From contig NZ_LMMV01000012.1 in the NCBI RefSeq assembly GCF_001422405.1, positions 474,830 to 538,829 on the forward strand: 64,000 nt of DNA, in the 5' to 3' direction. The notes under the pieces were generated by a model. It was given only the letters and a program-made list of their open reading frames with translations, had not been told where the DNA came from and searched no databases. The stretch's first letter is position 1. The number at the start of each line of letters is the position of its first letter. Shown here one piece after another: positions 1-64,000 of this stretch. The translations under genes and the position numbers were made by a program. The DNA comes from Pseudorhodoferax sp. Leaf267. Lineage in GTDB: Bacteria > Pseudomonadota > Gammaproteobacteria > Burkholderiales > Burkholderiaceae_C.

Positions 1-1030
1 CGATCTCGCCGCGCGACAGGCCGCTGCCTTCCCTGGCGCCACCGGGCACGCGCAGGGCCACGACACGGCCGCCCTTGGCGTTCGCTGCCGCCGAGAACAC
101 CTTGAAGTCCACATCGCCCATCACGTCGGTCAGCTCGGTGAACTCCAGCTTGACCCGCAGGTCAGGCTTGTCGGAGCCGAAGCGCCGCGCGGCTTCCTGG
201 TAGGTCATGACCGGGAACTCACCCAGGTCAACGCCCAGCGTGTTCTTGAACACCGTCACGATCATGTCCTGGAACATGGCCCGAATGTCCTCCTCCGTCA
301 GGAACGAGGTCTCGATATCGATCTGCGTGAACTCGGGCTGGCGGTCGGCGCGCAAGTCCTCGTCGCGGAAGCACTTGGTGATCTGGTAGTAGCGGTCGTA
401 GCCGGCCACCATCAGCAGTTGCTTGAACAACTGGGGCGACTGCGGCAAGGCAAAGAAATGGCCGTCGTGCACGCGGCTCGGCACCAGGTAGTCGCGCGCG
501 CCTTCGGGCGTGGACTTGCCCAGCATCGGCGTCTCGATGTCGATGAAGCCGTTGGAGTCCAGGAACTTGCGCACCTCCATCGCCACGCGGTAACGCAGGA
601 TCAGGTTCTTCTGCATGTAGGGCCGGCGCAGGTCCAGCACGCGGTGCGTGAGGCGCGTGGTCTCGCTGAGGTTCTCGTCGTCGATCTGGAAGGGCGGGGT
701 CACGGACGGGTTCAGCACCGTGAGCTGGTGGCACAGCAACTCGATCTTGCCGCTCTGGATGGTGTCGTTGGTCGTGCCATCGGGCCGTGCGCGCACCAAG
801 CCAGTGACCTGGATGCAGAACTCGTTGCGCAGGCCCTCGGCAGCCGCGAACATCTCGGGACGGTCCGGGTCGCAGACCACCTGCACATAGCCTTCGCGGT
901 CGCGCAGGTCGACGAAGATCACGCCGCCATGGTCGCGGCGACGGTTGACCCAGCCGCACAGGGTGACGGTCTGGCCCATCAGGGTTTCGTTGACGAGGCC
1001 GCAATAGGTGGTGCGCATTTGAGATTTCAT
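1..1030 (-). CDS. aspS: Aspartyl-tRNA synthetase (N-terminal 343 residues; runs off the window)
   Basis: Class II aminoacyl-tRNA synthetase that charges tRNA-Asp (or Asp/Asn in species with a non-discriminating enzyme). The frame, read on the minus strand from the ATG at 1030, starts [14 protein letters not shown]; a second ATG at 1018 (MRTTYCG) matches the usual family start equally well. Visible: the N-terminal OB-fold anticodon-binding domain with [20 protein letters not shown] (about residues 26-45), then the class II core with [60 protein letters not shown] and motif 2 [19 protein letters not shown], and the beginning of the GAD insertion. The 3' part lies outside the window, so motif 3 cannot be checked. 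It is first in a probable minus-strand series with the DUF502 gene upstream. Identity is certain; the exact start is less so. Confidence 0.95.
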
Positions 1031-1095
1031 ATCGAGGCTGGTGGTCGGGGCGCCTGGGGTGGCGCCGGTTTCAACGGTGGCGCCGGCGGTCAGGC

Positions 1096-1725
1096 TCAGC
1101 GCAGGGTGGGCTTGGGGGCCGGGGGCGTCGCTGGCGCCACCACACCCATGGAGACGATGTACTTGAGCGCATCGTCCACGCTCATGCGCAATTCGACGCA
1201 GTCGCTGGCCTTGACCAGCACGAAGTAGCCGCCGGTGGGATTGGGCGTCGTCGGCACGTAGACGCTCAGGTACTCATCCGGTGGCAGATGGTTGGCCGTG
1301 TCGCCGCGCGGCGCCCCTGTCACAAAGGCGATGGTCCACATGCCGGCATGCGGCCACTGCACGAGCACGGCCGTACGGAAGGCATTGCCGTTCTCGGAGA
1401 ACACGGTGTCCGAGACCTGCTTTACGCCCGAATACACCGAGCGCACGATCGGAATGCGGTGCAGCAGGTGGTTCCACCAATCCACCAGCTTGCGGCCAAA
1501 GAAGTTGCTGGCCGCGGCACCCACGGTCAGCAAGATGCCAAGCGCCAGCAGCACGCCGAAACCGGGCACGTGGAAGCCTAGAAGACGGTCCGGGTGCCAC
1601 GCGGCGGGCAGGATCAGCAGGGTCTGGTCCAGCGTACTGATCACCCATTCGAGCACCCAGGCGGTGATCACCGCGGGCACGACGACGAGCAAGCCGGCAA
1701 CCAGCCATTTGCGCAAGGCGGTCAT
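1096..1725 (-). CDS. DUF502 family membrane protein
   Basis: A 209-residue protein of the DUF502 family, function not established. Two hydrophobic segments are visible, residues about 8-30 ([20 protein letters not shown]) and about 55-80 ([20 protein letters not shown]), followed by the family hallmark [18 protein letters not shown] and a soluble C-terminal half with [16 protein letters not shown]. The final residues ([13 protein letters not shown]) are a Pro-rich tail. The gene sits between fmdB-like (upstream, 11 bases) and aspS (downstream, 65 bases) on the same strand. That fmdB-DUF502-aspS order is, as far as I recall, common in beta-proteobacteria and suggests co-transcription. No enzymatic residues are evident; a membrane-associated housekeeping role is only an inference. 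Confidence 0.9.
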
Positions 1726-1736
1726 GGATCGGTGGG

Positions 1737-2087
1737 TCAGCTGGTGCCGGAGGAGGGGGTGGGGCTGGCGGCAGGCGCGGCCGCCGCGGGTGCGCTGCTG
1801 CCCTCGGGCTTGGCCGTGGAGTCAGCCGGCTTGGTGGCTGCGCTGTCCGCGGCGGCCGGGGCCTCCTTGCCAGCGTCCGTCTTGGGCGCGGGCGCGCCAC
1901 CGTTGTTGTTGCGAAAGTCCGTCACGTACCAGCCCGAGCCCTTGAGCTGGAAGCCGGCGGCGGTGACCTGCTTGCGAAACGAGGCCGCGCCGCATTGCGG
2001 GCAATCGCTCAGCGGGGCGTCGGAGATCTTCTGCAGCACGTCCTTGGCGAAGCCGCAGGACTCGCATCGGTAAGCGTAAATTGGCAT
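1737..2087 (-). CDS. FmdB-family zinc-ribbon protein
   Basis: A 116-residue protein with the FmdB/CxxC_CXXC_SSSS zinc ribbon at the N-terminus: MPIYAYRCESCGFAKDV and SDCPQCGAASFRK give the two CxxC pairs (about residues 8-11 and 29-32). The KGSGWYVTDFR signature follows. The C-terminal half (about residues 65-116) is a low-complexity Ala/Pro/Ser tail that is probably disordered. The start is the ATG at 2087, because the ribbon begins directly with MPIYAY as in other family members; a longer open frame upstream has no family similarity. FmdB was named as a putative regulator of formamidase/amidase genes, but the domain is widespread and its role here is unknown. DUF502 begins 11 bases downstream. 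Confidence 0.9.
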   Translation of the reverse strand: MPIYAYRCESCGFAKDVLQKISDAPLSDCPQCGAASFRKQVTAAGFQLKGSGWYVTDFRNNNGGAPAPKTDAGKEAPAAADSAATKPADSTAKPEGSSAPAAAAPAASPTPSSGTS

Positions 2088-2167
2088 GGCGAAGAGGTGT
2101 TGCGTGGGCTCGGAAAAACCCTCGATTATAGGCCGCGGCCTGCGCCGGCCGGGCTTGCGCCGCAGGA

Positions 2168-3613
2168 TCAGGCGCTCGTCACGAGCGGGTGGTGTGCGGC
2201 ATGCCGGTTGGCGATCCACTGAGGTGCGAGCGATCCGATCAGCATGCCAGCCAGCGAGGCCAGCACGCCAGCTAGCTGGGGCGGGAAGACCTCTGCCGCC
2301 GGCGTGTACATGACCAGCAGCCAAGTGCCGATGCCGGCCACGATGGCTGCGATCGCACCCTGGGTGCTCGCGCGTTTCCAGTACAGGCCGAACAGCAGCG
2401 GGATGAAGGCGCCGACCAGTGGCACCTGGTAGGCGCCGGACACCAGTTCATAGATCGAAGTGCCTTCCATGGCAATGGAATAGGCCAGCACGCAAGCGCT
2501 GAACACCAGCACCGTGATGCGCATGGTCAGCAGCTCCTGCTTGTCGCTGGTACGCGGCACGAACTGGCGCCAGATGTTCTCGGTGAAGGTGACCGAGGGC
2601 GCCAGCAGCGTGGCCGAGGCCGTGGACTTGATGGCCGACAGCAAGGCGCCGAAGAAGAGCACCTGCATCACGAACGGCATCTTCTCCATGACCAGCGTCG
2701 GCAGGATCTTCTGCGGGTCGTCCGCCAGCAGCGCCTGGGTCTGCTCCGGCATGATGATCAGCGCGCTGGCGACCAAAAACATGGGCACGAAGGCGAACAG
2801 GATGTAGCAAGCGCCGCCGATCACCGGCCCCTTGGTCGCAGCCGACACGCTGTTGGCCGACATCACGCGCTGGAACACGTCCTGCTGTGGGATCGAGCCC
2901 AGCATCATGGTGATGGCCGCTGCAAAGAAGAACAGCATGTCGTGCAGGCTGGGCTCGGGCCAGAACTTGAACAGGTCGCGGCTGAGGGCCAGGTCGATGA
3001 CCTTGTCGGCGCCACCGGCCATCTGGCCCGCGAACACGGCCAGGATCGCCAGGCCGGCGACCAGGATGATCATCTGGATGAAGTCGGTCACGGCCACGGA
3101 CCACATGCCGCCGAACAGCGTATAGGCCAGGATGGAGACCACGCCGATGACCATGCCCATCGCCACGCTGATGGCCCCGGCCGACAGCAGATGGAACACC
3201 AGGCCCAGCGCCGTGACCTGGGCCGAGACCCAGCCAAGGTAGCTCAGCATGATGATGAGCGAGCAGGCCACCTCGACCACGCGGCCATAGCGCTCGCGGT
3301 AGTAGTCGCTGATGGTCAGCAGGTCCATCTTGTAGAGCTTGGCGGCAAAGAACAGACCGACCAGGATCAGGCAACTGCCGGCACCGAACGGGTCTTCGAC
3401 CACGCCGTTCAGCCCGCCTTCGACGAACTTGGCCGGGATGCCCATCACGGTTTCCGAGCCGAACCAGGTCGCGAAGGTCGTGGTCACGATCATGACCAGC
3501 GGCAGGTTGCGCCCGGCGACGGCGAAGTCCGCGGTGGTCTTCACGCGGCGCGCGGCCCACAGGCCGATGGCAATGGTGGCAAGCAGGTAGACAAACACCA
3601 AGGTCAGCAGCAC
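2168..3613 (-). CDS. Sodium:solute symporter family protein
   Basis: A 481-residue polytopic membrane protein of the SSS family (SLC5-like). Typical features: the N-terminal helix followed by FAVAGRNLPLVMIVTTTFATW, the substrate/Na+ region WFGSETVMGIPAKFVEGG, SDYYRERYGRVVEVACSLI and FGGMWSVAVTDFIQM. About 12-13 hydrophobic segments cover the length. The start is a GTG at 3613; the nearby ATG at 3621 is out of frame. The solute cannot be deduced from sequence; the family covers proline, pantothenate, urea, short-chain acids and others. The gene lies 42 bases downstream of the ubiB start on the opposite side of that operon and is transcribed in the same direction as fmdB, 80 bases further on. 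Family assignment is firm, substrate open. Confidence 0.9.
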   Translation of the reverse strand: MLLTLVFVYLLATIAIGLWAARRVKTTADFAVAGRNLPLVMIVTTTFATWFGSETVMGIPAKFVEGGLNGVVEDPFGAGSCLILVGLFFAAKLYKMDLLTISDYYRERYGRVVEVACSLIIMLSYLGWVSAQVTALGLVFHLLSAGAISVAMGMVIGVVSILAYTLFGGMWSVAVTDFIQMIILVAGLAILAVFAGQMAGGADKVIDLALSRDLFKFWPEPSLHDMLFFFAAAITMMLGSIPQQDVFQRVMSANSVSAATKGPVIGGACYILFAFVPMFLVASALIIMPEQTQALLADDPQKILPTLVMEKMPFVMQVLFFGALLSAIKSTASATLLAPSVTFTENIWRQFVPRTSDKQELLTMRITVLVFSACVLAYSIAMEGTSIYELVSGAYQVPLVGAFIPLLFGLYWKRASTQGAIAAIVAGIGTWLLVMYTPAAEVFPPQLAGVLASLAGMLIGSLAPQWIANRHAAHHPLVTSA

Positions 3614-3655
3614 GATCCCATCTCTCCCATCAACAGTGCCCGCACGCGGGCGATT

Positions 3656-5227
3656 TCAGAACAGCCGGATCCTGAACCACAGCTGCATGGCCAGCAAACC
3701 CAAAGCAAAACCGATGCCGCCGTAGATGATGGCCTGCAGAAGTCGATTGGTGCGCCGTTGCTCGGCGAGCAGCAACTGCATCTGCTGGTCGTTGCGCTGG
3801 GACCGGCTGCCCTGGCGCAGGAACTCGACCAGCAGCCGCGGTATTTCGGGCAGGAGCTTGGCGTAGCGCGGTGCCTCGTCGCGCAACTGGCGCAGCAGCG
3901 CCTGCGGCCCGATCTGGTTCATCATCCACTTTTCGAGGAATGGCTTGGCCGTGCTCCACAGGTCCAGCTCCGGGTCCAGGTCGCGGCCCAGGCCCTCGAT
4001 GTTGAGCAGCGTCTTTTGCAGCAGCACCAATTGCGGCTGGATCTCGACCTGGAAGCGTCGCGAGGTCTGGAACAGCCGCATCAGCACCATGCCCAGCGAG
4101 ATCTCGCGCAGCGGCCGGTCGAAGTAGGGCTCACACACGGCGCGGATCGCAGCCTCCAGCTCATCCACGCGCGTGTTGCGCGGCACCCAGCCTGACTCGA
4201 TGTGCAGCTCGGCCACGCGCTTGTAGTCGCGCCGGAAGAAGGCCGTGAAGTTCTGCGCCAGGTACTCCTTGTCGTGCTCGGTCAGCGTGCCGACGATGCC
4301 GAAGTCCAGCGAGATGTAGCGGCCGAAGGTCGCGGGCTCCAGGCTGATCTGGATGTTGCCGGGATGCATGTCGGCATGGAAGAAACCGTCGCGGAACACC
4401 TGCGTGAAGAAGATGGTCACGCCGTCGCGCGCCAGTTTGCGCATGTCCACGCCGGCCTCGCGCAGGCGCGCGGTCTGGCCAATCGGGACGCCCTTCATGC
4501 GCTCCATCACGATGACCTCGGGCGTGCAGTAGTCCCAGAACATCTCGGGGATCAGCACCAGGTCCAGGCCCGCCATGTTGCGGCGCAGTTGGGCCGCGCT
4601 GGCCGCCTCGCGCACGAGGTCGAGCTCGTCGTGCAGGTACTTGTCGAATTCGGCCACCACTTCCAGCGGCTTCAGGCGCTTGGCCTCGGCAGAGGCCCGC
4701 TGCACCCAGCCCGCCAGCATGCGCATCAGCGCCAGGTCTTGCTCGATGGTGGGCAGCATGCCCGGGCGCAGCACTTTAACGGCGACCTCGCGTTCGCCGC
4801 CCTTGCGGTCACGCAGCACGGCGAAGTGCACCTGGGCAATGGACGCGCTGGCCACGGGCACCTGGTCGAACTGCACGAAGATCTGGTCCAGCGGTTTGCC
4901 GAATGCGCGCTCGATGCTGGCCACGGCCACGGCGGACGGGAAGGGTGGCACACGGTCCTGCAGGCGTGCCAGTTCGTCGGCGATGTCGGCGGGCAGCAGG
5001 TCGCGCCGTGTCGACAGAACCTGGCCGAACTTCACGAACAGCGGCCCGAGCCGCTCCAGCGCCTCGCGCAGCCGCTGGCCGCGCGGTGCACTCAAATCCC
5101 GGCCCAGCGACAACAGACGCGTCAGGGCGCGCAGCCAGGGTTGGCGAAAGCTGGAGAGGACGAGTTCGTCGAGGCCGTAGCGCAGTCCGATCCAGACGAT
5201 GGTGACGCCGCGCGCCAGACGCCGCAT
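3656..5227 (-). CDS. ubiB: UbiB-type atypical kinase/ATPase for ubiquinone biosynthesis
   Basis: A 523-residue ABC1/ADCK/UbiB family protein needed for ubiquinone biosynthesis; the family is described as an ATPase that helps the Ubi complex extract hydrophobic intermediates from the membrane. Visible motifs: the KxGQ extension in [16 protein letters not shown] (about residue 65), the [15 protein letters not shown] Ala-rich nucleotide loop replacing the kinase Gly-rich loop, VAVKVLRPG, the catalytic-loop region [10 protein letters not shown] and DFGIVG. Two C-terminal hydrophobic helices ([20 protein letters not shown]) anchor it in the membrane. Length fits the family. Its ATG lies two bases after the ubiJ stop, so the two are translationally close, matching the ubiE-ubiJ-ubiB order known in Enterobacteria apart from the Tim44 gene. 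Confidence 0.96.
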
Positions 5228-5229
5228 GT

Positions 5230-5769
5230 CTAGAGCCGGCCGCGCCGGCCCGCGGCCAGCCCGACGAATTTCTGCAAGGCCTCGGAGACGGTGCGGGCGA
5301 CCTGGCCGATGGCGTGGGCCGGTGCATCGCCGACCAGCCGGGACAGGTCTTCCTCCAGGTCCCAGCGCACATGCTCGGCCAGCCAGTTCACGTCGGCGGC
5401 CAGTTGCACATCACCTTCGATGCGCACGCCAGGCTTGTCGCCGCGCAGTGCGGCCTGCGCCAGCGCGGCGAGCGATTCCTCGGCGACCGTCAAGGTCAGG
5501 TCGGGCAGGACGCCGGCCGGAGCCAGGTCCACCAGGCCGGCGGGCGTGGCCTGCAGGCGCAGCGTGAACTGGCGCCACTGCAGCAGCACCGTGCGGCCCT
5601 GGTGGCGCAGCAGGCGCTCCATGGCCTCGGGCTCCTGCATGAGCACATGGTTCAGCAGCAGGACGAGGCGTTGGTGGAACTCCTGCACGGCCCAGGCCGG
5701 GGGTTGCAGCGATCCGCCGACACGGCCCGCGAGGTCGCCGAGAAAAGAAAAAGGGGACGATGTTGCCAT
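5230..5769 (-). CDS. ubiJ: Ubiquinone biosynthesis accessory factor UbiJ (SCP2-like)
   Basis: A 179-residue protein with an SCP2-type lipid-binding N-terminal half (about residues 30-125, including [18 protein letters not shown] and [20 protein letters not shown]) and a C-terminal helical section. UbiJ is a scaffold/lipid-binding subunit of the soluble Ubi complex that hydroxylates and methylates ubiquinone precursors; in E. coli it pairs with UbiK. The ATG at 5769 gives [15 protein letters not shown]. It is slightly shorter than the roughly 200 residues of E. coli UbiJ. Its position directly upstream of ubiB, with ubiE two genes away, supports the assignment more than sequence alone would. 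Confidence 0.85.
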
Positions 5770-5819
5770 GGTCCCCGATTATTCCTGCAATGCGGCTTGC
5801 GCCGCCGCTTGCTGAAAGC

Positions 5820-6809
5820 TTATTGCAGCGCTTGCACGCCTGCGACCAGCCAGCCCACGTTGCCACTCTTGGGCTTGGTCATGTTCCAGACTTCGCGGAA
5901 CGGGCTCGGGCCGGCCGAGGGCTCCTCGCGGATCATGCCGGAGAACTCCACGCTGGCCATGTAGTCGTCGCCTAGGTCCTCGATGCCCAGCAGCTTGGCG
6001 TCCAGCATCACGACGTCGGTCTTGTTGGACGGGCCGCCGGTGTGGGCCTCGCGTTCCTTCAACTGCGCCTGGATTTCGCCCAGCATCGTGTCCGTCATCA
6101 TGGCGCGCAAGGATGAGATGTCGGCGCGGTCCCAGGCGGACTGCAGCGTCACGAAGTTGCGCTTGGCTGCGACGAGGAAGCCATCGGTGTCGAAGCCTGC
6201 GGGGATGCCCCAGTTCTGCGAACCCGTCAGCCCCGAGCCGATCATGCTGCCGCCCGTGGCCGTGCTGTCGAACGCCGTGGCGCTGCGCTCCCAGGGCCGG
6301 GCCGAGGCATCGTTGCCGACGTTCTCAGGGCGATAGGACGGCGGCACCCGCGGCGTGGCTGCCGTGCCGGCGGCCGCACCCTGGAATGCGAACGGGCTGT
6401 TGCCAGCCTGCGCCGGCTGCGCGCGTCGACGCATGAACCAACCGATGGCGACCATCGCGACGAGCACCAGCAAGGCGATCAGCATGAACTGGCCGAAGGC
6501 CTCGCCCAGGCCCAGCGACGATGCCAGCCAGGCCAGGCCCAGGCCGGCGGCCAGCCCGCCCAGCATGGCGCCCCAAGGGCGCTTGGGCGCAGCAGCTGCC
6601 GCATTGGGCGCGGCCGCAGCCTTGCCCGGCACGGCGTTATTGGCCGACTGCGCGGGGGCGGCCGGTGCCTGCGGCGCGGCCTCGCGCTGCGTCACGTTGT
6701 TCGACTGCTTGCCGAAGGACTTGCCGCCACCCATGCGGCGCTGGGCGTCGGCGTCCGTGCCCAGCGTGAGCATCAGCGCGCCAGCCAAAAGAAATGTCCA
6801 GATCTTCAT
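5820..6809 (-). CDS. Tim44-like domain protein with signal peptide and transmembrane segments
   Basis: A 329-residue protein. An N-terminal signal-like segment (MKIWTFLLAGALMLTLGTDA, cleavage likely after ADA) is followed by a low-complexity Ala/Pro/Gln/Asn stretch. Two adjacent hydrophobic segments follow (PWGAMLGGLAAGLGLAWLA and QFMLIALLVLVAMVAIGWF, about residues 78-125), then a Tim44-like C-terminal domain (about residues 200-329, with FVTLQSAWDRADISSLRAMM and REVWNMTKPKSGNVGWLVAG). This bacterial family has no settled function; the Tim44 fold in mitochondria links the import motor to membrane lipid. It is wedged between ubiE (33 bases upstream) and ubiJ (50 bases downstream), so co-expression with ubiquinone biosynthesis is likely; whether it acts there is an inference. 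Confidence 0.88.
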   Translation of the reverse strand: MKIWTFLLAGALMLTLGTDADAQRRMGGGKSFGKQSNNVTQREAAPQAPAAPAQSANNAVPGKAAAAPNAAAAAPKRPWGAMLGGLAAGLGLAWLASSLGLGEAFGQFMLIALLVLVAMVAIGWFMRRRAQPAQAGNSPFAFQGAAAGTAATPRVPPSYRPENVGNDASARPWERSATAFDSTATGGSMIGSGLTGSQNWGIPAGFDTDGFLVAAKRNFVTLQSAWDRADISSLRAMMTDTMLGEIQAQLKEREAHTGGPSNKTDVVMLDAKLLGIEDLGDDYMASVEFSGMIREEPSAGPSPFREVWNMTKPKSGNVGWLVAGVQALQ

Positions 6810-6842
6810 CGAGGTCTCCTGTCAGTAATCAGATCGAAGTCG

Positions 6843-7574
6843 TCAGCATTTGATGCCGACATGCAGCGCCACAAGGCCGCCCGTCATGTTGTGATAGTCC
6901 ACGTGACCGAATCCCTGTGCCTGCATCAGGCCTTTGAGCGCCTGCTGGTCTGGGTGCATGCGGATGGATTCAGCCAGGTAGCGGTAGCTGGCATCGTCGC
7001 CGGCCACGGCCTTGCCAAGTTGCGGCAACACCTTGAAGGAATACCAGTCGTAGGCCTTCTCGAGCGGCTTGGCCACCTTGGAGAACTCCAGCACCAGCAG
7101 CTTGCCGCGTGGCTTGAGCACACGGCACATCTCGGCCAGCGCCTTGTCCTTGTGCGTCATGTTGCGCAGGCCGAAGGCCACGCTGACCAGGTCGAAGCTG
7201 CCGGACGCGAAGGGCAGGGCCTCGGCGTCGCAGACCATGCTCGGCACCACGATGCCTTCGTCGAGCAGCCGGTCACGGCCGGTGCGCAGCATGGCTTCGT
7301 TGATGTCGGTGTGGACCACGACACCGGTCTTGCCGGCCTTGCGCGCGAAGGCGCGCGTGAGGTCGCCGGTGCCGGCCGCGATGTCCAGCACACGGTGGCC
7401 TTCGCGCACGTTGGCCACCAGGGTCGTGTAGCTCTTCCAGACCCGATGCATGCCCATGGACATCAGGTCGTTCATGAGGTCGTACTTGGGCGCGACCGAA
7501 TCGAACACGCTCTTGACGTGCCGGGCCTTGTCCGCTTCATCGACCGACTGAAAACCGAAATGGGTGGAAGACAT
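6843..7574 (-). CDS. ubiE: Demethylmenaquinone/ubiquinone C-methyltransferase UbiE
   Basis: A 243-residue SAM-dependent methyltransferase that methylates the ring carbon of 2-polyprenyl-6-methoxy-1,4-benzoquinol (and demethylmenaquinol where present). Class I motif I is [20 protein letters not shown]; the UbiE signatures [17 protein letters not shown] (about residues 31-47) and [20 protein letters not shown] are clear, as is the post-motif LLVLEFSKV. Length and start ([16 protein letters not shown] at 7574) are normal for the family. It is the first gene of the ubiE-Tim44-ubiJ-ubiB series. The DUF971 gene upstream ends 105 bases away, leaving room for a promoter, though I see no convincing one. 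Confidence 0.97.
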
Positions 7575-7679
7575 GATTGCGTCCGATGCTAGGGCTAAAG
7601 CGGTGTACAGGCGGGCACAACCCTGCGCCTGTTCAGGGATTGTGTGGGGGTTCGCGCAACAGCGCGGGCGGGCGCGAGG

Positions 7680-8102
7680 CTAGTGGCTGGCGCAGCCGTG
7701 GCCGCCATGCCCACCCTTGGGCGGCATGGGCGTGTCGCGGTTCACGCCGGCGGCCTGCAACCGGGCCGTGTAATCGGCCCACAACTGCTCCTGTTCCTTG
7801 CCCAGGAAGTACAGGTATTCCCAGGTGAAGATTCCAGAGTTGTGGCCGTCGGAAAAATCCGGCTGCACGGCGTAGTTGCCGACCGGGTCCAGCCCCAGCA
7901 GCGTCACCTCGCGCTTGCCGGTCTGCAGCACTTCCTGGCCTTGCCCGTGTCCCTGCACCTCGGCCGACGGCGAATACACGCGCATGAGTTCGAAGGGGAT
8001 GCGAAAGCGCGCGCCGTCGGAGAACGCGATCTCCAGCACCCGCGAGTGCCCGTGCACGGTGATGTCCTCGGGCGTCGGCGATCCGGGCTTCAGGCCTGCC
8101 AT
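7680..8102 (-). CDS. DUF971 (GBBH-like N-terminal domain) protein
   Basis: A 140-residue protein of the DUF971 family. The fold is that of the N-terminal domain of gamma-butyrobetaine hydroxylase, seen in small bacterial proteins and in some Fe-S cluster carriers of the Mrp/ApbC group. Visible: LEIAFSDGARFRIPFELMRVYSPSAEV (about residues 23-49), VGNYAVQPDFSDGHNSGIFTWEYL and a C-terminal Gly/His-rich tail (PPKGGHGGHGCASH) that could bind a metal. The start at 8102 is preceded by an AGAGGA element. It lies 10 bases downstream of the large FAD/Fe-S gene and 105 bases upstream of ubiE. In related genomes, as I recall, it usually neighbours ubiE; function is unknown. Confidence 0.9.
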   Translation of the reverse strand: MAGLKPGSPTPEDITVHGHSRVLEIAFSDGARFRIPFELMRVYSPSAEVQGHGQGQEVLQTGKREVTLLGLDPVGNYAVQPDFSDGHNSGIFTWEYLYFLGKEQEQLWADYTARLQAAGVNRDTPMPPKGGHGGHGCASH

Positions 8103-8112
8103 GGGGTTCCTC

Positions 8113-11100
8113 TCAAACGAGCACGCGCTCGATGCCGCCGCCGTTGGCGGCGGTCACATAAGTCTGCAGCCAGTCCTCGCCCAGGATCTTGCGCGCCATC
8201 TCCACCACGATGTAGTCGGCCTCCAGCAGGCCACTTTGCAGATCGTTCTGGTAGCGCGACAGGCCTTGCAGGCAGCTCGGGCAGCTGGTCAGGATCTTGA
8301 GGTCGCCTTGCGCGCCCGCGGCGCGCAAGGCGACCTCGTTCTTCTGCAGCTCCTCTTCCTTGCGGAAGCGGATCTGCGTGGAGATGTCTGGCCGCGTCAC
8401 GCCCAGCGTGCCGGACTCGCCGCAGCAACGCGCGCTCTGCGTGACCTGGTCGCCGAGCAGCGCCTTCACGGTCTTGATCGGCTCCTGCTGCTTCATGGGC
8501 GTGTGGCATGGGTCGTGGTACAGGTAGGCGCCGGCCTGGCCGAGCGTGATGCCCTTTTCCAGCAGGTATTCGTGGATGTCGACGATGCGGCAGCCCGGGA
8601 AGATCTTGTCGAACTGGTAGCCCTGCAACTGGTCATAGCAGGTGCCGCAGCTCACCACCACGGTCTTGATGTCCAGGTAGTTCAGGGTGGTGGCCACGCG
8701 GTGGAACAGCACGCGGTTGTCGGTGATGATCTTCTCGGCCTTGTCGAACTGGCCCGAGCCGCGCTGCGGGTAGCCGCAGCACAGGTAGCCCGGCGGCAGC
8801 ACGGTCTGGACACCGGCATGCCACAGCATGGCCTGCGTCGCCAGGCCCACCTGGCTGAACAACCGCTCCGAGCCGCAACCCGGGAAGTAGAACACCGCCT
8901 CCGAATCCGTGGTCGTGGACTGCGGATTGCGGATGATGGGCACGTAGTCCTTGTCCTCGATGTCCAGCAGTGCGCGCGCGCTGCGCTTGGGCAGGCCGCC
9001 CGGCATCTTCTTGTTGATGAAGTGGATGACCTGCTCCTTGACCGGTGCCGGGCCCACGGTGGCCGGCGGCGCCTTGGTCTGCTTGCGCGTGAATCCGCGC
9101 AGCAGGTCGTTGGCCAGGCGCTGCGCCTTGAAGCCCACGTCGACCATGGCCGAGCGCATGAACTTGATGGTCTGCGGATTGGTCGCGTTCAGCATCAGCA
9201 TCGCGGCCGCGTTGCCAGGCCTGAAGCTCTTCTTGCCCATCTTGCGCAGCAGGTTGCGCATGTTCATGGTCACATCGCCGAAGTCGATCTTGACCGGGCA
9301 AGGCGTCAGGCACTTGTGGCAGACCGTGCAATGGTCGGCCACATCCTCGAACTCGGCCCAGTGCTTGATGCTGATGCCGCGCCGCGTCTGCTCTTCGTAC
9401 AGGAAGGCCTCGATCAGCAGCGAGGTCGCCAGGATCTTGTTGCGCGGGCTGTAGAGCAGGTTGGCGCGTGGCACGTGCGTGGCGCAGACCGGCTTGCATT
9501 TGCCGCAGCGCAGGCAGTCCTTCATGCTGTCGGCAATCGCGCCGATGTCGCTTTGCTGCAGGATCAGCGACTCGTGGCCCATGAGCCCGAAGCTCGGGGT
9601 GTAGGCGTTCGTCAGGTCGGCATGCAGCGTGGCGTCGCGCAGCAGCTTGCCCTTGTTGAAGCGGCCTTCCGGGTCCACCCGGCGCTTGTAGTCGGCAAAC
9701 GGCGCGACCTCGTCCTCGGTCAGGAACTCGAGCTTGGTGATGCCGATGCCGTGCTCGCCCGAGATCACGCCGTCCAGCGCGCGTGCCAGCTGCATGATGC
9801 GCGCCACGGCCTCGTGGGCGGTCTGCAGCATCTCGTAGTTGTCGCTGTTGACCGGGATGTTGGTGTGCACGTTGCCGTCGCCCGCGTGCATGTGCAGCGC
9901 CACCCAGACACGGCCCTTGAGCACGCGCTGGTGGATGGCCGAGCATTCCTTGAGGATCGCGGCGAACGCGCTGCCGCCGAAGATCGCCTGCAGCGGCGCG
10001 CGGATCTGCGTCTTCCAGCTGGCGCGCAGGCTGTGGTCCTGCAGCTGCGGGAACAGCGCGTCCACGTTCTGCAGCCAGCCCTGCCACAGGCCCCGCACGT
10101 CGCGCAGCAGCGTCAGCGCCTGCGCGACGCGGTCTTCCAGCAGTTCGGCCGAAGGGATGTCCGCCGCGTCGTCGCCCTTGCCCAGCGGCAGCTGGCCGGC
10201 GCTGAAGAAGTCGGTCAGCGCATCGCACAGCGCCAGCTTGTTGCGCAGCGACAGCTCGATGTTGATGCGCTCGATGCCGTCCGTGTACTCGGCCATGCGC
10301 GGCAGCGGGATCACCACGTCTTCATTGATCTTGAAGGCGTTGGTGTGCCGGCTGATCGCGGCGGTACGCTTGCGGTCCAGCCAGAACTTCTTGCGCGCCT
10401 CCGGGCTGATCGCGATGAAGCCTTCGCCGCTGCGCGAGTTCGCGATGCGCACCACCTCGGATGTGGCCCGCGCCACGGCGTCGGCGTCGTCGCCGGCGAT
10501 GTCGCCGAACAGCACCATCTTGGGCAGGCCCTCGCCATGCGCCTTGGACTTGGTCGCATAGCCGACCGCCTTGAGATACCGGTCGTCCAGGTGTTCCAGG
10601 CCGGCCAGCAGCACGCCCGAGCGCTTCTGCTCGGCGAACATGAAGTCCTTGATCTCCACGATGCTGGGCACGGCGTCCTTGGCGTTGCCGAAGAACTCCA
10701 GGCACACCGTGCGCGTGTGCTGCGGCATGCGGTGAACGATCCAGCGCGCGCTGGTGATCAGGCCGTCGCAGCCTTCCTTCTGGATGCCGGGCAGGCCCGA
10801 CAGGAACTTGTCGGTCACGTCCTTGCCCAGGCCTTCCTTGCGGAACACGCGGCCGGGGATGTCCAGGCGCTCGGTGCGCACGGGCGTCTTGCCATCGGCC
10901 TCGAAGTAGCGCAGCTCGAAGCTCGCGCGCTCGGCGTCGTGGATCTTGCCCAGGTTGTGGTCCAGCCGCGTGACTTCCAGCCATTGCGCGTCGGGCGTCA
11001 CCATGCGCCAGGAGGCCAGGTTGTCCAGCGCCGTGCCCCAGAGCACGGCCTTCTTGCCACCGGCGTTCATCGCCACGTTGCCGCCGATGCACGAGGCCTC

Positions 11101-11964
11101 GGCCGAAGTCGGATCCACCGCGAACACGTGGCCACCGCGCTCGGCCGCGTCGGCCACGCGCTGCGTGACCACGCCGGCCTCGGTCCAGATGGTGGCCACG
11201 GGCTCGGCAACGCCGGGCAGGGTGACCATCTCGACCTCGGTCATCGCCTCCAGCTTCTCGGTGTTGATGACGGCACTGTTCCAGGTCAGCGGGATCGCGC
11301 CGCCGGTGTAGCCGGTGCCGCCGCCGCGCGGGATGATGGTCAGCTTGAGCTCGATGCAGGCGCGGACCAGGCCGGCCATCTCGGCCTCGCTGTCCGGGGT
11401 CAGCACCACGAACGGGTATTCCACGCGCCAGTCGGTGGCGTCGGTCACGTGCGACACGCGCGAGAGGCCGTCGAACTTGATGTTGTCCTTGGCCGTCAGC
11501 TTCTGCAGCACGCGCCGCGCGCGGCGGCGCAGTGCGGCGATTTCGCTGAAGTCGGCATCGAAATTGGCAACGGCCTGGCGTGCCACGTCCAGCAGCTCGC
11601 CGACCAGCACGTCGCGCGTCGGGTCGGCCTGCGGCGTGCGCCGGCTCTCGGCTGCCGCCAGCCGGTGCTGCATGGCCTGCACCAGCAGCGCGCGGCGCTT
11701 GGGGTTGTCCAGCAGGTCGTCCTGCAAATAGGGGTTGCGCTGCACGACCCAGATGTCGCCCAGCACCTCGTACAGCATGCGGGCCGAGCGTCCAGTGCGG
11801 CGTTCGTCCCGTAGCGACTGCACGAGATCCCACGCGCGCGCGCCCAGCAGGCGCACCACGATTTCGCGGTCGGAGAAGGAGGTGTAGTTGTACGGAATCT
11901 CGCGCAATCGCTGCGTCGGGTCCGCAGGGGCGAGCAGTTGGTTCAGCGTGGTGGGGGCGTTCAT
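8113..11964 (-). CDS. DUF3683/FAD-linked oxidase/Fe-S multi-domain oxidoreductase (1283 residues)
   Basis: A very large flavin/iron-sulfur dehydrogenase related to D-lactate, glycolate and D-2-hydroxyglutarate dehydrogenases. Domains in order: N-terminal DUF3683 (about 1-180); PCMH-type FAD-binding domain with [17 protein letters not shown] (about 205-220); FAD-oxidase C-terminal domain with [16 protein letters not shown] and GEHGIG; a 2[4Fe-4S] ferredoxin-like region [11 protein letters not shown] (about 816) and [12 protein letters not shown] (about 877); then two GlpC/CCG domains with CCGYPQRG (about 1063) and CCGESGTLG (about 1178). It thus fuses a flavin dehydrogenase with a GlpC-like electron-transfer subunit, so electrons probably pass to the quinone pool. 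The substrate is unknown; a 2-hydroxyacid is the natural guess. The ATG at 11964 faces the divergent ugp operon. Confidence 0.9.
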
Positions 11965-12152
11965 CGGGGTGGAGCTCTGTGGCGGCCGGCCCTCGGACGC
12001 GGGCGGGCGTGGATGTTACCGCAGCGCAACAATCGGCGAGGGGAGTAGCGCGCAGGGCGGCCCATGGAAACCCGCATACCGGCATGACAGTCATTGGGCT
12101 TAAATCAAAATGTCATATTCGACGTCTAGCCTGTCGAGTTTTTGGAGAACCA
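11965..12152. promoter_or_regulatory. Divergent intergenic region between the FAD/Fe-S gene and ugpB
   Basis: This 188-base region must carry the promoters of both flanking units. The ugpB-proximal part is noticeably AT-richer (about 12092-12120, with TTGGGCTTAAATC and TGTCATATTC) than the surroundings, and a good Shine-Dalgarno TTTGGAG lies at 12142-12147, five bases before the ugpB ATG. In E. coli ugp is under PhoB; TGTCATA (12111-12117) and, on the other strand, CTGTCAT across 12084-12092 resemble single Pho-box half sites, but they are not arranged as the required direct repeat with 4-base spacing. Phosphate control is therefore only a possibility. Confidence 0.4.
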
Positions 12153-13463
12153 ATGAAACTGAACGTCCGCAGCCTCGCCATCGCAGCTGCCATCGCCGCC
12201 GCGCTTCCCGCGCAGGCGCAAACAGAGATCCAGTGGTGGCACGCCATGAGCGGCCCGCTTGGCGAATGGGTCAACGACCTGGCCAAGCAGTACAACGCCA
12301 GCCAGAGCGAATACAAGGTGGTGCCTACCTACAAGGGCCAGTACGACGAGACGCTGACCGCCGGCGTCGCCGCCTTCCGCTCGGGCAATGCGCCGCACAT
12401 CCTGCAGGTGTTCGAGGTCGGCACGGCGACCATGATGGCGTCCAAGGGTGCGATCAAGCCGGTCGGCGAAATCATGAAGGAGGCTGGTGTCAAGTTCGAC
12501 CAGAACGCCTACATCTCCGCCGTCGCCGGTTACTACACGGCACCCAACGGCCAGATGCTGAGCTTCCCGCTGAACAGCTCCACGACCATCTTCTATTACA
12601 ACAAGGACGCCTTCAAGGCCGCCGGCCTGGACCCGAACAAGGCGCCGACCACCTGGCCCGAAGTCGCGGTCGCGGCAGCCAAGCTCAAGGCCAGCGGCCA
12701 CAAGTGCCCTTTCACCACCAGCTGGGTGAGCTGGACGCAACTGGAGAGCTTCTCGGCCTGGCACAACACGCTGTACGCCACGCTGAACAACGGCTTCGGC
12801 GGCACGGCCACGCGCCTGGCCTTCAACTCGCCGCTGCATGTGCGCCACTTCGAGAACCTGGCCAACATGTCGCAGCAGGGCCTGTTCGTCTACAAGGGCC
12901 GCAACAACACCCCCGATGCCTCGTTCCCCGCGGGTGAGTGCGCCATGATGACCGGCTCCTCCGGCCTGTACGCGCGTGTGGCCAAGGACGCCAAGTTCGC
13001 CTACGGCATCGCACCGCTGCCGTATTACCCCGATGTGCAGGGCGCACCGCAGAACACCGTGATCGGTGGCGCCAGCCTGTGGGCCATGGGCGGCAAGAAG
13101 CCGGCCGAGTACAAGGGCGTGGCCAGCTTCTTCAGCTTCCTGTCCAACGCCGAAGTGCAGTCGGCCAGCCACAAGCGCACGGGTTACCTGCCGGTCACCA
13201 TGGCCGCGTATGAGCTGACCGAGAAGTCCGGCTTCTACAAGCAGAACCCTGGCACCGACGTGGCCGTCACGCAGATGATCCGCAAGACCACGGACAAATC
13301 GCGCGGCATCCGTCTGGGCAACTTCCTCCAGATCCGCACCATCGTGGACGAGGAAGCCGAGCAGATCTGGAGCGGAAAGCAAAGCGCCAAGCAGGCGCTG
13401 GACAACGCCGTCAAGCGCGGCAACGAACAGCTCGAGCGTTTCGAGAAAGCCAACAAGGGCTGA
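12153..13463 (+). CDS. ugpB: sn-Glycerol-3-phosphate ABC transporter, periplasmic binding protein
   Basis: A 436-residue extracellular solute-binding protein (SBP family 1). A signal peptide is clear: MKLNVRSLAIAAAIAAALPA with cleavage after AQA, mature start near QTEIQWWHAMSG. The WWHAMSG and the later NNTPDASFPAGECAMMTGSSG, PLPYYPDVQGAPQNTVIGGA and KRTGYLPVTMAAYEL are characteristic of UgpB. It binds glycerol-3-phosphate and glycerophosphodiesters in the periplasm and delivers them to UgpAE. The ATG at 12153 is fixed by the signal peptide and the GGAG at 12144-12147; the open frame extends further upstream but without a signal peptide. First gene of ugpBAECQ. Confidence 0.96.
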   Translation: MKLNVRSLAIAAAIAAALPAQAQTEIQWWHAMSGPLGEWVNDLAKQYNASQSEYKVVPTYKGQYDETLTAGVAAFRSGNAPHILQVFEVGTATMMASKGAIKPVGEIMKEAGVKFDQNAYISAVAGYYTAPNGQMLSFPLNSSTTIFYYNKDAFKAAGLDPNKAPTTWPEVAVAAAKLKASGHKCPFTTSWVSWTQLESFSAWHNTLYATLNNGFGGTATRLAFNSPLHVRHFENLANMSQQGLFVYKGRNNTPDASFPAGECAMMTGSSGLYARVAKDAKFAYGIAPLPYYPDVQGAPQNTVIGGASLWAMGGKKPAEYKGVASFFSFLSNAEVQSASHKRTGYLPVTMAAYELTEKSGFYKQNPGTDVAVTQMIRKTTDKSRGIRLGNFLQIRTIVDEEAEQIWSGKQSAKQALDNAVKRGNEQLERFEKANKG

Positions 13464-13499
13464 TTGCGGACGGGGCCGCCGCGCCCTGTACACTCGCCC

Positions 13500-13524
13500 G
13501 CCGCGGCGCCTGGGGGGCCGCGGC
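13500..13524 (+). other. GC-rich stem-loop between ugpB and ugpA
   Basis: GCCGCGG (13500-13506) pairs perfectly with CCGCGGC (13518-13524) around an 11-base loop, and there is no U-run after it. In ABC operons a hairpin directly after the binding-protein gene often stabilises its mRNA or partly blocks read-through, so the binding protein is made in excess over the membrane subunits. That role is an inference; the pairing is what is seen. Confidence 0.4.
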
Positions 13525-13550
13525 TGATCCTTCCTAGAACACACAACACC

Positions 13551-14432
13551 ATGGAAAAACGCGTCCTCTTCCGCTCGGCCTGGCTGCCCTGGCTCCTGGT
13601 CGCGCCGCAGATGGCCGTGGTGCTGGTGTTCTTCTTCTGGCCTGCCAGCCAGGCCATCATCCAGTCGCTGCAGAGCGAGGACGCATTCGGCACGTCCACC
13701 ACCTGGGTCGGGCTCGCCAACTTCGTGACGCTGTTCGAAGACGCGGCCTACATCGAATCCTTCAAGATCACGGCGCTGTTCTCCGTGCTCGTTGCCGGCC
13801 TGGGCATCGCGGTGTCGCTGGTGCTGGCCATCTTCGCCGACCGCATCCTGCGCGGCGGCCTGGTCTACAAGACCTTCCTCGTCATTCCGTACGCCGTGGC
13901 CCCCGCTGTGGCCGGCGTGCTGTGGGTGTTCATGTTCTCGCCCAGCATCGGCATCGTGGCCTACGGGCTGCGCGGCATGGGCTTCGACTGGAACCATCTG
14001 CTGAACTCCAACCATGCGCTGACGCTGATCGTCGTGGCCGCGGTCTGGAAGCAGATCTCCTACAACTTCCTGTTCTTCCTGGCCGGGCTGCAGTCCATTC
14101 CCAAGGCGCTGATCGAGGCCGCCGCCATCGATGGCGCCGGCCCGTTGCGGCGCTTCTTCTCGATCCAGCTGCCGCTGCTGTCGCCCACCACCTTCTTCCT
14201 GCTGGTCATCAACATCGTCTACGCCTTCTTCGACACCTTCGCCATCGTGCACGCCACCACTGAAGGCGGCCCAGGACGTGACACCTCCATCCTGGTCTAC
14301 AAGGTCTGGCACGACGGCTTCAAGGCGCTGGACCTGGGCGGCTCGGCCGCACAGTCGGTGGTGCTGATGTTCATCGTCGTGGTGCTGACGGTGATCCAGT
14401 TCCGCTACGTCGAGAAAAAAGTCAACTACTAA
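13551..14432 (+). CDS. ugpA: Glycerol-3-phosphate ABC transporter permease UgpA
   Basis: A 293-residue binding-protein-dependent permease with six predicted transmembrane segments. The first is LPWLLVAPQMAVVLVFFFWP (about residues 11-30), and the coupling-helix EAA motif is EAAAIDGAGPLRRFFSIQLP (about 190-209). The start is the ATG at 13551 (MEKRVLFRSAWLPWLL), directly preceding the first membrane segment; an upstream in-frame extension would cross the hairpin region and is not family-like. Together with UgpE it forms the channel of the importer. It is 87 bases downstream of ugpB and 16 bases upstream of ugpE. Confidence 0.95.
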   Translation: MEKRVLFRSAWLPWLLVAPQMAVVLVFFFWPASQAIIQSLQSEDAFGTSTTWVGLANFVTLFEDAAYIESFKITALFSVLVAGLGIAVSLVLAIFADRILRGGLVYKTFLVIPYAVAPAVAGVLWVFMFSPSIGIVAYGLRGMGFDWNHLLNSNHALTLIVVAAVWKQISYNFLFFLAGLQSIPKALIEAAAIDGAGPLRRFFSIQLPLLSPTTFFLLVINIVYAFFDTFAIVHATTEGGPGRDTSILVYKVWHDGFKALDLGGSAAQSVVLMFIVVVLTVIQFRYVEKKVNY

Positions 14433-14448
14433 CTGAGCACGTCGCACC

Positions 14449-15300
14449 ATGGTTGAACGCCGCCCCCTGCTGACGCTGCTGTCGCACCTGGTCCTGGTGC
14501 TGGGCATCCTGATCGTCGCCTTCCCGATCTACCTGGCCTTCGTGGCCTCCACGCACACGCGCGACGAGATCGTGCAGGTGCCCATGCCCATCACGCCGGG
14601 CGCGCACATGGTGGAGAACTACAAGGCCGCCCTCACGGGCAGCGGCTCCACCCAAGGCTCGGCTGCGCCGGTCGGCCGCATGATGTGGGTCAGCCTGGTC
14701 ACGGCGCTGGTCATCAGCCTGGGCAAGATCGCCATCTCGCTGCTCTCGGCCTTCGCCATCGTCTACTTCAAGTTCCCATTCAAGAAGATCGTCTTCTGGA
14801 TGATCTTCATCACCTTGATGCTGCCGGTGGAGGTGCGCATCCTGCCCACCTACAAGGTCCTGTCGGACCTGAACATGCTCAACACCTACGCCGGGCTCAC
14901 GGTGCCGCTGATCGCCTCGGCCACGGCCACCTTCCTGTTCCGGCAGTTCTTCCTGACCGTGCCGGACGAGCTCGTGGAGGCCGCCCGCATCGACGGCGCC
15001 GGGCCGATGCGCTTCTTCAAGGACATCCTCGTGCCGCTGTCGCAGACCTCGATCGCGGCGCTGTTCGTGATCCAGTTCATCTACGGCTGGAACCAGTACC
15101 TGTGGCCTCTGCTGGCCACGACCACCGAAGACATGTACCCGATCGTCATCGGGATCAAGCGCATGATCGCCAGCGGCGACGCCGCGACCGACTGGAACAT
15201 CATCATGGCCACCGCCATCCTGGCCATGCTGCCGCCGACGCTGGTCGTGGTGCTGATGCAGAAATGGTTCGTCAAGGGCCTGGTCGACACCGAAAAATAA
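14449..15300 (+). CDS. ugpE: Glycerol-3-phosphate ABC transporter permease UgpE
   Basis: A 283-residue inner-membrane permease, partner of UgpA. The N-terminal segment LLTLLSHLVLVLGILIVAFP is the first of about six membrane spans. The EAA coupling loop is EAARIDGAGPMRFFKDILVP (about residues 178-197), and the C-terminal KWFVKGLVDTEK is the usual MalG/UgpE-type end. Spacing of 16 bases after ugpA and 9 bases before ugpC indicates one transcript. Length matches the E. coli protein (281 residues). Confidence 0.95.
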   Translation: MVERRPLLTLLSHLVLVLGILIVAFPIYLAFVASTHTRDEIVQVPMPITPGAHMVENYKAALTGSGSTQGSAAPVGRMMWVSLVTALVISLGKIAISLLSAFAIVYFKFPFKKIVFWMIFITLMLPVEVRILPTYKVLSDLNMLNTYAGLTVPLIASATATFLFRQFFLTVPDELVEAARIDGAGPMRFFKDILVPLSQTSIAALFVIQFIYGWNQYLWPLLATTTEDMYPIVIGIKRMIASGDAATDWNIIMATAILAMLPPTLVVVLMQKWFVKGLVDTEK

Positions 15301-15309
15301 GCAGCAAGC

Positions 15310-16370
<1,061 letters not shown>

Positions 16371-16371
<1 letters not shown>

Positions 16372-17117
16372 TGGCCGCCGCGCGCGACTGGCCATACCCG
16401 GCCTGGGTCGCGCACCGTGGCGCCGGCAAGCTCGCACCCGAGAACACGCTGGCCGCCTTCCGCCTCGGCGCCAGCTTTGGCTACCGCATGTTCGAGTGCG
16501 ACGCGAAGCTCAGCGCCGACGGCGTGCCCTTCCTGCTGCACGACGCGACGCTGGAGCGCACCTGCAACGCAAGTGGCGTGGCTGGCGAGCGCGACTGGGC
16601 CGAGCTGGCGCGGCTGGACGCCGGCTCCTGGCATTCGCGCGCCTACGCGGGCGAGCCCCTGGCCACGCTGGAAGGCGTCGCTCGCTTTTGCCAGGCCAAC
16701 GCCAGCCTGCTGAACATCGAAATCAAGCCCACCCCGGGCGCCGAGGCCATCACCGGCGCCACGGTGGCCGACCATGCGGCCCGCCTCTGGGTCGGCCAGG
16801 CCGTGCCGCCGCTGCTCACCTCGTTCCAGCCTGCTGCGCTCGCGTCAGCGCAGGCGGCCCAGCCCGGGCTGCCTCGCGGCCTGCTGCTGGACAGCCTGAC
16901 CGAGGGCTGGCTGGCGTCGGCGCAAACCCTGGGCTGCGTGGCCGTCGTGTGCCGCCATAGCCTGTGGACGACGGACGTGGTGGCCCAGGTGCGCGCGGCG
17001 GGCCTGCGCATGCTGAGCTACACCGTCAATGACGCGCCGGAGGCACAGCGCCTGCAGGCGTTGGGCACGGACGCTGTCATCACCGACCGCGTCGATCTGT
17101 TCGCACCCGGCCGCTGA
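16371..17117 (+). CDS. ugpQ: Glycerophosphodiester phosphodiesterase UgpQ (cytosolic type)
   Basis: A 248-residue GDPD TIM-barrel enzyme that hydrolyses glycerophosphodiesters entering through Ugp to glycerol-3-phosphate and the free alcohol. Active-site signatures: WVAHRGAGKLAPENTLAAF (HRG...PENT), FECDAKLSADGVPFLLHDAT (E, D, K, H, D), and LNIEIKP further on. No signal peptide is present, as expected for the cytoplasmic UgpQ. Its ATG overlaps the ugpC stop by one base. A weak stem-loop with a downstream T-run (17137-17165) follows, probably closing the ugp transcript. Confidence 0.95.
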
Positions 17118-17136
17118 CGCTCGCGCCACGCGACCC

Positions 17137-17165
17137 CGTTGCCAGCGATGGCAATGTGCATTTTT
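17137..17165 (+). terminator. Weak rho-independent terminator after ugpQ
   Basis: CGTTGCCA (17137-17144) and TGGCAATG (17149-17156) form an 8-pair stem with one G-U pair around the loop GCGA; a run of five T follows at 17161-17165 after four other bases. It lies 20 bases after the ugpQ stop and before the phospholipase gene, so it plausibly separates the two transcripts. The gap before the T-run makes it imperfect. Confidence 0.45.
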
Positions 17166-17289
17166 CCGCACAAAAGATTGCTAGTATTTGCTAAGGTCCG
17201 CAAGCAGATGGGGCGCACAACCAGGGCGGACGCTTAGCCAATCCCTGTGATCTGCGCTGCCTGGCGATCTGAGAAATGGATGGGCCTGC

Positions 17290-19098
17290 ATGGTAGTAGC
17301 CGCAAAATTCCGGACCCGCGCCTTGCAGGTGCTGCGCGACAGCCGTGTCTTCGGCCAGCTGGACGAGTCCGTGCTGAACGACCTGGCTGGCTTCTTCGAG
17401 TTGCAGGATGTCCGCGGTGGGCTGCAGGTGCTGCGCGAGGGCGACCCCTCGGACAGCATGTTCTTCGTCCTGAGCGGGCGCCTGCGCGTGTCGCGCCGCA
17501 ATCCCGATGGCAGCCTGCTGCTCTACAACGAGATCAGTGCGGGCGAGAGCGTGGGCGAGACCGGCATGATCCTGCACCAGCCGCGCACGGCCGATGTGAC
17601 GGCGGTGCGCGATTCCACGCTGGCTGTGCTGCACCGTGCCAACTTCGAGACGGTGCTGCGCCTGCAGCCGCTGGCCGTGAACCGCGTGTTCTCGCAGGCC
17701 ATCTACAACCACCTGCGCCATGGGGCGCAGATCGCGCAGCAGCATTACGCTCTTTCCTTCGTGGTCGTGCCCTTGCACGTGGGCGCCGGTGCCGACGTGG
17801 TCGCACGCGGCCTGGCCAAGGCCCTGGGGAACAGTGGGCGCGTCCATCTGCTGCCGCCCAGTGAGGCACAGGCGCACAGCGGGCTGGGCAGCCTGGATGC
17901 AGGCGACGACGACATCGGCCGGCGCAATGACGACCTGGAGGAGCAGTTCGACTATCTGGTCTACGAGGCCGAGCCGGTCGCGTCCTCGTGGACGCGGCGT
18001 GCCTTCCGCCAGGCCGACCAGGTGATCTTCGTGGCCAACGCCGGTGCTTCGATGGAGGTGGGCGAGCTGGAGCAGCGGCTCACGCGCGAACCCGGCTTTG
18101 CGATGAAGCGCAAGCACCTGGTGGTGCTGCATCCGGCCAACACGCCCAAGCCGCACGAGGTGCGGCGCTGGCTGCAGGGCCGCAGCTGCGAGCGGGTCTA
18201 CCCGCTGCGCACGGGCCATGACGGCGACTTCGGCCGGCTCGGCCGCTTCCTGACGGGCACCGCGACCGGCGTGGTGCTGGGCGGCGGCGGCGCGCGTGGC
18301 TATGCGCACCTGGGCGTGCTGCGCGCGCTGTCCGAGGCCGGCATTCCGATCGACATGATCGGCGGCAACAGCATGGGCGCGCTGGTCGGCGCCCAGTACG
18401 CCTGCGACGTGCCGCTGGACGAGATCAGGCGGCGCACCCAGGCCTTCGCGGCGGGCGGCGAGACCATCACCGTGCCCCTGATCTCGCTGGTGGCCGGCCG
18501 CCGGGTCGAGCGCGACCTGCAGAAGATGTTCGGCGACATCGCGGTCGACAGCCTGTGGCGGCCATTCTTCGCCGCGGCCTGCAACCTGTCCAAGGGCTGC
18601 ACCACGGTGCAGGACTCCGGGCCGCTGTGGCGCGCCGTGCTGGCCAGCAATTCGCCGGCCGGCCTGTTCCCGCCGGTGCTGTACAAGGGCGACCTGCTGG
18701 TGGACGGGGCCATCCTGGAAAACGTGCCGGTCAGCGCCATGCGCATGCGCCTGGGCACGCCGCTGGAGAAGCGGCGCGGCAACGGCACCATCATCGCGAT
18801 CGACGTGGATGTGCAGGACGACCTGGGCGTCGACCCCGCACTGGCGCGCCTGTCGCGCCGCACCGCGCTCAAGGGCCTGCTGACGCGCAAGCGCATCACG
18901 CCGGGCATCACCGAGATCCTGTACCGGGCCGGCCACATCGGCGGTTTGAACCAGCGCGCCAGCACGATCGCGCAGGCTGACCATTATCTTGAGCCGCCAG
19001 TTGCCGATTACTCCATGATGGAACACAAGAGCGCTGCCGAGATCGTGGAACGCGGCTACCAGCATGCCGTCAAGGAGATCGCCAAATGGCCGCGTTGA
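17290..19098 (+). CDS. Cyclic-nucleotide-binding patatin-like phospholipase (NTE/RssA-like)
   Basis: A 602-residue protein joining a cNMP-binding (CRP-like) domain to a patatin lipase domain, the architecture of neuropathy target esterase and its bacterial relatives. The cNMP domain covers about residues 12-130 (VLREGDPSDSMFFVLSGRLRVS, GESVGETGMILHQPRTADVTA). A middle region with a nucleotide-binding look spans about 150-310. The patatin domain starts with the oxyanion loop GGGGARGYAHLGVL (about 330-343), has the nucleophile elbow GGNSMGAL with Ser361, and the catalytic Asp472 in VDGAILENVPV. These give the Ser-Asp dyad of a phospholipase/lysophospholipase. The start at 17290 has only a weak Shine-Dalgarno. 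Its last 13 bases overlap the NRPS gene, so both are probably made from one message. No signal peptide; substrate unknown. Confidence 0.92.
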   Translation: MVVAAKFRTRALQVLRDSRVFGQLDESVLNDLAGFFELQDVRGGLQVLREGDPSDSMFFVLSGRLRVSRRNPDGSLLLYNEISAGESVGETGMILHQPRTADVTAVRDSTLAVLHRANFETVLRLQPLAVNRVFSQAIYNHLRHGAQIAQQHYALSFVVVPLHVGAGADVVARGLAKALGNSGRVHLLPPSEAQAHSGLGSLDAGDDDIGRRNDDLEEQFDYLVYEAEPVASSWTRRAFRQADQVIFVANAGASMEVGELEQRLTREPGFAMKRKHLVVLHPANTPKPHEVRRWLQGRSCERVYPLRTGHDGDFGRLGRFLTGTATGVVLGGGGARGYAHLGVLRALSEAGIPIDMIGGNSMGALVGAQYACDVPLDEIRRRTQAFAAGGETITVPLISLVAGRRVERDLQKMFGDIAVDSLWRPFFAAACNLSKGCTTVQDSGPLWRAVLASNSPAGLFPPVLYKGDLLVDGAILENVPVSAMRMRLGTPLEKRRGNGTIIAIDVDVQDDLGVDPALARLSRRTALKGLLTRKRITPGITEILYRAGHIGGLNQRASTIAQADHYLEPPVADYSMMEHKSAAEIVERGYQHAVKEIAKWPR

Positions 19099-22000
19099 CG
19101 GCTGCCACCCCTACGGCACATGGCCAGGCGCCGGCCGAACGCCTGGCCCTGTCGCTGAGCCAGCGCGAGGTCTGGCTGGACCAGCGGGCCTGGCCCGGCA
19201 GCGCCCACCTGAACATCGGCGGTGGCGCCTTCCTGGTCGGGCCGCTGGACCTCACCATCTTCCGCCGGGCGCTGGCGCGGCTGGTCGCCGAGAACGAGGC
19301 CCTGCGCCTGGCGCCCTTGGCCGATGGCAGCCAGCGCTTGCTGCCGGTGGCCGACCCGGCGCTGGAAGTCATCGACTGCAGCACTGCCGACGACCCCAAG
19401 CAGGCCATGCGCGACTGGTGGCAGCAGCGCATGACCGAGCCCTTCGTGCTCGATGGCCGGTCGCCGTGGCGGTTCGCGCTGTTGCGTGCGTCGGACAACT
19501 TGCACGGCCTGACCATCCAGTTCCACCACCTGGTCATGGACGGCTGGGGCACCTCCCAGGTCATGCGGCGCTGGAGCGAGATCCACAACGCGCTGGCCCG
19601 CGGCGAGGAGCCCGGCCGCTCCGACGTGCCGGGCTACAGCGCATTTATCGAAGAGTCCAATGCCTACCGTGCGTCGGCCGGTTTCGAGCGCGACGCGCGC
19701 TACTGGCGCGAGCGCATCCCCACGCTGCCCACACCGATGATCGAGCGGCGTTTCAGCCAGGCCCGGCCCGACTCGCTGCCCTCGGCCAGCCTGGCCTTCC
19801 ACCGCGTGCCGCGCGTGGACTACGAACGGCTGCGGCGCTATGCCGTCGAGCAGAACCAGACCGTGTTCAACCTGGTCCTGGCCGCGCTGGTGCTGTATTT
19901 CGCGCGCATCGGTGACCGGCGCGAGGTGGTGGTCGGCGTGCCCAGCCTGAACCGGGGCGGGCGCCGCTACACCGACACGCTGGGCATGTTCGTGGGCGTG
20001 GTGCCGATCCGCATCGAGGTCGCGCCGGACATGCCGCTCAACGAGCTGCTGTCCGGCGTGGGCACGGCCATGCGCGCGGCGCTGCGGCACCCGCGCTACC
20101 CGCTGAGCGAGCTGGGGCGCGAACTGCAGATGATCCGCGCCAACCGCGACGGGCTGTTCGACGTGCTGCTCTCCTTCGAGCGGCAGGACTACGCCGTCGC
20201 CTTCGGCCAGGCCCAGCTGGTCGAATCACGCCAGCTGTTCTCGGGCGTCGCGCGCTTTCCGCTGGGCGTGACGGTCTGCGAGTTCCATCCCGAGCAGGAC
20301 GTGGAACTGGCGCTGGAGGCCAGCGCCGCCTGTTTCGAGGCCGGCGAGGTGGAGTTGCTGGGCCGCCGGCTCTGGCATCTGGTCGAAGGGCTGATGGACG
20401 CGCCGGCCGGCACCAGCGTGGGCGACGTCGAGCTGCTGCCGCCCGAGGAGCGCTGGCACGTGGTGTCGGGCCAGCACCAGGACGTGGCCTGCCACGACGT
20501 CACGCTGCCCTTCGTGAGCCTGTTCGAGTACCAGGCCTCGCTGCGGCCCGACGCCGTCGCCCTGGTCTGGGACGGCGGCACCATGGATTACCTGGGGCTG
20601 GACCGCCGTGCCAACCGCCTGGCCCGCCAGCTCGTGCTGCAGGGCGTGGGCCGCGACACCGTGGTCGCCATGGCGGTGGACCGCTCGCCCGAGCTGGTGC
20701 TGGCGCTGCTGGCGATCGCCAAGGCCGGCGCTGCGTTTCTCCCGCTGGACGTGGACGCACCGCTGGCCCGCCTGGCGGCCATCCTGCAAGAGAGCGCGGC
20801 CGCGGCGCTGGTGATCCCGTCGCGGCACGCCGATCGGCTGGGCGGCCTGCATGCGGGCGCCGTGGTGCTGCCACCGCTGGCCGTCGAGGCCTTCGACCCC
20901 ACCGTGCCCGACCTGCCGCCGGCCCAGCCCGCGCCGGGCGACCTGGCCTACGTGATCTTCACATCCGGCTCCACCGGCCGGCCCAAGGGCGTGATGATCG
21001 AGCACGGCATGCTGGCGCGGCGGCTGATGTGGCTGTCGCGCGCCTACGACGTGGACTGGCGCGACCGCTCGGGCCAGGGCACGCAGGCCACGTTCGACCC
21101 CTCGCTGATCGAGCTGCTGCTGCCGCTGACCCACGGCGCCAGCATCGCGCTGCCGCCGCCAGGCCGGCTGCTGCCCGAGTCGCTGGCCGACTTCGCCGTG
21201 CGCCACGGCGTCACCTTCATGGCCTTCGTGCCGTCCACGCTGGGCCGCTTCCTCGACGCGGCGGCGGGCCGGCCCGGGCTCAAGCTGCGCGTGGCCTGCT
21301 GCGGCGGTGAGGTGCTGGCGCCCGAGCTGGCGGCTCGCTTTTGCGCGCAGACCGGCGCGCGGCTGTTCAACGTCTACGGCCCGACCGAGGCCACCATCTT
21401 CGCCACCGCCTGGGAGTGCGAGACGCACCGCCACCACTCGGCGCTGCCGATCGGCCGGCCGATCGATGACACCCGCATCTACGTGCTGGACACGGCGCAG
21501 CGCCCGATGCCGCTGGGCGTGCCCGGCGAGATCTTCATCGGCGGCGACGCGGTCGCGCGCGGCTACCTGAAGCGGCCCGACCTGGATGCCGTGGCCTTCC
21601 TGCCGGACCCGTTCAGGCCCGGCGGGCGCATGTACCGCACCGGCGACCGCGGCTGGCTGGGCAGCGACGGGCAGTTGCATTTCATCGGGCGGCTGGACCG
21701 CCAGGTCAAGCTGCGGGGCTATCGCATCGAGTTGGGCGAGATCGAGTCGGCGCTGCTGGCCATCGACGGTGTGGCCCAGGCCGCGGCACAGCTGTGCGAA
21801 GTGCGCGGCAAGCCCACGATCCATGCCTGGGTCGGCGCGCCCGATCAGCGCGCCGCCCGGCCGCCCGAAGGCGCTCAGCACCGCAGCGCGCAGCGCGAAG
21901 GTACTCCAGTGAGCGCCGAGCGTCTGCACGCCCAGCTACGCGCGCGCCTGCCCGACTACATGCTGCCCTCGGGCATCAGCGTGCTGCCCGAGTTGCCCAG

Positions 22001-23015
22001 CAGCAGCGTGGGCAAGACCGACTACGCGCGCCTGCCCGAGCCCGTGGCCGCGCCGGCCGCCGTCTCGCGCGCGCCCATGAACCAGATCGAACGCGACCTG
22101 CTGGCGCTGTGGCAGGACGTGCTGGCCGTGGCGACGCTGGGCGTGCACGACAACTTCTTCGACCTGGGCGGCGACTCGCTGGCCGCCGTCAACATGATGG
22201 CCGGCCTGGAAAAGCTGCTCGGGCGCAAGGTGCCGCTGTACCTGATCACCGAGCACCCGACGATCGAGGGCCTGGCCATCGCGCTGCAGCAGCACAGCGG
22301 TGCGCCTGGGCTGCTGCGCCACCTGAGCACGGAATCGGCCCGCGTGCCGCTGTACCTGGCGGCGTCCGGCCACGGCGACCTGCTGCGCTTCCAGAGCCTG
22401 GCCAAGGCCATGGGCGATACGGGCAACCTGTACATGCTGCAGCCGCCGCTGCAGACCAGCATCCAGACCATCGTGGAGCTGGCCGAGCTGTACGCCGACC
22501 GCATCCAGGCGCAGGCCGTCAGCAGCGGGCACGAGGGCGGCTACGTGGCCGGCTTCTCGGTGGCCGGCATGGCGGCGCTGGAGACGGCGCGGCTGCTGCA
22601 GCAGCGCGGCTGGCCGGTGCGCGGCCTGATCCTCTTGGACACCACCTTTCCGAGTTCGCTGCTGGGCGGTACGGCCGCCTGGCGCGCGCTGGGCTGGGTG
22701 GTGCGGCACTTCCATATCCAGGACCTGAGCATGAACGGCCGCCGCCTGGGCGCCATGTTCAACGACCCGGGCTTGCTGAGCCAGGTCATGGCGCTGCGCG
22801 GCTACAAGCCTGTGGGATTCGACGGGCCGACGCTGCTGGTGCGCTCGACCGGCCTGGGCGCGTGGGACCGCTGGCTGTTCCGGCCCTGGCGCCAGCTCAT
22901 GGGCAGGCAGCTGACCGAGGTGCAGGTGCCCGGCATGCACGGCACCGTGTTCGACGCCCAACATGTGCGCGAACTGGCCGGCGCACTGGCCCGCGGCACG
23001 GGAACCATCGCATGA
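19086..23015 (+). CDS. Single-module NRPS (C-A-PCP-TE)
   Basis: A 1309-residue free-standing nonribosomal peptide synthetase module. Condensation domain (about 15-440) with the active motif FHHLVMDGWG (His147, His148, Asp152). Adenylation domain (about 480-910) with VIFTSGSTGRPKGV (623-636), NVYGPTEATIFAT, YRTGDRG, LDRQVKLRGYRIELGEIE and the A10 lysine in SSSVGKTDY. Carrier domain with DLGGDSL (phosphopantetheine Ser1031). C-terminal thioesterase (about 1080-1300) with GFSVAG (Ser1158), LLDTTFP and His1285; the elbow reads GxSxA-G, not GxSxG. By comparison with GrsA the substrate-pocket residues read roughly D-P-I-A-A-C-V-I-F-K, which I cannot assign; the Asp at the first position suggests an alpha-amino acid. 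A lone C-A-PCP-TE unit could acylate one amino acid and release it. Overlaps the genes on both sides. Confidence 0.93.
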   Translation: MAALTAATPTAHGQAPAERLALSLSQREVWLDQRAWPGSAHLNIGGGAFLVGPLDLTIFRRALARLVAENEALRLAPLADGSQRLLPVADPALEVIDCSTADDPKQAMRDWWQQRMTEPFVLDGRSPWRFALLRASDNLHGLTIQFHHLVMDGWGTSQVMRRWSEIHNALARGEEPGRSDVPGYSAFIEESNAYRASAGFERDARYWRERIPTLPTPMIERRFSQARPDSLPSASLAFHRVPRVDYERLRRYAVEQNQTVFNLVLAALVLYFARIGDRREVVVGVPSLNRGGRRYTDTLGMFVGVVPIRIEVAPDMPLNELLSGVGTAMRAALRHPRYPLSELGRELQMIRANRDGLFDVLLSFERQDYAVAFGQAQLVESRQLFSGVARFPLGVTVCEFHPEQDVELALEASAACFEAGEVELLGRRLWHLVEGLMDAPAGTSVGDVELLPPEERWHVVSGQHQDVACHDVTLPFVSLFEYQASLRPDAVALVWDGGTMDYLGLDRRANRLARQLVLQGVGRDTVVAMAVDRSPELVLALLAIAKAGAAFLPLDVDAPLARLAAILQESAAAALVIPSRHADRLGGLHAGAVVLPPLAVEAFDPTVPDLPPAQPAPGDLAYVIFTSGSTGRPKGVMIEHGMLARRLMWLSRAYDVDWRDRSGQGTQATFDPSLIELLLPLTHGASIALPPPGRLLPESLADFAVRHGVTFMAFVPSTLGRFLDAAAGRPGLKLRVACCGGEVLAPELAARFCAQTGARLFNVYGPTEATIFATAWECETHRHHSALPIGRPIDDTRIYVLDTAQRPMPLGVPGEIFIGGDAVARGYLKRPDLDAVAFLPDPFRPGGRMYRTGDRGWLGSDGQLHFIGRLDRQVKLRGYRIELGEIESALLAIDGVAQAAAQLCEVRGKPTIHAWVGAPDQRAARPPEGAQHRSAQREGTPVSAERLHAQLRARLPDYMLPSGISVLPELPSSSVGKTDYARLPEPVAAPAAVSRAPMNQIERDLLALWQDVLAVATLGVHDNFFDLGGDSLAAVNMMAGLEKLLGRKVPLYLITEHPTIEGLAIALQQHSGAPGLLRHLSTESARVPLYLAASGHGDLLRFQSLAKAMGDTGNLYMLQPPLQTSIQTIVELAELYADRIQAQAVSSGHEGGYVAGFSVAGMAALETARLLQQRGWPVRGLILLDTTFPSSLLGGTAAWRALGWVVRHFHIQDLSMNGRRLGAMFNDPGLLSQVMALRGYKPVGFDGPTLLVRSTGLGAWDRWLFRPWRQLMGRQLTEVQVPGMHGTVFDAQHVRELAGALARGTGTIA

Positions 23016-23740
23016 GCGCAGCGCCGGCCGACGACGCGCGCAAGGCGCTGCGCGGCCGCCTCGTCTGGCTGGTGCTGGCGCTGCTGGCCCTGGTGGCGCT
23101 GGCCGCGGCCTGGACCTGGTCGCCCATGCGCGCATGGCTCGACGTGGACCGCATCGTCGACACGCTGCAGCGCCTGGGCCAGGCGTTCGGGCCGGTCGCG
23201 GCCGTGGCCGGGTTCGGCCTGGCCGTCACGCTGGCCGTGCCGCTGACCTTCCTGTCGCTGGTGACCCTGGTGGCCTTCGGGCCCTGGGCCGGCTTTACCT
23301 GCTGCATGCTGGGCGCGCTGATCGGCGCAGCGGCCAGCCATGGCCTGGGCCGGCTGCTGGGCCACGAGGTGGTGCAGCGCCTGGGCGGGCCGCGCGTGAA
23401 CGCCATCAGCCAGCGCTTGGCCAGCCATGGCCTGCTGGCCGTGATCGCCATCCGCGTGGTGCCGGTGGCGCCGTTCGCCATCATCAACATGGTGGCCGGC
23501 GCCTCGCACATCAGCCTGCGCGACATGCTGCTGGGCACGGCGCTGGGCATGGCGCCGGGCACGCTGGTGATGGCGTTCTTCGTCGATCAGATCGTGGCCG
23601 CACTGCGCACGCCCGGGCCGCTGACCTACGCGCTGCTGGGGCTCACGCTGTTGCTGCTCGTGGGCGCTGGCTGGGGCGCCAGGCACTGGGTGCGGCGCGT
23701 CGAGGCGCAGCGCGCGGCTGCTGCTAAAGGATCCGGTTGA
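23012..23740 (+). CDS. VTT-domain (TVP38/TMEM64, DedA-like) membrane protein
   Basis: A 242-residue polytopic protein. After a short cytoplasmic N-terminus the first span is VWLVLALLALVALAAAWTWS; then GFGLAVTLAVPLTFLSLVTL, FGPWAGFTCCMLGALIGAAA, the VTT core with AVIAIRVVPVAPFAIINMVAG (about residues 146-166), and a final span YALLGLTLLLLVGAGWG. The RxxPxxPFxxxN region is the conserved signature. Eukaryotic TMEM41B/VMP1 are lipid scramblases, and bacterial DedA proteins move undecaprenyl phosphate or PE, so lipid translocation is a reasonable inference. ATGA overlap with the NRPS stop implies translational coupling. Its 3' end overlaps the convergent BatA-like gene by 17 bases. Confidence 0.88.
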   Translation: MSAAPADDARKALRGRLVWLVLALLALVALAAAWTWSPMRAWLDVDRIVDTLQRLGQAFGPVAAVAGFGLAVTLAVPLTFLSLVTLVAFGPWAGFTCCMLGALIGAAASHGLGRLLGHEVVQRLGGPRVNAISQRLASHGLLAVIAIRVVPVAPFAIINMVAGASHISLRDMLLGTALGMAPGTLVMAFFVDQIVAALRTPGPLTYALLGLTLLLLVGAGWGARHWVRRVEAQRAAAAKGSG

Positions 23741-24773
23741 ACCAGGCCAGCGACAGCCCGGCCGAGAGCAGGGCCAGCGCGGCGCCGGCCAGCGCCAGCA
23801 GGGCGGAGATTTCCGTTTCCTTCTTCACCACCGTGAGCCGCGAACTCAGGGTCTCGTAGACCTTCTTGAGGTTTTCGGCCGTGCCGGCGTAGAAGTACTC
23901 GGCCTGGGTGCGCGTGGCCACGGCCTTGAGCGTCTCCTCGTCCAGCCGCACGCGCATGGACCAGCCCTCGAAGCCGATGGTCTCGCCGTCCACCGTGCCC
24001 ACGCCCACGGTGTAGACGCGCACGCCACGGTCGGCGGCCATCTTGGCCGCCTCCAGCGTGTCCACGCCGGTGGTGCGCTGGCCGTCGGTCAGCAGGATCA
24101 CGGCGGCCGAGGTGTAGGAGCCGGGGGCCACGGGCACGAATTCCTTCTTCGGCTCCTTGTCGGTGCCGGCCTTGTCCAGCGCCACGCCGCGCGGGCGCTC
24201 GCGGCCGTAGGTCATGGCGCCCACGTCGATGCCCGCGTCCGGGAACAGCTCGGCCAGCGACACCACGATGGCGCTGCCGATGGCGGTGGCACGTTGCAAC
24301 TGGAACTTGTCGATGGCCGTGACCAGATCCTCGCGGCTCAGCGTGGCCGGTTGCACGACCTGGGCCGTGCCGGCAAAGGCCACGATGCCCACGCGCACGT
24401 TGCGCGGCAGATCGGCGATGAAGGCCTTGGCGGCGTTCTGCGCGGCCACCAGCCGGTTCGGCTGCACGTCGGTGGCGCGCATGCTGCCCGACACGTCCAT
24501 GGCCAGGATGATGGTCTCCTGCTGCGACGGCAGGCTGATCACGGCCATGGGCCGCGCGGCCGCCACGATCAGCGCCGTCAGCGCCAGCAGGAACAGCACG
24601 GGCGGGATGTGGCGCTTGATGCTCTGGCCGGTGCCCATGGCTTCGCGCACGATGGACAGGCTGGCATAGCGCAGCGCCGCCTTCTTCTTGCGCCTGAGCA
24701 GCCACACATAGAGCAGCACCAGCAGCGGCGCGAGCAGCAGCAGCCAGAGGAATTCGGGCCAGAGAAAGTGCAT
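23724..24773 (-). CDS. BatA-type VWA domain membrane protein
   Basis: A 349-residue protein with an N-terminal membrane span (WPEFLWLLLLAPLLVLLYVWL), a basic stretch RRKKKAALRYAS, and a second span (VLFLLALTALIVAAARP, about residues 55-71). A von Willebrand A domain with an intact MIDAS starts at MDVSGSM (DxSxS), with VILLTDGQRTTG further on. A last hydrophobic segment (ALLALAGAALALLSAGLSLAWF) ends the protein. BatA/BatB proteins work with MoxR ATPases and DUF58 proteins, thought to mature or chaperone metal-dependent or envelope complexes. The ATG at 24773 is preceded by AAGGAGAG; a longer upstream frame has no such site. It overlaps the VTT gene tail to tail. Confidence 0.9.
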   Translation of the reverse strand: MHFLWPEFLWLLLLAPLLVLLYVWLLRRKKKAALRYASLSIVREAMGTGQSIKRHIPPVLFLLALTALIVAAARPMAVISLPSQQETIILAMDVSGSMRATDVQPNRLVAAQNAAKAFIADLPRNVRVGIVAFAGTAQVVQPATLSREDLVTAIDKFQLQRATAIGSAIVVSLAELFPDAGIDVGAMTYGRERPRGVALDKAGTDKEPKKEFVPVAPGSYTSAAVILLTDGQRTTGVDTLEAAKMAADRGVRVYTVGVGTVDGETIGFEGWSMRVRLDEETLKAVATRTQAEYFYAGTAENLKKVYETLSSRLTVVKKETEISALLALAGAALALLSAGLSLAWFNRIL

Positions 24774-24798
24774 GGATGCTCTCCTTTCGCTCAGCCGG

Positions 24799-25759
24799 TC
24801 AGGCCGCGCGGGCGGTGGCCGGTTGCAGATGGGTGGGCAGGCCGCCCGCGCCGCTGGACAGCTGGCTGCGGCGCTTGCGCAGGTCGGCAAAGCGCATGAT
24901 GGCATCGACCAGGTCGGCGTCGGTCGACAGCTCCAGCGTGTCGACGCCGGCCTGTGTCAGCGACTGGCGCAGCTCGGCCTCGCGCTGGGCGGCGATGCGC
25001 GCGAAGCGCTTGCGAAAGCCCGGGTCCGAGGTGTCGACCATGAGCTGCTCGCCGGTCTCGGCATCGCGGATCGGGATCAGGCCCAGGTCGGGCAGTTCCA
25101 GCTCCATCGGGTCCAGCAGGCGCACGGCCAGCACCTCGTGGCGCTGCGCCAGTTGCGCCAGCGGCTTTTCCCAGCCGGGCTCGCTGATGAAGTCGGACAC
25201 CACGAACACCGTGGCGCGCCGGCGCATCAGGTTGCCGGCGGACTGCAGCAGCTCGTGCAGCCGCGTCACGCTGCCGGCCTGGTCCACGGCTTGCGGGCGC
25301 TGCTGGATCATGTGCAGCAGCTGCAGCACGTGCAGCCGGCCGCTGCGCGCGGGCAGCACCTGGTCCACGCCCGCGCCGTACAGCATGGCGCCCACGCGGT
25401 TGCCGTGCCGCGTCAGCAGCCGCGCCAGCACGCCGACGAAGCCGGCGGAGACCTCGCGCTTGCGCTGCTCGCCGGAGCCGAAGTCCACCGAGGGCGACAG
25501 GTCCAGCAGGAACCAGGCCGCCATCTCCCGGTCTTCGGTGAACACGCGCACATGGGGCTGCCGCAGTCGGGCGGTGACGTTCCAGTCGATGTGTCGCACG
25601 TCGTCGTGGTGCTGGTACTCGCGCAGGTCGGCCAGGTCCATGCCGGTGCCGCGCATCAGCGTGCGGTAGTCGCCCTGCAGCAGGCCATCCAGCCGGCGGA
25701 TGACGGTCCATTCCAGGCGCCGCAGCACCTGGTCGGCGCGCGGTGCTGGCGTTGCAGGT

Positions 25760-25779
<20 letters not shown>
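24799..25779 (-). CDS. DUF58 domain protein (MoxR-associated, VWA-like)
   Basis: A 326-residue DUF58 protein. The family signature GMDLADLREYQHHDDVRHID and WNVTARLRQPHVRVFTEDRE (about residues 46-85) is followed by a VWA-like fold starting AAWFLLDLSPSVDFGSGEQR. DUF58 proteins are almost always encoded next to MoxR ATPases, as here. The 5' end overlaps the moxR stop by 20 bases, and the BatA-like gene begins 25 bases downstream. There is no signal peptide or membrane span, so it is probably cytoplasmic. The exact client of the system is unknown. Confidence 0.9.
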
Positions 25780-26770
<991 letters not shown>

Positions 26771-26801
26771 GCGGGATCCTTGTCAGAGGTGGAGGCGGGG
26801 T

Positions 26802-27704
26802 TCAGAACGGATGCAGTCCCACGGCGGACGCCGCGTTCTCGATGGGCACAGCAAAACCAATGCCGATGAAGGTGCGCTGCTGAGTGGGGTTCAGGATGGC
26901 GGTCACGATGCCCACGACCTGGCCGTCCATGGTGACCAGCGGGCCGCCCGAATTGCCGGGGTTGGCGGCGGCGTCGAACTGGATCAGGTTGGTGAGCTGC
27001 TGCTTGCCCTCGGGCGAGCGGAAGGCCCGGCCCAGGCCGGAGACCACCCCGGTGGAGGCCGACGGACCGATGCCAAACGGAAATCCCACCGCCAGCACCT
27101 CGTCGCCCGGCAGCAGGTCGGCCGTGGAGCGCATGGTAGCGGCGATCATGTCGTCCGGGATCTTGTGCGCCTGCAGCACGGCCAGGTCGTTCTCGGGCTG
27201 CATGCCGGTGATGGAGGCGGTGGTCTCCAGCCCGTCGGAGAAGGTGACCTTGATGGTCTCGGCGCCAGAGACCACGTGCAGGTTGGTCAGGATGATGCCC
27301 TTGTCGACGATGACGACGCCCGAGCCGACGCCATGCTCCACGTCTTCCTTGCCGGCCTTGTCCTTCACGAAGCCCATCACGCGCACCACCGACGGGATGA
27401 TCGCGCCATAGGCCTTGGATGCGGGCGAGGGCAGCACGTTGGTGCTCAGCGTGCGCAGCACGGCGGCGTCGATGTCCTTTTGCGTCAGCTGCTGGGGCAG
27501 GCTGCGCGTGGCCAGCGTGCCCATCGCCAGCAGGGCTGCGGCCAGCAGCGCGATGCAGCCCCACAGCAGGCGCGGGTCGCGCCACGACAGGCCGCGCCAG
27601 CCGCGGCGCGGCGCCGGTGTGCTCTCGGGGGAGGGGGATGCGGCAGGCTCTGGCGGCTCCGCGGGAGCACGTTGCGCACTGCTGTAAAGAGCCGTTCTTC
27701 GCAT
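26802..27704 (-). CDS. Membrane-anchored trypsin-like serine protease (HtrA-like, no PDZ)
   Basis: A 300-residue S1C-type protease. After a Pro/Ala/Ser-rich cytoplasmic N-terminus (about 1-50) one transmembrane helix is seen (LLWGCIALLAAALLAMGTLA), so the catalytic part is likely periplasmic. The triad is intact: His in GIILTNLHVVSG, Asp in PENDLAVLQA, Ser in AANPGNSGGPLVT. Unlike DegP/DegS the protein stops right after the protease domain; no PDZ is present. The start at 27704 has AGGTGA a few bases upstream; an earlier in-frame start is possible (GTACC region to 27755) but adds an unlike segment. It is likely the first gene of the moxR operon. Confidence 0.88.
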   Translation of the reverse strand: MRRTALYSSAQRAPAEPPEPAASPSPESTPAPRRGWRGLSWRDPRLLWGCIALLAAALLAMGTLATRSLPQQLTQKDIDAAVLRTLSTNVLPSPASKAYGAIIPSVVRVMGFVKDKAGKEDVEHGVGSGVVIVDKGIILTNLHVVSGAETIKVTFSDGLETTASITGMQPENDLAVLQAHKIPDDMIAATMRSTADLLPGDEVLAVGFPFGIGPSASTGVVSGLGRAFRSPEGKQQLTNLIQFDAAANPGNSGGPLVTMDGQVVGIVTAILNPTQQRTFIGIGFAVPIENAASAVGLHPF

Positions 27705-27854
27705 CGCATCACCTGTGATTCGTGAGTTTTCGGATCTGTCGAATGACGGTACCACGGTTCATCCGACACTGCATCTGCGCGGGCGTTCGCTCCCTTACAT
27801 CTTGGCGGGTCGGCTGCACCGGGGCGGTGCCAGGGTGCGCGCTACAGTGGTGCC
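27705..27854. promoter_or_regulatory. Divergent intergenic region, protease/moxR operon and tatD
   Basis: This 150-base region separates divergent transcripts and must contain promoters for both. It is AT-richer near the protease side (about 27715-27740, GATTCGTGAGTTTTCGG). No convincing -35/-10 pair or operator repeat stands out by eye. Confidence 0.35.
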
Positions 27855-28712
27855 ATGCCCTGGATCGACACGCACTGCCACATGGACGCGCCGGAATTCG
27901 GCGCTGACCACGCGCAGGCGCTGGCGGCGCGCGCGCTGGCCGCCGAGCGCGGCGTGCAACTGTGTGTGCTGCCGGCGGTGGGCGTGTTCGACTTCGACAG
28001 CGTGCGCACGCTGGCGCACCGCATGGGCGATGCCTACGCGCTGGGCATCCACCCGCTGCTGGTGCCACGCGCCGACGACGGTGACCTCAATCGGCTGGAC
28101 GCCGCACTGACGGCCCATGCCGGCGACCCGCGCCTGGTGGCGGTCGGCGAGATCGGGCTGGATTTCTTCGTGCCCGAGCTCAAGACGCCGGCCATGGTGG
28201 AGCGGCAGACGCACTTCTTCCGCGCCCAGCTGCAGCTGGCCAAGCGCCACGGCCTGCCGGTGGTGGTGCACACGCGCCGCAGTGTGGACCAGACGCTCAA
28301 GCACCTGCGTGCCGTGCGGCCCGGTGGCGGCTGGCGGGGCATCGCCCATGCCTTCAGCGGCAGCCTGCAGCAGGCCGAAGCCTGCCTGGCACAGGGCCTG
28401 AAGCTCGGCTTCGGCGGCGCCATGACCTTCGACACCGCGCGCCAGCTGCGCAACCTGGCCAGCACGCTGCCGCTGGACGCCATCGTCATGGAGACCGACG
28501 CGCCCGACATCCCGCCGCAGTGGGTCTATGTGCCGCAGGCCGAGCGCGCTGCCGGCCGGCCGCAGGGCGTGAACACGCCGGCCGAGCTGCCGCGCATCGG
28601 CGCCGTGCTGGCGCAGTTGCGCGGCCTGGCGCCGGCCGACGTCGAGGCCGCCACCACGCGCAACGCGCTGGCCGCGTTGCCCCGGCTGCGCGGCCTGCTG
28701 CCCGCGGATTGA
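27855..28712 (+). CDS. TatD-family metal-dependent hydrolase/DNase
   Basis: A 285-residue TatD family hydrolase, a TIM-barrel metallo-enzyme group with 3'-5' exonuclease or DNase activity. Metal ligands are visible: WIDTHCHMDAP (HxH), VGEIGLDFF (Glu), VVHTRR (His), IAHAFSGS (His) and METDAPDIPPQ (Asp). The ATG at 27855 starts MPWIDTHCHMD, directly at the first motif as usual. It reads in the same direction as the spermidine-synthase-like gene that starts 47 bases downstream. Paralogues (TatD, YcfH, YjjV) cannot be told apart with confidence; the compact N-terminus resembles YjjV. Confidence 0.92.
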   Translation: MPWIDTHCHMDAPEFGADHAQALAARALAAERGVQLCVLPAVGVFDFDSVRTLAHRMGDAYALGIHPLLVPRADDGDLNRLDAALTAHAGDPRLVAVGEIGLDFFVPELKTPAMVERQTHFFRAQLQLAKRHGLPVVVHTRRSVDQTLKHLRAVRPGGGWRGIAHAFSGSLQQAEACLAQGLKLGFGGAMTFDTARQLRNLASTLPLDAIVMETDAPDIPPQWVYVPQAERAAGRPQGVNTPAELPRIGAVLAQLRGLAPADVEAATTRNALAALPRLRGLLPAD

Positions 28713-28759
28713 CGCCACAATCGCCGCTGGCCGCGACGGCGGTGTCGCGGCATCGCTGA

Positions 28760-29575
28760 ATGGAATGGATGTTGGACAAGACTTCGCACGAACCCTCGAC
28801 CAAGCCCGGCCGGCGCGCCCGGTCCGCCGCCAAGCCAGCCCTGCCCGAAGTGCAGTTCGCCGACGACGGTGACGTGCGCACCCTGCACCTGGGCACGGAA
28901 TGGGTGCAGGGCTCGATGCTGATCGACGCACCCTACGAGATCGAGCTCGAATACGTGCAGCGCATGATGGCCTGGCTGCTGTTCGTGCCGCCCACCGGCA
29001 TCACGCAGCGCCACGCGATGCAGCTGGGTTTGGGCGCCGGCACGCTGACCAAGTTCTGCCACAAGAAGCTGCGCATGCGCACCACGGCGATCGAGCTGAA
29101 CCCTCAGGTGATCGCGGCCTGCCGCGGCTGGTTCAAGCTGCCGCCCGACGATGTGCGCCTGCAGGTGCGGCTGGCCGACGCTGCGCTGGCCGTGCTGGAC
29201 GGCACGCTGCACGGCACGGTCGACGCCCTGCAGGTCGACCTGTACGACCACGAGGCCGCCTCGCCCGTGCTCGACAGCGCCGACTTCTATGCCGACTGCC
29301 GGCGCCTGCTGACCGAGGACGGCGCCATGACGGTGAACCTGTTCGGCCGCTCGTCCAGCTACGAGCAGAGCCTGGCCAAGATCTCCGCCGCGTTCGGCGA
29401 GCGCGCCGTCTGGTCGTTCCGCCCCACCCGCGAGGGCAACACCGTGGTGCTGGCGCAGCGCGAGCCGACCCGGCCCACGCGGGCCGAACTGCTGGCTGCC
29501 GCCGAGAACATCCAAACGCGCTGGGGCCTGCCCGCGGCCAAGTGGCTGCGCGTGTTTCACCCCGTCGCGGCCTGA
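28760..29575 (+). CDS. Spermidine-synthase-like (SpeE-fold) protein
   Basis: A 271-residue class I SAM-dependent enzyme of the spermidine/spermine synthase fold. The glycine-rich motif is MQLGLGAGTLTKFCHKKL (about residues 92-109), followed by TAIELNPQVIAACRGWF with the acidic residue that binds the nucleoside ribose, and DALQVDLYDHEAASPVLD in place of the polyamine site. True SpeE has a conserved GGGDG and DGxxF(L) pattern that is not seen here, so polyamine synthesis is doubtful; many bacterial homologues are of unknown substrate. The first 30 residues are basic and probably disordered. It ends 4 bases before the GspE-like ATG. Confidence 0.8.
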   Translation: MEWMLDKTSHEPSTKPGRRARSAAKPALPEVQFADDGDVRTLHLGTEWVQGSMLIDAPYEIELEYVQRMMAWLLFVPPTGITQRHAMQLGLGAGTLTKFCHKKLRMRTTAIELNPQVIAACRGWFKLPPDDVRLQVRLADAALAVLDGTLHGTVDALQVDLYDHEAASPVLDSADFYADCRRLLTEDGAMTVNLFGRSSSYEQSLAKISAAFGERAVWSFRPTREGNTVVLAQREPTRPTRAELLAAAENIQTRWGLPAAKWLRVFHPVAA

Positions 29576-29579
29576 CGCC

Positions 29580-31349
29580 ATGGCGCCCGCCACGCCCGCG
29601 CACGTCGGTCCCATCCACTGGCGGCTGCTGGTCGACTGGCTGGCCGCCGACGGCATGATCTCGCCCGAGGAATTCCAGCGTACCGTGGCGCGCTGCTCGC
29701 AGGCCGAGAGCAGCCAGCCGGCGCTGGCGCGGCTGGCCAGCGTGGCCATGCAGCGTGCGCGCGACGGCAAGCCATTGGACATGGAGATGCTGGCCGAGTG
29801 GCTGGCGGGCCGCGCCGGCCTGCCCTACCTGCGCATCGACCCGCTGAAGGTGGACGTCGGCAAAGTCGCCGACACCATGAGCGCCGTCTATGCCGAGCGC
29901 CACAAGGTGCTGCCGCTGCAGGTCGGCCCGACGGAAGTGATGGTGGCCACGGCCGAGCCCTTCGTGACCGACTGGGTCGGCGAGGTCGAGCGCCAGTCGC
30001 GCCGCAGCGTGCGCCGCGTGGTGGCGAACCCGCAGGACATCCAGCGCTACACGGCCGAATTCTTCGCGCTGGCCAAGTCGGTGCGTGCGGCGCAGAAGTC
30101 CGGCAGCGGCGCGGCGCCGGCCAGCTTCGAGCAACTGGTCGAGCTGGGCAAGACCAACAAGCAGCTGGACGCCAACGACCAGGGCGTGGTGCAGGTGGTG
30201 GACTGGCTCTGGCAGTACGCCTTCAACCAGCGCGCCAGCGACATCCACCTGGAGCCGCGGCGCGACCAGGGCGTGATCCGGTTTCGCATCGACGGCGTGC
30301 TGCACCCGGTCTACCAGATGCCCATGGGCGTGATGAACGCGATGGTCTCGCGCGTGAAGCTGCTGGGCCGCATGGACGTGGTGGAAAAGCGCCGCCCGCA
30401 GGACGGCCGCATCAAGACGCGCAACCCCAGGGGCGACGAGGTGGAGATGCGCCTGTCCACGCTGCCGACCGCTTTCGGCGAGAAGATGGTCATGCGCATC
30501 TTCGACCCCGACACGGCCGTGAAGGACCTGGACGCGCTGGGCTTCTCGCAGCACGACGCCACGCGCTGGGAGGCGCTGGTCAAGCGCCCGCACGGCGTGA
30601 TCCTCGTCACCGGTCCGACCGGCTCGGGCAAGACCACCACGCTGTATTCCACGCTCAAGCGCGTGGCCACCGAAGAGCTCAACGTCAGCACGGTCGAAGA
30701 CCCGATCGAGATGATCGAGCCCTCGTTCAACCAGACCCAGGTGCAGCCGCAGCTGGACTTCAACTTCGCCGAAGGCCTGCGTGCGCTGATGCGGCAGGAC
30801 CCGGACGTGATCATGGTCGGCGAGATCCGCGACCTGCAGACGGCCGAGATGGCGATCCAGGCCGCGCTCACGGGGCACCTGGTGTTCTCCACGCTGCACA
30901 CCAACGACGCGCCCTCGGCCTTGACGCGGTTGATGGAACTGGGCGTGCCCTCGTACCTGCTCAACGCCACCGTTCTCGGCGTGCTGGCCCAGCGCCTGGT
31001 GCGCACGCTGTGCAGGCAATGCCGCGCGCCCGACGAGAGCCTCACGCGAGAGGCACTGAACCAGGTCATCGCGCCCTGGCGCATCACGGGGAACTGCACG
31101 CCCTACAAGCCCGTGGGCTGCGTCGACTGCCGCATGACGGGCTTCATGGGCCGCATGGGCCTGTATGAGCTGCTGGCCGTCAGCGAAGCCTTCAAGGAAA
31201 GGCTGCACCAGAACGGGCAGCCGGGCGGCCTGCGCAAGCAGGCGCTGGTCGATGGCATGCGCCCGCTGCGGCTGGCCGGCGCGCTGCGCGTGGCCGAGGG
31301 CCTGACGACGGTCGATGAAGTGCTCAGCACGACGCCACCGCTCGACTAG
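29580..31349 (+). CDS. GspE/PulE/PilB-type secretion ATPase
   Basis: A 589-residue type II secretion/type IV pilus assembly ATPase. An N-terminal MshEN-like domain (about 10-160) precedes the catalytic domain. Walker A GPTGSGKTTTLYSTL (about 345-359), Asp box STVEDPIEMIEP, Walker B DPDVIMVGEIRD and His box LVFSTLHTNDAPSALTRLM follow. A zinc-binding CxxC pair (LCRQCRAP ... CVDCRMTGFMGR) ends the ATPase core. It would power pseudopilin or pilin assembly in the inner membrane. No other gsp/pil gene is in the window, so it is an orphan here. The ATG lies four bases after the preceding stop. Confidence 0.92.
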   Translation: MAPATPAHVGPIHWRLLVDWLAADGMISPEEFQRTVARCSQAESSQPALARLASVAMQRARDGKPLDMEMLAEWLAGRAGLPYLRIDPLKVDVGKVADTMSAVYAERHKVLPLQVGPTEVMVATAEPFVTDWVGEVERQSRRSVRRVVANPQDIQRYTAEFFALAKSVRAAQKSGSGAAPASFEQLVELGKTNKQLDANDQGVVQVVDWLWQYAFNQRASDIHLEPRRDQGVIRFRIDGVLHPVYQMPMGVMNAMVSRVKLLGRMDVVEKRRPQDGRIKTRNPRGDEVEMRLSTLPTAFGEKMVMRIFDPDTAVKDLDALGFSQHDATRWEALVKRPHGVILVTGPTGSGKTTTLYSTLKRVATEELNVSTVEDPIEMIEPSFNQTQVQPQLDFNFAEGLRALMRQDPDVIMVGEIRDLQTAEMAIQAALTGHLVFSTLHTNDAPSALTRLMELGVPSYLLNATVLGVLAQRLVRTLCRQCRAPDESLTREALNQVIAPWRITGNCTPYKPVGCVDCRMTGFMGRMGLYELLAVSEAFKERLHQNGQPGGLRKQALVDGMRPLRLAGALRVAEGLTTVDEVLSTTPPLD

Positions 31350-31475
31350 AAGACGCCCGACATGCGGGCAGGGCTGGTCAGGCGCTCGTCAGCGATGGCG
31401 TAGGTGGAATCCACATCTTCCGCCAGCGTGAACCCCTCCACAATCGCGCCACCTTTTGTTAGAGGAGGCATTTTT

Positions 31476-31964
31476 GTGAAGATCAAAAGTCAAAAAGACT
31501 TTTTCTCGGGACTGATGTTCACGGGAGTCGGGGTCGCTTTCGCCTGGGGCGCGACCACCTACACCGTGGGCAACGGCGCCCGTATGGGTCCGGGGTATTT
31601 CCCGTTGATGCTGGGTGTGGTCATGGCCTTGATCGGCGTGCTCATCATCTTCAATTCGCTCGTGGTGGAGACACCCGATGGCGCACCGATCGGCAAGTGG
31701 GCGTGGAAGCAACTCTTCTTCATCCTGGCCGCCAACTTCGCGTTCGGCATCTTGCTCGGCGGCCTGCCGAGCATGGGCGTTCCTGCGATGGGCATGATCG
31801 TCGCGATCTATGCGCTGACCATCATCTCCAGTGCGGCTGGCCACGAGTTCAAGCTCAAGCAGGTGCTGGTGCTGGCGACGGCGCTGGCCATCGGCAGCTA
31901 CGCAGCGTTCATCTGGGCACTGAAGCTCCAGATCCAGGTCTGGCCGACCTTCATCACGGGCTGA
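31476..31964 (+). CDS. tctB: Tripartite tricarboxylate transporter TctB family protein
   Basis: A 162-residue small membrane subunit of a TTT-family transporter. Four hydrophobic segments are visible (FFSGLMFTGVGVAFAWGATT, MLGVVMALIGVLIIFNSLVV, QLFFILAANFAFGILLGGLP, VLVLATALAIGSYAAFIWAL). The typical motif YTVGNGARMGPGYFPLMLG sits after the first span. The start is a GTG at 31476, chosen because AGAGGAGG (31461-31468) lies seven bases upstream; an in-frame ATG at 31404 has no ribosome site and would add an odd 24-residue leader. It precedes tctA by 10 bases. The usual third gene, the periplasmic TctC/Bug receptor, is not seen nearby. Confidence 0.92.
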   Translation: MKIKSQKDFFSGLMFTGVGVAFAWGATTYTVGNGARMGPGYFPLMLGVVMALIGVLIIFNSLVVETPDGAPIGKWAWKQLFFILAANFAFGILLGGLPSMGVPAMGMIVAIYALTIISSAAGHEFKLKQVLVLATALAIGSYAAFIWALKLQIQVWPTFITG

Positions 31965-31974
31965 AGAAGACACC

Positions 31975-33486
31975 ATGGATCTGATCAACAACCTCTCCCT
32001 CGGTTTTGGCGTCGCATTCACGGCGACCAACCTGCTGTACTGCCTGGTCGGCTGTATTTTGGGCACGCTGATCGGCGTGCTGCCGGGCATCGGCCCGGTG
32101 GCCACCATCGCCATGCTGCTGCCGGCGACCTACGCACTGCCTCCAGTCTCCGCACTCATCATGCTGGCCGGTATCTACTACGGCGCGCAGTACGGGGGTT
32201 CGACCACCGCCATCCTGGTGAACCTGCCTGGCGAATCCTCGTCGGTGGTGACCGTGATCGACGGCTACCAGATGGCGCGCAAGGGCCGGGCTGGGCCGGC
32301 GCTTGCGGCGGCTGGCCTGGGCTCGTTCTTCGCCGGCTCCGTCGGCACCCTGATCCTGGCGGCGTTCGCGCCTCCGCTGACCGAGGTGGCGTTCAAGTTC
32401 GGCCCGGCCGAGTACTTCTCGCTGATGATCCTGGGCCTGATCGGTGCCGTGGTGCTGGCATCGGGCTCGCTGCTCAAAGCCATCGCCATGATCGTGCTGG
32501 GCCTGCTGCTCGGCCTGGTCGGTACCGACGTGAACTCGGGTGTGGCGCGCTTCAGCTTCGACATCCCGGAACTGACCGACGGCATCGGATTCGTGGCCAT
32601 CGCCATGGGCGTGTTCGGCTACGGTGAAATCATCACCAACCTGTCCAAGCCCGAGGACGAGCGTGAAGTGTTCACCGGCAAGGTGACGGGCCTGTTCCCG
32701 ACCAAGGAAGACTTCAAGCGCATGCTGCCCGCCGTGCTGCGCGGCACCTCGCTGGGCGCAGCGCTGGGCATCCTGCCCGGTGGCGGCGCGTTGCTGGCAG
32801 CCTTCGCGGCCTACACGCTGGAGAAGAAGACCAAGCTGCATCCGGGCGAAGTGCCCTTCGGCAAGGGCAACATCCGCGGCGTGGCAGCTCCCGAGTCGGC
32901 CAACAACGCCGGTGCGCAGACCTCCTTCATCCCGCTGCTGACGCTGGGCATTCCGCCCAACGCCGTGATGGCGCTGATGGTCGGCGCGATGACGATCCAC
33001 AACATCCAGCCGGGTCCGCAGGTCATGACCAGCAACCCCGAGCTGTTCTGGGGCCTGATCGCCTCGATGTGGATCGGCAACGCGATGCTGGTCATCCTGA
33101 ACCTGCCGCTGATCGGCATGTGGATCAAGCTGCTGACGGTGCCCTACAAGTACCTGTTCCCGTCCATCGTGCTGTTCTGCGCGATCGGCGTGTACTCGAC
33201 CAACAACAACACCTTCGACATCTGGATGGTGGGCGGGTTCGGCTTCATCGGCTACCTGTTCAACAAGCTCGGCTGCGAACCGGCTCCCTTGCTGCTCGGC
33301 TTCATCCTGGGGCCGATGATGGAAGAGAACCTGCGCCGCGCGCTGCTGCTGTCGCGTGGCGACTGGAGCGTGTTCGTCACGCGTCCGATCTCTGCCGGCC
33401 TGCTGATCGCCGCCGCCGTGCTCGTGATCGTCGTGCTGCTGCCCGCCGTGAAGAGCAAGCGCGAAGAGGCTTTCGTCGAAGACTGA
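31975..33486 (+). CDS. tctA: Tripartite tricarboxylate transporter TctA permease
   Basis: A 503-residue large permease subunit with about 12 membrane segments. The two internal-repeat motifs are LIGVLPGIGPVATIAMLLPA (about residues 35-54) and LGILPGGGALLAAFAAYTLE (about 263-282). TctA with TctB forms the membrane part of importers for citrate and other carboxylates, driven by ion gradients and fed by a TctC/Bug receptor. A strong terminator follows 24 bases after the stop, so the operon is tctBA only. The receptor must be encoded elsewhere, as is common in Burkholderiales with many orphan Bug proteins. Confidence 0.96.
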   Translation: MDLINNLSLGFGVAFTATNLLYCLVGCILGTLIGVLPGIGPVATIAMLLPATYALPPVSALIMLAGIYYGAQYGGSTTAILVNLPGESSSVVTVIDGYQMARKGRAGPALAAAGLGSFFAGSVGTLILAAFAPPLTEVAFKFGPAEYFSLMILGLIGAVVLASGSLLKAIAMIVLGLLLGLVGTDVNSGVARFSFDIPELTDGIGFVAIAMGVFGYGEIITNLSKPEDEREVFTGKVTGLFPTKEDFKRMLPAVLRGTSLGAALGILPGGGALLAAFAAYTLEKKTKLHPGEVPFGKGNIRGVAAPESANNAGAQTSFIPLLTLGIPPNAVMALMVGAMTIHNIQPGPQVMTSNPELFWGLIASMWIGNAMLVILNLPLIGMWIKLLTVPYKYLFPSIVLFCAIGVYSTNNNTFDIWMVGGFGFIGYLFNKLGCEPAPLLLGFILGPMMEENLRRALLLSRGDWSVFVTRPISAGLLIAAAVLVIVVLLPAVKSKREEAFVED

Positions 33487-33510
33487 CGCGTCGATTCCCG
33501 CACACCAGGA

Positions 33511-33535
33511 ACGGCGCCTTCGGGCGCCGTTTTTG
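33511..33535 (+). terminator. Rho-independent terminator after tctA
   Basis: ACGGCGCC (33511-33518) pairs perfectly with GGCGCCGT (33523-33530) around a TTCG tetraloop, and TTTTTG follows from 33530. It is a textbook intrinsic terminator 24 bases after the tctA stop. Confidence 0.92.
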
Positions 33536-33594
33536 TTCGCGGGGCTGCGACGTATCATCCCCGCGCATCAACCGACCAACGCAAGGAACACGTC

Positions 33595-34392
33595 ATGGAT
33601 CTGGGTATCGCAGGCAAGTGGGCGCTCGTATGCGGCGCGAGCAAGGGGCTGGGCTACGGGTGTGCGCTGGCGCTCGTGCGCGAGGGCGTCAACGTGCTGA
33701 TCGTGGCACGTGGTGCCGACGCATTGCAGGCCGCGTCCGAGCGGCTGCTGGCCGAGCCGCTGCGCGCCGCCGAGGTGCAGGTGCAGAGCGTCGCGGCCGA
33801 CATCACGACCGCCGAAGGCCGCGCGGCCGTGTTCGCCGTGCGCAAGGACTTCGACATCATCGTCACCAACGCCGGCGGCCCGCCGCCCGGCGACTTCCGC
33901 GACTGGGACCGCGACACCTGGGTCAAGGCCCTGGACGCCAACATGCTGACGCCCATCGAGCTCATCAAGGGCGCGGTCGATGGCATGGCCGCACGCGGCT
34001 TCGGTCGCATCGTCAATATCACGTCCAGCTCGGTCAAGGCGCCGATCGACGTGCTGGGCCTGTCCAACGGCGCGCGCAGCGGGCTGACGGGCTTCGTGGC
34101 CGGCGTGGCGCGCACGACCAAGCTGGCTTCGGCCAACGTGACCATCAACAACCTGCTGCCCGGCGTGTTCGACACCGACCGCATCCGCGCGACGGTGGAG
34201 GGCGCGGCCAGGAAGACCGGGCAGTCGGTGGAGTCGGTGATCGAGGCGCGCAAGCAGAACGTGCCGGCGCGGCGCCTGGGCACGCCCGAGGAATTCGGTG
34301 CGGCGTGCGCCTTCCTGTGCAGCCAGCAGGCCAGCTACATCACGGGCCAGAACATCCTCACCGACGGTGGTGCCTACCCCGGCACGCACTAG
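33595..34392 (+). CDS. SDR-family oxidoreductase with atypical active site (BKR-like)
   Basis: A 265-residue Rossmann-fold protein of the short-chain dehydrogenase/reductase superfamily. The N-terminal cofactor motif reads CGASKGLGYGCALALVREG (TGxxxGxG variant), NAGG is present, and Ser144 of the catalytic set is in NITSSSVKAPID. The YxxxK motif is replaced by S157-N-G-A-R161 (GLSNGARSGLTGF), so the normal catalytic Tyr and Lys are missing. A subgroup annotated as 3-oxoacyl-ACP reductase-like SDRs with imperfect tetrads is known to look like this. It may bind NAD(P) without standard reductase activity, or use another mechanism. It stands alone between the tctA terminator and a dispersed repeat. 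Confidence 0.88.
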   Translation: MDLGIAGKWALVCGASKGLGYGCALALVREGVNVLIVARGADALQAASERLLAEPLRAAEVQVQSVAADITTAEGRAAVFAVRKDFDIIVTNAGGPPPGDFRDWDRDTWVKALDANMLTPIELIKGAVDGMAARGFGRIVNITSSSVKAPIDVLGLSNGARSGLTGFVAGVARTTKLASANVTINNLLPGVFDTDRIRATVEGAARKTGQSVESVIEARKQNVPARRLGTPEEFGAACAFLCSQQASYITGQNILTDGGAYPGTH

Positions 34393-34398
34393 AGAACA

Positions 34399-34487
34399 AC
34401 CCCCCAGGCGGCTTCGCCGCTCCACCCTTGTGCTGCGCGAAGGGGGGCACCCCAGCGGCCTGGCAGAGCCAGTTCCGCGGGTGTCCA
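34399..34487 (+). repeat. Dispersed intergenic repeat, copy 1
   Basis: An approximately 90-base GC-rich element with internal complementarity (GGCGGCTTCGCCGC near 34407-34420) and the block CAGCGGCCTGGCA (34453-34465), followed by GCCAGTTCCGCGGGTGTCC. The same order of blocks occurs in inverted orientation at 59124-59223. I recall very similar elements scattered through Comamonadaceae genomes. It lies between the SDR and EamA genes, which converge here, so it may also serve as a transcription barrier. Confidence 0.75.
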
Positions 34488-34530
34488 CGAAGGGGCCTTG
34501 CCTCACTAGCCGGTGGTCGGCTCTCTCGTG

Positions 34531-35442
34531 TCAGGTGGCTGCGCGCGCCCGCTGCGACGAGACCACGATACCGCCTGCGATCAAGGCGAAGGCCAACGCG
34601 TGGAACAGCCGTGGCGGCTCCTTGAGCACGAGGCCGGAGAGCAGCACGGCGAACAGCGGCGTCAGGTTGGCGAAGAAGCCGGCCGTGCTCGGCCCCACGC
34701 GGCGCACGCCCGCGCCCCAGCACAGGTAAGCCAGCAGCGACGGGCCCGCGGCCAGGTACAGCAGCGTGGCCGCCAGCGGCCAGCCCCAGGCGATGGGCAC
34801 GGTGGGCAGCAGGGCCGCCTCGGCGCCCGCGAAGAGGCCGGCCGACACCACGCCAAACACGACCTGGGCCTGCAGGAAGCTCGCCCAGTGCCCGCGCAGT
34901 GTTTCGGGGTAGCCCGGGCGCGTGAGCAGCCAGCTGTACAGCGACCAGGCGATGGTGGCCAGCAGCATGTACAGATCGCCGGGCACGAGCTGCAGGTGCA
35001 GCAGCTGCTGCCAGTCGCCGCGGCTCAGCACGACCAGCACGCCGAGCATGGAGAGCAGGGCGCCGAGCAGCTGGCGGCGCGACACCGTGGCGCCGAACAG
35101 CAGCCCGATGGCCAGCATCCACACCGGCATGCTGGAGCCGACCAGGGTCACGTTGATCGGCGTGGAGGTCTGCAGCGCCAGGTACTGCAGCGCGTTGTAG
35201 CAGCCCACGCTGAGCACGCCGATGGCCAGCAGGCGCCAGCGGTGTTCCCACAGGCCGCTGCCGCGGCGCAAGATGCCGTGCGTGAGCGGCAGCAGCAGCA
35301 GGAGCACCAGCACCCACCGCATGAAGTTCAGCATCACGGGCGGCACCATGCCCGCCACCAGCCGGCCCACGATGGCGTTGCTGGCCCACAGCAACGGAGG
35401 TGTCGCAAGCAGGGCGATGGTCGACGGGGTGAGGCGTTGCAT
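34531..35442 (-). CDS. EamA/DMT-family transporter
   Basis: A 303-residue membrane protein with two EamA repeats and about ten spans. The first span is TIALLATPPLLWASNAIVGR, with the EamA signature in LWASNAIVGRLVAGMVPPVML. The second repeat begins near DLYMLLATIAWSLYSWLL. C-terminal RVGPSTAGFFANLTPLFAVL and LVLKEPPRLFHALAFALIAG are typical. The start at 35442 (MQRLTPSTIALLATP) is chosen because it directly precedes the first span; a longer frame to 35517 adds Cys-rich sequence foreign to the family. Such proteins export amino acids or metabolites; the substrate is not predictable. It is divergent from the quinone oxidoreductase gene. Confidence 0.9.
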   Translation of the reverse strand: MQRLTPSTIALLATPPLLWASNAIVGRLVAGMVPPVMLNFMRWVLVLLLLLPLTHGILRRGSGLWEHRWRLLAIGVLSVGCYNALQYLALQTSTPINVTLVGSSMPVWMLAIGLLFGATVSRRQLLGALLSMLGVLVVLSRGDWQQLLHLQLVPGDLYMLLATIAWSLYSWLLTRPGYPETLRGHWASFLQAQVVFGVVSAGLFAGAEAALLPTVPIAWGWPLAATLLYLAAGPSLLAYLCWGAGVRRVGPSTAGFFANLTPLFAVLLSGLVLKEPPRLFHALAFALIAGGIVVSSQRARAAT

Positions 35443-35525
35443 GAAGTGGAGGACTTTACCAAGCACATCCCGTGCGAATTCGTGGCAGCATGCGCGCCAG
35501 CGAACGCACGAACACAAGGATCAAC

Positions 35526-36518
35526 ATGACGACGACGAGCAAGGCCATCCGCATCGAGCGGCATGGCGGACCCGAGGAAATGCAGATGGTGCACGTGCAG
35601 GTCGGCGACCCGGGCCCAGGCGAGATCCGCATCCGCCATAAGGCGGTGGGCCTGAACTTCATCGACGTCTACCAGCGCAGCGGGCTCTACCAATTCCCGA
35701 TGCCGCTGCAGCTGGGCATGGAGGCCTCGGGCGTGGTGGAAGCGGTGGGCGAGGGCGTCACGCACCTGCGTGCCGGCGACCGCGCCGCCTATGCCAGCCA
35801 GCCGCCCGGCAGCTACAGCGAATGGCGCGTGATGCCGGCCAGGACGGTCTGCAAGCTGCCCGATGCGATCGACTTCGAGACCGGCGCGGCGATGATGCTC
35901 AAGGGGCTGACCGCGCAGTACCTGCTCAAGAAGACGCTGCCGCAGGGCGGCCTGCAGGCCGGCGACCATGTGCTGTTCCATGCTGCGGCCGGCGGCGTCG
36001 GCCTGATCGCCTGCCAGTGGGCACGGGCCCTGGGCCTGCAGCTGATCGGCACGGCGGGCTCGCCGGAAAAATGCGCGCTGGCGCTCGAGCACGGCGCCGC
36101 CCATGCCATCGACTACAAGCGCGAGGACTTCGCCGCGCGCGTGAAGGAGATCACCGGCGGCAAGGGTGTGAAGGTGGTGTACGACTCCATCGGCAAGGAC
36201 ACCTTCGACAAGTCGCTGGATTGCCTGCAGCCTTTCGGCCTGATGGCCAGCTTCGGCAATGCCTCGGGGCCGGTGGCGCCGTTCGCGCCCGGCATCCTGG
36301 GCAACAAGGGCTCGCTGTACCTGACGCGTGCCACGTTGTTCACGCACATCGCCACGCGCGAGAGCACGCAGGCCATGGCCGACGACCTGTTCGATGTCGT
36401 GGTGCGCGGCGACGTGAAGATCCGCATCGACCAGCGCTACCCGCTGGCCGACGTGCAGCAGGCGCACCGCGACCTGGAAGCCCGCAAGACCACGGGCTGC
36501 ACCATCTTGACCCTGTGA
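35526..36518 (+). CDS. NADPH:quinone oxidoreductase (zinc-free MDR, QorA type)
   Basis: A 330-residue medium-chain dehydrogenase/reductase. The quinone reductase signatures are AVGLNFIDVYQRSGLYQFPM (about residues 42-61), MEASGVVEAVGEGV, and the NADPH-binding HAAAGGVGLIACQWARALG (AxxGGVG). The zinc ligands of alcohol dehydrogenases are absent, as expected for quinone oxidoreductase 1. The ATG at 35526 has AAGGA at 35516-35520; upstream in-frame GTG and ATG codons have none. The stop overlaps the GTG of the next gene (GTGA). Confidence 0.93.
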   Translation: MTTTSKAIRIERHGGPEEMQMVHVQVGDPGPGEIRIRHKAVGLNFIDVYQRSGLYQFPMPLQLGMEASGVVEAVGEGVTHLRAGDRAAYASQPPGSYSEWRVMPARTVCKLPDAIDFETGAAMMLKGLTAQYLLKKTLPQGGLQAGDHVLFHAAAGGVGLIACQWARALGLQLIGTAGSPEKCALALEHGAAHAIDYKREDFAARVKEITGGKGVKVVYDSIGKDTFDKSLDCLQPFGLMASFGNASGPVAPFAPGILGNKGSLYLTRATLFTHIATRESTQAMADDLFDVVVRGDVKIRIDQRYPLADVQQAHRDLEARKTTGCTILTL

Positions 36519-37381
36519 ACGCCGCCCTGTCGCGCGCGGGCACGCCGCGCCGCAAGGCCCGCTCTGCGGCAACGATGCCTGCGCGCCCGGCGCTGGACCC
36601 GGCGTGGCGCGAGGCCTTGATGCTGCGCACCACCGAGGCACCCACCAGGCCACGCGCGCCCCTGATGTGGCAAGGACGGCAGATCGGCTCCATCGAGCCC
36701 GGCATGCTGCCGGCGCTGGACGGCGTGCGCGGCGCCGATGGTGGCGCACTGCTGTGCCGCGAGGGCGTCGCCTGGGTCGTGCATGGCGCCCTGGACGACG
36801 GCTTGCGCCGCCTGGCCTTGCGCCTGCGCGAGGTGGGCCTGGCCCATGCATGGCGCGACGAGGCCCTGCGCGTGTGCGACGGGCATGGCGTGCCCCTGGC
36901 CAGCGTGGAGCGCGGCGCCGTGCGCGTGCTGGGCATTGCCACGCGGGCCGTGCACCTGGTCGGCTTCGACGTGCGTGGCCATGTCTGGCTGCAGCAACGC
37001 GCGCTGACCAAGCCCAACGACCCGGGCTTGTGGGACACGCTGATGGGCGGCATGGTGACGGCCGCCGACACGCTGGACAGCGCGCTGGACCGCGAGACCT
37101 GGGAGGAGGCCGGCCTGCGCGTGGACGAGCTCGTCGACGTGCACGTGGGTGGCTGGGTGCACCTGGAGCGGCCGGCGAACGACGGCACGCGCCACGGCTA
37201 CATGGTGGAAGACATCTGCTGGAGCCGCTGCACCGTGCCCGAGGGCATGCGGCCGGAGAACCAGGACGGCGAGGTCGACTGTTTCGAATGCCTGCCGCCC
37301 GATCGGGTGGTGGCGCGCATGCAGCGCGGCATGTTCACCGACGAGGCCGCGCTGGTCCTCGTGCAGGCGCTGGACCTGTAG
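36515..37381 (+). CDS. DUF4743/NUDIX hydrolase (Tnr3-like)
   Basis: A 288-residue two-domain protein. An N-terminal DUF4743 region (about 30-130) precedes a NUDIX fold (about 145-280), the arrangement in Tnr3-like NUDIX proteins associated with thiamine pyrophosphokinases and hydrolysis of damaged thiamine diphosphate. The NUDIX box is GMVTAADTLDSALDRETWEEAGL: the REXXEE core is intact, but the first Glu (Gx5E) is Asp. The GTG at 36515 overlaps the previous stop by four bases; an in-frame ATG at 36575 (MPARPALDPAWREAL) would give a 268-residue protein and is an equally possible start. Substrate specificity is inferred from family only. Confidence 0.85.
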   Translation: MNAALSRAGTPRRKARSAATMPARPALDPAWREALMLRTTEAPTRPRAPLMWQGRQIGSIEPGMLPALDGVRGADGGALLCREGVAWVVHGALDDGLRRLALRLREVGLAHAWRDEALRVCDGHGVPLASVERGAVRVLGIATRAVHLVGFDVRGHVWLQQRALTKPNDPGLWDTLMGGMVTAADTLDSALDRETWEEAGLRVDELVDVHVGGWVHLERPANDGTRHGYMVEDICWSRCTVPEGMRPENQDGEVDCFECLPPDRVVARMQRGMFTDEAALVLVQALDL

Positions 37382-37384
37382 CCG

Positions 37385-39049
37385 TCAGCCCAGCTCGTCG
37401 AACTTGGATTCGCGGATCCGGCTCGGCGCCAGTGCGCCGGCCGAGTCCAGGATCGGGTAGGCGATGGAGCAGATGTGCGAGTTGATGCGCTTGAGCTCGG
37501 AGAGCAGGTCGATGTGCAGCGAACTGGTCTCGATGCTGGAGACAGTGTTCTCCGACAGCCGCGCCAGGTGCGTGCGCGCGTAGGCGCGCTCCAGGTCGCG
37601 GAAGCGGGCCTTCTCTTCGAGCAGCTTCTTGGCGTCGTGCACCGTGCCGTTCAGGAACACGCTCATGCCCAGGCGCAGGTTGTCCAGGAGGCGCTCGTGC
37701 AGCTCGCGGATCTCGGCCATGCCGGCCTCCGAGAAGCTGCGGCCGGCGCGGATCTTCTTGTCCTCGATGTCGATCAGCACGCGCTCGATGGTGTCGCCGA
37801 TCTGCTCCATGTTGATCGTGAAGCTGATGATGTCGGTCCAGCGCCGGCTTTCTTCCTCGCCCAGGGCTTCACGCGAGATCTTGGTCAGGTAGTACTTGAT
37901 CGACGAGTACAGCGTGTCGACCGTGTCGTCCAGCTTGCGCAGGTCTTCGGCCAGGCGCAGGTCGTTGCGCACGATCACGTCGAGCACGCCGCGCAGCATG
38001 GTCTCCACGATGTCGGCCTGGTGCAGCGCCTCGCGCGCCGCGCACGAGATGGCCAGCGAAGGAGTGGCCAGGGCGGACGGGTCCAGATGCTGCGGGCGCG
38101 AGAGGGGCGTCGACTGGCCGGGCTTGGCCGAGGGCAGCAGGCGCTCGATCCAGCGCGCCACGAATTGTGTGAGGCCGATGAACACCGTGGCCACGACGAT
38201 GTTGAAAGCCAGGTGGAACAGCACGACCAGCGTGGCGGTGTCGGGGATGTAGGGCCGCACGGCGCTGATCCACAAGCCGACGAAGGGCGCTGCCAGCGCG
38301 ACGCCCAGCAGCTTGAAGATCAGGTTGCCCATGGGCACCTGGCGCACCTCGACAGCCGAGCGCAGCGTGGTCAGCACCGCCAGCAGGCCGCTGCCCAGGT
38401 TCGCGCCCAGCACCAGGCCAATGGCCACCTCGGCCGGGATTACGCCGGATGCGGCCAACGTGGCCGTCAGCAGCACGATGGCCAGGCTGGAGTAGGAGAC
38501 GACGGCCAGCAGCGCGCCGACCGTGACTTCCAGCAGCAGGTCGCTGGACAGCGAGCCCAGCAGCGTCTTGATGGCCGGTGCCGTGGTCAGCACGGCGGTG
38601 GACGCAGTGACCAGCCGCAGCGCCAGCAGCATCAGGCCCAGGCCGATCAGGATGCGGCCGAAGCGGCCGACATTGCTGGTCTGGCGCGCGATGAAGAGCA
38701 CCACGCCGACGAAGATCAGGAGCGGCGACAGCCAGGACAGGTCGAACGAGAACACCACGGCCATCAGGCTGGTGCCGATGTCCGCGCCCAGCATGACGGC
38801 AAGCGCCGCCGGCAGCGCGACCAGGCCCTTGCCCACGAACGAGGAAACGATCAGCGCCGTGGCCGTGCTGGACTGCACCAGCGCTGTGACGCCCAGGCCC
38901 GAGGCCATGGCCGTGAAGCGGTTGCCCAGGCTGTGCGACAGCGTGGTGCGCAGGTTGGCGCCGAACACGCGCAGGATGCCGGTGCGCACCATGTGCGTCC
39001 CCCAGACCAGCAGCGCCACGGCTGCCAACAGATTCAACAAATGCTTCAT
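37385..39049 (-). CDS. Na/Pi cotransporter family protein with PhoU-like domain
   Basis: A 554-residue protein with two Na/Pi-cotransporter repeats and a C-terminal PhoU-like helical domain. The first repeat carries GVTALVQSSTATALIVSSFV (about residues 52-71), with the QSSTA motif of the family; the second has a diverged counterpart near VLGANLGSGLLAVLTTLRSA. The PhoU-like part (about 340-530) contains ALHQADIVETMLRGVLDVIV and FTINMEQIGDTIERVLIDIE. The protein probably couples sodium to phosphate movement. It ends three bases from the NUDIX gene stop on the other strand, so the two converge directly with no terminator visible between them. Confidence 0.92.
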   Translation of the reverse strand: MKHLLNLLAAVALLVWGTHMVRTGILRVFGANLRTTLSHSLGNRFTAMASGLGVTALVQSSTATALIVSSFVGKGLVALPAALAVMLGADIGTSLMAVVFSFDLSWLSPLLIFVGVVLFIARQTSNVGRFGRILIGLGLMLLALRLVTASTAVLTTAPAIKTLLGSLSSDLLLEVTVGALLAVVSYSSLAIVLLTATLAASGVIPAEVAIGLVLGANLGSGLLAVLTTLRSAVEVRQVPMGNLIFKLLGVALAAPFVGLWISAVRPYIPDTATLVVLFHLAFNIVVATVFIGLTQFVARWIERLLPSAKPGQSTPLSRPQHLDPSALATPSLAISCAAREALHQADIVETMLRGVLDVIVRNDLRLAEDLRKLDDTVDTLYSSIKYYLTKISREALGEEESRRWTDIISFTINMEQIGDTIERVLIDIEDKKIRAGRSFSEAGMAEIRELHERLLDNLRLGMSVFLNGTVHDAKKLLEEKARFRDLERAYARTHLARLSENTVSSIETSSLHIDLLSELKRINSHICSIAYPILDSAGALAPSRIRESKFDELG

Positions 39050-39084
39050 CGGATGAGGCGGCGACTATACGCCGCTGCCTCAGG

Positions 39085-39588
39085 CTACTTTGCGCTGCGC
39101 ACGCGCCGCAATTCGTCCAGGATCAGCAGCGCGGCGCCCACCGTGATGGCGGCATCGGCCACGTTGAAGGCCGGGAAATGCCAGCCGGCCCAGTGCAGAT
39201 CCAGGAAGTCGACCACGTAGCCGTGCTGCAGGCGGTCGACCACGTTGCCGATCGCGCCGCCCAGGATGCAGGCCAGCGAGAACGAGAACAGACGCTGGCC
39301 GGCATGGGCGCGCAGCATCCAGACGATGAAGATCGCCGCTGCGACACCGATGCCCGTGAAGAACCAGCGCTGCCAGCCCGAGGCCCCGGCCAGGAACGAG
39401 AAGGCCGCGCCGGTGTTATGGGCCCGCACGATGTTGAAGAAGCTGGTGATGACGGTGGCGTCGCCCAGCTGGTAGCGGGCCAGGATCCATTGCTTGGTCA
39501 CCTGGTCGGCCACGAACAGCACAAGGGCCAGGCCCAGCCAGGGCCACCAGCGGGCCGGCGCGCTGCCGAAAGTGCGCTTGCCGGCCAT
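39085..39588 (-). CDS. lspA: Lipoprotein signal peptidase (signal peptidase II)
   Basis: A 167-residue inner-membrane aspartic peptidase that removes the signal peptide from lipid-modified prolipoproteins. Four spans are visible, and the two catalytic Asp residues lie in [19 protein letters not shown] and [15 protein letters not shown]. The conserved [13 protein letters not shown] precedes them. The ATG at 39588 shares its A with the ileS stop (TGATG), so lspA is translationally coupled to ileS, the standard ribF-ileS-lspA arrangement of proteobacteria. Confidence 0.97.
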
Positions 39589-42413
39589 CAGGCGAAGCTC
39601 CGCGTTTCGCCTGCGCCGAACAGGTTGCTCGTGCAGCGGCCGCACAGCGTGGGGTGGGCGCTGTCCACGCCCACGTCCTCGCGGTAGTGCCAGCAGCGTT
39701 CGCACTTGGGCGCGCTTGCCGGGGTGACTTCCACTGCAGGGATGCCTTCGGCGAGCTGCGCAGCCGAGGTGATCAGCGCGAAGCGCAGGTCTTCGCCCAG
39801 GCTGGCCAGCAGCGCATGGTCGGACGGCTCCACCGTCACGGCCACGTTGGCCTGCAGCGACGAGCCCAGCCGGCCCTCGCTGCGAACGGTCTCGATCTGC
39901 TTGTTGACCAGCTCGCGCACGGCGCGGATGCGCGACCACTTGGCGAGCAGCGCCTCGTCCGGTGCGGGCAGCGGGCTGTAGGTCTCCATGAAGATGGATT
40001 CCGAGGTGCCGACGAGCTTCCAGGCTTCCTCGGCCGTAAAGGAGAGGAAGGGAGCCATCCAGCGCAGCATGGCCTGGGTGATCTGGTGCAGCGCGGTCTG
40101 CGCGCTGCGCCGGGCCAGCGAGCCGGGTGCAGTGGTGTAGAGCCGGTCCTTCAGGATGTCCAGGTAGAACGCGCCCAGGTCTTCGGAGCAATACACCTGC
40201 AGCTTGGCCACCACCGGGTGGAACTCGTAGACCTCGTAATGCGCCAGGATCTCGGCCTGGAATTGCGCGGCGCGGGCCAGCGCGTAGCGGTCGATCTCCA
40301 GCAACTGGTCGGCCGGCACGGCGTCCTTGGCGGCGTCGAAGTCGCTGGTGTTGGCCAAGAGGAAGCGCAGCGTGTTGCGGATGCGGCGGTAGGCATCGAC
40401 CACGCGGGCCAGGATCTTGTCGTCGCCCGCGATGTCGCCGGAGTAGTCGCTGGCCGCCACCCACAGGCGGATGATCTCGGCGCCCAGCTTCTTGTTGACC
40501 TCCTGCGGGTCGATGCCGTTGCCGAGCGACTTGCTCATCTTGCGGCCCTGGCTGTCCACGGTGAAGCCGTGCGTGAGCAGGCCGCGGTAGGGCGCGCGGC
40601 CCTCCAGCGCGCAGGCGATCAGCAGCGAGCTGTGGAACCAGCCGCGGTGCTGGTCGTGGCCTTCCAGGTACAGGTCGGCCTCGGGGCCTTCTGCGTGGAA
40701 GCCCGGCGCATGCGTGCCGCGCAGCACATGCCAGAAGGTGGAGCCGGAATCGAACCAGACTTCCAGAATGTCGGTGCTCTTGGTGTACTGCGGTGCGTCG
40801 TCGGCACCGAGGATCTCCTCGGCCGTGACGCGGCTCCAGGCTTCGATGCCGCCCTGCTCGACGATGGCCGCGGCCTCGTCCAGGATCTCCATGGTGCGCG
40901 GGTGCAGCTCGCCCGAATCCTTGTGCAGGAAGAAGGGGATCGGCACGCCCCAGCTGCGCTGGCGCGAGATGCACCAGTCCGGCCGGTTGGCGATCATGTC
41001 GTGCAGGCGTGCCTTGCCGTTCTCGGGGTAGAAGCTGGTCTGCTCGATGGCCGCCAAGGCGGTCTGGCGCAGCGTCCGCGGGGCCTTGTCTTTGGTGAAC
41101 ACGCCAACGCCTTCGTCCATGCGGATGAACCACTGCGCGGCGGCGCGGTAGATCACCGGCGTCTTGTGGCGCCAGCAGTGCGGGTAGCTGTGGGTGATGG
41201 CCTCGGTGGTCATCAGGCGGCCGGCGCTGCGCAGCGCGTCCAGCACCACCGGCACGGCCTTCCAGATGTTGAGGCCGCCGAACAGCGGGAAGTCGGCTGC
41301 GTAGCTGCCGTTGCCTTGCACCGGGTTCAGGATCTCGTCCGTGCGCACGCCGTGGGTGATGCAGGAGTTGTAGTCCTCCACGCCGTAGGCCGGGGCGGAG
41401 TGGACCAGGCCCGTTCCGTCGTCGGCCGTGGCGTAGTCGGCCAGGTAGACCGGCGACAGGCGGCGGTAGCCGGCGTCCACGTCGTACAGCGGGTGTTCGA
41501 ACTCCAGGCCGCCGAGCTTTTCGCCCTTGACCGTGGCCAGCACCGTGCCGTCCAGCGCATAGCGCGTCATGCACATCTCGACCAGCGAGGCGGCCAGCAC
41601 CAGCAGGCCGCGTTCGGTGTCGACCAGCGCATAGTCCAGTGCCGGGTTCAGGTTGATGGCCTGGTTGGCGGGGATGGTCCAGGCGGTCGTGGTCCAGATC
41701 ACCGCAAAGGCTTCCTTGGCCAGCGAGGGCAGGCCGAAGGCAGCGGCCAGGGCAGCGGGGTCGTGCGCCTTGAAGGCCACGTCCAGCGTCTGCGACTTCT
41801 TGTCGGCGTACTCGATCTCGAACTCGGCCAGGGAAGAGCCGCAGTCGAAGCACCAATACACGGGCTTCAAGCCCCGGTACACGAAGCCGCGCTCGATCAC
41901 GCGCTTGAACGCGCGCAGCTCGCCGGCCTCGTTGGCGAAGTCCATGGTCTTGTAGGGATGGGTCCACTCGCCCAGCACGCCCAGGCGCTGAAAGTCGCCC
42001 ATCTGCTGCGCGATCTGCTCGGTGGCGAAGGCGCGGCTCTTGGCCTGCATGTCGTCGCGGCTCAGGTTGCGGCCGTGCTTCTTCTCGATCGCGTTCTCAA
42101 TCGGCAAGCCGTGGCAGTCCCAGCCCGGCACATAGTGCGCATCCAGGCCTTCGAGCTGGCGCGCCTTGACGATCATGTCCTTCAGGATCTTGTTGACGGC
42201 GTGGCCCATGTGGATCTGGCCGTTGGCGTACGGCGGGCCGTCGTGCAGGATGAACTTGGGCGCGCCGGCGCGGGCCGCGCGCAGGCGCTTGTACAGGCCT
42301 TGTTCGTTCCAGTCCTTGACCCAGCCCGGCTCGCGCTTGGTCAGGTCGCCGCGCATGGGAAAGGGCGTGTCGGGCAGGTTCAGGGTGCTGCGGTAGTCGG
42401 TCTTGTCGGTCAT
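39588..42413 (-). CDS. ileS: Isoleucyl-tRNA synthetase
   Basis: A 941-residue class I synthetase that attaches isoleucine to tRNA-Ile. The HIGH motif is [19 protein letters not shown] (about residues 60-78) and KMSKS is in [15 protein letters not shown]. The editing domain lies between, with the Thr-rich [18 protein letters not shown]. The C-terminal zinc ribbon [12 protein letters not shown] and [11 protein letters not shown] is complete. Length is typical of the eubacterial type. Start [19 protein letters not shown] at 42413. Between it and ribF lie 105 bases with no recognisable promoter. Confidence 0.98.
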
Positions 42414-42518
42414 GGTGGGGGCAGGGCGTCACGAAGGCGGCGCCGCAGTCGCATGGGAGGGTGGGGTGCCCCCGGCCGTGGCAGCAGGGGCGCGCGAGGC
42501 AGTGGGCGAAACCGCCCG

Positions 42519-43565
42519 CTAAATTCGGTCGCGCGTCGTCTGCCGGCGGGTTTGCGCATGGCCGGCGGCCAGCCATGCGCGCGCATCGTCGCAGTCCCTG
42601 GCGATGCCGGTTTTCAAGGCATCGAGGCTGTCGTACTTCAATTCGTCGTGCAATTTGTGCAGCAGTTCCACGCGGACGATCTTACCGTAGCCCCCCTCCG
42701 GCCCCAGGGTGGCGGGCCAGTCCAGGCAATGGGTTTCCAGCAGCACGCGGCCGCCGTTCACGTCGTCCGGGTCCAGCGAAGGCCGCACGCCCAGGTTGGC
42801 CACGCCGGCCACGGGCCGGTCCGCCAGGCCGTGGACCTCCACCACGAAGATGCCGGACGCGGCAGGCTTCCAGTGCGAAAAGCGCAGGTTGATGGTGCGA
42901 AAGCCGAGCTCGCGGCCCAGCCGGCGGCCACGCACGACATGGCCGCTGATGCTGTAGGGCCGGCCCAGTAGCCAGGCCGCGTCCAGCATGCGGCCCTGGC
43001 TCAGGGCCTCGCGCACGGCCGAGCTGGACACGCGCAGGCTGCGCCGCTCTGCATCGTTGCCCGCGGCCTGCGGCATCACGACCTCGTAGCTGTTCATGCG
43101 GGCCACGTCGAAACCCTGGGCGTTGCCGGCCGCGGCCAGCATGGCGTAATCGCCGCTGCGCCGGGCGCCGAAGCGGAAGTCGTCGCCCACCAGCACGTAG
43201 CGCACGCCCAGGCCGGCGACCAGCACGTCCTGGATGAAGGACTCGGCACTCTTGGCGGCCAGCGATTCGCGGAACGGCAGCACGATGATCTGGTCCGCCC
43301 CGCAGCGCGCCAGCTCGGTCAGCTTGTCGCGCAGCGTGCCGATGCGGGCCGGTGCGATCTCCTTGCGGCCCGTGGCCTGTGCGAAGTAGTCGCGTGGGTG
43401 CGGCTCGAAGGTCATCACGCAGCTGGGCACGCCACGGTGCTGGGCCTCGCTGTGCAGCAAGGCCAGCATGGCCTGGTGGCCACGGTGCACGCCATCGAAG
43501 TTGCCGATGGTCAGGGCGCAGGCCGGTGCGATGCCGCCGTAATGAAAGCCGCGAAAGATCTGCAT
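42519..43565 (-). CDS. ribF: Bifunctional riboflavin kinase/FAD synthetase
   Basis: A 348-residue enzyme making FMN from riboflavin and FAD from FMN. The N-terminal FAD synthetase half has TIGNFDGVHRGHQAMLALLH (about residues 19-38) and ISS-type VSSSAVREALSQGRM. The C-terminal kinase half begins YSISGHVVRGRRLGRELGF. The kinase PTAN motif is diverged: FRTIN replaces xPTAN, keeping Thr and Asn. The last 20 or so residues (AGHAQTRRQTTRDRI) are a basic tail. First gene of the ribF-ileS-lspA series; divergent from the HNH gene. Confidence 0.95.
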   Translation of the reverse strand: MQIFRGFHYGGIAPACALTIGNFDGVHRGHQAMLALLHSEAQHRGVPSCVMTFEPHPRDYFAQATGRKEIAPARIGTLRDKLTELARCGADQIIVLPFRESLAAKSAESFIQDVLVAGLGVRYVLVGDDFRFGARRSGDYAMLAAAGNAQGFDVARMNSYEVVMPQAAGNDAERRSLRVSSSAVREALSQGRMLDAAWLLGRPYSISGHVVRGRRLGRELGFRTINLRFSHWKPAASGIFVVEVHGLADRPVAGVANLGVRPSLDPDDVNGGRVLLETHCLDWPATLGPEGGYGKIVRVELLHKLHDELKYDSLDALKTGIARDCDDARAWLAAGHAQTRRQTTRDRI

Positions 43566-43727
43566 GTCGGTGTTATCTTTTTGCTAGCGCGAGGTGCGCG
43601 CCGGGTATGCCGCCGTCACATGGGCGCCCTTGGAACCCTGTATATTGTGACGCGGCGCACCATCTCCAGGGGCGCCACCGAGGCTCAGACGTTTGCAATC
43701 CCGTGTCGTTGGTCGCAAGACCTTTGC

Positions 43728-43742
43728 AGGAGGCGTGTCTTG
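43728..43742 (+). promoter_or_regulatory. Strong Shine-Dalgarno deciding a TTG start
   Basis: AGGAGG at 43728-43733 lies six bases before a TTG at 43740. The family sequence begins exactly there (MKVLKLSGQGLPQSW), and there is no ATG or GTG nearby in frame, so TTG is the start codon of the HNH gene. Confidence 0.85.
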
Positions 43743-44297
43743 AAGGTTTTGAAGCTGTCGGGGCAGGGGCTGCCCCAGTCCTGGATCTCGCTGGAACAGG
43801 CGGTGCTGCACTACGCCGCCGAGGAGGTGCGCTGGGAGTCCGGCGCCGAGATTGCAGTGTTCCGTGGCGGCACCAATGCCGTGACGGGCCGCCAGTCGAT
43901 GATCGCGATCAGCAGCATCATCGGGACCAAAGGCGTGCCCAACATCAACCCGTTCCGGCTCAAGCCCAGCCTGACCAACAGCAAGCTGTTCGTGCGCGAC
44001 CGCAATGTCTGCGCCTACTGCGGCTGCCAGGCAGCGCTGGAAGACCTGACGCGCGAGCACATCGTGCCACTGGCGCAAAAGGGGCAGGACCACTGGATGA
44101 ACGTGGTGACGGCCTGCCGGGCCTGCAACCACCGCAAGAGCAACCGCACACCAGAGCAGGCGCGCATGCCCTTGCTATATGCGCCGTACGTGCCCAGCCT
44201 GTGGGAAGACTTCATCCTGCGCAACCGCCGCATCCTGGCGGACCAGATGGAGTTCCTGATGGCGCACGTGCCCAAATCCTCTCGGCTGCTGGCCTGA
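43740..44297 (+). CDS. HNH endonuclease family protein
   Basis: A 185-residue protein with an HNH nuclease fold in the second half: NVCAYCGCQAALEDLTREHI (CxxC and the first His of the DxTxEHIxP motif, about residues 87-106) and WMNVVTACRACNHRKSNRTP (about 117-136, N-x8-H with second CxxC). The zinc-binding Cys and the HNH residues are intact. The N-terminal 80 residues have no assigned domain. A nearly identical protein, as I recall, occurs at this position in many Burkholderiales, arguing for a housekeeping rather than a mobile-element role. A strong bidirectional terminator follows. Confidence 0.9.
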   Translation: MKVLKLSGQGLPQSWISLEQAVLHYAAEEVRWESGAEIAVFRGGTNAVTGRQSMIAISSIIGTKGVPNINPFRLKPSLTNSKLFVRDRNVCAYCGCQAALEDLTREHIVPLAQKGQDHWMNVVTACRACNHRKSNRTPEQARMPLLYAPYVPSLWEDFILRNRRILADQMEFLMAHVPKSSRLLA

Positions 44298-44323
44298 AGC
44301 CGCACGCTGCCCCCTTCAACGAC

Positions 44324-44350
44324 AAACCCCGCCGAAGCGGGGTTTTGTTT
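44324..44350. terminator. Bidirectional rho-independent terminator
   Basis: AAACCCCGC (44324-44332) pairs with GCGGGGTTT (44337-44345) around CGAA, followed by TTGTTTTG; on the other strand the stem is preceded by T-rich sequence (AAAC read as GTTT). It separates the convergent HNH and acyl-CoA dehydrogenase genes. Confidence 0.9.
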
Positions 44351-44363
44351 TGGCGCGGTCCGG

Positions 44364-45479
44364 TCAGGCGAAGACGCCGGCCTTGTCCTGCATGCGGCTG
44401 GACACCTCGCCGAGCTGGTGCAGCGTGTCGCCGAACTGCATCTCCATCTGCGTGAGCCGCTTGAAGTAGTGGCTGACGATGTATTCCTCGGTCACGCCGA
44501 TGCCGCCGTGCAGCTGCACCGCCTCCTGGCCGACGAAGCGCGCCGACACGCCGAGCTGGTATTTGGCGCGCGCCATCGCGCGGCGGCGTTCATCGGCCGG
44601 CGCGTTGAGCTTGAGCGAAGCGTAGTAGCTCATGGAGCGGCCCAGTTCCAGCTTCATCTTCATGTCGGCGATGCGGTGACGCAGCGCCTGGAAGCTGCCG
44701 ATGGTCACGCCGAATTGCTTGCGCGTGTTCAGGTACTCGGCTGTCACGGCGACCGTCTTTTCCATGGCGCCGACAGCTTCTGCGCACAGGGCGGTGATGC
44801 CGATGTCGACGGCGTGCTCCAGGGCCGTCTGCCCGTCGGTGGTCACCAGGGTAGCGGCCGCATCGCTGAAAACGAGCTCGGCGGCGCGCGAGCCGTCTTG
44901 TGTGGCATAGCCGCGTGCGCTGACGCCGGAGGCGGCACGCTCCACAAGGAACAGCGCAGTCTTGCCCTCGACCGTGGCCGGCACCAGGAATGCATCAGCC
45001 TGGTCGCCGGCCGGCACGACGCTCTTGTGGCCGCTCAACTGCCAGGCGTCACCGTTGCGAACGGCGTGGGCGGCGCACACATCCAGGCGGTAGCGCGCCG
45101 CGCGCTCCTGGTAGGCCAGCACGACCAGCGCCTCGCCCGCCGCGATCTTCGGCAGCCATTGCGTTTGCAGGGCCGCATCGGCATACGTCGACAGCACGCC
45201 GCTGGCGATCAGGGTCTGGCCCAGCGGCTCCAGCACGATGCCCCGGCCCAGTTCCTCCATCGCGATCATGCCCTCGACCGGGCCCATGCCCATGCCGCCG
45301 TGCTCCTCGGCGATGTACAGGCCGGCCAGGCCCAGCCCTGCCAGGCCCTCGTAGTCCTGCCGCGAAAAGCCCCCGGCCTTCACGACTGCGCGGCGGTGAT
45401 CGAAGCCGTAGCCCTTGTCGACCCATTTGCGCACGGCGTCGCGCAGCTGTTCCTGGTCGTCGCTGAAATTGAAATCCAT
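44364..45479 (-). CDS. Acyl-CoA dehydrogenase family protein (subunit-like 1)
   Basis: A 371-residue ACAD fold protein. N-terminal helical domain (MDFNFSDDQEQLRDAVRKWV), GLAGLYIAEEHGGMGMGPVE, and C-terminal KQFGVTIGSFQALRHRIADM and EAVQLHGGIGVTEEYIVSHY are typical. The position of the usual catalytic Glu (YEGT) reads QFGDTLHQLGEV, so the canonical base is missing. The middle beta domain lacks the full FAD-contact signature of classical members. The ATG at 45479 has GGAGA upstream. It follows a second ACAD gene by 13 bases; such adjacent pairs can form heteromeric enzymes, which is an inference here. Confidence 0.88.
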   Translation of the reverse strand: MDFNFSDDQEQLRDAVRKWVDKGYGFDHRRAVVKAGGFSRQDYEGLAGLGLAGLYIAEEHGGMGMGPVEGMIAMEELGRGIVLEPLGQTLIASGVLSTYADAALQTQWLPKIAAGEALVVLAYQERAARYRLDVCAAHAVRNGDAWQLSGHKSVVPAGDQADAFLVPATVEGKTALFLVERAASGVSARGYATQDGSRAAELVFSDAAATLVTTDGQTALEHAVDIGITALCAEAVGAMEKTVAVTAEYLNTRKQFGVTIGSFQALRHRIADMKMKLELGRSMSYYASLKLNAPADERRRAMARAKYQLGVSARFVGQEAVQLHGGIGVTEEYIVSHYFKRLTQMEMQFGDTLHQLGEVSSRMQDKAGVFA

Positions 45480-45492
45480 GTGCGTCTCCTGC

Positions 45493-46671
45493 TCAGCCCA
45501 GAACGGTCTGGGCGACGATGTTGCGCTGGACCTCGTTCGATCCACCGTAGATCGTGGTCTTGCGCATGTTGAAGTAGGTCGCGGCCAAAGGCGCACAGTG
45601 CGCGGCGCCCACGTGGTCACCCTGCCAGCCGGCCTCCATGGCCTCCTGAATAAAGGGCAGGCTGTAGGGGCCCGCGGCCAGCATCATGAGTTCGGTGTAG
45701 CGCTGCTGCATCTCGCTGCCGCGGATCTTCAGGAGGCCGGCCACGTCCAGCGAGTTCTTGCCGGACTTCTCGGCCGACAGCACGCGCAGCACCATCATCT
45801 CCAGCGCGACGACGTCCACCTCCAGCTTGGCGATCTCGTCGCGGAAGCGGATGTCCTCGTACACGCCCTCGGCCTGGGCGATGCGCTTGAGGCGCTCCAG
45901 CTCGCGCTTGGCGCGGTTCACGTCGGCGATGTTGGTGCGCTCGTGCGACAGCAGGTGCTTGGCGTAGGTCCAGCCCTTGTTCTCCTCGCCGATCAGGTTC
46001 TCGACCGGCACCTCGACATCGTCGAAGAACACCTCGTTCACCTCGTGGCCGCCGTCCAGCATGATGATGGGCCGCACGCTGACGCCCTTGCTCTTCATGT
46101 CGATCAGCAGGAAGCTGATGCCGGTCTGCGGCTTGCCTTCGTTGCTGGTGCGCACCAGGCAGAAAATCCATTCGCCGTACTGGCCCAGCGTGGTCCAGGT
46201 CTTCTGGCCATTCACGATGTACTTGTCGCCGCGCCGTTCGGCCCGGGTCTTGACCGAGGCCAGGTCGGAGCCCGAGCCCGGCTCGCTGTAGCCCTGGCTC
46301 CACCAGACTTCGCCGCTGGCGATACCAGGCAGGAAGCGCTTGTGCTGCTCGGCGTTGCCGAAGGCCATGATGACGGGCGCCACCATGACGGGACCGAAGG
46401 GCACGATGCGCGGCGCACCGGCCAGCGCGCATTCCTCTTCGAACAAATGCTTTTGCACGGCGTTCCAGCCGGGGCCGCCGAACTGGGTCGGCCAAGCGTA
46501 GCCCAGCCAGCCCTTGCTGCCCAGGATCTTGGCCCAGCGCTGCATATCGTCGCGCGTGAGGTGCAATGCGTTGTGCACCTTGTGCGAGATCTCGGCCGGC
46601 AGGTTGGCATGCACCCAGGCACGCACGTCTTCCCGGAACTGTTGCTCTTCGGCTGTGAAAGCCAAATCCAT
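45493..46671 (-). CDS. Acyl-CoA dehydrogenase family protein (subunit-like 2)
   Basis: A 392-residue ACAD with the better conserved flavin site: YSEPGSGSDLASVKTRAE (about residues 122-139), GQKTWTTLGQYGEWIFCLVR, and C-terminal TIYGGSNEVQRNIVAQTVLG. In the last motif Gly stands where medium-chain ACADs have the catalytic Glu (YEGTxxIQ), as in several CaiA-like groups. The start at 46671 (MDLAFTAEEQQFREDVRAWV) has GAGGAGA upstream. It and the following 371-residue ACAD are one transcription unit. They probably act on a CoA thioester of unusual structure (ring or side-chain of an aromatic or steroid), but nothing in the window names it. Confidence 0.92.
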   Translation of the reverse strand: MDLAFTAEEQQFREDVRAWVHANLPAEISHKVHNALHLTRDDMQRWAKILGSKGWLGYAWPTQFGGPGWNAVQKHLFEEECALAGAPRIVPFGPVMVAPVIMAFGNAEQHKRFLPGIASGEVWWSQGYSEPGSGSDLASVKTRAERRGDKYIVNGQKTWTTLGQYGEWIFCLVRTSNEGKPQTGISFLLIDMKSKGVSVRPIIMLDGGHEVNEVFFDDVEVPVENLIGEENKGWTYAKHLLSHERTNIADVNRAKRELERLKRIAQAEGVYEDIRFRDEIAKLEVDVVALEMMVLRVLSAEKSGKNSLDVAGLLKIRGSEMQQRYTELMMLAAGPYSLPFIQEAMEAGWQGDHVGAAHCAPLAATYFNMRKTTIYGGSNEVQRNIVAQTVLG

Positions 46672-46779
46672 GGTGGTCTCCTCGTTGCATGGCGGCCGCT
46701 CAGCGAACGGCGCCGTGCTTTGTAGCACGCCTGCCTGCGCCCGGCTGTCACCTGCGGGTGGGGATAATCCCGCCCGCTG

Positions 46780-47382
46780 ATGAAGAACCTCGTAATCCTG
46801 ATTTCCGGCAGTGGCTCCAACATGCAGGCCATCGTGCAGGCCGCACAGCGCGACGACTGGCCGGGTTGCCTGCACGCGCGCATCGCGGCCGTGGTCAGCA
46901 ACCGGCCCGACTGCGCCGGCCTGGACAAGGCCCGCGCGCTGGGCATCGCCACGGAGTCGCTGGACCACCGCGCCTTCGCCAATGCGCCCGAGCCACGCGC
47001 GGCCTTCGACGCGGCGCTGGCCGACCTGCTCGACCGCCACGCGCCGGACCTGATCGTGCTGGCCGGCTTCATGCGCATCCTGACGCCCGGCTTCGTGCGC
47101 CGCTACGCAGGGCGCATGGTCAACATCCACCCCTCGCTGCTGCCGGCCTTTCCGGGCCTGCACACGCATCGGCGCGCGATCGAGGCCGGCTGCCGGGTCG
47201 CCGGCGTGACCGTGCACCGCGTCACCGAGGAACTGGACCACGGTCCGATCCTCGACCAGGCGGTCGTGCCGGTGCTGCCGGGCGATGACGAAACGCGCCT
47301 CGCCGCGCGCGTGCTGGCCCAGGAGCATTTGCTGTATCCGCGTGCCATCGAGCGGCTGCTGCGGGAGCAGCTGCCGCCCTGA
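46780..47382 (+). CDS. purN: Phosphoribosylglycinamide formyltransferase 1
   Basis: A 200-residue folate-dependent GAR transformylase, third step of de novo purine synthesis. Visible: the ribosyl phosphate loop LISGSGSNMQAIVQA (residues 8-22), AGFMRILTPGFVRRYAGRMV, the catalytic NIHPSLLPAFPGLHTHRRAI (Asn and His), and EELDHGPILDQ with the catalytic Asp. The ATG at 46780 is preceded by GGGATAATCCC (46756-46766), where GATAAT could be a -10 element with a very short leader. It is divergent from the acyl-CoA dehydrogenase pair. Confidence 0.96.
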   Translation: MKNLVILISGSGSNMQAIVQAAQRDDWPGCLHARIAAVVSNRPDCAGLDKARALGIATESLDHRAFANAPEPRAAFDAALADLLDRHAPDLIVLAGFMRILTPGFVRRYAGRMVNIHPSLLPAFPGLHTHRRAIEAGCRVAGVTVHRVTEELDHGPILDQAVVPVLPGDDETRLAARVLAQEHLLYPRAIERLLREQLPP

Positions 47383-47406
47383 AGCGGCGGCGTGGAACAA
47401 TCCCGC

Positions 47407-48681
47407 ATGCATCCCAAAGCCCTCCTGGACACCTGCGCCGAACTGATCCGCCTGGCGCTGCTCTTCGACCAACCGTCCGACGCCGTCGCCGCCCGCTTCT
47501 TCCGCGACAACCGTGGGCTTGGCCCGCGCGAGCGCGCCACGCTGTCCGAAACGCTGTACGCCGTGCTCCGGCGCAAGCAGTTGTTCGAGCATTTCGCGCC
47601 GTCGGGTTCCGGTTCCCGGGAGCGGCGCTTGGCGATCCTGGGCTTCAGCGGCCCGCGCGAGCTGCTGAACGGCGCTCTGTCGGACCAGGAAAAGGACTGG
47701 CTGGACCGCTGCCAACGCGTCGAGACGGCCGATCTGCTGGAGCGGCACCGCCACAACCTGCCCGAATGGCTGGCCCAGCCGCTGCGCGCGCAAACGGGCG
47801 ATGACTTCTGGGCGCTGGCAGATAGCCTGATGACGCCCGCGCCGCTGGACCTGCGCGTGAACATCCTGAGCGCCAAACGTGCGGATGTGCGGCAGGAGCT
47901 CGCCGCTGCCGGCATCGTGGCGGCCGACACACCGTATTCGCCATGGGGCCTGCGCGTGCAGGGCAAGCCGTCCCTGGCCCGTGCCGAGGCGTTCACGCGC
48001 GGCGCGATCGAGATTCAGGACGAGGGCTCGCAACTGCTGACGCTGCTCCTGGATGCCAAGCGCGGCGAGATGGTGGCGGATTTCTGCGCTGGCGCGGGCG
48101 GCAAGACTCTGGCCATCGGCGCAAGCATGCGCAACACCGGGCGGCTGTATGCCTTCGACACTGCGGCGCATCGCCTGGATGGGCTGAAGCCCCGGCTGGC
48201 GCGCAGCGGGCTGTCGAACGTGCATCCGGCGGCGATCGCGCACGAGCGCGACGACCGCATCAAACGCCTGGCCGGCAAGATAGACCGTGTGCTCGTCGAC
48301 GCGCCATGCACCGGCACGGGCACCCTGCGTCGGCACCCGGACCTCAAATGGCGCAACACGCAGGCGAGCGTCGACGCCATGGCCCAGACGCAGGCCGCTG
48401 TTCTTCAGGGCGCGGCATGTCTCGTCAAGCCGGGCGGTCGCCTGGTGTATGCCACCTGCAGCCTGCTGGCCCAGGAAAACGAAGACATCGCGGCGGCGTT
48501 CTCGGCTGCCAATACCGGCTTTGAGGCGCTGGACGCTGCCGATCTACTGGCGCAGTCCAGGATCCCCGCAGCCGAGACACTCTGTGCCGGACCGCTCAAC
48601 GGCCGCGAATTCCTGCGCCTTTGGCCACATCGGCATGGAACGGACGGCTTCTTTGCGGCGATTTGGCGAAAGCAGCCATAG
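47407..48681 (+). CDS. RsmB-like 16S rRNA (cytosine-C5) methyltransferase
   Basis: A 424-residue RNA m5C methyltransferase. An N-terminal NusB-like helical domain (about 1-130, LDTCAELIRLALLFDQPSDA) precedes the SAM domain: AIEIQDEGSQLLTLLLDA, ADFCAGAGGKTLAIGASM (motif I), VDAPCTGTGTLRRHPDLKW (motif IV with one Cys) and YATCSLLAQENEDIAAAF (motif VI with the catalytic Cys). The layout matches RsmB (E. coli Fmu, 429 residues), which modifies C967 of 16S rRNA. The ATG at 47407 is preferred over a GTG at 47392. It lies 24 bases after purN, likely in the same transcript. Confidence 0.88.
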   Translation: MHPKALLDTCAELIRLALLFDQPSDAVAARFFRDNRGLGPRERATLSETLYAVLRRKQLFEHFAPSGSGSRERRLAILGFSGPRELLNGALSDQEKDWLDRCQRVETADLLERHRHNLPEWLAQPLRAQTGDDFWALADSLMTPAPLDLRVNILSAKRADVRQELAAAGIVAADTPYSPWGLRVQGKPSLARAEAFTRGAIEIQDEGSQLLTLLLDAKRGEMVADFCAGAGGKTLAIGASMRNTGRLYAFDTAAHRLDGLKPRLARSGLSNVHPAAIAHERDDRIKRLAGKIDRVLVDAPCTGTGTLRRHPDLKWRNTQASVDAMAQTQAAVLQGAACLVKPGGRLVYATCSLLAQENEDIAAAFSAANTGFEALDAADLLAQSRIPAAETLCAGPLNGREFLRLWPHRHGTDGFFAAIWRKQP

Positions 48682-48803
48682 CAAAAGGTTGTTTTGACCC
48701 CATATCCTAAAGAAGGGCAGCGTCCTACAATACGCTGTTCCGCCTAGGGGTGCGTCTGTGCTACGCGCCGCGACAGGCTGACGGAGAAGGAGCTGATTCT
48801 TAT
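48682..48803 (+). promoter_or_regulatory. Leader and possible promoter of the desaturase gene
   Basis: The 122-base gap is AT-richer than its surroundings. TACAAT at 48726-48731 is a good -10 sequence, but no good -35 is placed 16-18 bases upstream. AGAAGGAG at 48785-48792 is a strong Shine-Dalgarno, though 11 bases from the ATG, slightly long. Confidence 0.4.
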
Positions 48804-50018
48804 ATGTTGTTACCGGATTGGGCTGTCTTGAACGCTGCTGTGGACTGGCTCGCCAATGGTCTGTGGAATTTGTCGTGGTGGCAAATCGCCCTGTATGCGC
48901 TGTTCACCACGCACATCACCATTGCCAGCGTCACCATCTACTTGCACCGCCACCAAGCCCACCGTGCAATGGATCTGCATCCTCTGCCGGCGCACTTCTT
49001 CCGTTTCTGGTTGTGGCTGGCCACGGGCCAAGTGACCAAGGAGTGGGTCGCCGTGCATCGCAAGCACCACGCCAAGTGCGAGACCAAGGACGACCCGCAC
49101 AGCCCGCATGCGCACGGCATCGAGACCGTGTTCTGGAAGGGCGCGGAGCTGTACCGCAGCGAAACCAACAACAAGGAAACCATCGCGAAGTTCAGCTTGG
49201 GCTGCCCGACCGACTGGATCGAGCGCAATCTGTACTCGCGTTACAGCTGGCAGGGCGTCGGCCTCATGCTGATCCTGAACTTGGCCCTGTTCGGCGCTGC
49301 CGGCCTGGTGGTTTGGGCCGTGCAGATGGTCTGGATCCCGTTCTGGGCGGCCGGCGTCGTCAACGGCATCGGCCACTACTGGGGCTACCGCAATTTCGAG
49401 GCGCCGGACGCCAGCACCAACATTTCGCCGTGGGGCATCATCATCGGCGGTGAGGAGTTGCACAACAACCACCACACCTACCCGACCTCGGCCAAGTTCT
49501 CGGTCAAGCCCTACGAGTTCGATGTGGGCTGGTTCTACATCAGCATCATGCAGCGCCTGGGCCTGGCCAAGGTCAAGAAGACGCCGCCCAAGCTGCAACT
49601 TGGTCAGGTCAAGCCCGTGGCAGACGAGAAGACGCTGGAAGCTCTCATCGCGAACCGCTACGAGGTCATGGCCGGCTATGCACGCGAGCTCAACCGCGCC
49701 TGCAAGGCTGAAATTGCCGCGCTGAAGGCGCGCCAGGCCGACGCGTCCGTGCTGGTCGCCGCTCGCCGCTGGCTGCACCGCGACGACGAGCGCGTGCCGG
49801 CTTCCGTGCAGCCCAAGATCGCACAGGCCCGCGCCGCCCACCCGGTGCTGGACAAGATGGTCACCATGCGCGAAGAGTTGCGCCAGATGTGGCTCAGCAC
49901 CTCATCCTCGCGCGAGCAGCTCACTGCCGATCTGCAGGCTTGGTGCCACCGTGCCGAGAGCAGCGGCATCGCTGCGCTGCAGGAGTTCTCCATGCGCCTG
50001 CGCTCTGCCCACGTCTGA
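48804..50018 (+). CDS. Fatty-acid (acyl-CoA/acyl-lipid type) desaturase
   Basis: A 404-residue membrane desaturase. The three His boxes are HRHQAHR (about residues 48-54), HRKHHAK (about 85-91) and the last box ELHNNHHTYPTSAKFS (about 219-234), the di-iron ligands of the delta-9 type. Membrane spans flank them (ALYALFTTHITIASVTIYL, VGLMLILNLALFGAAGLVVW). The C-terminal 140 or so residues are a hydrophilic helical extension rich in Ala, Glu and Arg not present in cyanobacterial DesC. It introduces a double bond into saturated acyl chains, affecting membrane fluidity. The start is the ATG at 48804. Confidence 0.92.
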   Translation: MLLPDWAVLNAAVDWLANGLWNLSWWQIALYALFTTHITIASVTIYLHRHQAHRAMDLHPLPAHFFRFWLWLATGQVTKEWVAVHRKHHAKCETKDDPHSPHAHGIETVFWKGAELYRSETNNKETIAKFSLGCPTDWIERNLYSRYSWQGVGLMLILNLALFGAAGLVVWAVQMVWIPFWAAGVVNGIGHYWGYRNFEAPDASTNISPWGIIIGGEELHNNHHTYPTSAKFSVKPYEFDVGWFYISIMQRLGLAKVKKTPPKLQLGQVKPVADEKTLEALIANRYEVMAGYARELNRACKAEIAALKARQADASVLVAARRWLHRDDERVPASVQPKIAQARAAHPVLDKMVTMREELRQMWLSTSSSREQLTADLQAWCHRAESSGIAALQEFSMRLRSAHV

Positions 50019-50040
50019 CGCCTCGCGACCGGATTGACTG

Positions 50041-50067
50041 ACACCCCGCTCACCCCGGGGTGTTTTT
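50041..50067 (+). terminator. Rho-independent terminator after the desaturase gene
   Basis: ACACCCCG (50041-50048) pairs with CGGGGTGT (50056-50063), loop CTCACCC, followed by TTTT. It begins 22 bases after the stop codon. Confidence 0.9.
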
Positions 50068-50192
50068 GTTTGTGCGTTCCGGTGTCGGCGGTGGGATGTC
50101 GCTTTTGTCAGCCCTATCCAATTGCCTGGGTTGGCCCGCCGGCAGCGCCGGCCGCACGCCATACTCAGGCATCAACACATCGGGAGCACATC

Positions 50193-50585
50193 ATGGTCAA
50201 GCTGCAGGTACTAGTTGCAACCGCCGCCATGGCGCTGGCGAGCGGCCCGTGGAGCGTCTCCATGGCCCAGACCTCTCCCGCCGCGGCGGCGGCGGCCGCC
50301 GGCACCAGCACCACGGCCAACGGCGGCACAGGCGGCGTGGGCCTGGGCGGATCGGGCCCAGCGGTGGGTGTCAGGCCTGACGGCGTCGGCGGGGCTGGCA
50401 ATTTCGAGCTCGGCAAGCCTACTGGCAACGGCGCTCTGGTCGGCCCGCGCGCGCGCAGGGAGGCCGACGCGCTCCTGTCGGAGAAACCGGCCCTGCAGGA
50501 GCAGGCACCGCGCAACACCGGCCAGCGTACGCTGATGCTGGACCGCGAGCAACGGCCGGCCGCAATGCCCCAGCCCGCGAAGTGA
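50193..50585 (+). CDS. Small secreted Gly/Ala-rich hypothetical protein
   Basis: A 130-residue protein I do not recognise. MVKLQVLVATAAMALASGPW is a signal-like N-terminus with likely cleavage after SMAQ. Then follow an Ala run, a Gly-rich segment (NGGTGGVGLGGSGPAVGV) and a polar C-terminal part (EADALLSEKPALQEQAPRN). No domain is evident. GGGAG at 50182-50186 supports the ATG at 50193. The stop overlaps the GTG of the AstE-like gene (GTGA), so the two may be co-translated. Composition suggests an extracytoplasmic, mostly unstructured protein. Confidence 0.65.
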   Translation: MVKLQVLVATAAMALASGPWSVSMAQTSPAAAAAAAGTSTTANGGTGGVGLGGSGPAVGVRPDGVGGAGNFELGKPTGNGALVGPRARREADALLSEKPALQEQAPRNTGQRTLMLDREQRPAAMPQPAK

Positions 50586-51517
50586 CCAGCCAGCTGCGCG
50601 TCCATGCCGTCACGGCGCTGCAACCAGGGCCGCGACTCATCGTGCTTGGAGGTGTCCACGGCGACGAGACCTGCGGCACACAGGGCATCGCACAGCTGAT
50701 CGAAGAGCTCGATACCGGCGCTTTGGTGCTTCGGCGTGGCCAACTGACCCTGGTTCCAGTGGCCAATCCACTTGCGCGCGAGCGCATGCAGCGCGAGGGT
50801 GAGCGCAATCTCAACCGGTCCTTCCGCCCCAGCGCGGCCCCCGCGGACTACGAGGCACGGATCACGAACGTGCTGTGTCCCTTGCTGGCGGCGCATGACG
50901 TGCTGCTGGATCTGCACTCTTTCCAGAGTGCCGGTGAAGCCTTCGCCATGATCGGCCCGCGTGACAACCGCGAGGCGCTGGAGCCCTTCCAGCGCGCGCG
51001 GGAGGAGGGGCAACTGGCCCTGCACCTTGGCACGCCCTGCGTCGTCGAGGGTTGGCTCGACATCTATGCGGCAGGCATCGAGCAGCGCGGCCTGCCGTTG
51101 ACGGACGAAGCACTGGCCTATGGCTGGGGCACGAACGAGTACATGCGCAGCCAGGGCGGGTATGCCGTCACCTTGGAATGCGGCCAGCACGGGGACCCTG
51201 CGGCACCCGTGGTTGCGCACCGGGCCATCCACGCGGCCTTGCAGACGTTGGGCATGGTGGACCAGGCTGCGCCGCTTGTGCCGAAGCCGCGCCTGCTGAA
51301 GCTCGTGTCAGCGGTCGACCGCAACGCGCCAGGTGACCGTCTACTGCGCGAATGGGCCACATTCGATGCCGTACAGCAGGGGCAGGCCATTGCGATGCGC
51401 GAGGGCGGCTCGGTGCTCGTCGCGCCGGGCGACGGCTACATCGTGTTCCCCAACGCACAGGCCGCGCTGGGCACCGAGTGGTACTACTTCGCGGTCGACA
51501 GCGACCGCGTGCTATAG
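50582..51517 (+). CDS. Succinylglutamate desuccinylase/aspartoacylase family protein
   Basis: A 311-residue zinc-dependent deacylase of the AstE/ASPA group (M14-like fold). Zinc ligands: GGVHGDETCG (His and Glu, about residues 24-33) and LLDLHSFQS (His, about 108). The NPLARERMQREGERNLNRSF segment matches the substrate Arg/Asn region (NxxxRxxxxRxxxxNLNRxF). The C-terminal part (about 220-311) is the barrel-type extension. GTG start at 50582 overlaps the preceding stop by four bases. The substrate could be an N-acyl amino acid; no arginine-catabolic (ast) genes are nearby, so I do not name it astE. Confidence 0.88.
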   Translation: MTSQLRVHAVTALQPGPRLIVLGGVHGDETCGTQGIAQLIEELDTGALVLRRGQLTLVPVANPLARERMQREGERNLNRSFRPSAAPADYEARITNVLCPLLAAHDVLLDLHSFQSAGEAFAMIGPRDNREALEPFQRAREEGQLALHLGTPCVVEGWLDIYAAGIEQRGLPLTDEALAYGWGTNEYMRSQGGYAVTLECGQHGDPAAPVVAHRAIHAALQTLGMVDQAAPLVPKPRLLKLVSAVDRNAPGDRLLREWATFDAVQQGQAIAMREGGSVLVAPGDGYIVFPNAQAALGTEWYYFAVDSDRVL

Positions 51518-51519
51518 AG

Positions 51520-52335
51520 CTACAGGACCTCGTCGGTCACGACTTCGAAGCGTGTCAGCGTGTTGGCGCCGAACACCATCGTGATCGGAACGTCCGCCGC
51601 GTCGCGCCCGCGTGCGATCAAGATGCGCCCGATGCGCGGCGTGTTGTGCCGGGCATCGAAGGTATGCCATCGGTCCCCGAGGTAGACCTCGAACCAGGCA
51701 CTGAAATCCATGGGATAGGGCACGGGCGGAATGCCGATGTCGCCCAGGTAGCCCGTCACATAGCGCGCCGGAATGTTCATGCACCGGCACAGGGCCACGG
51801 CCAGATGCGTGAAGTCGCGGCATACACCGACGCGTTCGCGGTACGCGTCCAGCGCGGTGCGCGTGGGGCGCGCGCTGCCATAGTCGAAGCGCAGGTGGTT
51901 GTGCACGAAATCACAGATCGCCTGCACGCGCTGCCAGCCCGGAGGGCTGAAGCGGAATTGGTTCCACGCGAACGCCAGCAGTTCGCCTTCGAAATCGCAA
52001 TACCGGCTGGGCAAAAGGAATTGGAGCGTCTCGACCGGCAGGTCGGCCGGGGCATGCTCGATCGCGAAGTAGTCGACCGGATCGGGCAGGCCGCTGTCAT
52101 ACACGGTTGCATCGTTGCGGATGCGCACCTGGGTGACGCCGACGGGAATGTGCACGCGGGCGCATTGGTTGTCGAAGCTGTCCCGGTAGAAGTCGGTCCA
52201 CAGGCCCGGCGTGATGGTGATGTTCTCCGGTGCCACGAGGTCGTGGGCCCGAGAGGGATGGGTTTGCAGCATGTAGACCAGGGCGGTCGGTGCTGCCACA
52301 TCGAGCGCGATGTCGTAGCCGATGCGGATCAGCAT
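51520..52335 (-). CDS. Transglutaminase-like cysteine protease family protein
   Basis: A 271-residue protein with an N-terminal beta-rich region (about 1-150) and a transglutaminase core. The catalytic Cys lies in YRERVGVCRDFTHLAVALCR (about residues 187-206), the His in GDRWHTFDARHN and the Asp just after (TFDARH). The start at 52335 (MLIRIGYDIALDVAAPT) is the usual beginning of this bacterial transglutaminase-N family. It has no signal peptide and is likely cytosolic. It converges with the AstE-like gene, with two bases between stops. Confidence 0.9.
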   Translation of the reverse strand: MLIRIGYDIALDVAAPTALVYMLQTHPSRAHDLVAPENITITPGLWTDFYRDSFDNQCARVHIPVGVTQVRIRNDATVYDSGLPDPVDYFAIEHAPADLPVETLQFLLPSRYCDFEGELLAFAWNQFRFSPPGWQRVQAICDFVHNHLRFDYGSARPTRTALDAYRERVGVCRDFTHLAVALCRCMNIPARYVTGYLGDIGIPPVPYPMDFSAWFEVYLGDRWHTFDARHNTPRIGRILIARGRDAADVPITMVFGANTLTRFEVVTDEVL

Positions 52336-52462
52336 GTGATCAACGCGCTGTGGTGCGTGTAGGAAGTGGGGGCGATCATGCAGGCATGGTATGCAAGATC
52401 CACGCCTCGATTGCCAATGGGCGCCCCGAATACGCGTAGGCCAAGGCGCCATGGGCCAGTGC

Positions 52463-52550
52463 TGGCGGAAGCTCAGGGATTCGAACCCTGGAACCCTTGC
52501 GGGTTGCCGGTTTTCAAGACCGGTGCAATCGACCACTCTGCCAAGCTTCC
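52463..52550 (-). tRNA. tRNA-Ser (anticodon UGA)
   Basis: Read on the minus strand, the acceptor arm GGAAGCT pairs with AGCTTCC, a long type II variable arm (AACCCGCAAGGGTT) is present, the anticodon stem is CCGGT/ACCGG with loop CTTGAAA (anticodon TGA), and the T-arm is CCAGGGTTCGAATCCCTGA. GCCA at the end encodes discriminator G plus CCA. Class II form with an 88-base length fits serine tRNA reading UCA. Confidence 0.96.
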
Positions 52551-52577
52551 CAGGGCGCGGATTCTAGCCGTGCGGGT

Positions 52578-53240
52578 TCACCGGGCCTGGAGCATGCCCT
52601 TGGCCTCGATGAAGCGCACCACATCGGCCAGGCCGTCGTTGGTCTTAAGGTTGGTCATGACGAAGGGCTTGAGCACGCCCTGGCCGTTGGTGCGCATGCG
52701 GCGCGTGTCCGCATCCATGACGCCGAGGTCGGCACCCACATAGGGCGCAAGGTCGGTCTTGTTGATCACAAACAGGTCGCTCTTGGTGATGCCCGGTCCG
52801 CCCTTGCGCGGGATCTTCTCGCCCGCCGCCACGTCGATCACGTAGATCGTGAGATCGCTCAGTTCGGGGCTGAATGTCGCGGCCAGGTTGTCGCCGCCGC
52901 TCTCGACGAACACCACGTCGGCATCGGGGAAGTCCTCCAGCATGCGGTCGATGGCCTCCAGGTTGATCGATGCATCCTCGCGGATCGCCGTGTGCGGGCA
53001 GCCGCCGGTCTCCACGCCCATGATGCGTTCGGCCGGCAGCGCACCGCTGACGGTCAGGAGGCGCTGGTCTTCCTTGGTGTAGATGTCGTTCGTGATGGCC
53101 ACCAGGTCATAGCGCTCGCGCATGGCCTTGCACAGCATCTCCAAGAGCGTGGTCTTGCCCGATCCGACCGGGCCGCCGATGCCCACGCGCAAGGGTGGCA
53201 GCTTCTTGGTGCGGTGGGCGATGTGGTGCAAAGCGGACAT
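52578..53240 (-). CDS. ureG: Urease accessory GTPase UreG
   Basis: A 220-residue SIMIBI-class GTPase that with UreF, UreH/D and UreE delivers nickel to urease. P-loop [18 protein letters not shown] (about residues 19-36), the CPH metal motif [18 protein letters not shown], and the guanine motif [20 protein letters not shown] (NKTD) are intact. The ATG at 53240 gives [20 protein letters not shown]; an upstream in-frame extension is out of family. It starts 17 bases after the ureF stop. Last gene of the urease cluster, with tRNA-Ser downstream. Confidence 0.97.
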
Positions 53241-53257
53241 GTGAGAAACCTCGAGGA

Positions 53258-53947
53258 CTAGGAACGGAATAACCGCGAGTACTGGGTCTCGTGGCGCGAA
53301 GACAAAATGGCCAGCATGGGCGAGAACGATTGGCGCGCATCGGGTGGCAGGGCCAGCGCCTGGTCCACGGCAGCAGGGATCTCCAGCGCCAGCCGGCCCA
53401 GCATGCGCTGGCCATCGCTCTGGCCCAGCGGCACGGCCTTGACGGCGGCAGCGACCATGTTCTCGGCCCAGCCGAACGCAAAGGCCAGGCAGGCGTCGTG
53501 TGGCGTGGCACCGGTCCGGTGCGCGGCGAAGGCGTAGGCGATGGGATAGCAGGGCGTCAGCCCGGCGAAGGCATCGGCCGCATCGGCGTGGTGCAGCTTG
53601 ATCCACTCCAGCATCGACCGGCCCATCTGCTCGGTCTGCAGCACGAACTCGGCCGACTCGCGCGTGCTGCGCAGCCACAGGTCCAGCGCTGCGAGTTCGG
53701 CGCGGTCGTCGGCGCCCCAGGCTTGCAGCGCCGCGCCCACCACGGCCAGGTCGCTGCGCGCGAAGGCCAGGTGCAACTGGTCGACGATCCAGTCGCCGGC
53801 CTGCTGCGCGTTGCCGGCATGGCCGGCGTCCACGGCTGCCTCCAGGCCTTCGGAGTAGCTGAAGCCGCCGATCGGCAAGGCGGGCGATGCCAGCCAGATC
53901 AGCCCGAGCAGGGTGGCCGCTGGCGCCGCGGCGCGGGTCGCACTCAA
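53258..53947 (-). CDS. ureF: Urease accessory protein UreF (TTG start)
   Basis: An approximately 229-residue helical accessory protein that together with UreG and UreD activates urease. Family motifs: [50 protein letters not shown]. The C-terminal end [21 protein letters not shown] is typical. No ATG or GTG precedes the first motif at a sensible distance; a TTG at 53947 overlaps the TGA of the SHOCT gene (TTGA), making TTG the likely start and implying coupled translation. UreG starts 17 bases downstream. Confidence 0.9.
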
Positions 53948-54774
53948 AGGCGGCTCAGCAACTCGGCCTTCTTGGCCTGGAATTCCGCCTCGTCCAGCAC
54001 GCCCTTGCTGCGCAAATCGGCCAGCTTCTCGATCATGCCGAAGATGTCCTGCGGGGGTGCGGTGTTCACGGGCGGCGGTGCGTAGTAGGGCCCGGGCGCA
54101 AAGCTCGGCGCCGGCGCTTCGTACGAGGCCGGGCCGTTGACGGAGACCACCGGCAGGCTGGCGACATCGATGAGGCCGTACTGGCTGTTGAAGCTCAGCG
54201 TACCGCCATAGGACTGCTGCTGCGAAAAGCCGCCGATCTGGTGGTCCAGCGTGTCGTAGATCGTGACCTGCCCATTGGCCTCGATCGCCAGGCGGCGGGC
54301 CTGCGAGAAGTAGGCATAGCGCACGCCGTTCTGCGCACCCGTGCTGTTGGGCCAGCGCAGGTCTGGTCCCCACCAGTCGACCGGCGGCGGCACGAAGAGG
54401 CTGGCGTTGCTGCCGGTGTCGCTGTCGTAGCGGTTGCCATAGCTGCCGTTGAACTGCTCCTGGCCGTTCTGGCTTTGCGACTGGAAGCTGCCCGTGCGCA
54501 GCAGGTCGGGCTGGCTGGCCACGAGGTTGGCCAGCTCGTAGCACAGTGCATCCACGCGCCCCTTGAGCTGGTTGTTGAACATGTCCGACACCATGGTCAT
54601 GCCGCCGCGCATCCACTGGCCGGAGCCGGCGAACTCGGGGTGGCTGAACTGCGCCATGCTGCCGTTGCCGCGGATCACCGCGTCCAGCATGCTGACCGTG
54701 GCGTCCACGCTGATGCCGTGGCGACGGGCGATGTCATCGATGATCTGCTGTCCGGCTTGGGAGAGTTGTGCCAT
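53944..54774 (-). CDS. SHOCT-domain hypothetical protein inside the urease cluster
   Basis: A 276-residue protein ending in a SHOCT domain ([20 protein letters not shown] then KKAELLSRL, about residues 246-276). The N-terminal half is helical ([20 protein letters not shown]), with a segment [20 protein letters not shown] resembling SHOCT-associated N-terminal regions, then a Gln/Asn/Ser-rich linker and a beta-rich middle part ([20 protein letters not shown]). No signal peptide. It is wedged between ureE (50 bases upstream) and ureF (overlapping) and is not a standard urease gene. Its link with nickel insertion is unproven, but translational coupling to ureF suggests shared expression. Confidence 0.8.
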
Positions 54775-54824
54775 GGGAGCTGCTCACGAAACGAAAAAGA
54801 GGGAGGCGATTCTGTCAGTTCGGT

Positions 54825-55379
54825 TCAGTGGTCGTGGTGACCGTGGTCATGCCCATGACCATGCGCATGGCCGTGGGCATGGTGGTGCTCGCGGTGGTCG
54901 TGGCCAGCACCATGGCCATGCGCCTGCGCCTGGTAGGCGCCGCCCTCGGGCTCGAACGCCAGGCTGTCCTTGCGCACGATCAAATGCATGGCGCGCAGCA
55001 TGTCGGCCAGCACATGGTCCGGCTCGATCTTCAGGTGGTCAGGCTTGAGCTCGATCGGCACATGGCGGTTGCCCAGATGGTAGGCCGCACGCACCAGGTC
55101 GAACGGCGTGCCGTGCGCGCTGCAATGCGTGATCACCAGCACCGGCTGCGGCGCGGCCAGCACGCGCACCAGCGAGCCGTCCTCGGCCACCAGCACGTCG
55201 CCGCCGCGCACCAGGGTACCGCGGGGCAGGAACACACCCAGCTGGCGGCCTTGCGAATCGGTGCCGTCGAAGCGGCTCTTCTGGCGCACGTCCCAGTCCA
55301 GTTCGATCGTGGCGGCGCGCTTGAGCAGGACCGGGGCGAGGCCCTGGCCCTGGAGCATGAGTTTGCTTGCGGTGAGCAT
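54825..55379 (-). CDS. ureE: Urease accessory nickel chaperone UreE
   Basis: A 184-residue nickel-binding metallochaperone. The N-terminal domain (TASKLMLQGQGLAPVLLKRA to the middle) and the metal-binding second domain (TIELDWDVRQKSRFDGTDSQ, LVITHCSAHGTPFDLVRAAY, LGNRHVPIELKPDHLKIEPD) are clear. The C-terminus is a long His-rich tail (about residues 150-184, pattern HGHGAGHDHREHHHAHGHAH and more) that stores extra nickel. The ATG at 55379 (MLTASKLML) is supported by family length; a longer frame extends into the divergent TA module. It is separated from ureC by the TA genes on the other strand. Confidence 0.95.
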   Translation of the reverse strand: MLTASKLMLQGQGLAPVLLKRAATIELDWDVRQKSRFDGTDSQGRQLGVFLPRGTLVRGGDVLVAEDGSLVRVLAAPQPVLVITHCSAHGTPFDLVRAAYHLGNRHVPIELKPDHLKIEPDHVLADMLRAMHLIVRKDSLAFEPEGGAYQAQAHGHGAGHDHREHHHAHGHAHGHGHDHGHHDH

Positions 55380-55386
55380 GGTGGAC

Positions 55387-55415
55387 TTGTCTGTGGTCGA
55401 ATGGGTTGGTAATAT
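55387..55415 (+). promoter_or_regulatory. Predicted promoter of the antitoxin-toxin operon
   Basis: TTGTCT (55387-55392) and TAATAT (55410-55415) are separated by 17 bases, a fair sigma-70 pair. The downstream -10 half overlaps the inverted repeat, fitting autorepression. On the minus strand TATATT (55416-55411) is a possible -10 for ureE, with a poor -35. Confidence 0.5.
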
Positions 55416-55428
55416 AACGTTTGTTATA
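55413..55428. promoter_or_regulatory. Inverted-repeat operator in the TA/ureE divergent region
   Basis: TATAAC-GTTT-GTTATA is a perfect 6-base inverted repeat with a 4-base centre in very AT-rich surroundings. It lies in the 72-base region shared by the antitoxin gene (plus) and ureE (minus). MazE/AbrB antitoxins bind such palindromes to repress their own operon, so this is the likely operator. Confidence 0.7.
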
Positions 55429-55451
55429 ACTTCGCACCACCAGGAGCTTCC

Positions 55452-55676
55452 ATGACCGCCATCAAATTGACCCAGATTGGCAACTCCGTGGGTGTGATCC
55501 TGCCCAAGGAAATGCTGGCACGGATGAAGCTCGAAAAAGGGGATACGGTATACGCCACAGACCTGGAAAACGGCATCGCTTTGCGTCCGCATGATCCTGC
55601 GTTCGAGGCACAGATGACAGCGGCGCGCGCGGTCATGAAGCGACGACGCAGTGTGTTGCGTGAGCTGGCGAAATGA
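55452..55676 (+). CDS. AbrB/MazE-like antitoxin
   Basis: A 74-residue swapped-hairpin DNA-binding protein: KLTQIGNSVGVILPKEMLAR (residues 5-24) is the SpoVT/AbrB/MazE signature, followed by a basic C-terminal stretch (AVMKRRRSVLRELAK) that would contact the toxin. CAGGAG lies at 55441-55446. ATGA overlap with the Fic/Doc gene shows operon organisation. As an antitoxin it would block the toxin and repress the promoter. Its codon usage looks more AT-rich than the urease genes around it, suggesting horizontal arrival. Confidence 0.92.
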   Translation: MTAIKLTQIGNSVGVILPKEMLARMKLEKGDTVYATDLENGIALRPHDPAFEAQMTAARAVMKRRRSVLRELAK

Positions 55677-56074
55677 CGGCCGCCAATGACCCGTGGACCT
55701 GGCTGCTGCCGGAGGTGCTGGTCGCCGTGCACGAAGAGCAACTGGCCGAACACGGTGGTGGCGCCGGGACGCGCGATGTTGGATTGCTGGAATCGGCCTT
55801 GGCGCGGCCCCGCCAGCTTGCCCACTACGGGCAGCCCGACGCCGCAGCGCTGGCTGCCAGCTACGGCTTCGGCATTGCCCGCAACCATCCCTTTGTCGAT
55901 GGCAACAAGCGCACGGCCTTCGTCGCGGTCGAACTGTTTCTGGAGCTCAATGGCTTCTCGCTGTCGGCGGGCGACGGGGACTGCGTGCTGACCATGCTGA
56001 AGCTGGCAGCGGGCGGCCTCGAAGAATCGCACTTCGCCGATTGGATTCGCAGCCATCTTCATCCGCACGGCTGA
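55673..56074 (+). CDS. Fic/Doc family toxin
   Basis: A 133-residue Doc-type protein. The Fic motif is HPFVDGNKRTAFVAVELFL (about residues 72-90): HxFxDGNKRxx with the catalytic His and the DGNKR anion hole. The N-terminal part carries RDVGLLESALARP and the C-terminal helices end with ESHFADWIRSHLHPHG. Doc phosphorylates EF-Tu; other Fic proteins transfer AMP. With the AbrB-like partner it forms a type II toxin-antitoxin pair, though the classic partner of Doc is Phd. The gene stops three bases before the ureC stop on the other strand. Confidence 0.93.
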   Translation: MTAANDPWTWLLPEVLVAVHEEQLAEHGGGAGTRDVGLLESALARPRQLAHYGQPDAAALAASYGFGIARNHPFVDGNKRTAFVAVELFLELNGFSLSAGDGDCVLTMLKLAAGGLEESHFADWIRSHLHPHG

Positions 56075-56077
56075 CGC

Positions 56078-57796
<1,719 letters not shown>

Positions 57797-57798
57797 GG

Positions 57799-58110
57799 TC
57801 AAAGTCTTCCTTGCACGAGGCCGCGAAAGCCGTAGACCACGCGGTCGCCGGCGAAATCCACCAGTTCCACCGTGCGCTGCTGCCCGGGCTCGAAGCGCAC
57901 GGCCGTGCCGGACGCGATGTTCAGCCGCATGCCGCACGCGGCCTCGCGGTCGAAGCCCAGCGCGCCATTGGTCTCGGCGAAGTGGTAGTGCGAGCCGACC
58001 TGGATCGGCCGGTCCGCGGTGTTCTGCACGACCAGCGCCAGCGTGCGCCGGCCGGGGTTCAGTGCATGGTCGCCGTCGTCGACCAGCAGTTCGCCTGGCG
58101 TCATGGCCAT
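57799..58110 (-). CDS. ureB: Urease beta subunit
   Basis: A 103-residue structural subunit of urease ([33 protein letters not shown]-type segment [40 protein letters not shown]). Its stop is two bases from the ureC ATG and its start four bases from the ureJ stop, so the genes are tightly packed. As usual in bacteria other than Helicobacter, beta and gamma are separate polypeptides. Confidence 0.97.
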
Positions 58111-58113
58111 GGC

Positions 58114-58710
58114 TCAGACCACCTGGGCCAGCATGGCCGCGCCGAACACGGCGACTGCTGCGCCCGCGATGCGCGGCCCCCAGCTGTAGCGCGTGCGCAG
58201 CGCCCAACCCAGGGCCAGGCCGGCGCCATGCAGCACTGCCGTGGCCAGCACCATGCCGGCCAGCGCCGCGGCACCACCGGTCTCGCCTGCCAGCTCCACG
58301 CCATGCGCCACGCCATGGAAGGCGGCAAACGCCCCGACCAGCACGGCCGCCACGGGCGCCGGCAGCCGCAGCCGCGCCAGCACGAGCAGGCCCAGCACCA
58401 GCAGCGAGGCCGCGATCATGGGCTCCACCGCCGGCAGCGCCACGCCGGCCAGGCCCGCCAGCGCACCGGCCAGCAGCATGGCTGCGAACGCGAGCGGCGC
58501 GGCGGCCATGTCGCGCGGCTGGCGCGCCGTCAGCGCGCTCCACACGCCCACGGCCAGCATGGCGGCCAGGTGGTCCAGCCCCGTGAACGGGTGGGCCAGG
58601 CCATCACTGAAGCCGACGTGCGCATGTGCGCTGCCATCGGCGCCCACATGGGCCAGAGCGGCCCATGGGGCGGCCAGCAGCACGGTCAGAAGAGCAGGGC
58701 GGATACGCAT
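58114..58710 (-). CDS. ureJ: HupE/UreJ nickel/cobalt permease
   Basis: A 198-residue membrane protein of the HupE/UreJ family, thought to import nickel. After a signal-like start ([20 protein letters not shown]) comes the family motif [20 protein letters not shown] (HPxxGxDH, about residues 40-47) and further spans with [15 protein letters not shown]. His and Asp in the first motif are the probable metal ligands. Located between ureA and ureB, as in several beta-proteobacterial urease clusters, it would supply Ni2+ for UreC. Confidence 0.93.
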
Positions 58711-58733
58711 GAAACAGTCTCCATCGCAAAAGG

Positions 58734-59036
58734 TCAGACGATCGGTTGGTGCACGGTCACAAGCTTAGTGCCGTCGGGGAAGGTGGCCTCGATCTGGATA
58801 TCCGGGATCATCTCGGCGATGCCGTCCATCACGTCGGCGCGCGTCAGCACGTCGCGGCCCTCGCTCATGAGCTGCGCCACGGTCTTGCCGTCGCGCGCGC
58901 CCTCCATCACGGCGGCGCTGATCAGCGCAATGGCTTCGGGGTAGTTCAGCTTGAGCCCGCGCGCCTTGCGGCGCTCGGCCAGCAGGGCGGCCGTGAAGAT
59001 CAGCAGCTTGTCTTTTTCTCTGGGCGTCAGTTCCAT
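58734..59036 (-). CDS. ureA: Urease gamma subunit
   Basis: A 100-residue structural subunit ([40 protein letters not shown], the [20 protein letters not shown] region reading [14 protein letters not shown], and [20 protein letters not shown]). Length is standard. It is the first urease gene here. The normally preceding ureD is not found between it and the divergent histidine kinase gene; 220 bases of repeat-containing DNA lie upstream. Confidence 0.97.
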
Positions 59037-59123
59037 GGGCGGTGTCTCGATCTCGAATGTTGGGTCATGTCAGCGGCGATGCGTGGTGCCTCCAGCCCGC
59101 CCAACGCAGTGGAGCAGACCATG

Positions 59124-59223
59124 CCAGGGCACCCGCGGACCTGGCGTTGCCAGGCCGCTGGGTGCGCCCCCTTCGCGTCGCAGAAGGGGGTTGGCGGAGC
59201 GCGCAGCGCGAAGACTGGGGGTT
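59124..59223 (-). repeat. Dispersed intergenic repeat, copy 2 (inverted)
   Basis: The reverse complement of this stretch shares ordered blocks with the copy at 34399-34487: ACCCCC, CTTCGC, GCGCGAAGGGGG-like, CAGCGGCCTGGCA (here 59148-59160 on the other strand), GCCAG and TCCGCGGGTG. It lies between ureA and the transporter-kinase gene, which are divergent, so the promoters of both must skirt or include it. Confidence 0.75.
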
Positions 59224-59256
59224 GCCTGCTCTCTCTAGCACGCACCGTGCCGGCCC

Positions 59257-62200
59257 ATGGCACGGAATCTGCGCTGCACGGTGGTGCATACGCCCAACCA
59301 GCCAGCCGACCCTGAAGCCGACGACAAAACCGACGCGCACCGCGCCGCGCTGGACGCCGCGCCGCAACGCATCGTCAAGGTTCGGCGCGACTACAACAGC
59401 TGGGTCGCTCGAGAGACCATGGAGGATTACGCGCTGCGCTTCACGCCGCAGCGCGCGCGCAAGTGGTCCGAATGGCGTGTGGCCAACACGGCCTTCGGGG
59501 CTGCGTCCTTCCTGATCCTGGAGGCCGTGGGCGCCACGCTGCTCGTGCAGTACGGCTTCATCAACGCCTTCTGGGCCATCGTCGCGACAGGGCTCATCAT
59601 CTTCCTGGCCGGCCTGCCGATCAGCATCTACGCCGCGCGCTACGGGCTGGACATGGACCTGCTCACGCGCGGCGCGGGTTTCGGCTACATCGGCTCCACG
59701 CTGACCTCGCTGATCTACGCCAGCTTCACCTTCATCTTCTTCGCGCTGGAGGCCGCTGTCATGGCCTACGCGCTGGAACTGGCGCTGGGCATCCCGCCGA
59801 CCTGGGGCTACCTGGTCTGCGCGGTCGTCGTCATCCCGCTCGTCACGCACGGCGTGGCCGCCATCAGCCGGCTGCAGGTGTGGACGCAGCCACTGTGGTT
59901 GGTGATGCTGGTCGTGCCCTTCGTCTACGTGCTGATGCGCGATCCTGGTGCGTTCGCGGGCGTCACGCACTATGTCGGGGACAAGGCCAGCCACCTGGGC
60001 TTCGATGTGAACCTGTTTGGTGCAGCGCTCACGGTCGGCATAGCCCTGATCACGCAAATGGGCGAGCAGGCCGACTACCTGCGCTTCATGCCGGTGCGCA
60101 CGGCCGCCAACCGGCGCAAGTGGTGGTTCGGCGTGCTGGCCGGCGGGCCGGGCTGGGTGGTGCTGGGCGTGGTCAAGATGCTGGGCGGCGCGCTGCTGGC
60201 CTACCTGGCGATCACGCACATGGTGCCCAAGGACCGCGCCGTCGACCCGAACCAGATGTACCTGGCTGCCTACGAATACGTGTTCCCGCACTACGGCTGG
60301 GCCGTGGCGGCGACCGCCGTGTTCGTCGTGGTCTCGCAGCTCAAGATCAACGTGACCAATGCCTACGCGGGCTCGCTGGCCTGGTCCAACTTCTTCTCGC
60401 GCGTGACGCACAGCCACCCGGGCCGCGTGGTCTGGGTCGTCTTCAACACCCTGATCGCGTTCATGCTCATGGAGATGAACGTGTTCCAGGCGCTGGGCGA
60501 GGTGCTGGGCCTGTATTCCAACCTGGCGATCGCCTGGATCATGGCCGTGGTGGCCGACCTGGTCGTGAACAAGCCGCTGGGCCTGTCGCCGCAGGGCATC
60601 GAGTTCAAGCGCGCGCACCTGTACGACATCAACCCCGTGGGCGTGGGCGCGATGGCGCTGGCCTCGGTGCTGTCGATCTCGGCCTACCTCGGGGCGTTCG
60701 GGCCCACGGCGCAGGCCTTCTCGGCGCTGATCGCGCTGGGCACGGCTTTCGTGGCGTCGCCGTTGATCGCCTGGGCCATGAAGGGCCGCTACTACATCGC
60801 GCGCACATCGGACGCGACCGGGCACCGGGCCCGCCACTGCGTGATCTGCGAGCGTGAATACGAGGGCCCGGACATGGCGCACTGCCCCGCCTACCAGGGC
60901 CCGATCTGCTCGCTGTGCTGCACGCTGGACGCACGCTGCGGCGACCTGTGCAAGCCCAGGGCCTCGCTGTCCTGGCAGTGGTCCACCGCGCTGCGCTGGC
61001 TGCTGCCGCGCCGCATCTGGCCCTATCTGGACACGGGCCTGGGCCACTTCCTGCTGCTGATGCTGGTGGTGGTGCCGCTGCTGGCGGCCGTGTTCGGCCT
61101 GCTCTATAGCCAGGAGACGGCGGTGGTGGAAGACGCCGCCCTGCGCCTGGCCGAGGACGCACTGCGCTCGGGCTTCGTGAAGGCCTACATGGCCCTGCTG
61201 CTGATCGCCGGCATCGTCGCCTGGTGGTTCGTGCTGGCGCACAAGAGCCGGCAGGTGGCGCAGGAGGAGTCGAACCGCCAGACCCACCTGTTGATGCGCG
61301 AGATCGAGTCGCACCGCCAGACCGACGCCGCGCTGCAGCAGGCGCGCCAGGTGGCCGAGCGCGCGCGCCAGCAGGCCGACCAGGCCAACCAGGCCAAGAG
61401 CCGCTACATCAGCGCCATCAGCCATGAGCTGCGCACGCCGCTCAACAGCATCCTGGGCTACGCGCAACTGATGGGCGAGGACCAGGCCGTGCCGCCGCAC
61501 CGCAAGCATGCCGTGCATGTGATCCGCCGCGGCGGCGAACACCTGCTGCAGCTCATCGACGGCACGCTGGACATCGCGCGCATCGAGTCCGGCAAGCTCA
61601 CGCTGACCATGAAGCCGCTGGCCTTCGCCGACACGGTGAACGAGGTGGCCGCGCTGTTCGAGTTGCAGGCGCAGGACAAGGGCCTGGCCTTCCACTTCGA
61701 GGCCGAGGGCGCGCTACCCGAAGTGGTACGCGCCGACGAGAAGCGGCTGCGCCAGATCCTCATCAACCTGCTGGGCAACGCCATAAAGTTCACGGCCGCC
61801 GGCCACGTGCGCTTTCGCGTGCGCTACCAGCGCGAGATGGCCGTGATGGAGATCGCCGACACCGGCCCCGGCATCGCGCCCGACGCGCTGGCCCGCATCT
61901 TCGAGCCCTTCGAGCGCGCCGCCCATGTGGCCTCGCCCGGCCCGGCCGCGCCCGGCGCCGGCTTGGGCCTCACCATCGCCAAGATGCTGACCGACCTGAT
62001 GGGCGGCGAGCTCACGGCCAGCAGCCAGCCCGGCGAGGGCTCGGTGTTCAAGGTGCGCTTGTTCCTGCCCGAGCTGCACGGCACGGCCGGCCGCCCGGTT
62101 GCCAAACCCGCGCCTGTCGCGCCGCGCCGCGGTTACGCGGGCACGCGCCGCCGCATCCTGGTCGTCGACAACGAAGAGGCCGACCGCGAACTGCTGGTGC

Positions 62201-62752
62201 ACCTGCTGGAGCCGCTGGGCTTCGAATTACGCATGGCCGCCAGCGGCCACGACTGCCTGGACCTGCTGGTCGCCGGCTACCGGCCCGACGCCATCCTCAT
62301 GGACCTGGCCATGCCCGGCATCGACGGCTGGGAGACCGTGCGCCGCCTGCGCGCGCTGCTGCCCGAGCCGCCGCGCGTGGCCATCGTCTCGGCCAACGCC
62401 TTCGACAAGGGGCTGGAGAACGACGTCGGCATCCGGCCCGAAGACTTCATGGTCAAGCCCGTGCGCCATTCCGAGCTGCTGGACTGGCTGGGCCGGCAGC
62501 TGGCGTTGACATGGCTGGAGCAGCTGCCCACGCCGGCCTCGGCCGCGGCGCCGCAAATCGCCGCGCTGGTCTACCCCGCGCCCGCACACCTCGATGCGCT
62601 GCAGGGCGCGGTCGACCTGGGCTTCGTGCGCGGCATCGCCAACCAGCTCGACCTCATCGCGCGCGAGCAGCCCGAGTGCGCGGGCTTCACCGAAAAGATG
62701 CGCGCGCTGGCGCGACAATTCCAGTTCGAGGCCATGGGCCGACTCCTGAACG

Positions 62753-62772
<20 letters not shown>
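59257..62772 (+). CDS. NCS1 permease-histidine kinase-receiver fusion (hybrid transporter-sensor)
   Basis: A 1171-residue protein. Residues about 60-520 form an NCS1-type (purine-cytosine permease) transporter with about 12 spans (FLILEAVGATLLVQYGFINA; RGAGFGYIGSTLTSLIYASF). A Cys-rich linker follows (about 528-568: CVICEREYEG, HCPAYQGPICSLCC, CGDLCK) that looks metal-binding. Two further spans (LLLMLVVVPLLAAVFGLLYS; YMALLLIAGIVAWWFVLAH) and a coiled region rich in Ala/Gln lead to a HisKA domain with SHELRTPLNSILGY (His723), an HATPase domain (LLGNAIKFTAAGHV, DTGPGIAPDALARIF, GAGLGLTIAKML) and a receiver with DLAMPGIDGW (Asp1016). Its 3' end overlaps the LuxR regulator gene by 20 bases. The start ATG at 59257 has a weak ribosome site. 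The ligand is unknown. Confidence 0.93.
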
Positions 62773-63763
<991 letters not shown>

Positions 63764-63875
63764 GGCGGCGCGACGACGGCCCGCCCGCGCAGGGCGTCCG
63801 CCTGCGTCCATCCATGAGCGACCGGGCTTCGTGCAGTTGCTGCCGTCCCCGGCGCGGGCCGACCAGGCGCCGCTG

Positions 63876-64000
63876 TCAGGGCAGCAGGCCGTAGCGGTAG
63901 CACGCCGGCGCCAGCGCCGCGTCGCCGAACGCGTAGGGCAGGGCGATTTCCCTGATCGGCGCGCGCGTTCCCAGCAGTCGCAGCGCGCCGGGATGCTGGG
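63876..64000 (-). CDS. C-terminal fragment of an unidentified protein (cut by window edge)
   Basis: Read on the minus strand, an open frame enters from the right edge and ends with TGA at 63878-63876. The last residues are HPGALRLLGTRAPIREIALP then YAFGDAALAPACYRYGLLP. The codons have the G/C-rich third-position pattern of real genes in this window. I do not recognise the family from so short a piece. It converges on the response regulator gene with about 110 bases between. Confidence 0.5.
   Translation of the reverse strand, partial: QHPGALRLLGTRAPIREIALPYAFGDAALAPACYRYGLLP

Follow-up and report, generated by a model that had tools for sequence, protein, structure and literature searches.

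A 64,000-nucleotide stretch of the genome of Pseudorhodoferax sp. Leaf267 (hereafter the window) encodes a patatin phospholipase, a single-module NRPS and a VTT membrane protein in three overlapping genes that form a real conserved unit, more than chance neighbours. Together, the encoded proteins probably synthesise and transport a single small fatty amino-acid molecule, and we read the trio as a self-contained lipo-amino-acid operon, with a probability of roughly 0.47. The features underlying this reading are the following.

17137..17156, + strand: terminator-like hairpin with a T-rich tail, 3' of ugpQ, separating the ugp genes from the cassette
17290..19098, + strand: cNMP-binding, P-loop-like, patatin phospholipase (NTE-like), 602 aa (Pfam, orthologue columns, AlphaFold model)
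19086..23015, + strand: single-module NRPS, C-A-PCP-TE, 1309 aa (Pfam, motifs in 17 orthologues, TE in 16)
19125..20471, + strand: condensation (C) domain, acyl-starter-like, with HHLVMDG at residues 147-153 and Thr156 at the donor-gate position (profile search, alignment)
20493..22040, + strand: adenylation (A) domain, pocket D-P-I-S-C-G-V-I-F-K, read by eye
22323..23000, + strand: type I thioesterase (TE), with Ser1158, Asp1185 and His1285
23012..23740, + strand: VTT (DedA/TVP38-type) membrane protein, 242 aa (PF09335)

The patatin and NRPS genes overlap by 13 nt and the NRPS and VTT genes by 4 nt, with the VTT start codon lying within an ATGA that overlaps the NRPS stop. The arrangement put forward by the sequence-only reading, three overlapping genes with these domains at 17290-23740, was thus borne out.

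Conservation and distribution of the cassette

The trio recurs in 20 loci, whole in 17 and cut by contig ends in 3. Whole and tightly spaced on one contig, it is found in 8 genera and 2 MAGs, and two further genera have it cut by contig ends. The gene order is identical in 17/17 contigs holding all three genes, as had been expected of a neighbourhood conserved in related genomes. The flanking genes change between genera, and no flanking family is present in more than 3 of them. Among 200 genomes of the family, 16 carry the cassette-type patatin and 15 the NRPS; in the sixteenth patatin genome, a contig end falls just inside the NRPS gene. Over 17 loci, the three proteins show correlated divergence (pairwise distances, r = 0.89-0.94), and the two closest species give dN/dS values of 0.04-0.18. 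The only orthologues seen apart from the trio were two VTT homologues at 36-38% (G033 and G159). It is very improbable that these are mere co-transcribed neighbours with unrelated functions: each domain family is also found alone (the genome of the window contains 5 VTT places plus another cNMP-patatin, 34% identical), but the constant order and tight spacing amid changing flanks, the co-occurrence in the 200-genome sample and the correlated divergence all argue against it.

A link to the upstream ugp genes was rejected, since, among the cassette loci, UgpE/UgpQ relatives stand only in those of the window's genus (L034 and L035) and the terminator-like hairpin (1 found versus a mean of 0.1 in shuffles, as a consensus match only) lies in between. 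The own genome (6.5 Mb) has a single place matching a condensation domain (PF00668), that of the cassette NRPS. A larger NRPS cluster elsewhere in this genome was therefore rejected as a partner assembly line, and the view of the NRPS as untied to such a cluster held for this genome. Other cassette genomes, such as G069 and G175, carry additional NRPSs.

Plasmid-borne spread found no backing, with no plasmid match to the patatin at E <= 1e-50. In a 369-genome sample of the class, searched for matches beyond the order, the own genome was the sole match at E <= 1e-95, a threshold that detects close relatives only. Two genomes of another family (G309 and G220) have NRPSs at 55-57%, and some genera of the own family at 46-48%; these values suggest a possible cross-family transfer, but AcpS, the sole species marker there, is itself erratic.

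The NRPS module

Pfam matches to the NRPS (Condensation, E = 2.9e-58; AMP-binding, 6e-79; PP-binding, 3.1e-14; Thioesterase, 2.6e-10) gave a single module in which C, A, PCP and TE are all present with intact catalytic motifs. HHxxxDG and GGDSL are retained in 17/17 orthologues, and the Ser, Asp and His of the TE in all 16 whose sequence extends that far (the 17th is cut by a contig end), in agreement with what had been claimed for these motifs.

The best solved matches to the C-domain profile were RzmA-Cs (200 bits), CDA C1 (153), ObiF1 (147) and Txo2 (145), followed by TycC (2jgp; 130), LgrA (84), TycB (83) and SrfA-C (80), with Cy domains (45-69 bits) and the TycA E domain (51) lowest; subtypes other than those of RzmA and CDA are as we presume them to be. 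ObiF1 and Txo2 score almost as high as CDA C1 in this profile search. With the window's C domain alone, the scores were 117 for RzmA-Cs, 111 for ObiF1, 105 for 8z0q, 92 for CDA and 82 for EntF. PvdL was dropped as starter-domain evidence: its 154-bit row consists of two domains (59 and 98), the first epimerisation-like.

These scores place the C domain closest to acyl-starter domains, and its assignment leans to Cs. Because those nearest relatives (RzmA-Cs, CDA C1) are acyl-starter domains, the NRPS most likely N-acylates one amino acid, with the TE releasing the product. The sequence-only reading had offered two roles for the module: condensation of an acyl group with an amino acid agrees with this affinity, whereas aminoacylation of a lipid drew no specific support. 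The position of the acyl-length gate in starter C domains was taken from the available text of PMC7804268. Thr occupies it in 17/17 NRPSs (Thr156 in the window), which, by analogy with RzmA, would favour an acyl chain of medium length over one of C16-C18. A medium chain has no specific fit to phospholipid-derived chains.

Across the orthologues, the A-domain pocket reads D-P-I/V-S/T/A-C-G-V-I-F-K under what we take to be the mapping to GrsA numbering, and Asp235 is its only acidic residue (residues read by eye). The A-domain profile matches many solved A domains, with no telling nearest one, and the pocket code yielded no substrate assignment. The TE nucleophile motif is GFSVAG in the window's genus and GFS[V/I]GG in the other aligned genera, and solved TE relatives are weak (best 51 bits, profile search).

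A PCP usually needs an Sfp-type PPTase. In the own genome, the single PF01648 match is an AcpS, and no Sfp-type enzyme was found by PF17837 or PF22624; likewise, 12/17 cassette genomes have one PF01648 place only, AcpS-like when compared with the window's AcpS, and no detected Sfp-type enzyme. The PF01648, PF17837 and PF22624 searches may have overlooked a divergent PPTase, or AcpS itself may serve.

The lack of a detected Sfp-type PPTase in these 12 genomes hints at a housekeeping role, and lipid-handling genes are the only partners conserved beside the NRPS. Both points favour a new membrane lipid, for which the NRPS would attach a 3-hydroxyacyl group to the nitrogen of an amino acid, the patatin would act as a transacylase adding a second acyl group from a phospholipid, and the VTT protein would flip the resulting aminolipid. 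We hold this to be quite unlikely, as patatins are normally hydrolases and, under the A-domain code rules, a pocket with no acidic residue beyond Asp235 speaks against Orn or Lys. Also improbable is a housekeeping-like NRPS lipid in which a cNMP-gated patatin would take phospholipid acyl groups, an AcpS-primed module would amide-link them to a fixed uncharged amino acid and a dedicated VTT scramblase would distribute the product across both leaflets; if true, phospholipid turnover would be wired directly into nonribosomal synthesis.

The patatin and the VTT protein

The patatin has an NTE-like make-up, with matches to cNMP_binding (E = 1.5e-18), NTE_Ploop (1.3e-17) and Patatin (1.9e-24) in one chain with a Ser/Asp dyad. 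Its nucleophile Ser361 (within GGNSMG) and Asp472 (within VDGA) are each invariant in 16/16 aligned patatins, which confirms the dyad named from the sequence, and the oxyanion motif GGGGARG lies at 331-337. The phosphate-binding cassette GETGMILHQPR includes E90 and R99, conserved in 15/16 and 16/16 of the aligned patatins, respectively; this conservation concerns residues, and cNMP binding is predicted. The AlphaFold model matches PlpD (5fya) plus cNMP domains. In the family sample, cassette-clade patatins are 52-100% identical to that of the window and clearly apart from other homologues at 31-36%. Among cNMP-patatins at 29-36%, NRPS and VTT partners were absent from the 13 loci examined, so the patatin fold alone does not imply a lipo-amino-acid pathway.

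The third gene had been called a VTT protein, and rightly so: it matches VTT_dom (PF09335, E = 3e-23), the domain of the COG0398 (TVP38/TMEM64) subfamily of DedA proteins. The likely first re-entrant tip carries no Asp or Glu in 15/16 proteins, and the alignment has one invariant Arg148 at the presumed second tip (both read by eye, with presumed tip positions). Neither the sequence search (E up to 1) nor the fold search (E <= 0.001) found a solved relative. The available text of PMC10127716 gives, for COG0398, a first re-entrant tip without an acidic residue and a second tip missing one or both basic residues, and proposes these proteins as phospholipid scramblases.

Proposed pathway

In the lipo-amino-acid operon, the starter-type C domain would accept a fatty acyl group as its CoA or ACP thioester, and the NRPS would join this group to one amino acid loaded by the A domain on its own carrier. 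The TE would then release the product, either as an N-acyl amino acid or as a small lipopeptide in cyclic or dimeric form, comparable to the serrawettin W1 made by SwrW. The patatin would sit at the inner membrane, perhaps under cNMP control, cut membrane phospholipid and either supply acyl chains (via the cell's acyl-CoA ligase) or clear by-products, and the VTT protein would equilibrate the amphiphile, or disturbed phospholipids, across the leaflets. Pfam places two lipid-handling protein types around the NRPS module; we infer the product class, the acyl source, the cNMP control, the membrane location of the patatin and the VTT-driven movement. The Pfam domains of the three genes include neither an acyl-CoA ligase nor an ACP, so a fatty acid freed by the patatin would need re-activation elsewhere.

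This lack of an acyl-activating enzyme connecting the patatin to the NRPS also favours a somewhat unlikely alternative, with the same NRPS product and a protective, off-pathway role for the other two proteins, which would clear lysolipids or wrongly placed lipids and restore the balance between leaflets while the cell produces an antifungal or surfactant-like lipopeptide. Genes for self-protection usually encode exporters, which counts against it. Scrambling as proposed for COG0398 (PMC10127716, available text) would suit such a role, and, according to the available text of PMC10681181, Botrytis cinerea is inhibited by 3/3 strains with a cassette so described and far less by a Rhodoferax that lacks a C domain. 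By its authors' own account, however, the evidence for an antifungal link is correlative, from three strains without mutants; moreover, the three are inactive on Colletotrichum and one alone is active on Verticillium.

The cassette may explain the Botrytis inhibition reported for those strains (PMC10681181, available text). Under the preferred lipo-amino-acid reading, a patatin that feeds the NRPS would directly link membrane turnover to nonribosomal synthesis, and a VTT protein that moves the product would point to a defined substrate for a bacterial DedA subfamily whose function is so far a proposal. The unit is small, complete and repeatedly kept, and its product could be found via one heterologous expression and one deletion set.

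Comparison with known systems

NTE/PNPLA6-type proteins and bacterial cNMP-patatins have the same chain of cNMP, NTE_Ploop and patatin domains as the cassette patatin. The NTE of animals carries at least two cNMP domains, and the cassette patatins form a clade set off from other bacterial cNMP-patatins in the family sample.

PF09335 was, as we take it, formerly named SNARE-associated. The "SNARE-associated" gene shown beside an NRPS and a patatin in a 2023 PLoS One paper (PMC10681181) should, because of that name, be a VTT gene. The carriers in the available text of that paper are bin 43, Rhodoferax koreense, Pseudoduganella ginsengisoli and Noviherbaspirillum denitrificans, the latter with the NRPS domains split across two genes, and the NRPSs of these strains share 51-58% identity with the bin 43 enzyme. 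Likened by description, this is very likely the same cassette as that of the window: the three gene types agree, and the window set also has a TE, whereas C, A and T alone are labelled there, with the C domain classed as syringomycin-like at 31-33%. The available text points to patatins as virulence factors and to SNARE proteins as eukaryote-acting, with neither product nor mutant. The earlier statement that no characterised system is known with this set thus stands as to characterisation, but the set is already in print. Our literature searches retrieved no paper pairing patatin and NRPS with VTT, TVP38 or SNARE-associated, which proves little because PMC10681181 describes such a set under other spellings.

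The gut fatty-acid-amide system OaaA/OaaC/OaaACP likewise reaches an acylated amine by a compact NRPS-like pathway, and its C domain is related to starter domains (PMC13142362, available text). It uses three free-standing proteins (A, ACP and C) and a free amine acceptor, whereas the cassette NRPS combines A, PCP and TE with the C domain in one fused protein.

The starter C domains of RzmA and HolA, from lipopeptide synthetases of Burkholderiales, include the nearest solved C domain (RzmA-Cs, 200 bits). As in the cassette, the available text of PMC7804268 describes no dedicated ACP or acyl ligase in their clusters, and acyl-CoA is accepted in vitro. The donor gate is Arg148 or Ala149 in RzmA/HolA versus Thr156 in the cassette NRPS (same source). 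These two belong to synthetases of longer peptides, whereas the cassette NRPS is one module.

The product of SwrW, the serrawettin W1 synthetase of Serratia, holds serine in the text available, whereas the pocket code of the cassette A domain appears to differ from the serine code. The available text of PMC7767323, likened here by description, mentions no patatin or VTT partner of SwrW, whereas the cassette NRPS has both. In build the two agree, each being a single C, A, T, TE module, and serrawettin W1, made of serine and 3-hydroxydecanoic acid, is a fatty acyl joined to one kind of amino acid (PMC7767323, available text).

Conservation of the three-gene unit

The sequence-only reading described a patatin, a single-module NRPS, and a VTT gene overlapping one another, and coordinates and Pfam domains bear out all three genes, their positions, and their domains.

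Features of the locus (window coordinates; genes identified by their Pfam domains)
Upstream of the patatin gene: ugpQ (GDPD)
17137-17156: terminator-like hairpin between ugpQ and the patatin gene
17290-19098, plus strand: patatin gene
19086-23015, plus strand: NRPS gene
23012-23740, plus strand: VTT gene
23724-24905, minus strand: BatA/VWA gene, convergent, downstream of the VTT gene

The patatin and NRPS genes overlap by 13 bases and the NRPS and VTT genes by 4, while 172 bases lie between the ugpQ stop and the patatin start. The VTT and convergent BatA/VWA genes share 17 bases at their 3' ends (23724-23740), an overlap seen likewise in two sister species.

The same 200 family genomes were searched with all three proteins. 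NRPS orthologs (47 to 80% identical to that of the window) were found in 15 of them (G000, the window's own genome, G069, G175, G162, G039, G082, G186, G110, G154, G028, G144, G149, G180, G021, and G013), with those of G186 and G110 cut by contig ends. Cassette-type patatins (52 to 100%) occurred in these 15 genomes and in G116, whose contig stops 48 aligned residues into the NRPS start (73% identical); the remainder of this NRPS and any VTT match were not found in its 620-contig assembly. The lowest-scoring cassette-type patatin (611 bits) was well separated from the next homolog (291 bits), and all homologs below this gap were at most 36% identical. The VTT protein matched in 17 genomes, the 15 NRPS carriers plus G033 and G159, where no patatin or NRPS relative lies within ~10 kb.

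VTT homologs (36 to 38% identical) with no trio partners nearby
L141, 9254-9883: genome G159
L142, 9514-10035: genome G033

The cassette may have drawn its VTT gene from a relative of these two. In a sample of 300 genomes of the order, the cassette-type patatin was found, own genome aside, in two genomes of another family (G309 and G220), where it adjoins the NRPS (55 to 56%) and VTT (47%) genes. The trio is also present on contigs of two MAGs, one of Betaproteobacteria (L032) and one of Rhodoferax (L033).

Conserved co-occurrence had been proposed as the check on this neighborhood, and the trio recurs in 20 loci. In 17 of them, namely the window, 14 further loci (eight genera with the window), and the two MAGs, the three genes share a contig and a strand, and the patatin gene always comes first, the NRPS gene second, and the VTT gene last. 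Contig ends interrupt the remaining loci, none of which contradicts this order: G116; G186, whose patatin is separated from the NRPS and VTT genes on a second contig; and G110, whose patatin and most of the NRPS share a contig, with the NRPS end and the VTT gene on two others. Neighboring genes mostly share a few bases or are separated by at most ~25, the overlaps of L037, L043, L044, and L045 being doubtful and not literal because their starts were chosen automatically. When predicted genes from 19 cassette loci (without G116) were clustered, none but those of the cassette itself were shared by more than three genera; the gene picker was incomplete (patatin in 8 genera, VTT in 7, NRPS in 10), so flanking genes may have been missed too. 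Protein distances over 17 loci were strongly correlated (r = 0.94 for patatin-NRPS, 0.89 for patatin-VTT, and 0.91 for NRPS-VTT). The dN/dS values between G069 and G175 were 0.04 (patatin), 0.05 (NRPS), and 0.18 (VTT), and those of these two genomes against the window were 0.30 to 0.42. A control set of 13 loci carrying patatin homologs at 29 to 36%, including the own-genome paralog (L088) and two on short contigs (L081 and L084), had no NRPS or VTT relative (E ≤ 1e-3) in the retrieved stretches. The association is therefore, as far as examined, specific to the cassette patatin clade. The finding is real, and the three genes are a conserved unit.

Predicted activity of the NRPS

The HHxxxDG and carrier GGDSL motifs are kept in all 17 NRPSs aligned, as are the TE Ser/Asp/His in 16, the remaining one being cut off before the TE. 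This domain is only weakly related to solved TEs (best match, 51 bits). The A-domain pocket, read by eye at positions that we take to follow GrsA numbering, is D-P-I/V-S/T/A-C-G-V-I-F-K over the 17 proteins. Such near constancy suggests that the substrate is probably one and the same throughout, an alpha-amino acid with an uncharged side chain.

A profile of the 17 C domains matched RzmA-Cs best among solved structures (200 bits), followed by CDA C1 (153), ObiF1 (147), Txo2 (145), and TycC (130). LgrA, TycB, and SrfA-C scored 80 to 85 bits, E domains ~48 to 51, and Cy domains 45 to 69. PvdL (154 bits) was rejected as a starter-domain match, its score being the sum of two domains (59 + 98) and the first of these resembling an epimerization domain. 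The window domain alone ranked RzmA-Cs, ObiF1, 8z0q, and CDA C1. By similarity, the C domain is best read as a probable acyl-starter type, with Txo2 and ObiF1 scoring close. In RzmA, acyl length is gated by Arg148 (PMC7804268). The aligned residue, Thr156 in the window, is Thr in 17/17 proteins and in both other-family loci. Because this residue is small, a chain longer than acetyl appears more likely, which at such a distance is only a hint. According to that paper, neither the rzmA nor the holA cluster includes a gene for an ACP or an acyl ligase, and both C domains use acyl-CoA in vitro (PMC7804268). The cassette NRPS would need to do likewise.

The rival suggestion, a partner in a larger NRPS cluster elsewhere, finds no match in the own 6.53-Mb genome, where the only condensation domain found is that of the cassette; the NRPS therefore seems to act alone there. 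From the domain anatomy, it would most likely condense an acyl thioester with one amino acid, giving an acyl-aminoacyl carrier from which the TE would release the product.

A different, near-single-module NRPS (open frame of ~1360 to 1405 aa; 32 to 36% to the window NRPS) is present at L048, L049, L047, L050, L051, and L052 (G175:C2, G069:C55, G079, G053, G126, and G150, respectively), which include both sampled sister species of the window's genus. In L047, L048, L049, and L051, it is directly preceded by a weaker NRPS match. The condensation-domain search did not find this type in the window's genome.

Priming of a carrier domain usually requires an Sfp-type PPTase. Of 17 cassette genomes (AcpS loci L096-L112), 12 have a single PF01648 place and the other 5 (G039, G154, G028, G149, and G013) have at least two. 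That of the own genome is a 136-aa AcpS adjoining PdxJ and NagZ, and those of the other 11 are AcpS-like (36 to 90% to it). PF17837 had no match in the own genome, the only one searched; PF22624 matched in G013, G028, G154, and G149 and marginally in G082. Priming of the cassette carrier could fall to AcpS, or else the search missed a divergent PPTase. We do not lean on this oddity, since G069 and G175 each show one place though another NRPS is present. At least two of the 12 single-place genomes carry further NRPS modules. In the genus of G021 and G149, AcpS (L110 and L112) is 45 to 47% identical to that of the window and the neighboring PdxJ and NagZ 67 to 76%, possibly reflecting gene replacement or fast change.

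The patatin and VTT partners

Three domains make up the patatin: a single cNMP domain, a P-loop-like domain in which, by eye, the Walker lysine is not intact, and the patatin domain proper, where Ser361 and Asp472 are invariant. Of the predicted cyclic-nucleotide contacts, R99 is kept in 16/16 proteins and E90 in 15/16. Its AlphaFold model (mean pLDDT 73.6, with some stretches, including Asp472, below 50) matches PlpD and cNMP domains. Neither sequence nor fold (model pLDDT 83.4) retrieved a solved relative of the VTT protein. By the criteria of PMC10127716, it resembles members of the COG0398 group, which that paper relates to TMEM41B and VMP1 and suggests may act as phospholipid scramblases. 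Acyl supply by the patatin, a role for the cyclic nucleotide, and product movement by the VTT protein are inferences.

Comparison with known systems

The closest working model for the NRPS is SwrW, likewise one C-A-T-TE module, whose product serrawettin W1 contains two serines and two 3-hydroxydecanoic acids (PMC7767323).

We take SNARE-associated to be the older name of PF09335, so a gene described in that way would be the VTT gene. A PLoS One article of 2023 (PMC10681181) describes two bins, one of Rhodoferax and one of Rhodocyclaceae, and three cultured strains that combine an NRPS with a patatin-like phospholipase and a protein with a SNARE-associated domain; by description, this set is very likely the window cassette. 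All three strains inhibited Botrytis cinerea (43 to 47%, versus 11.6% for a Rhodoferax without a C domain), and two had no other antimicrobial gene cluster (PMC10681181). Three observations speak against a simple link: Colletotrichum plurivorum was inhibited by none of the strains, Verticillium dahliae by just one, and the domains of N. denitrificans sit in different NRPS genes; the authors themselves describe the link as still unclear (PMC10681181). The earlier view that no characterized system has this set stands as far as the literature search goes, but calling the trio unreported would be wrong. What is new is the accessory arrangement; the enzyme at its center is of a known kind, and the set is uncharacterized and already glimpsed in print.
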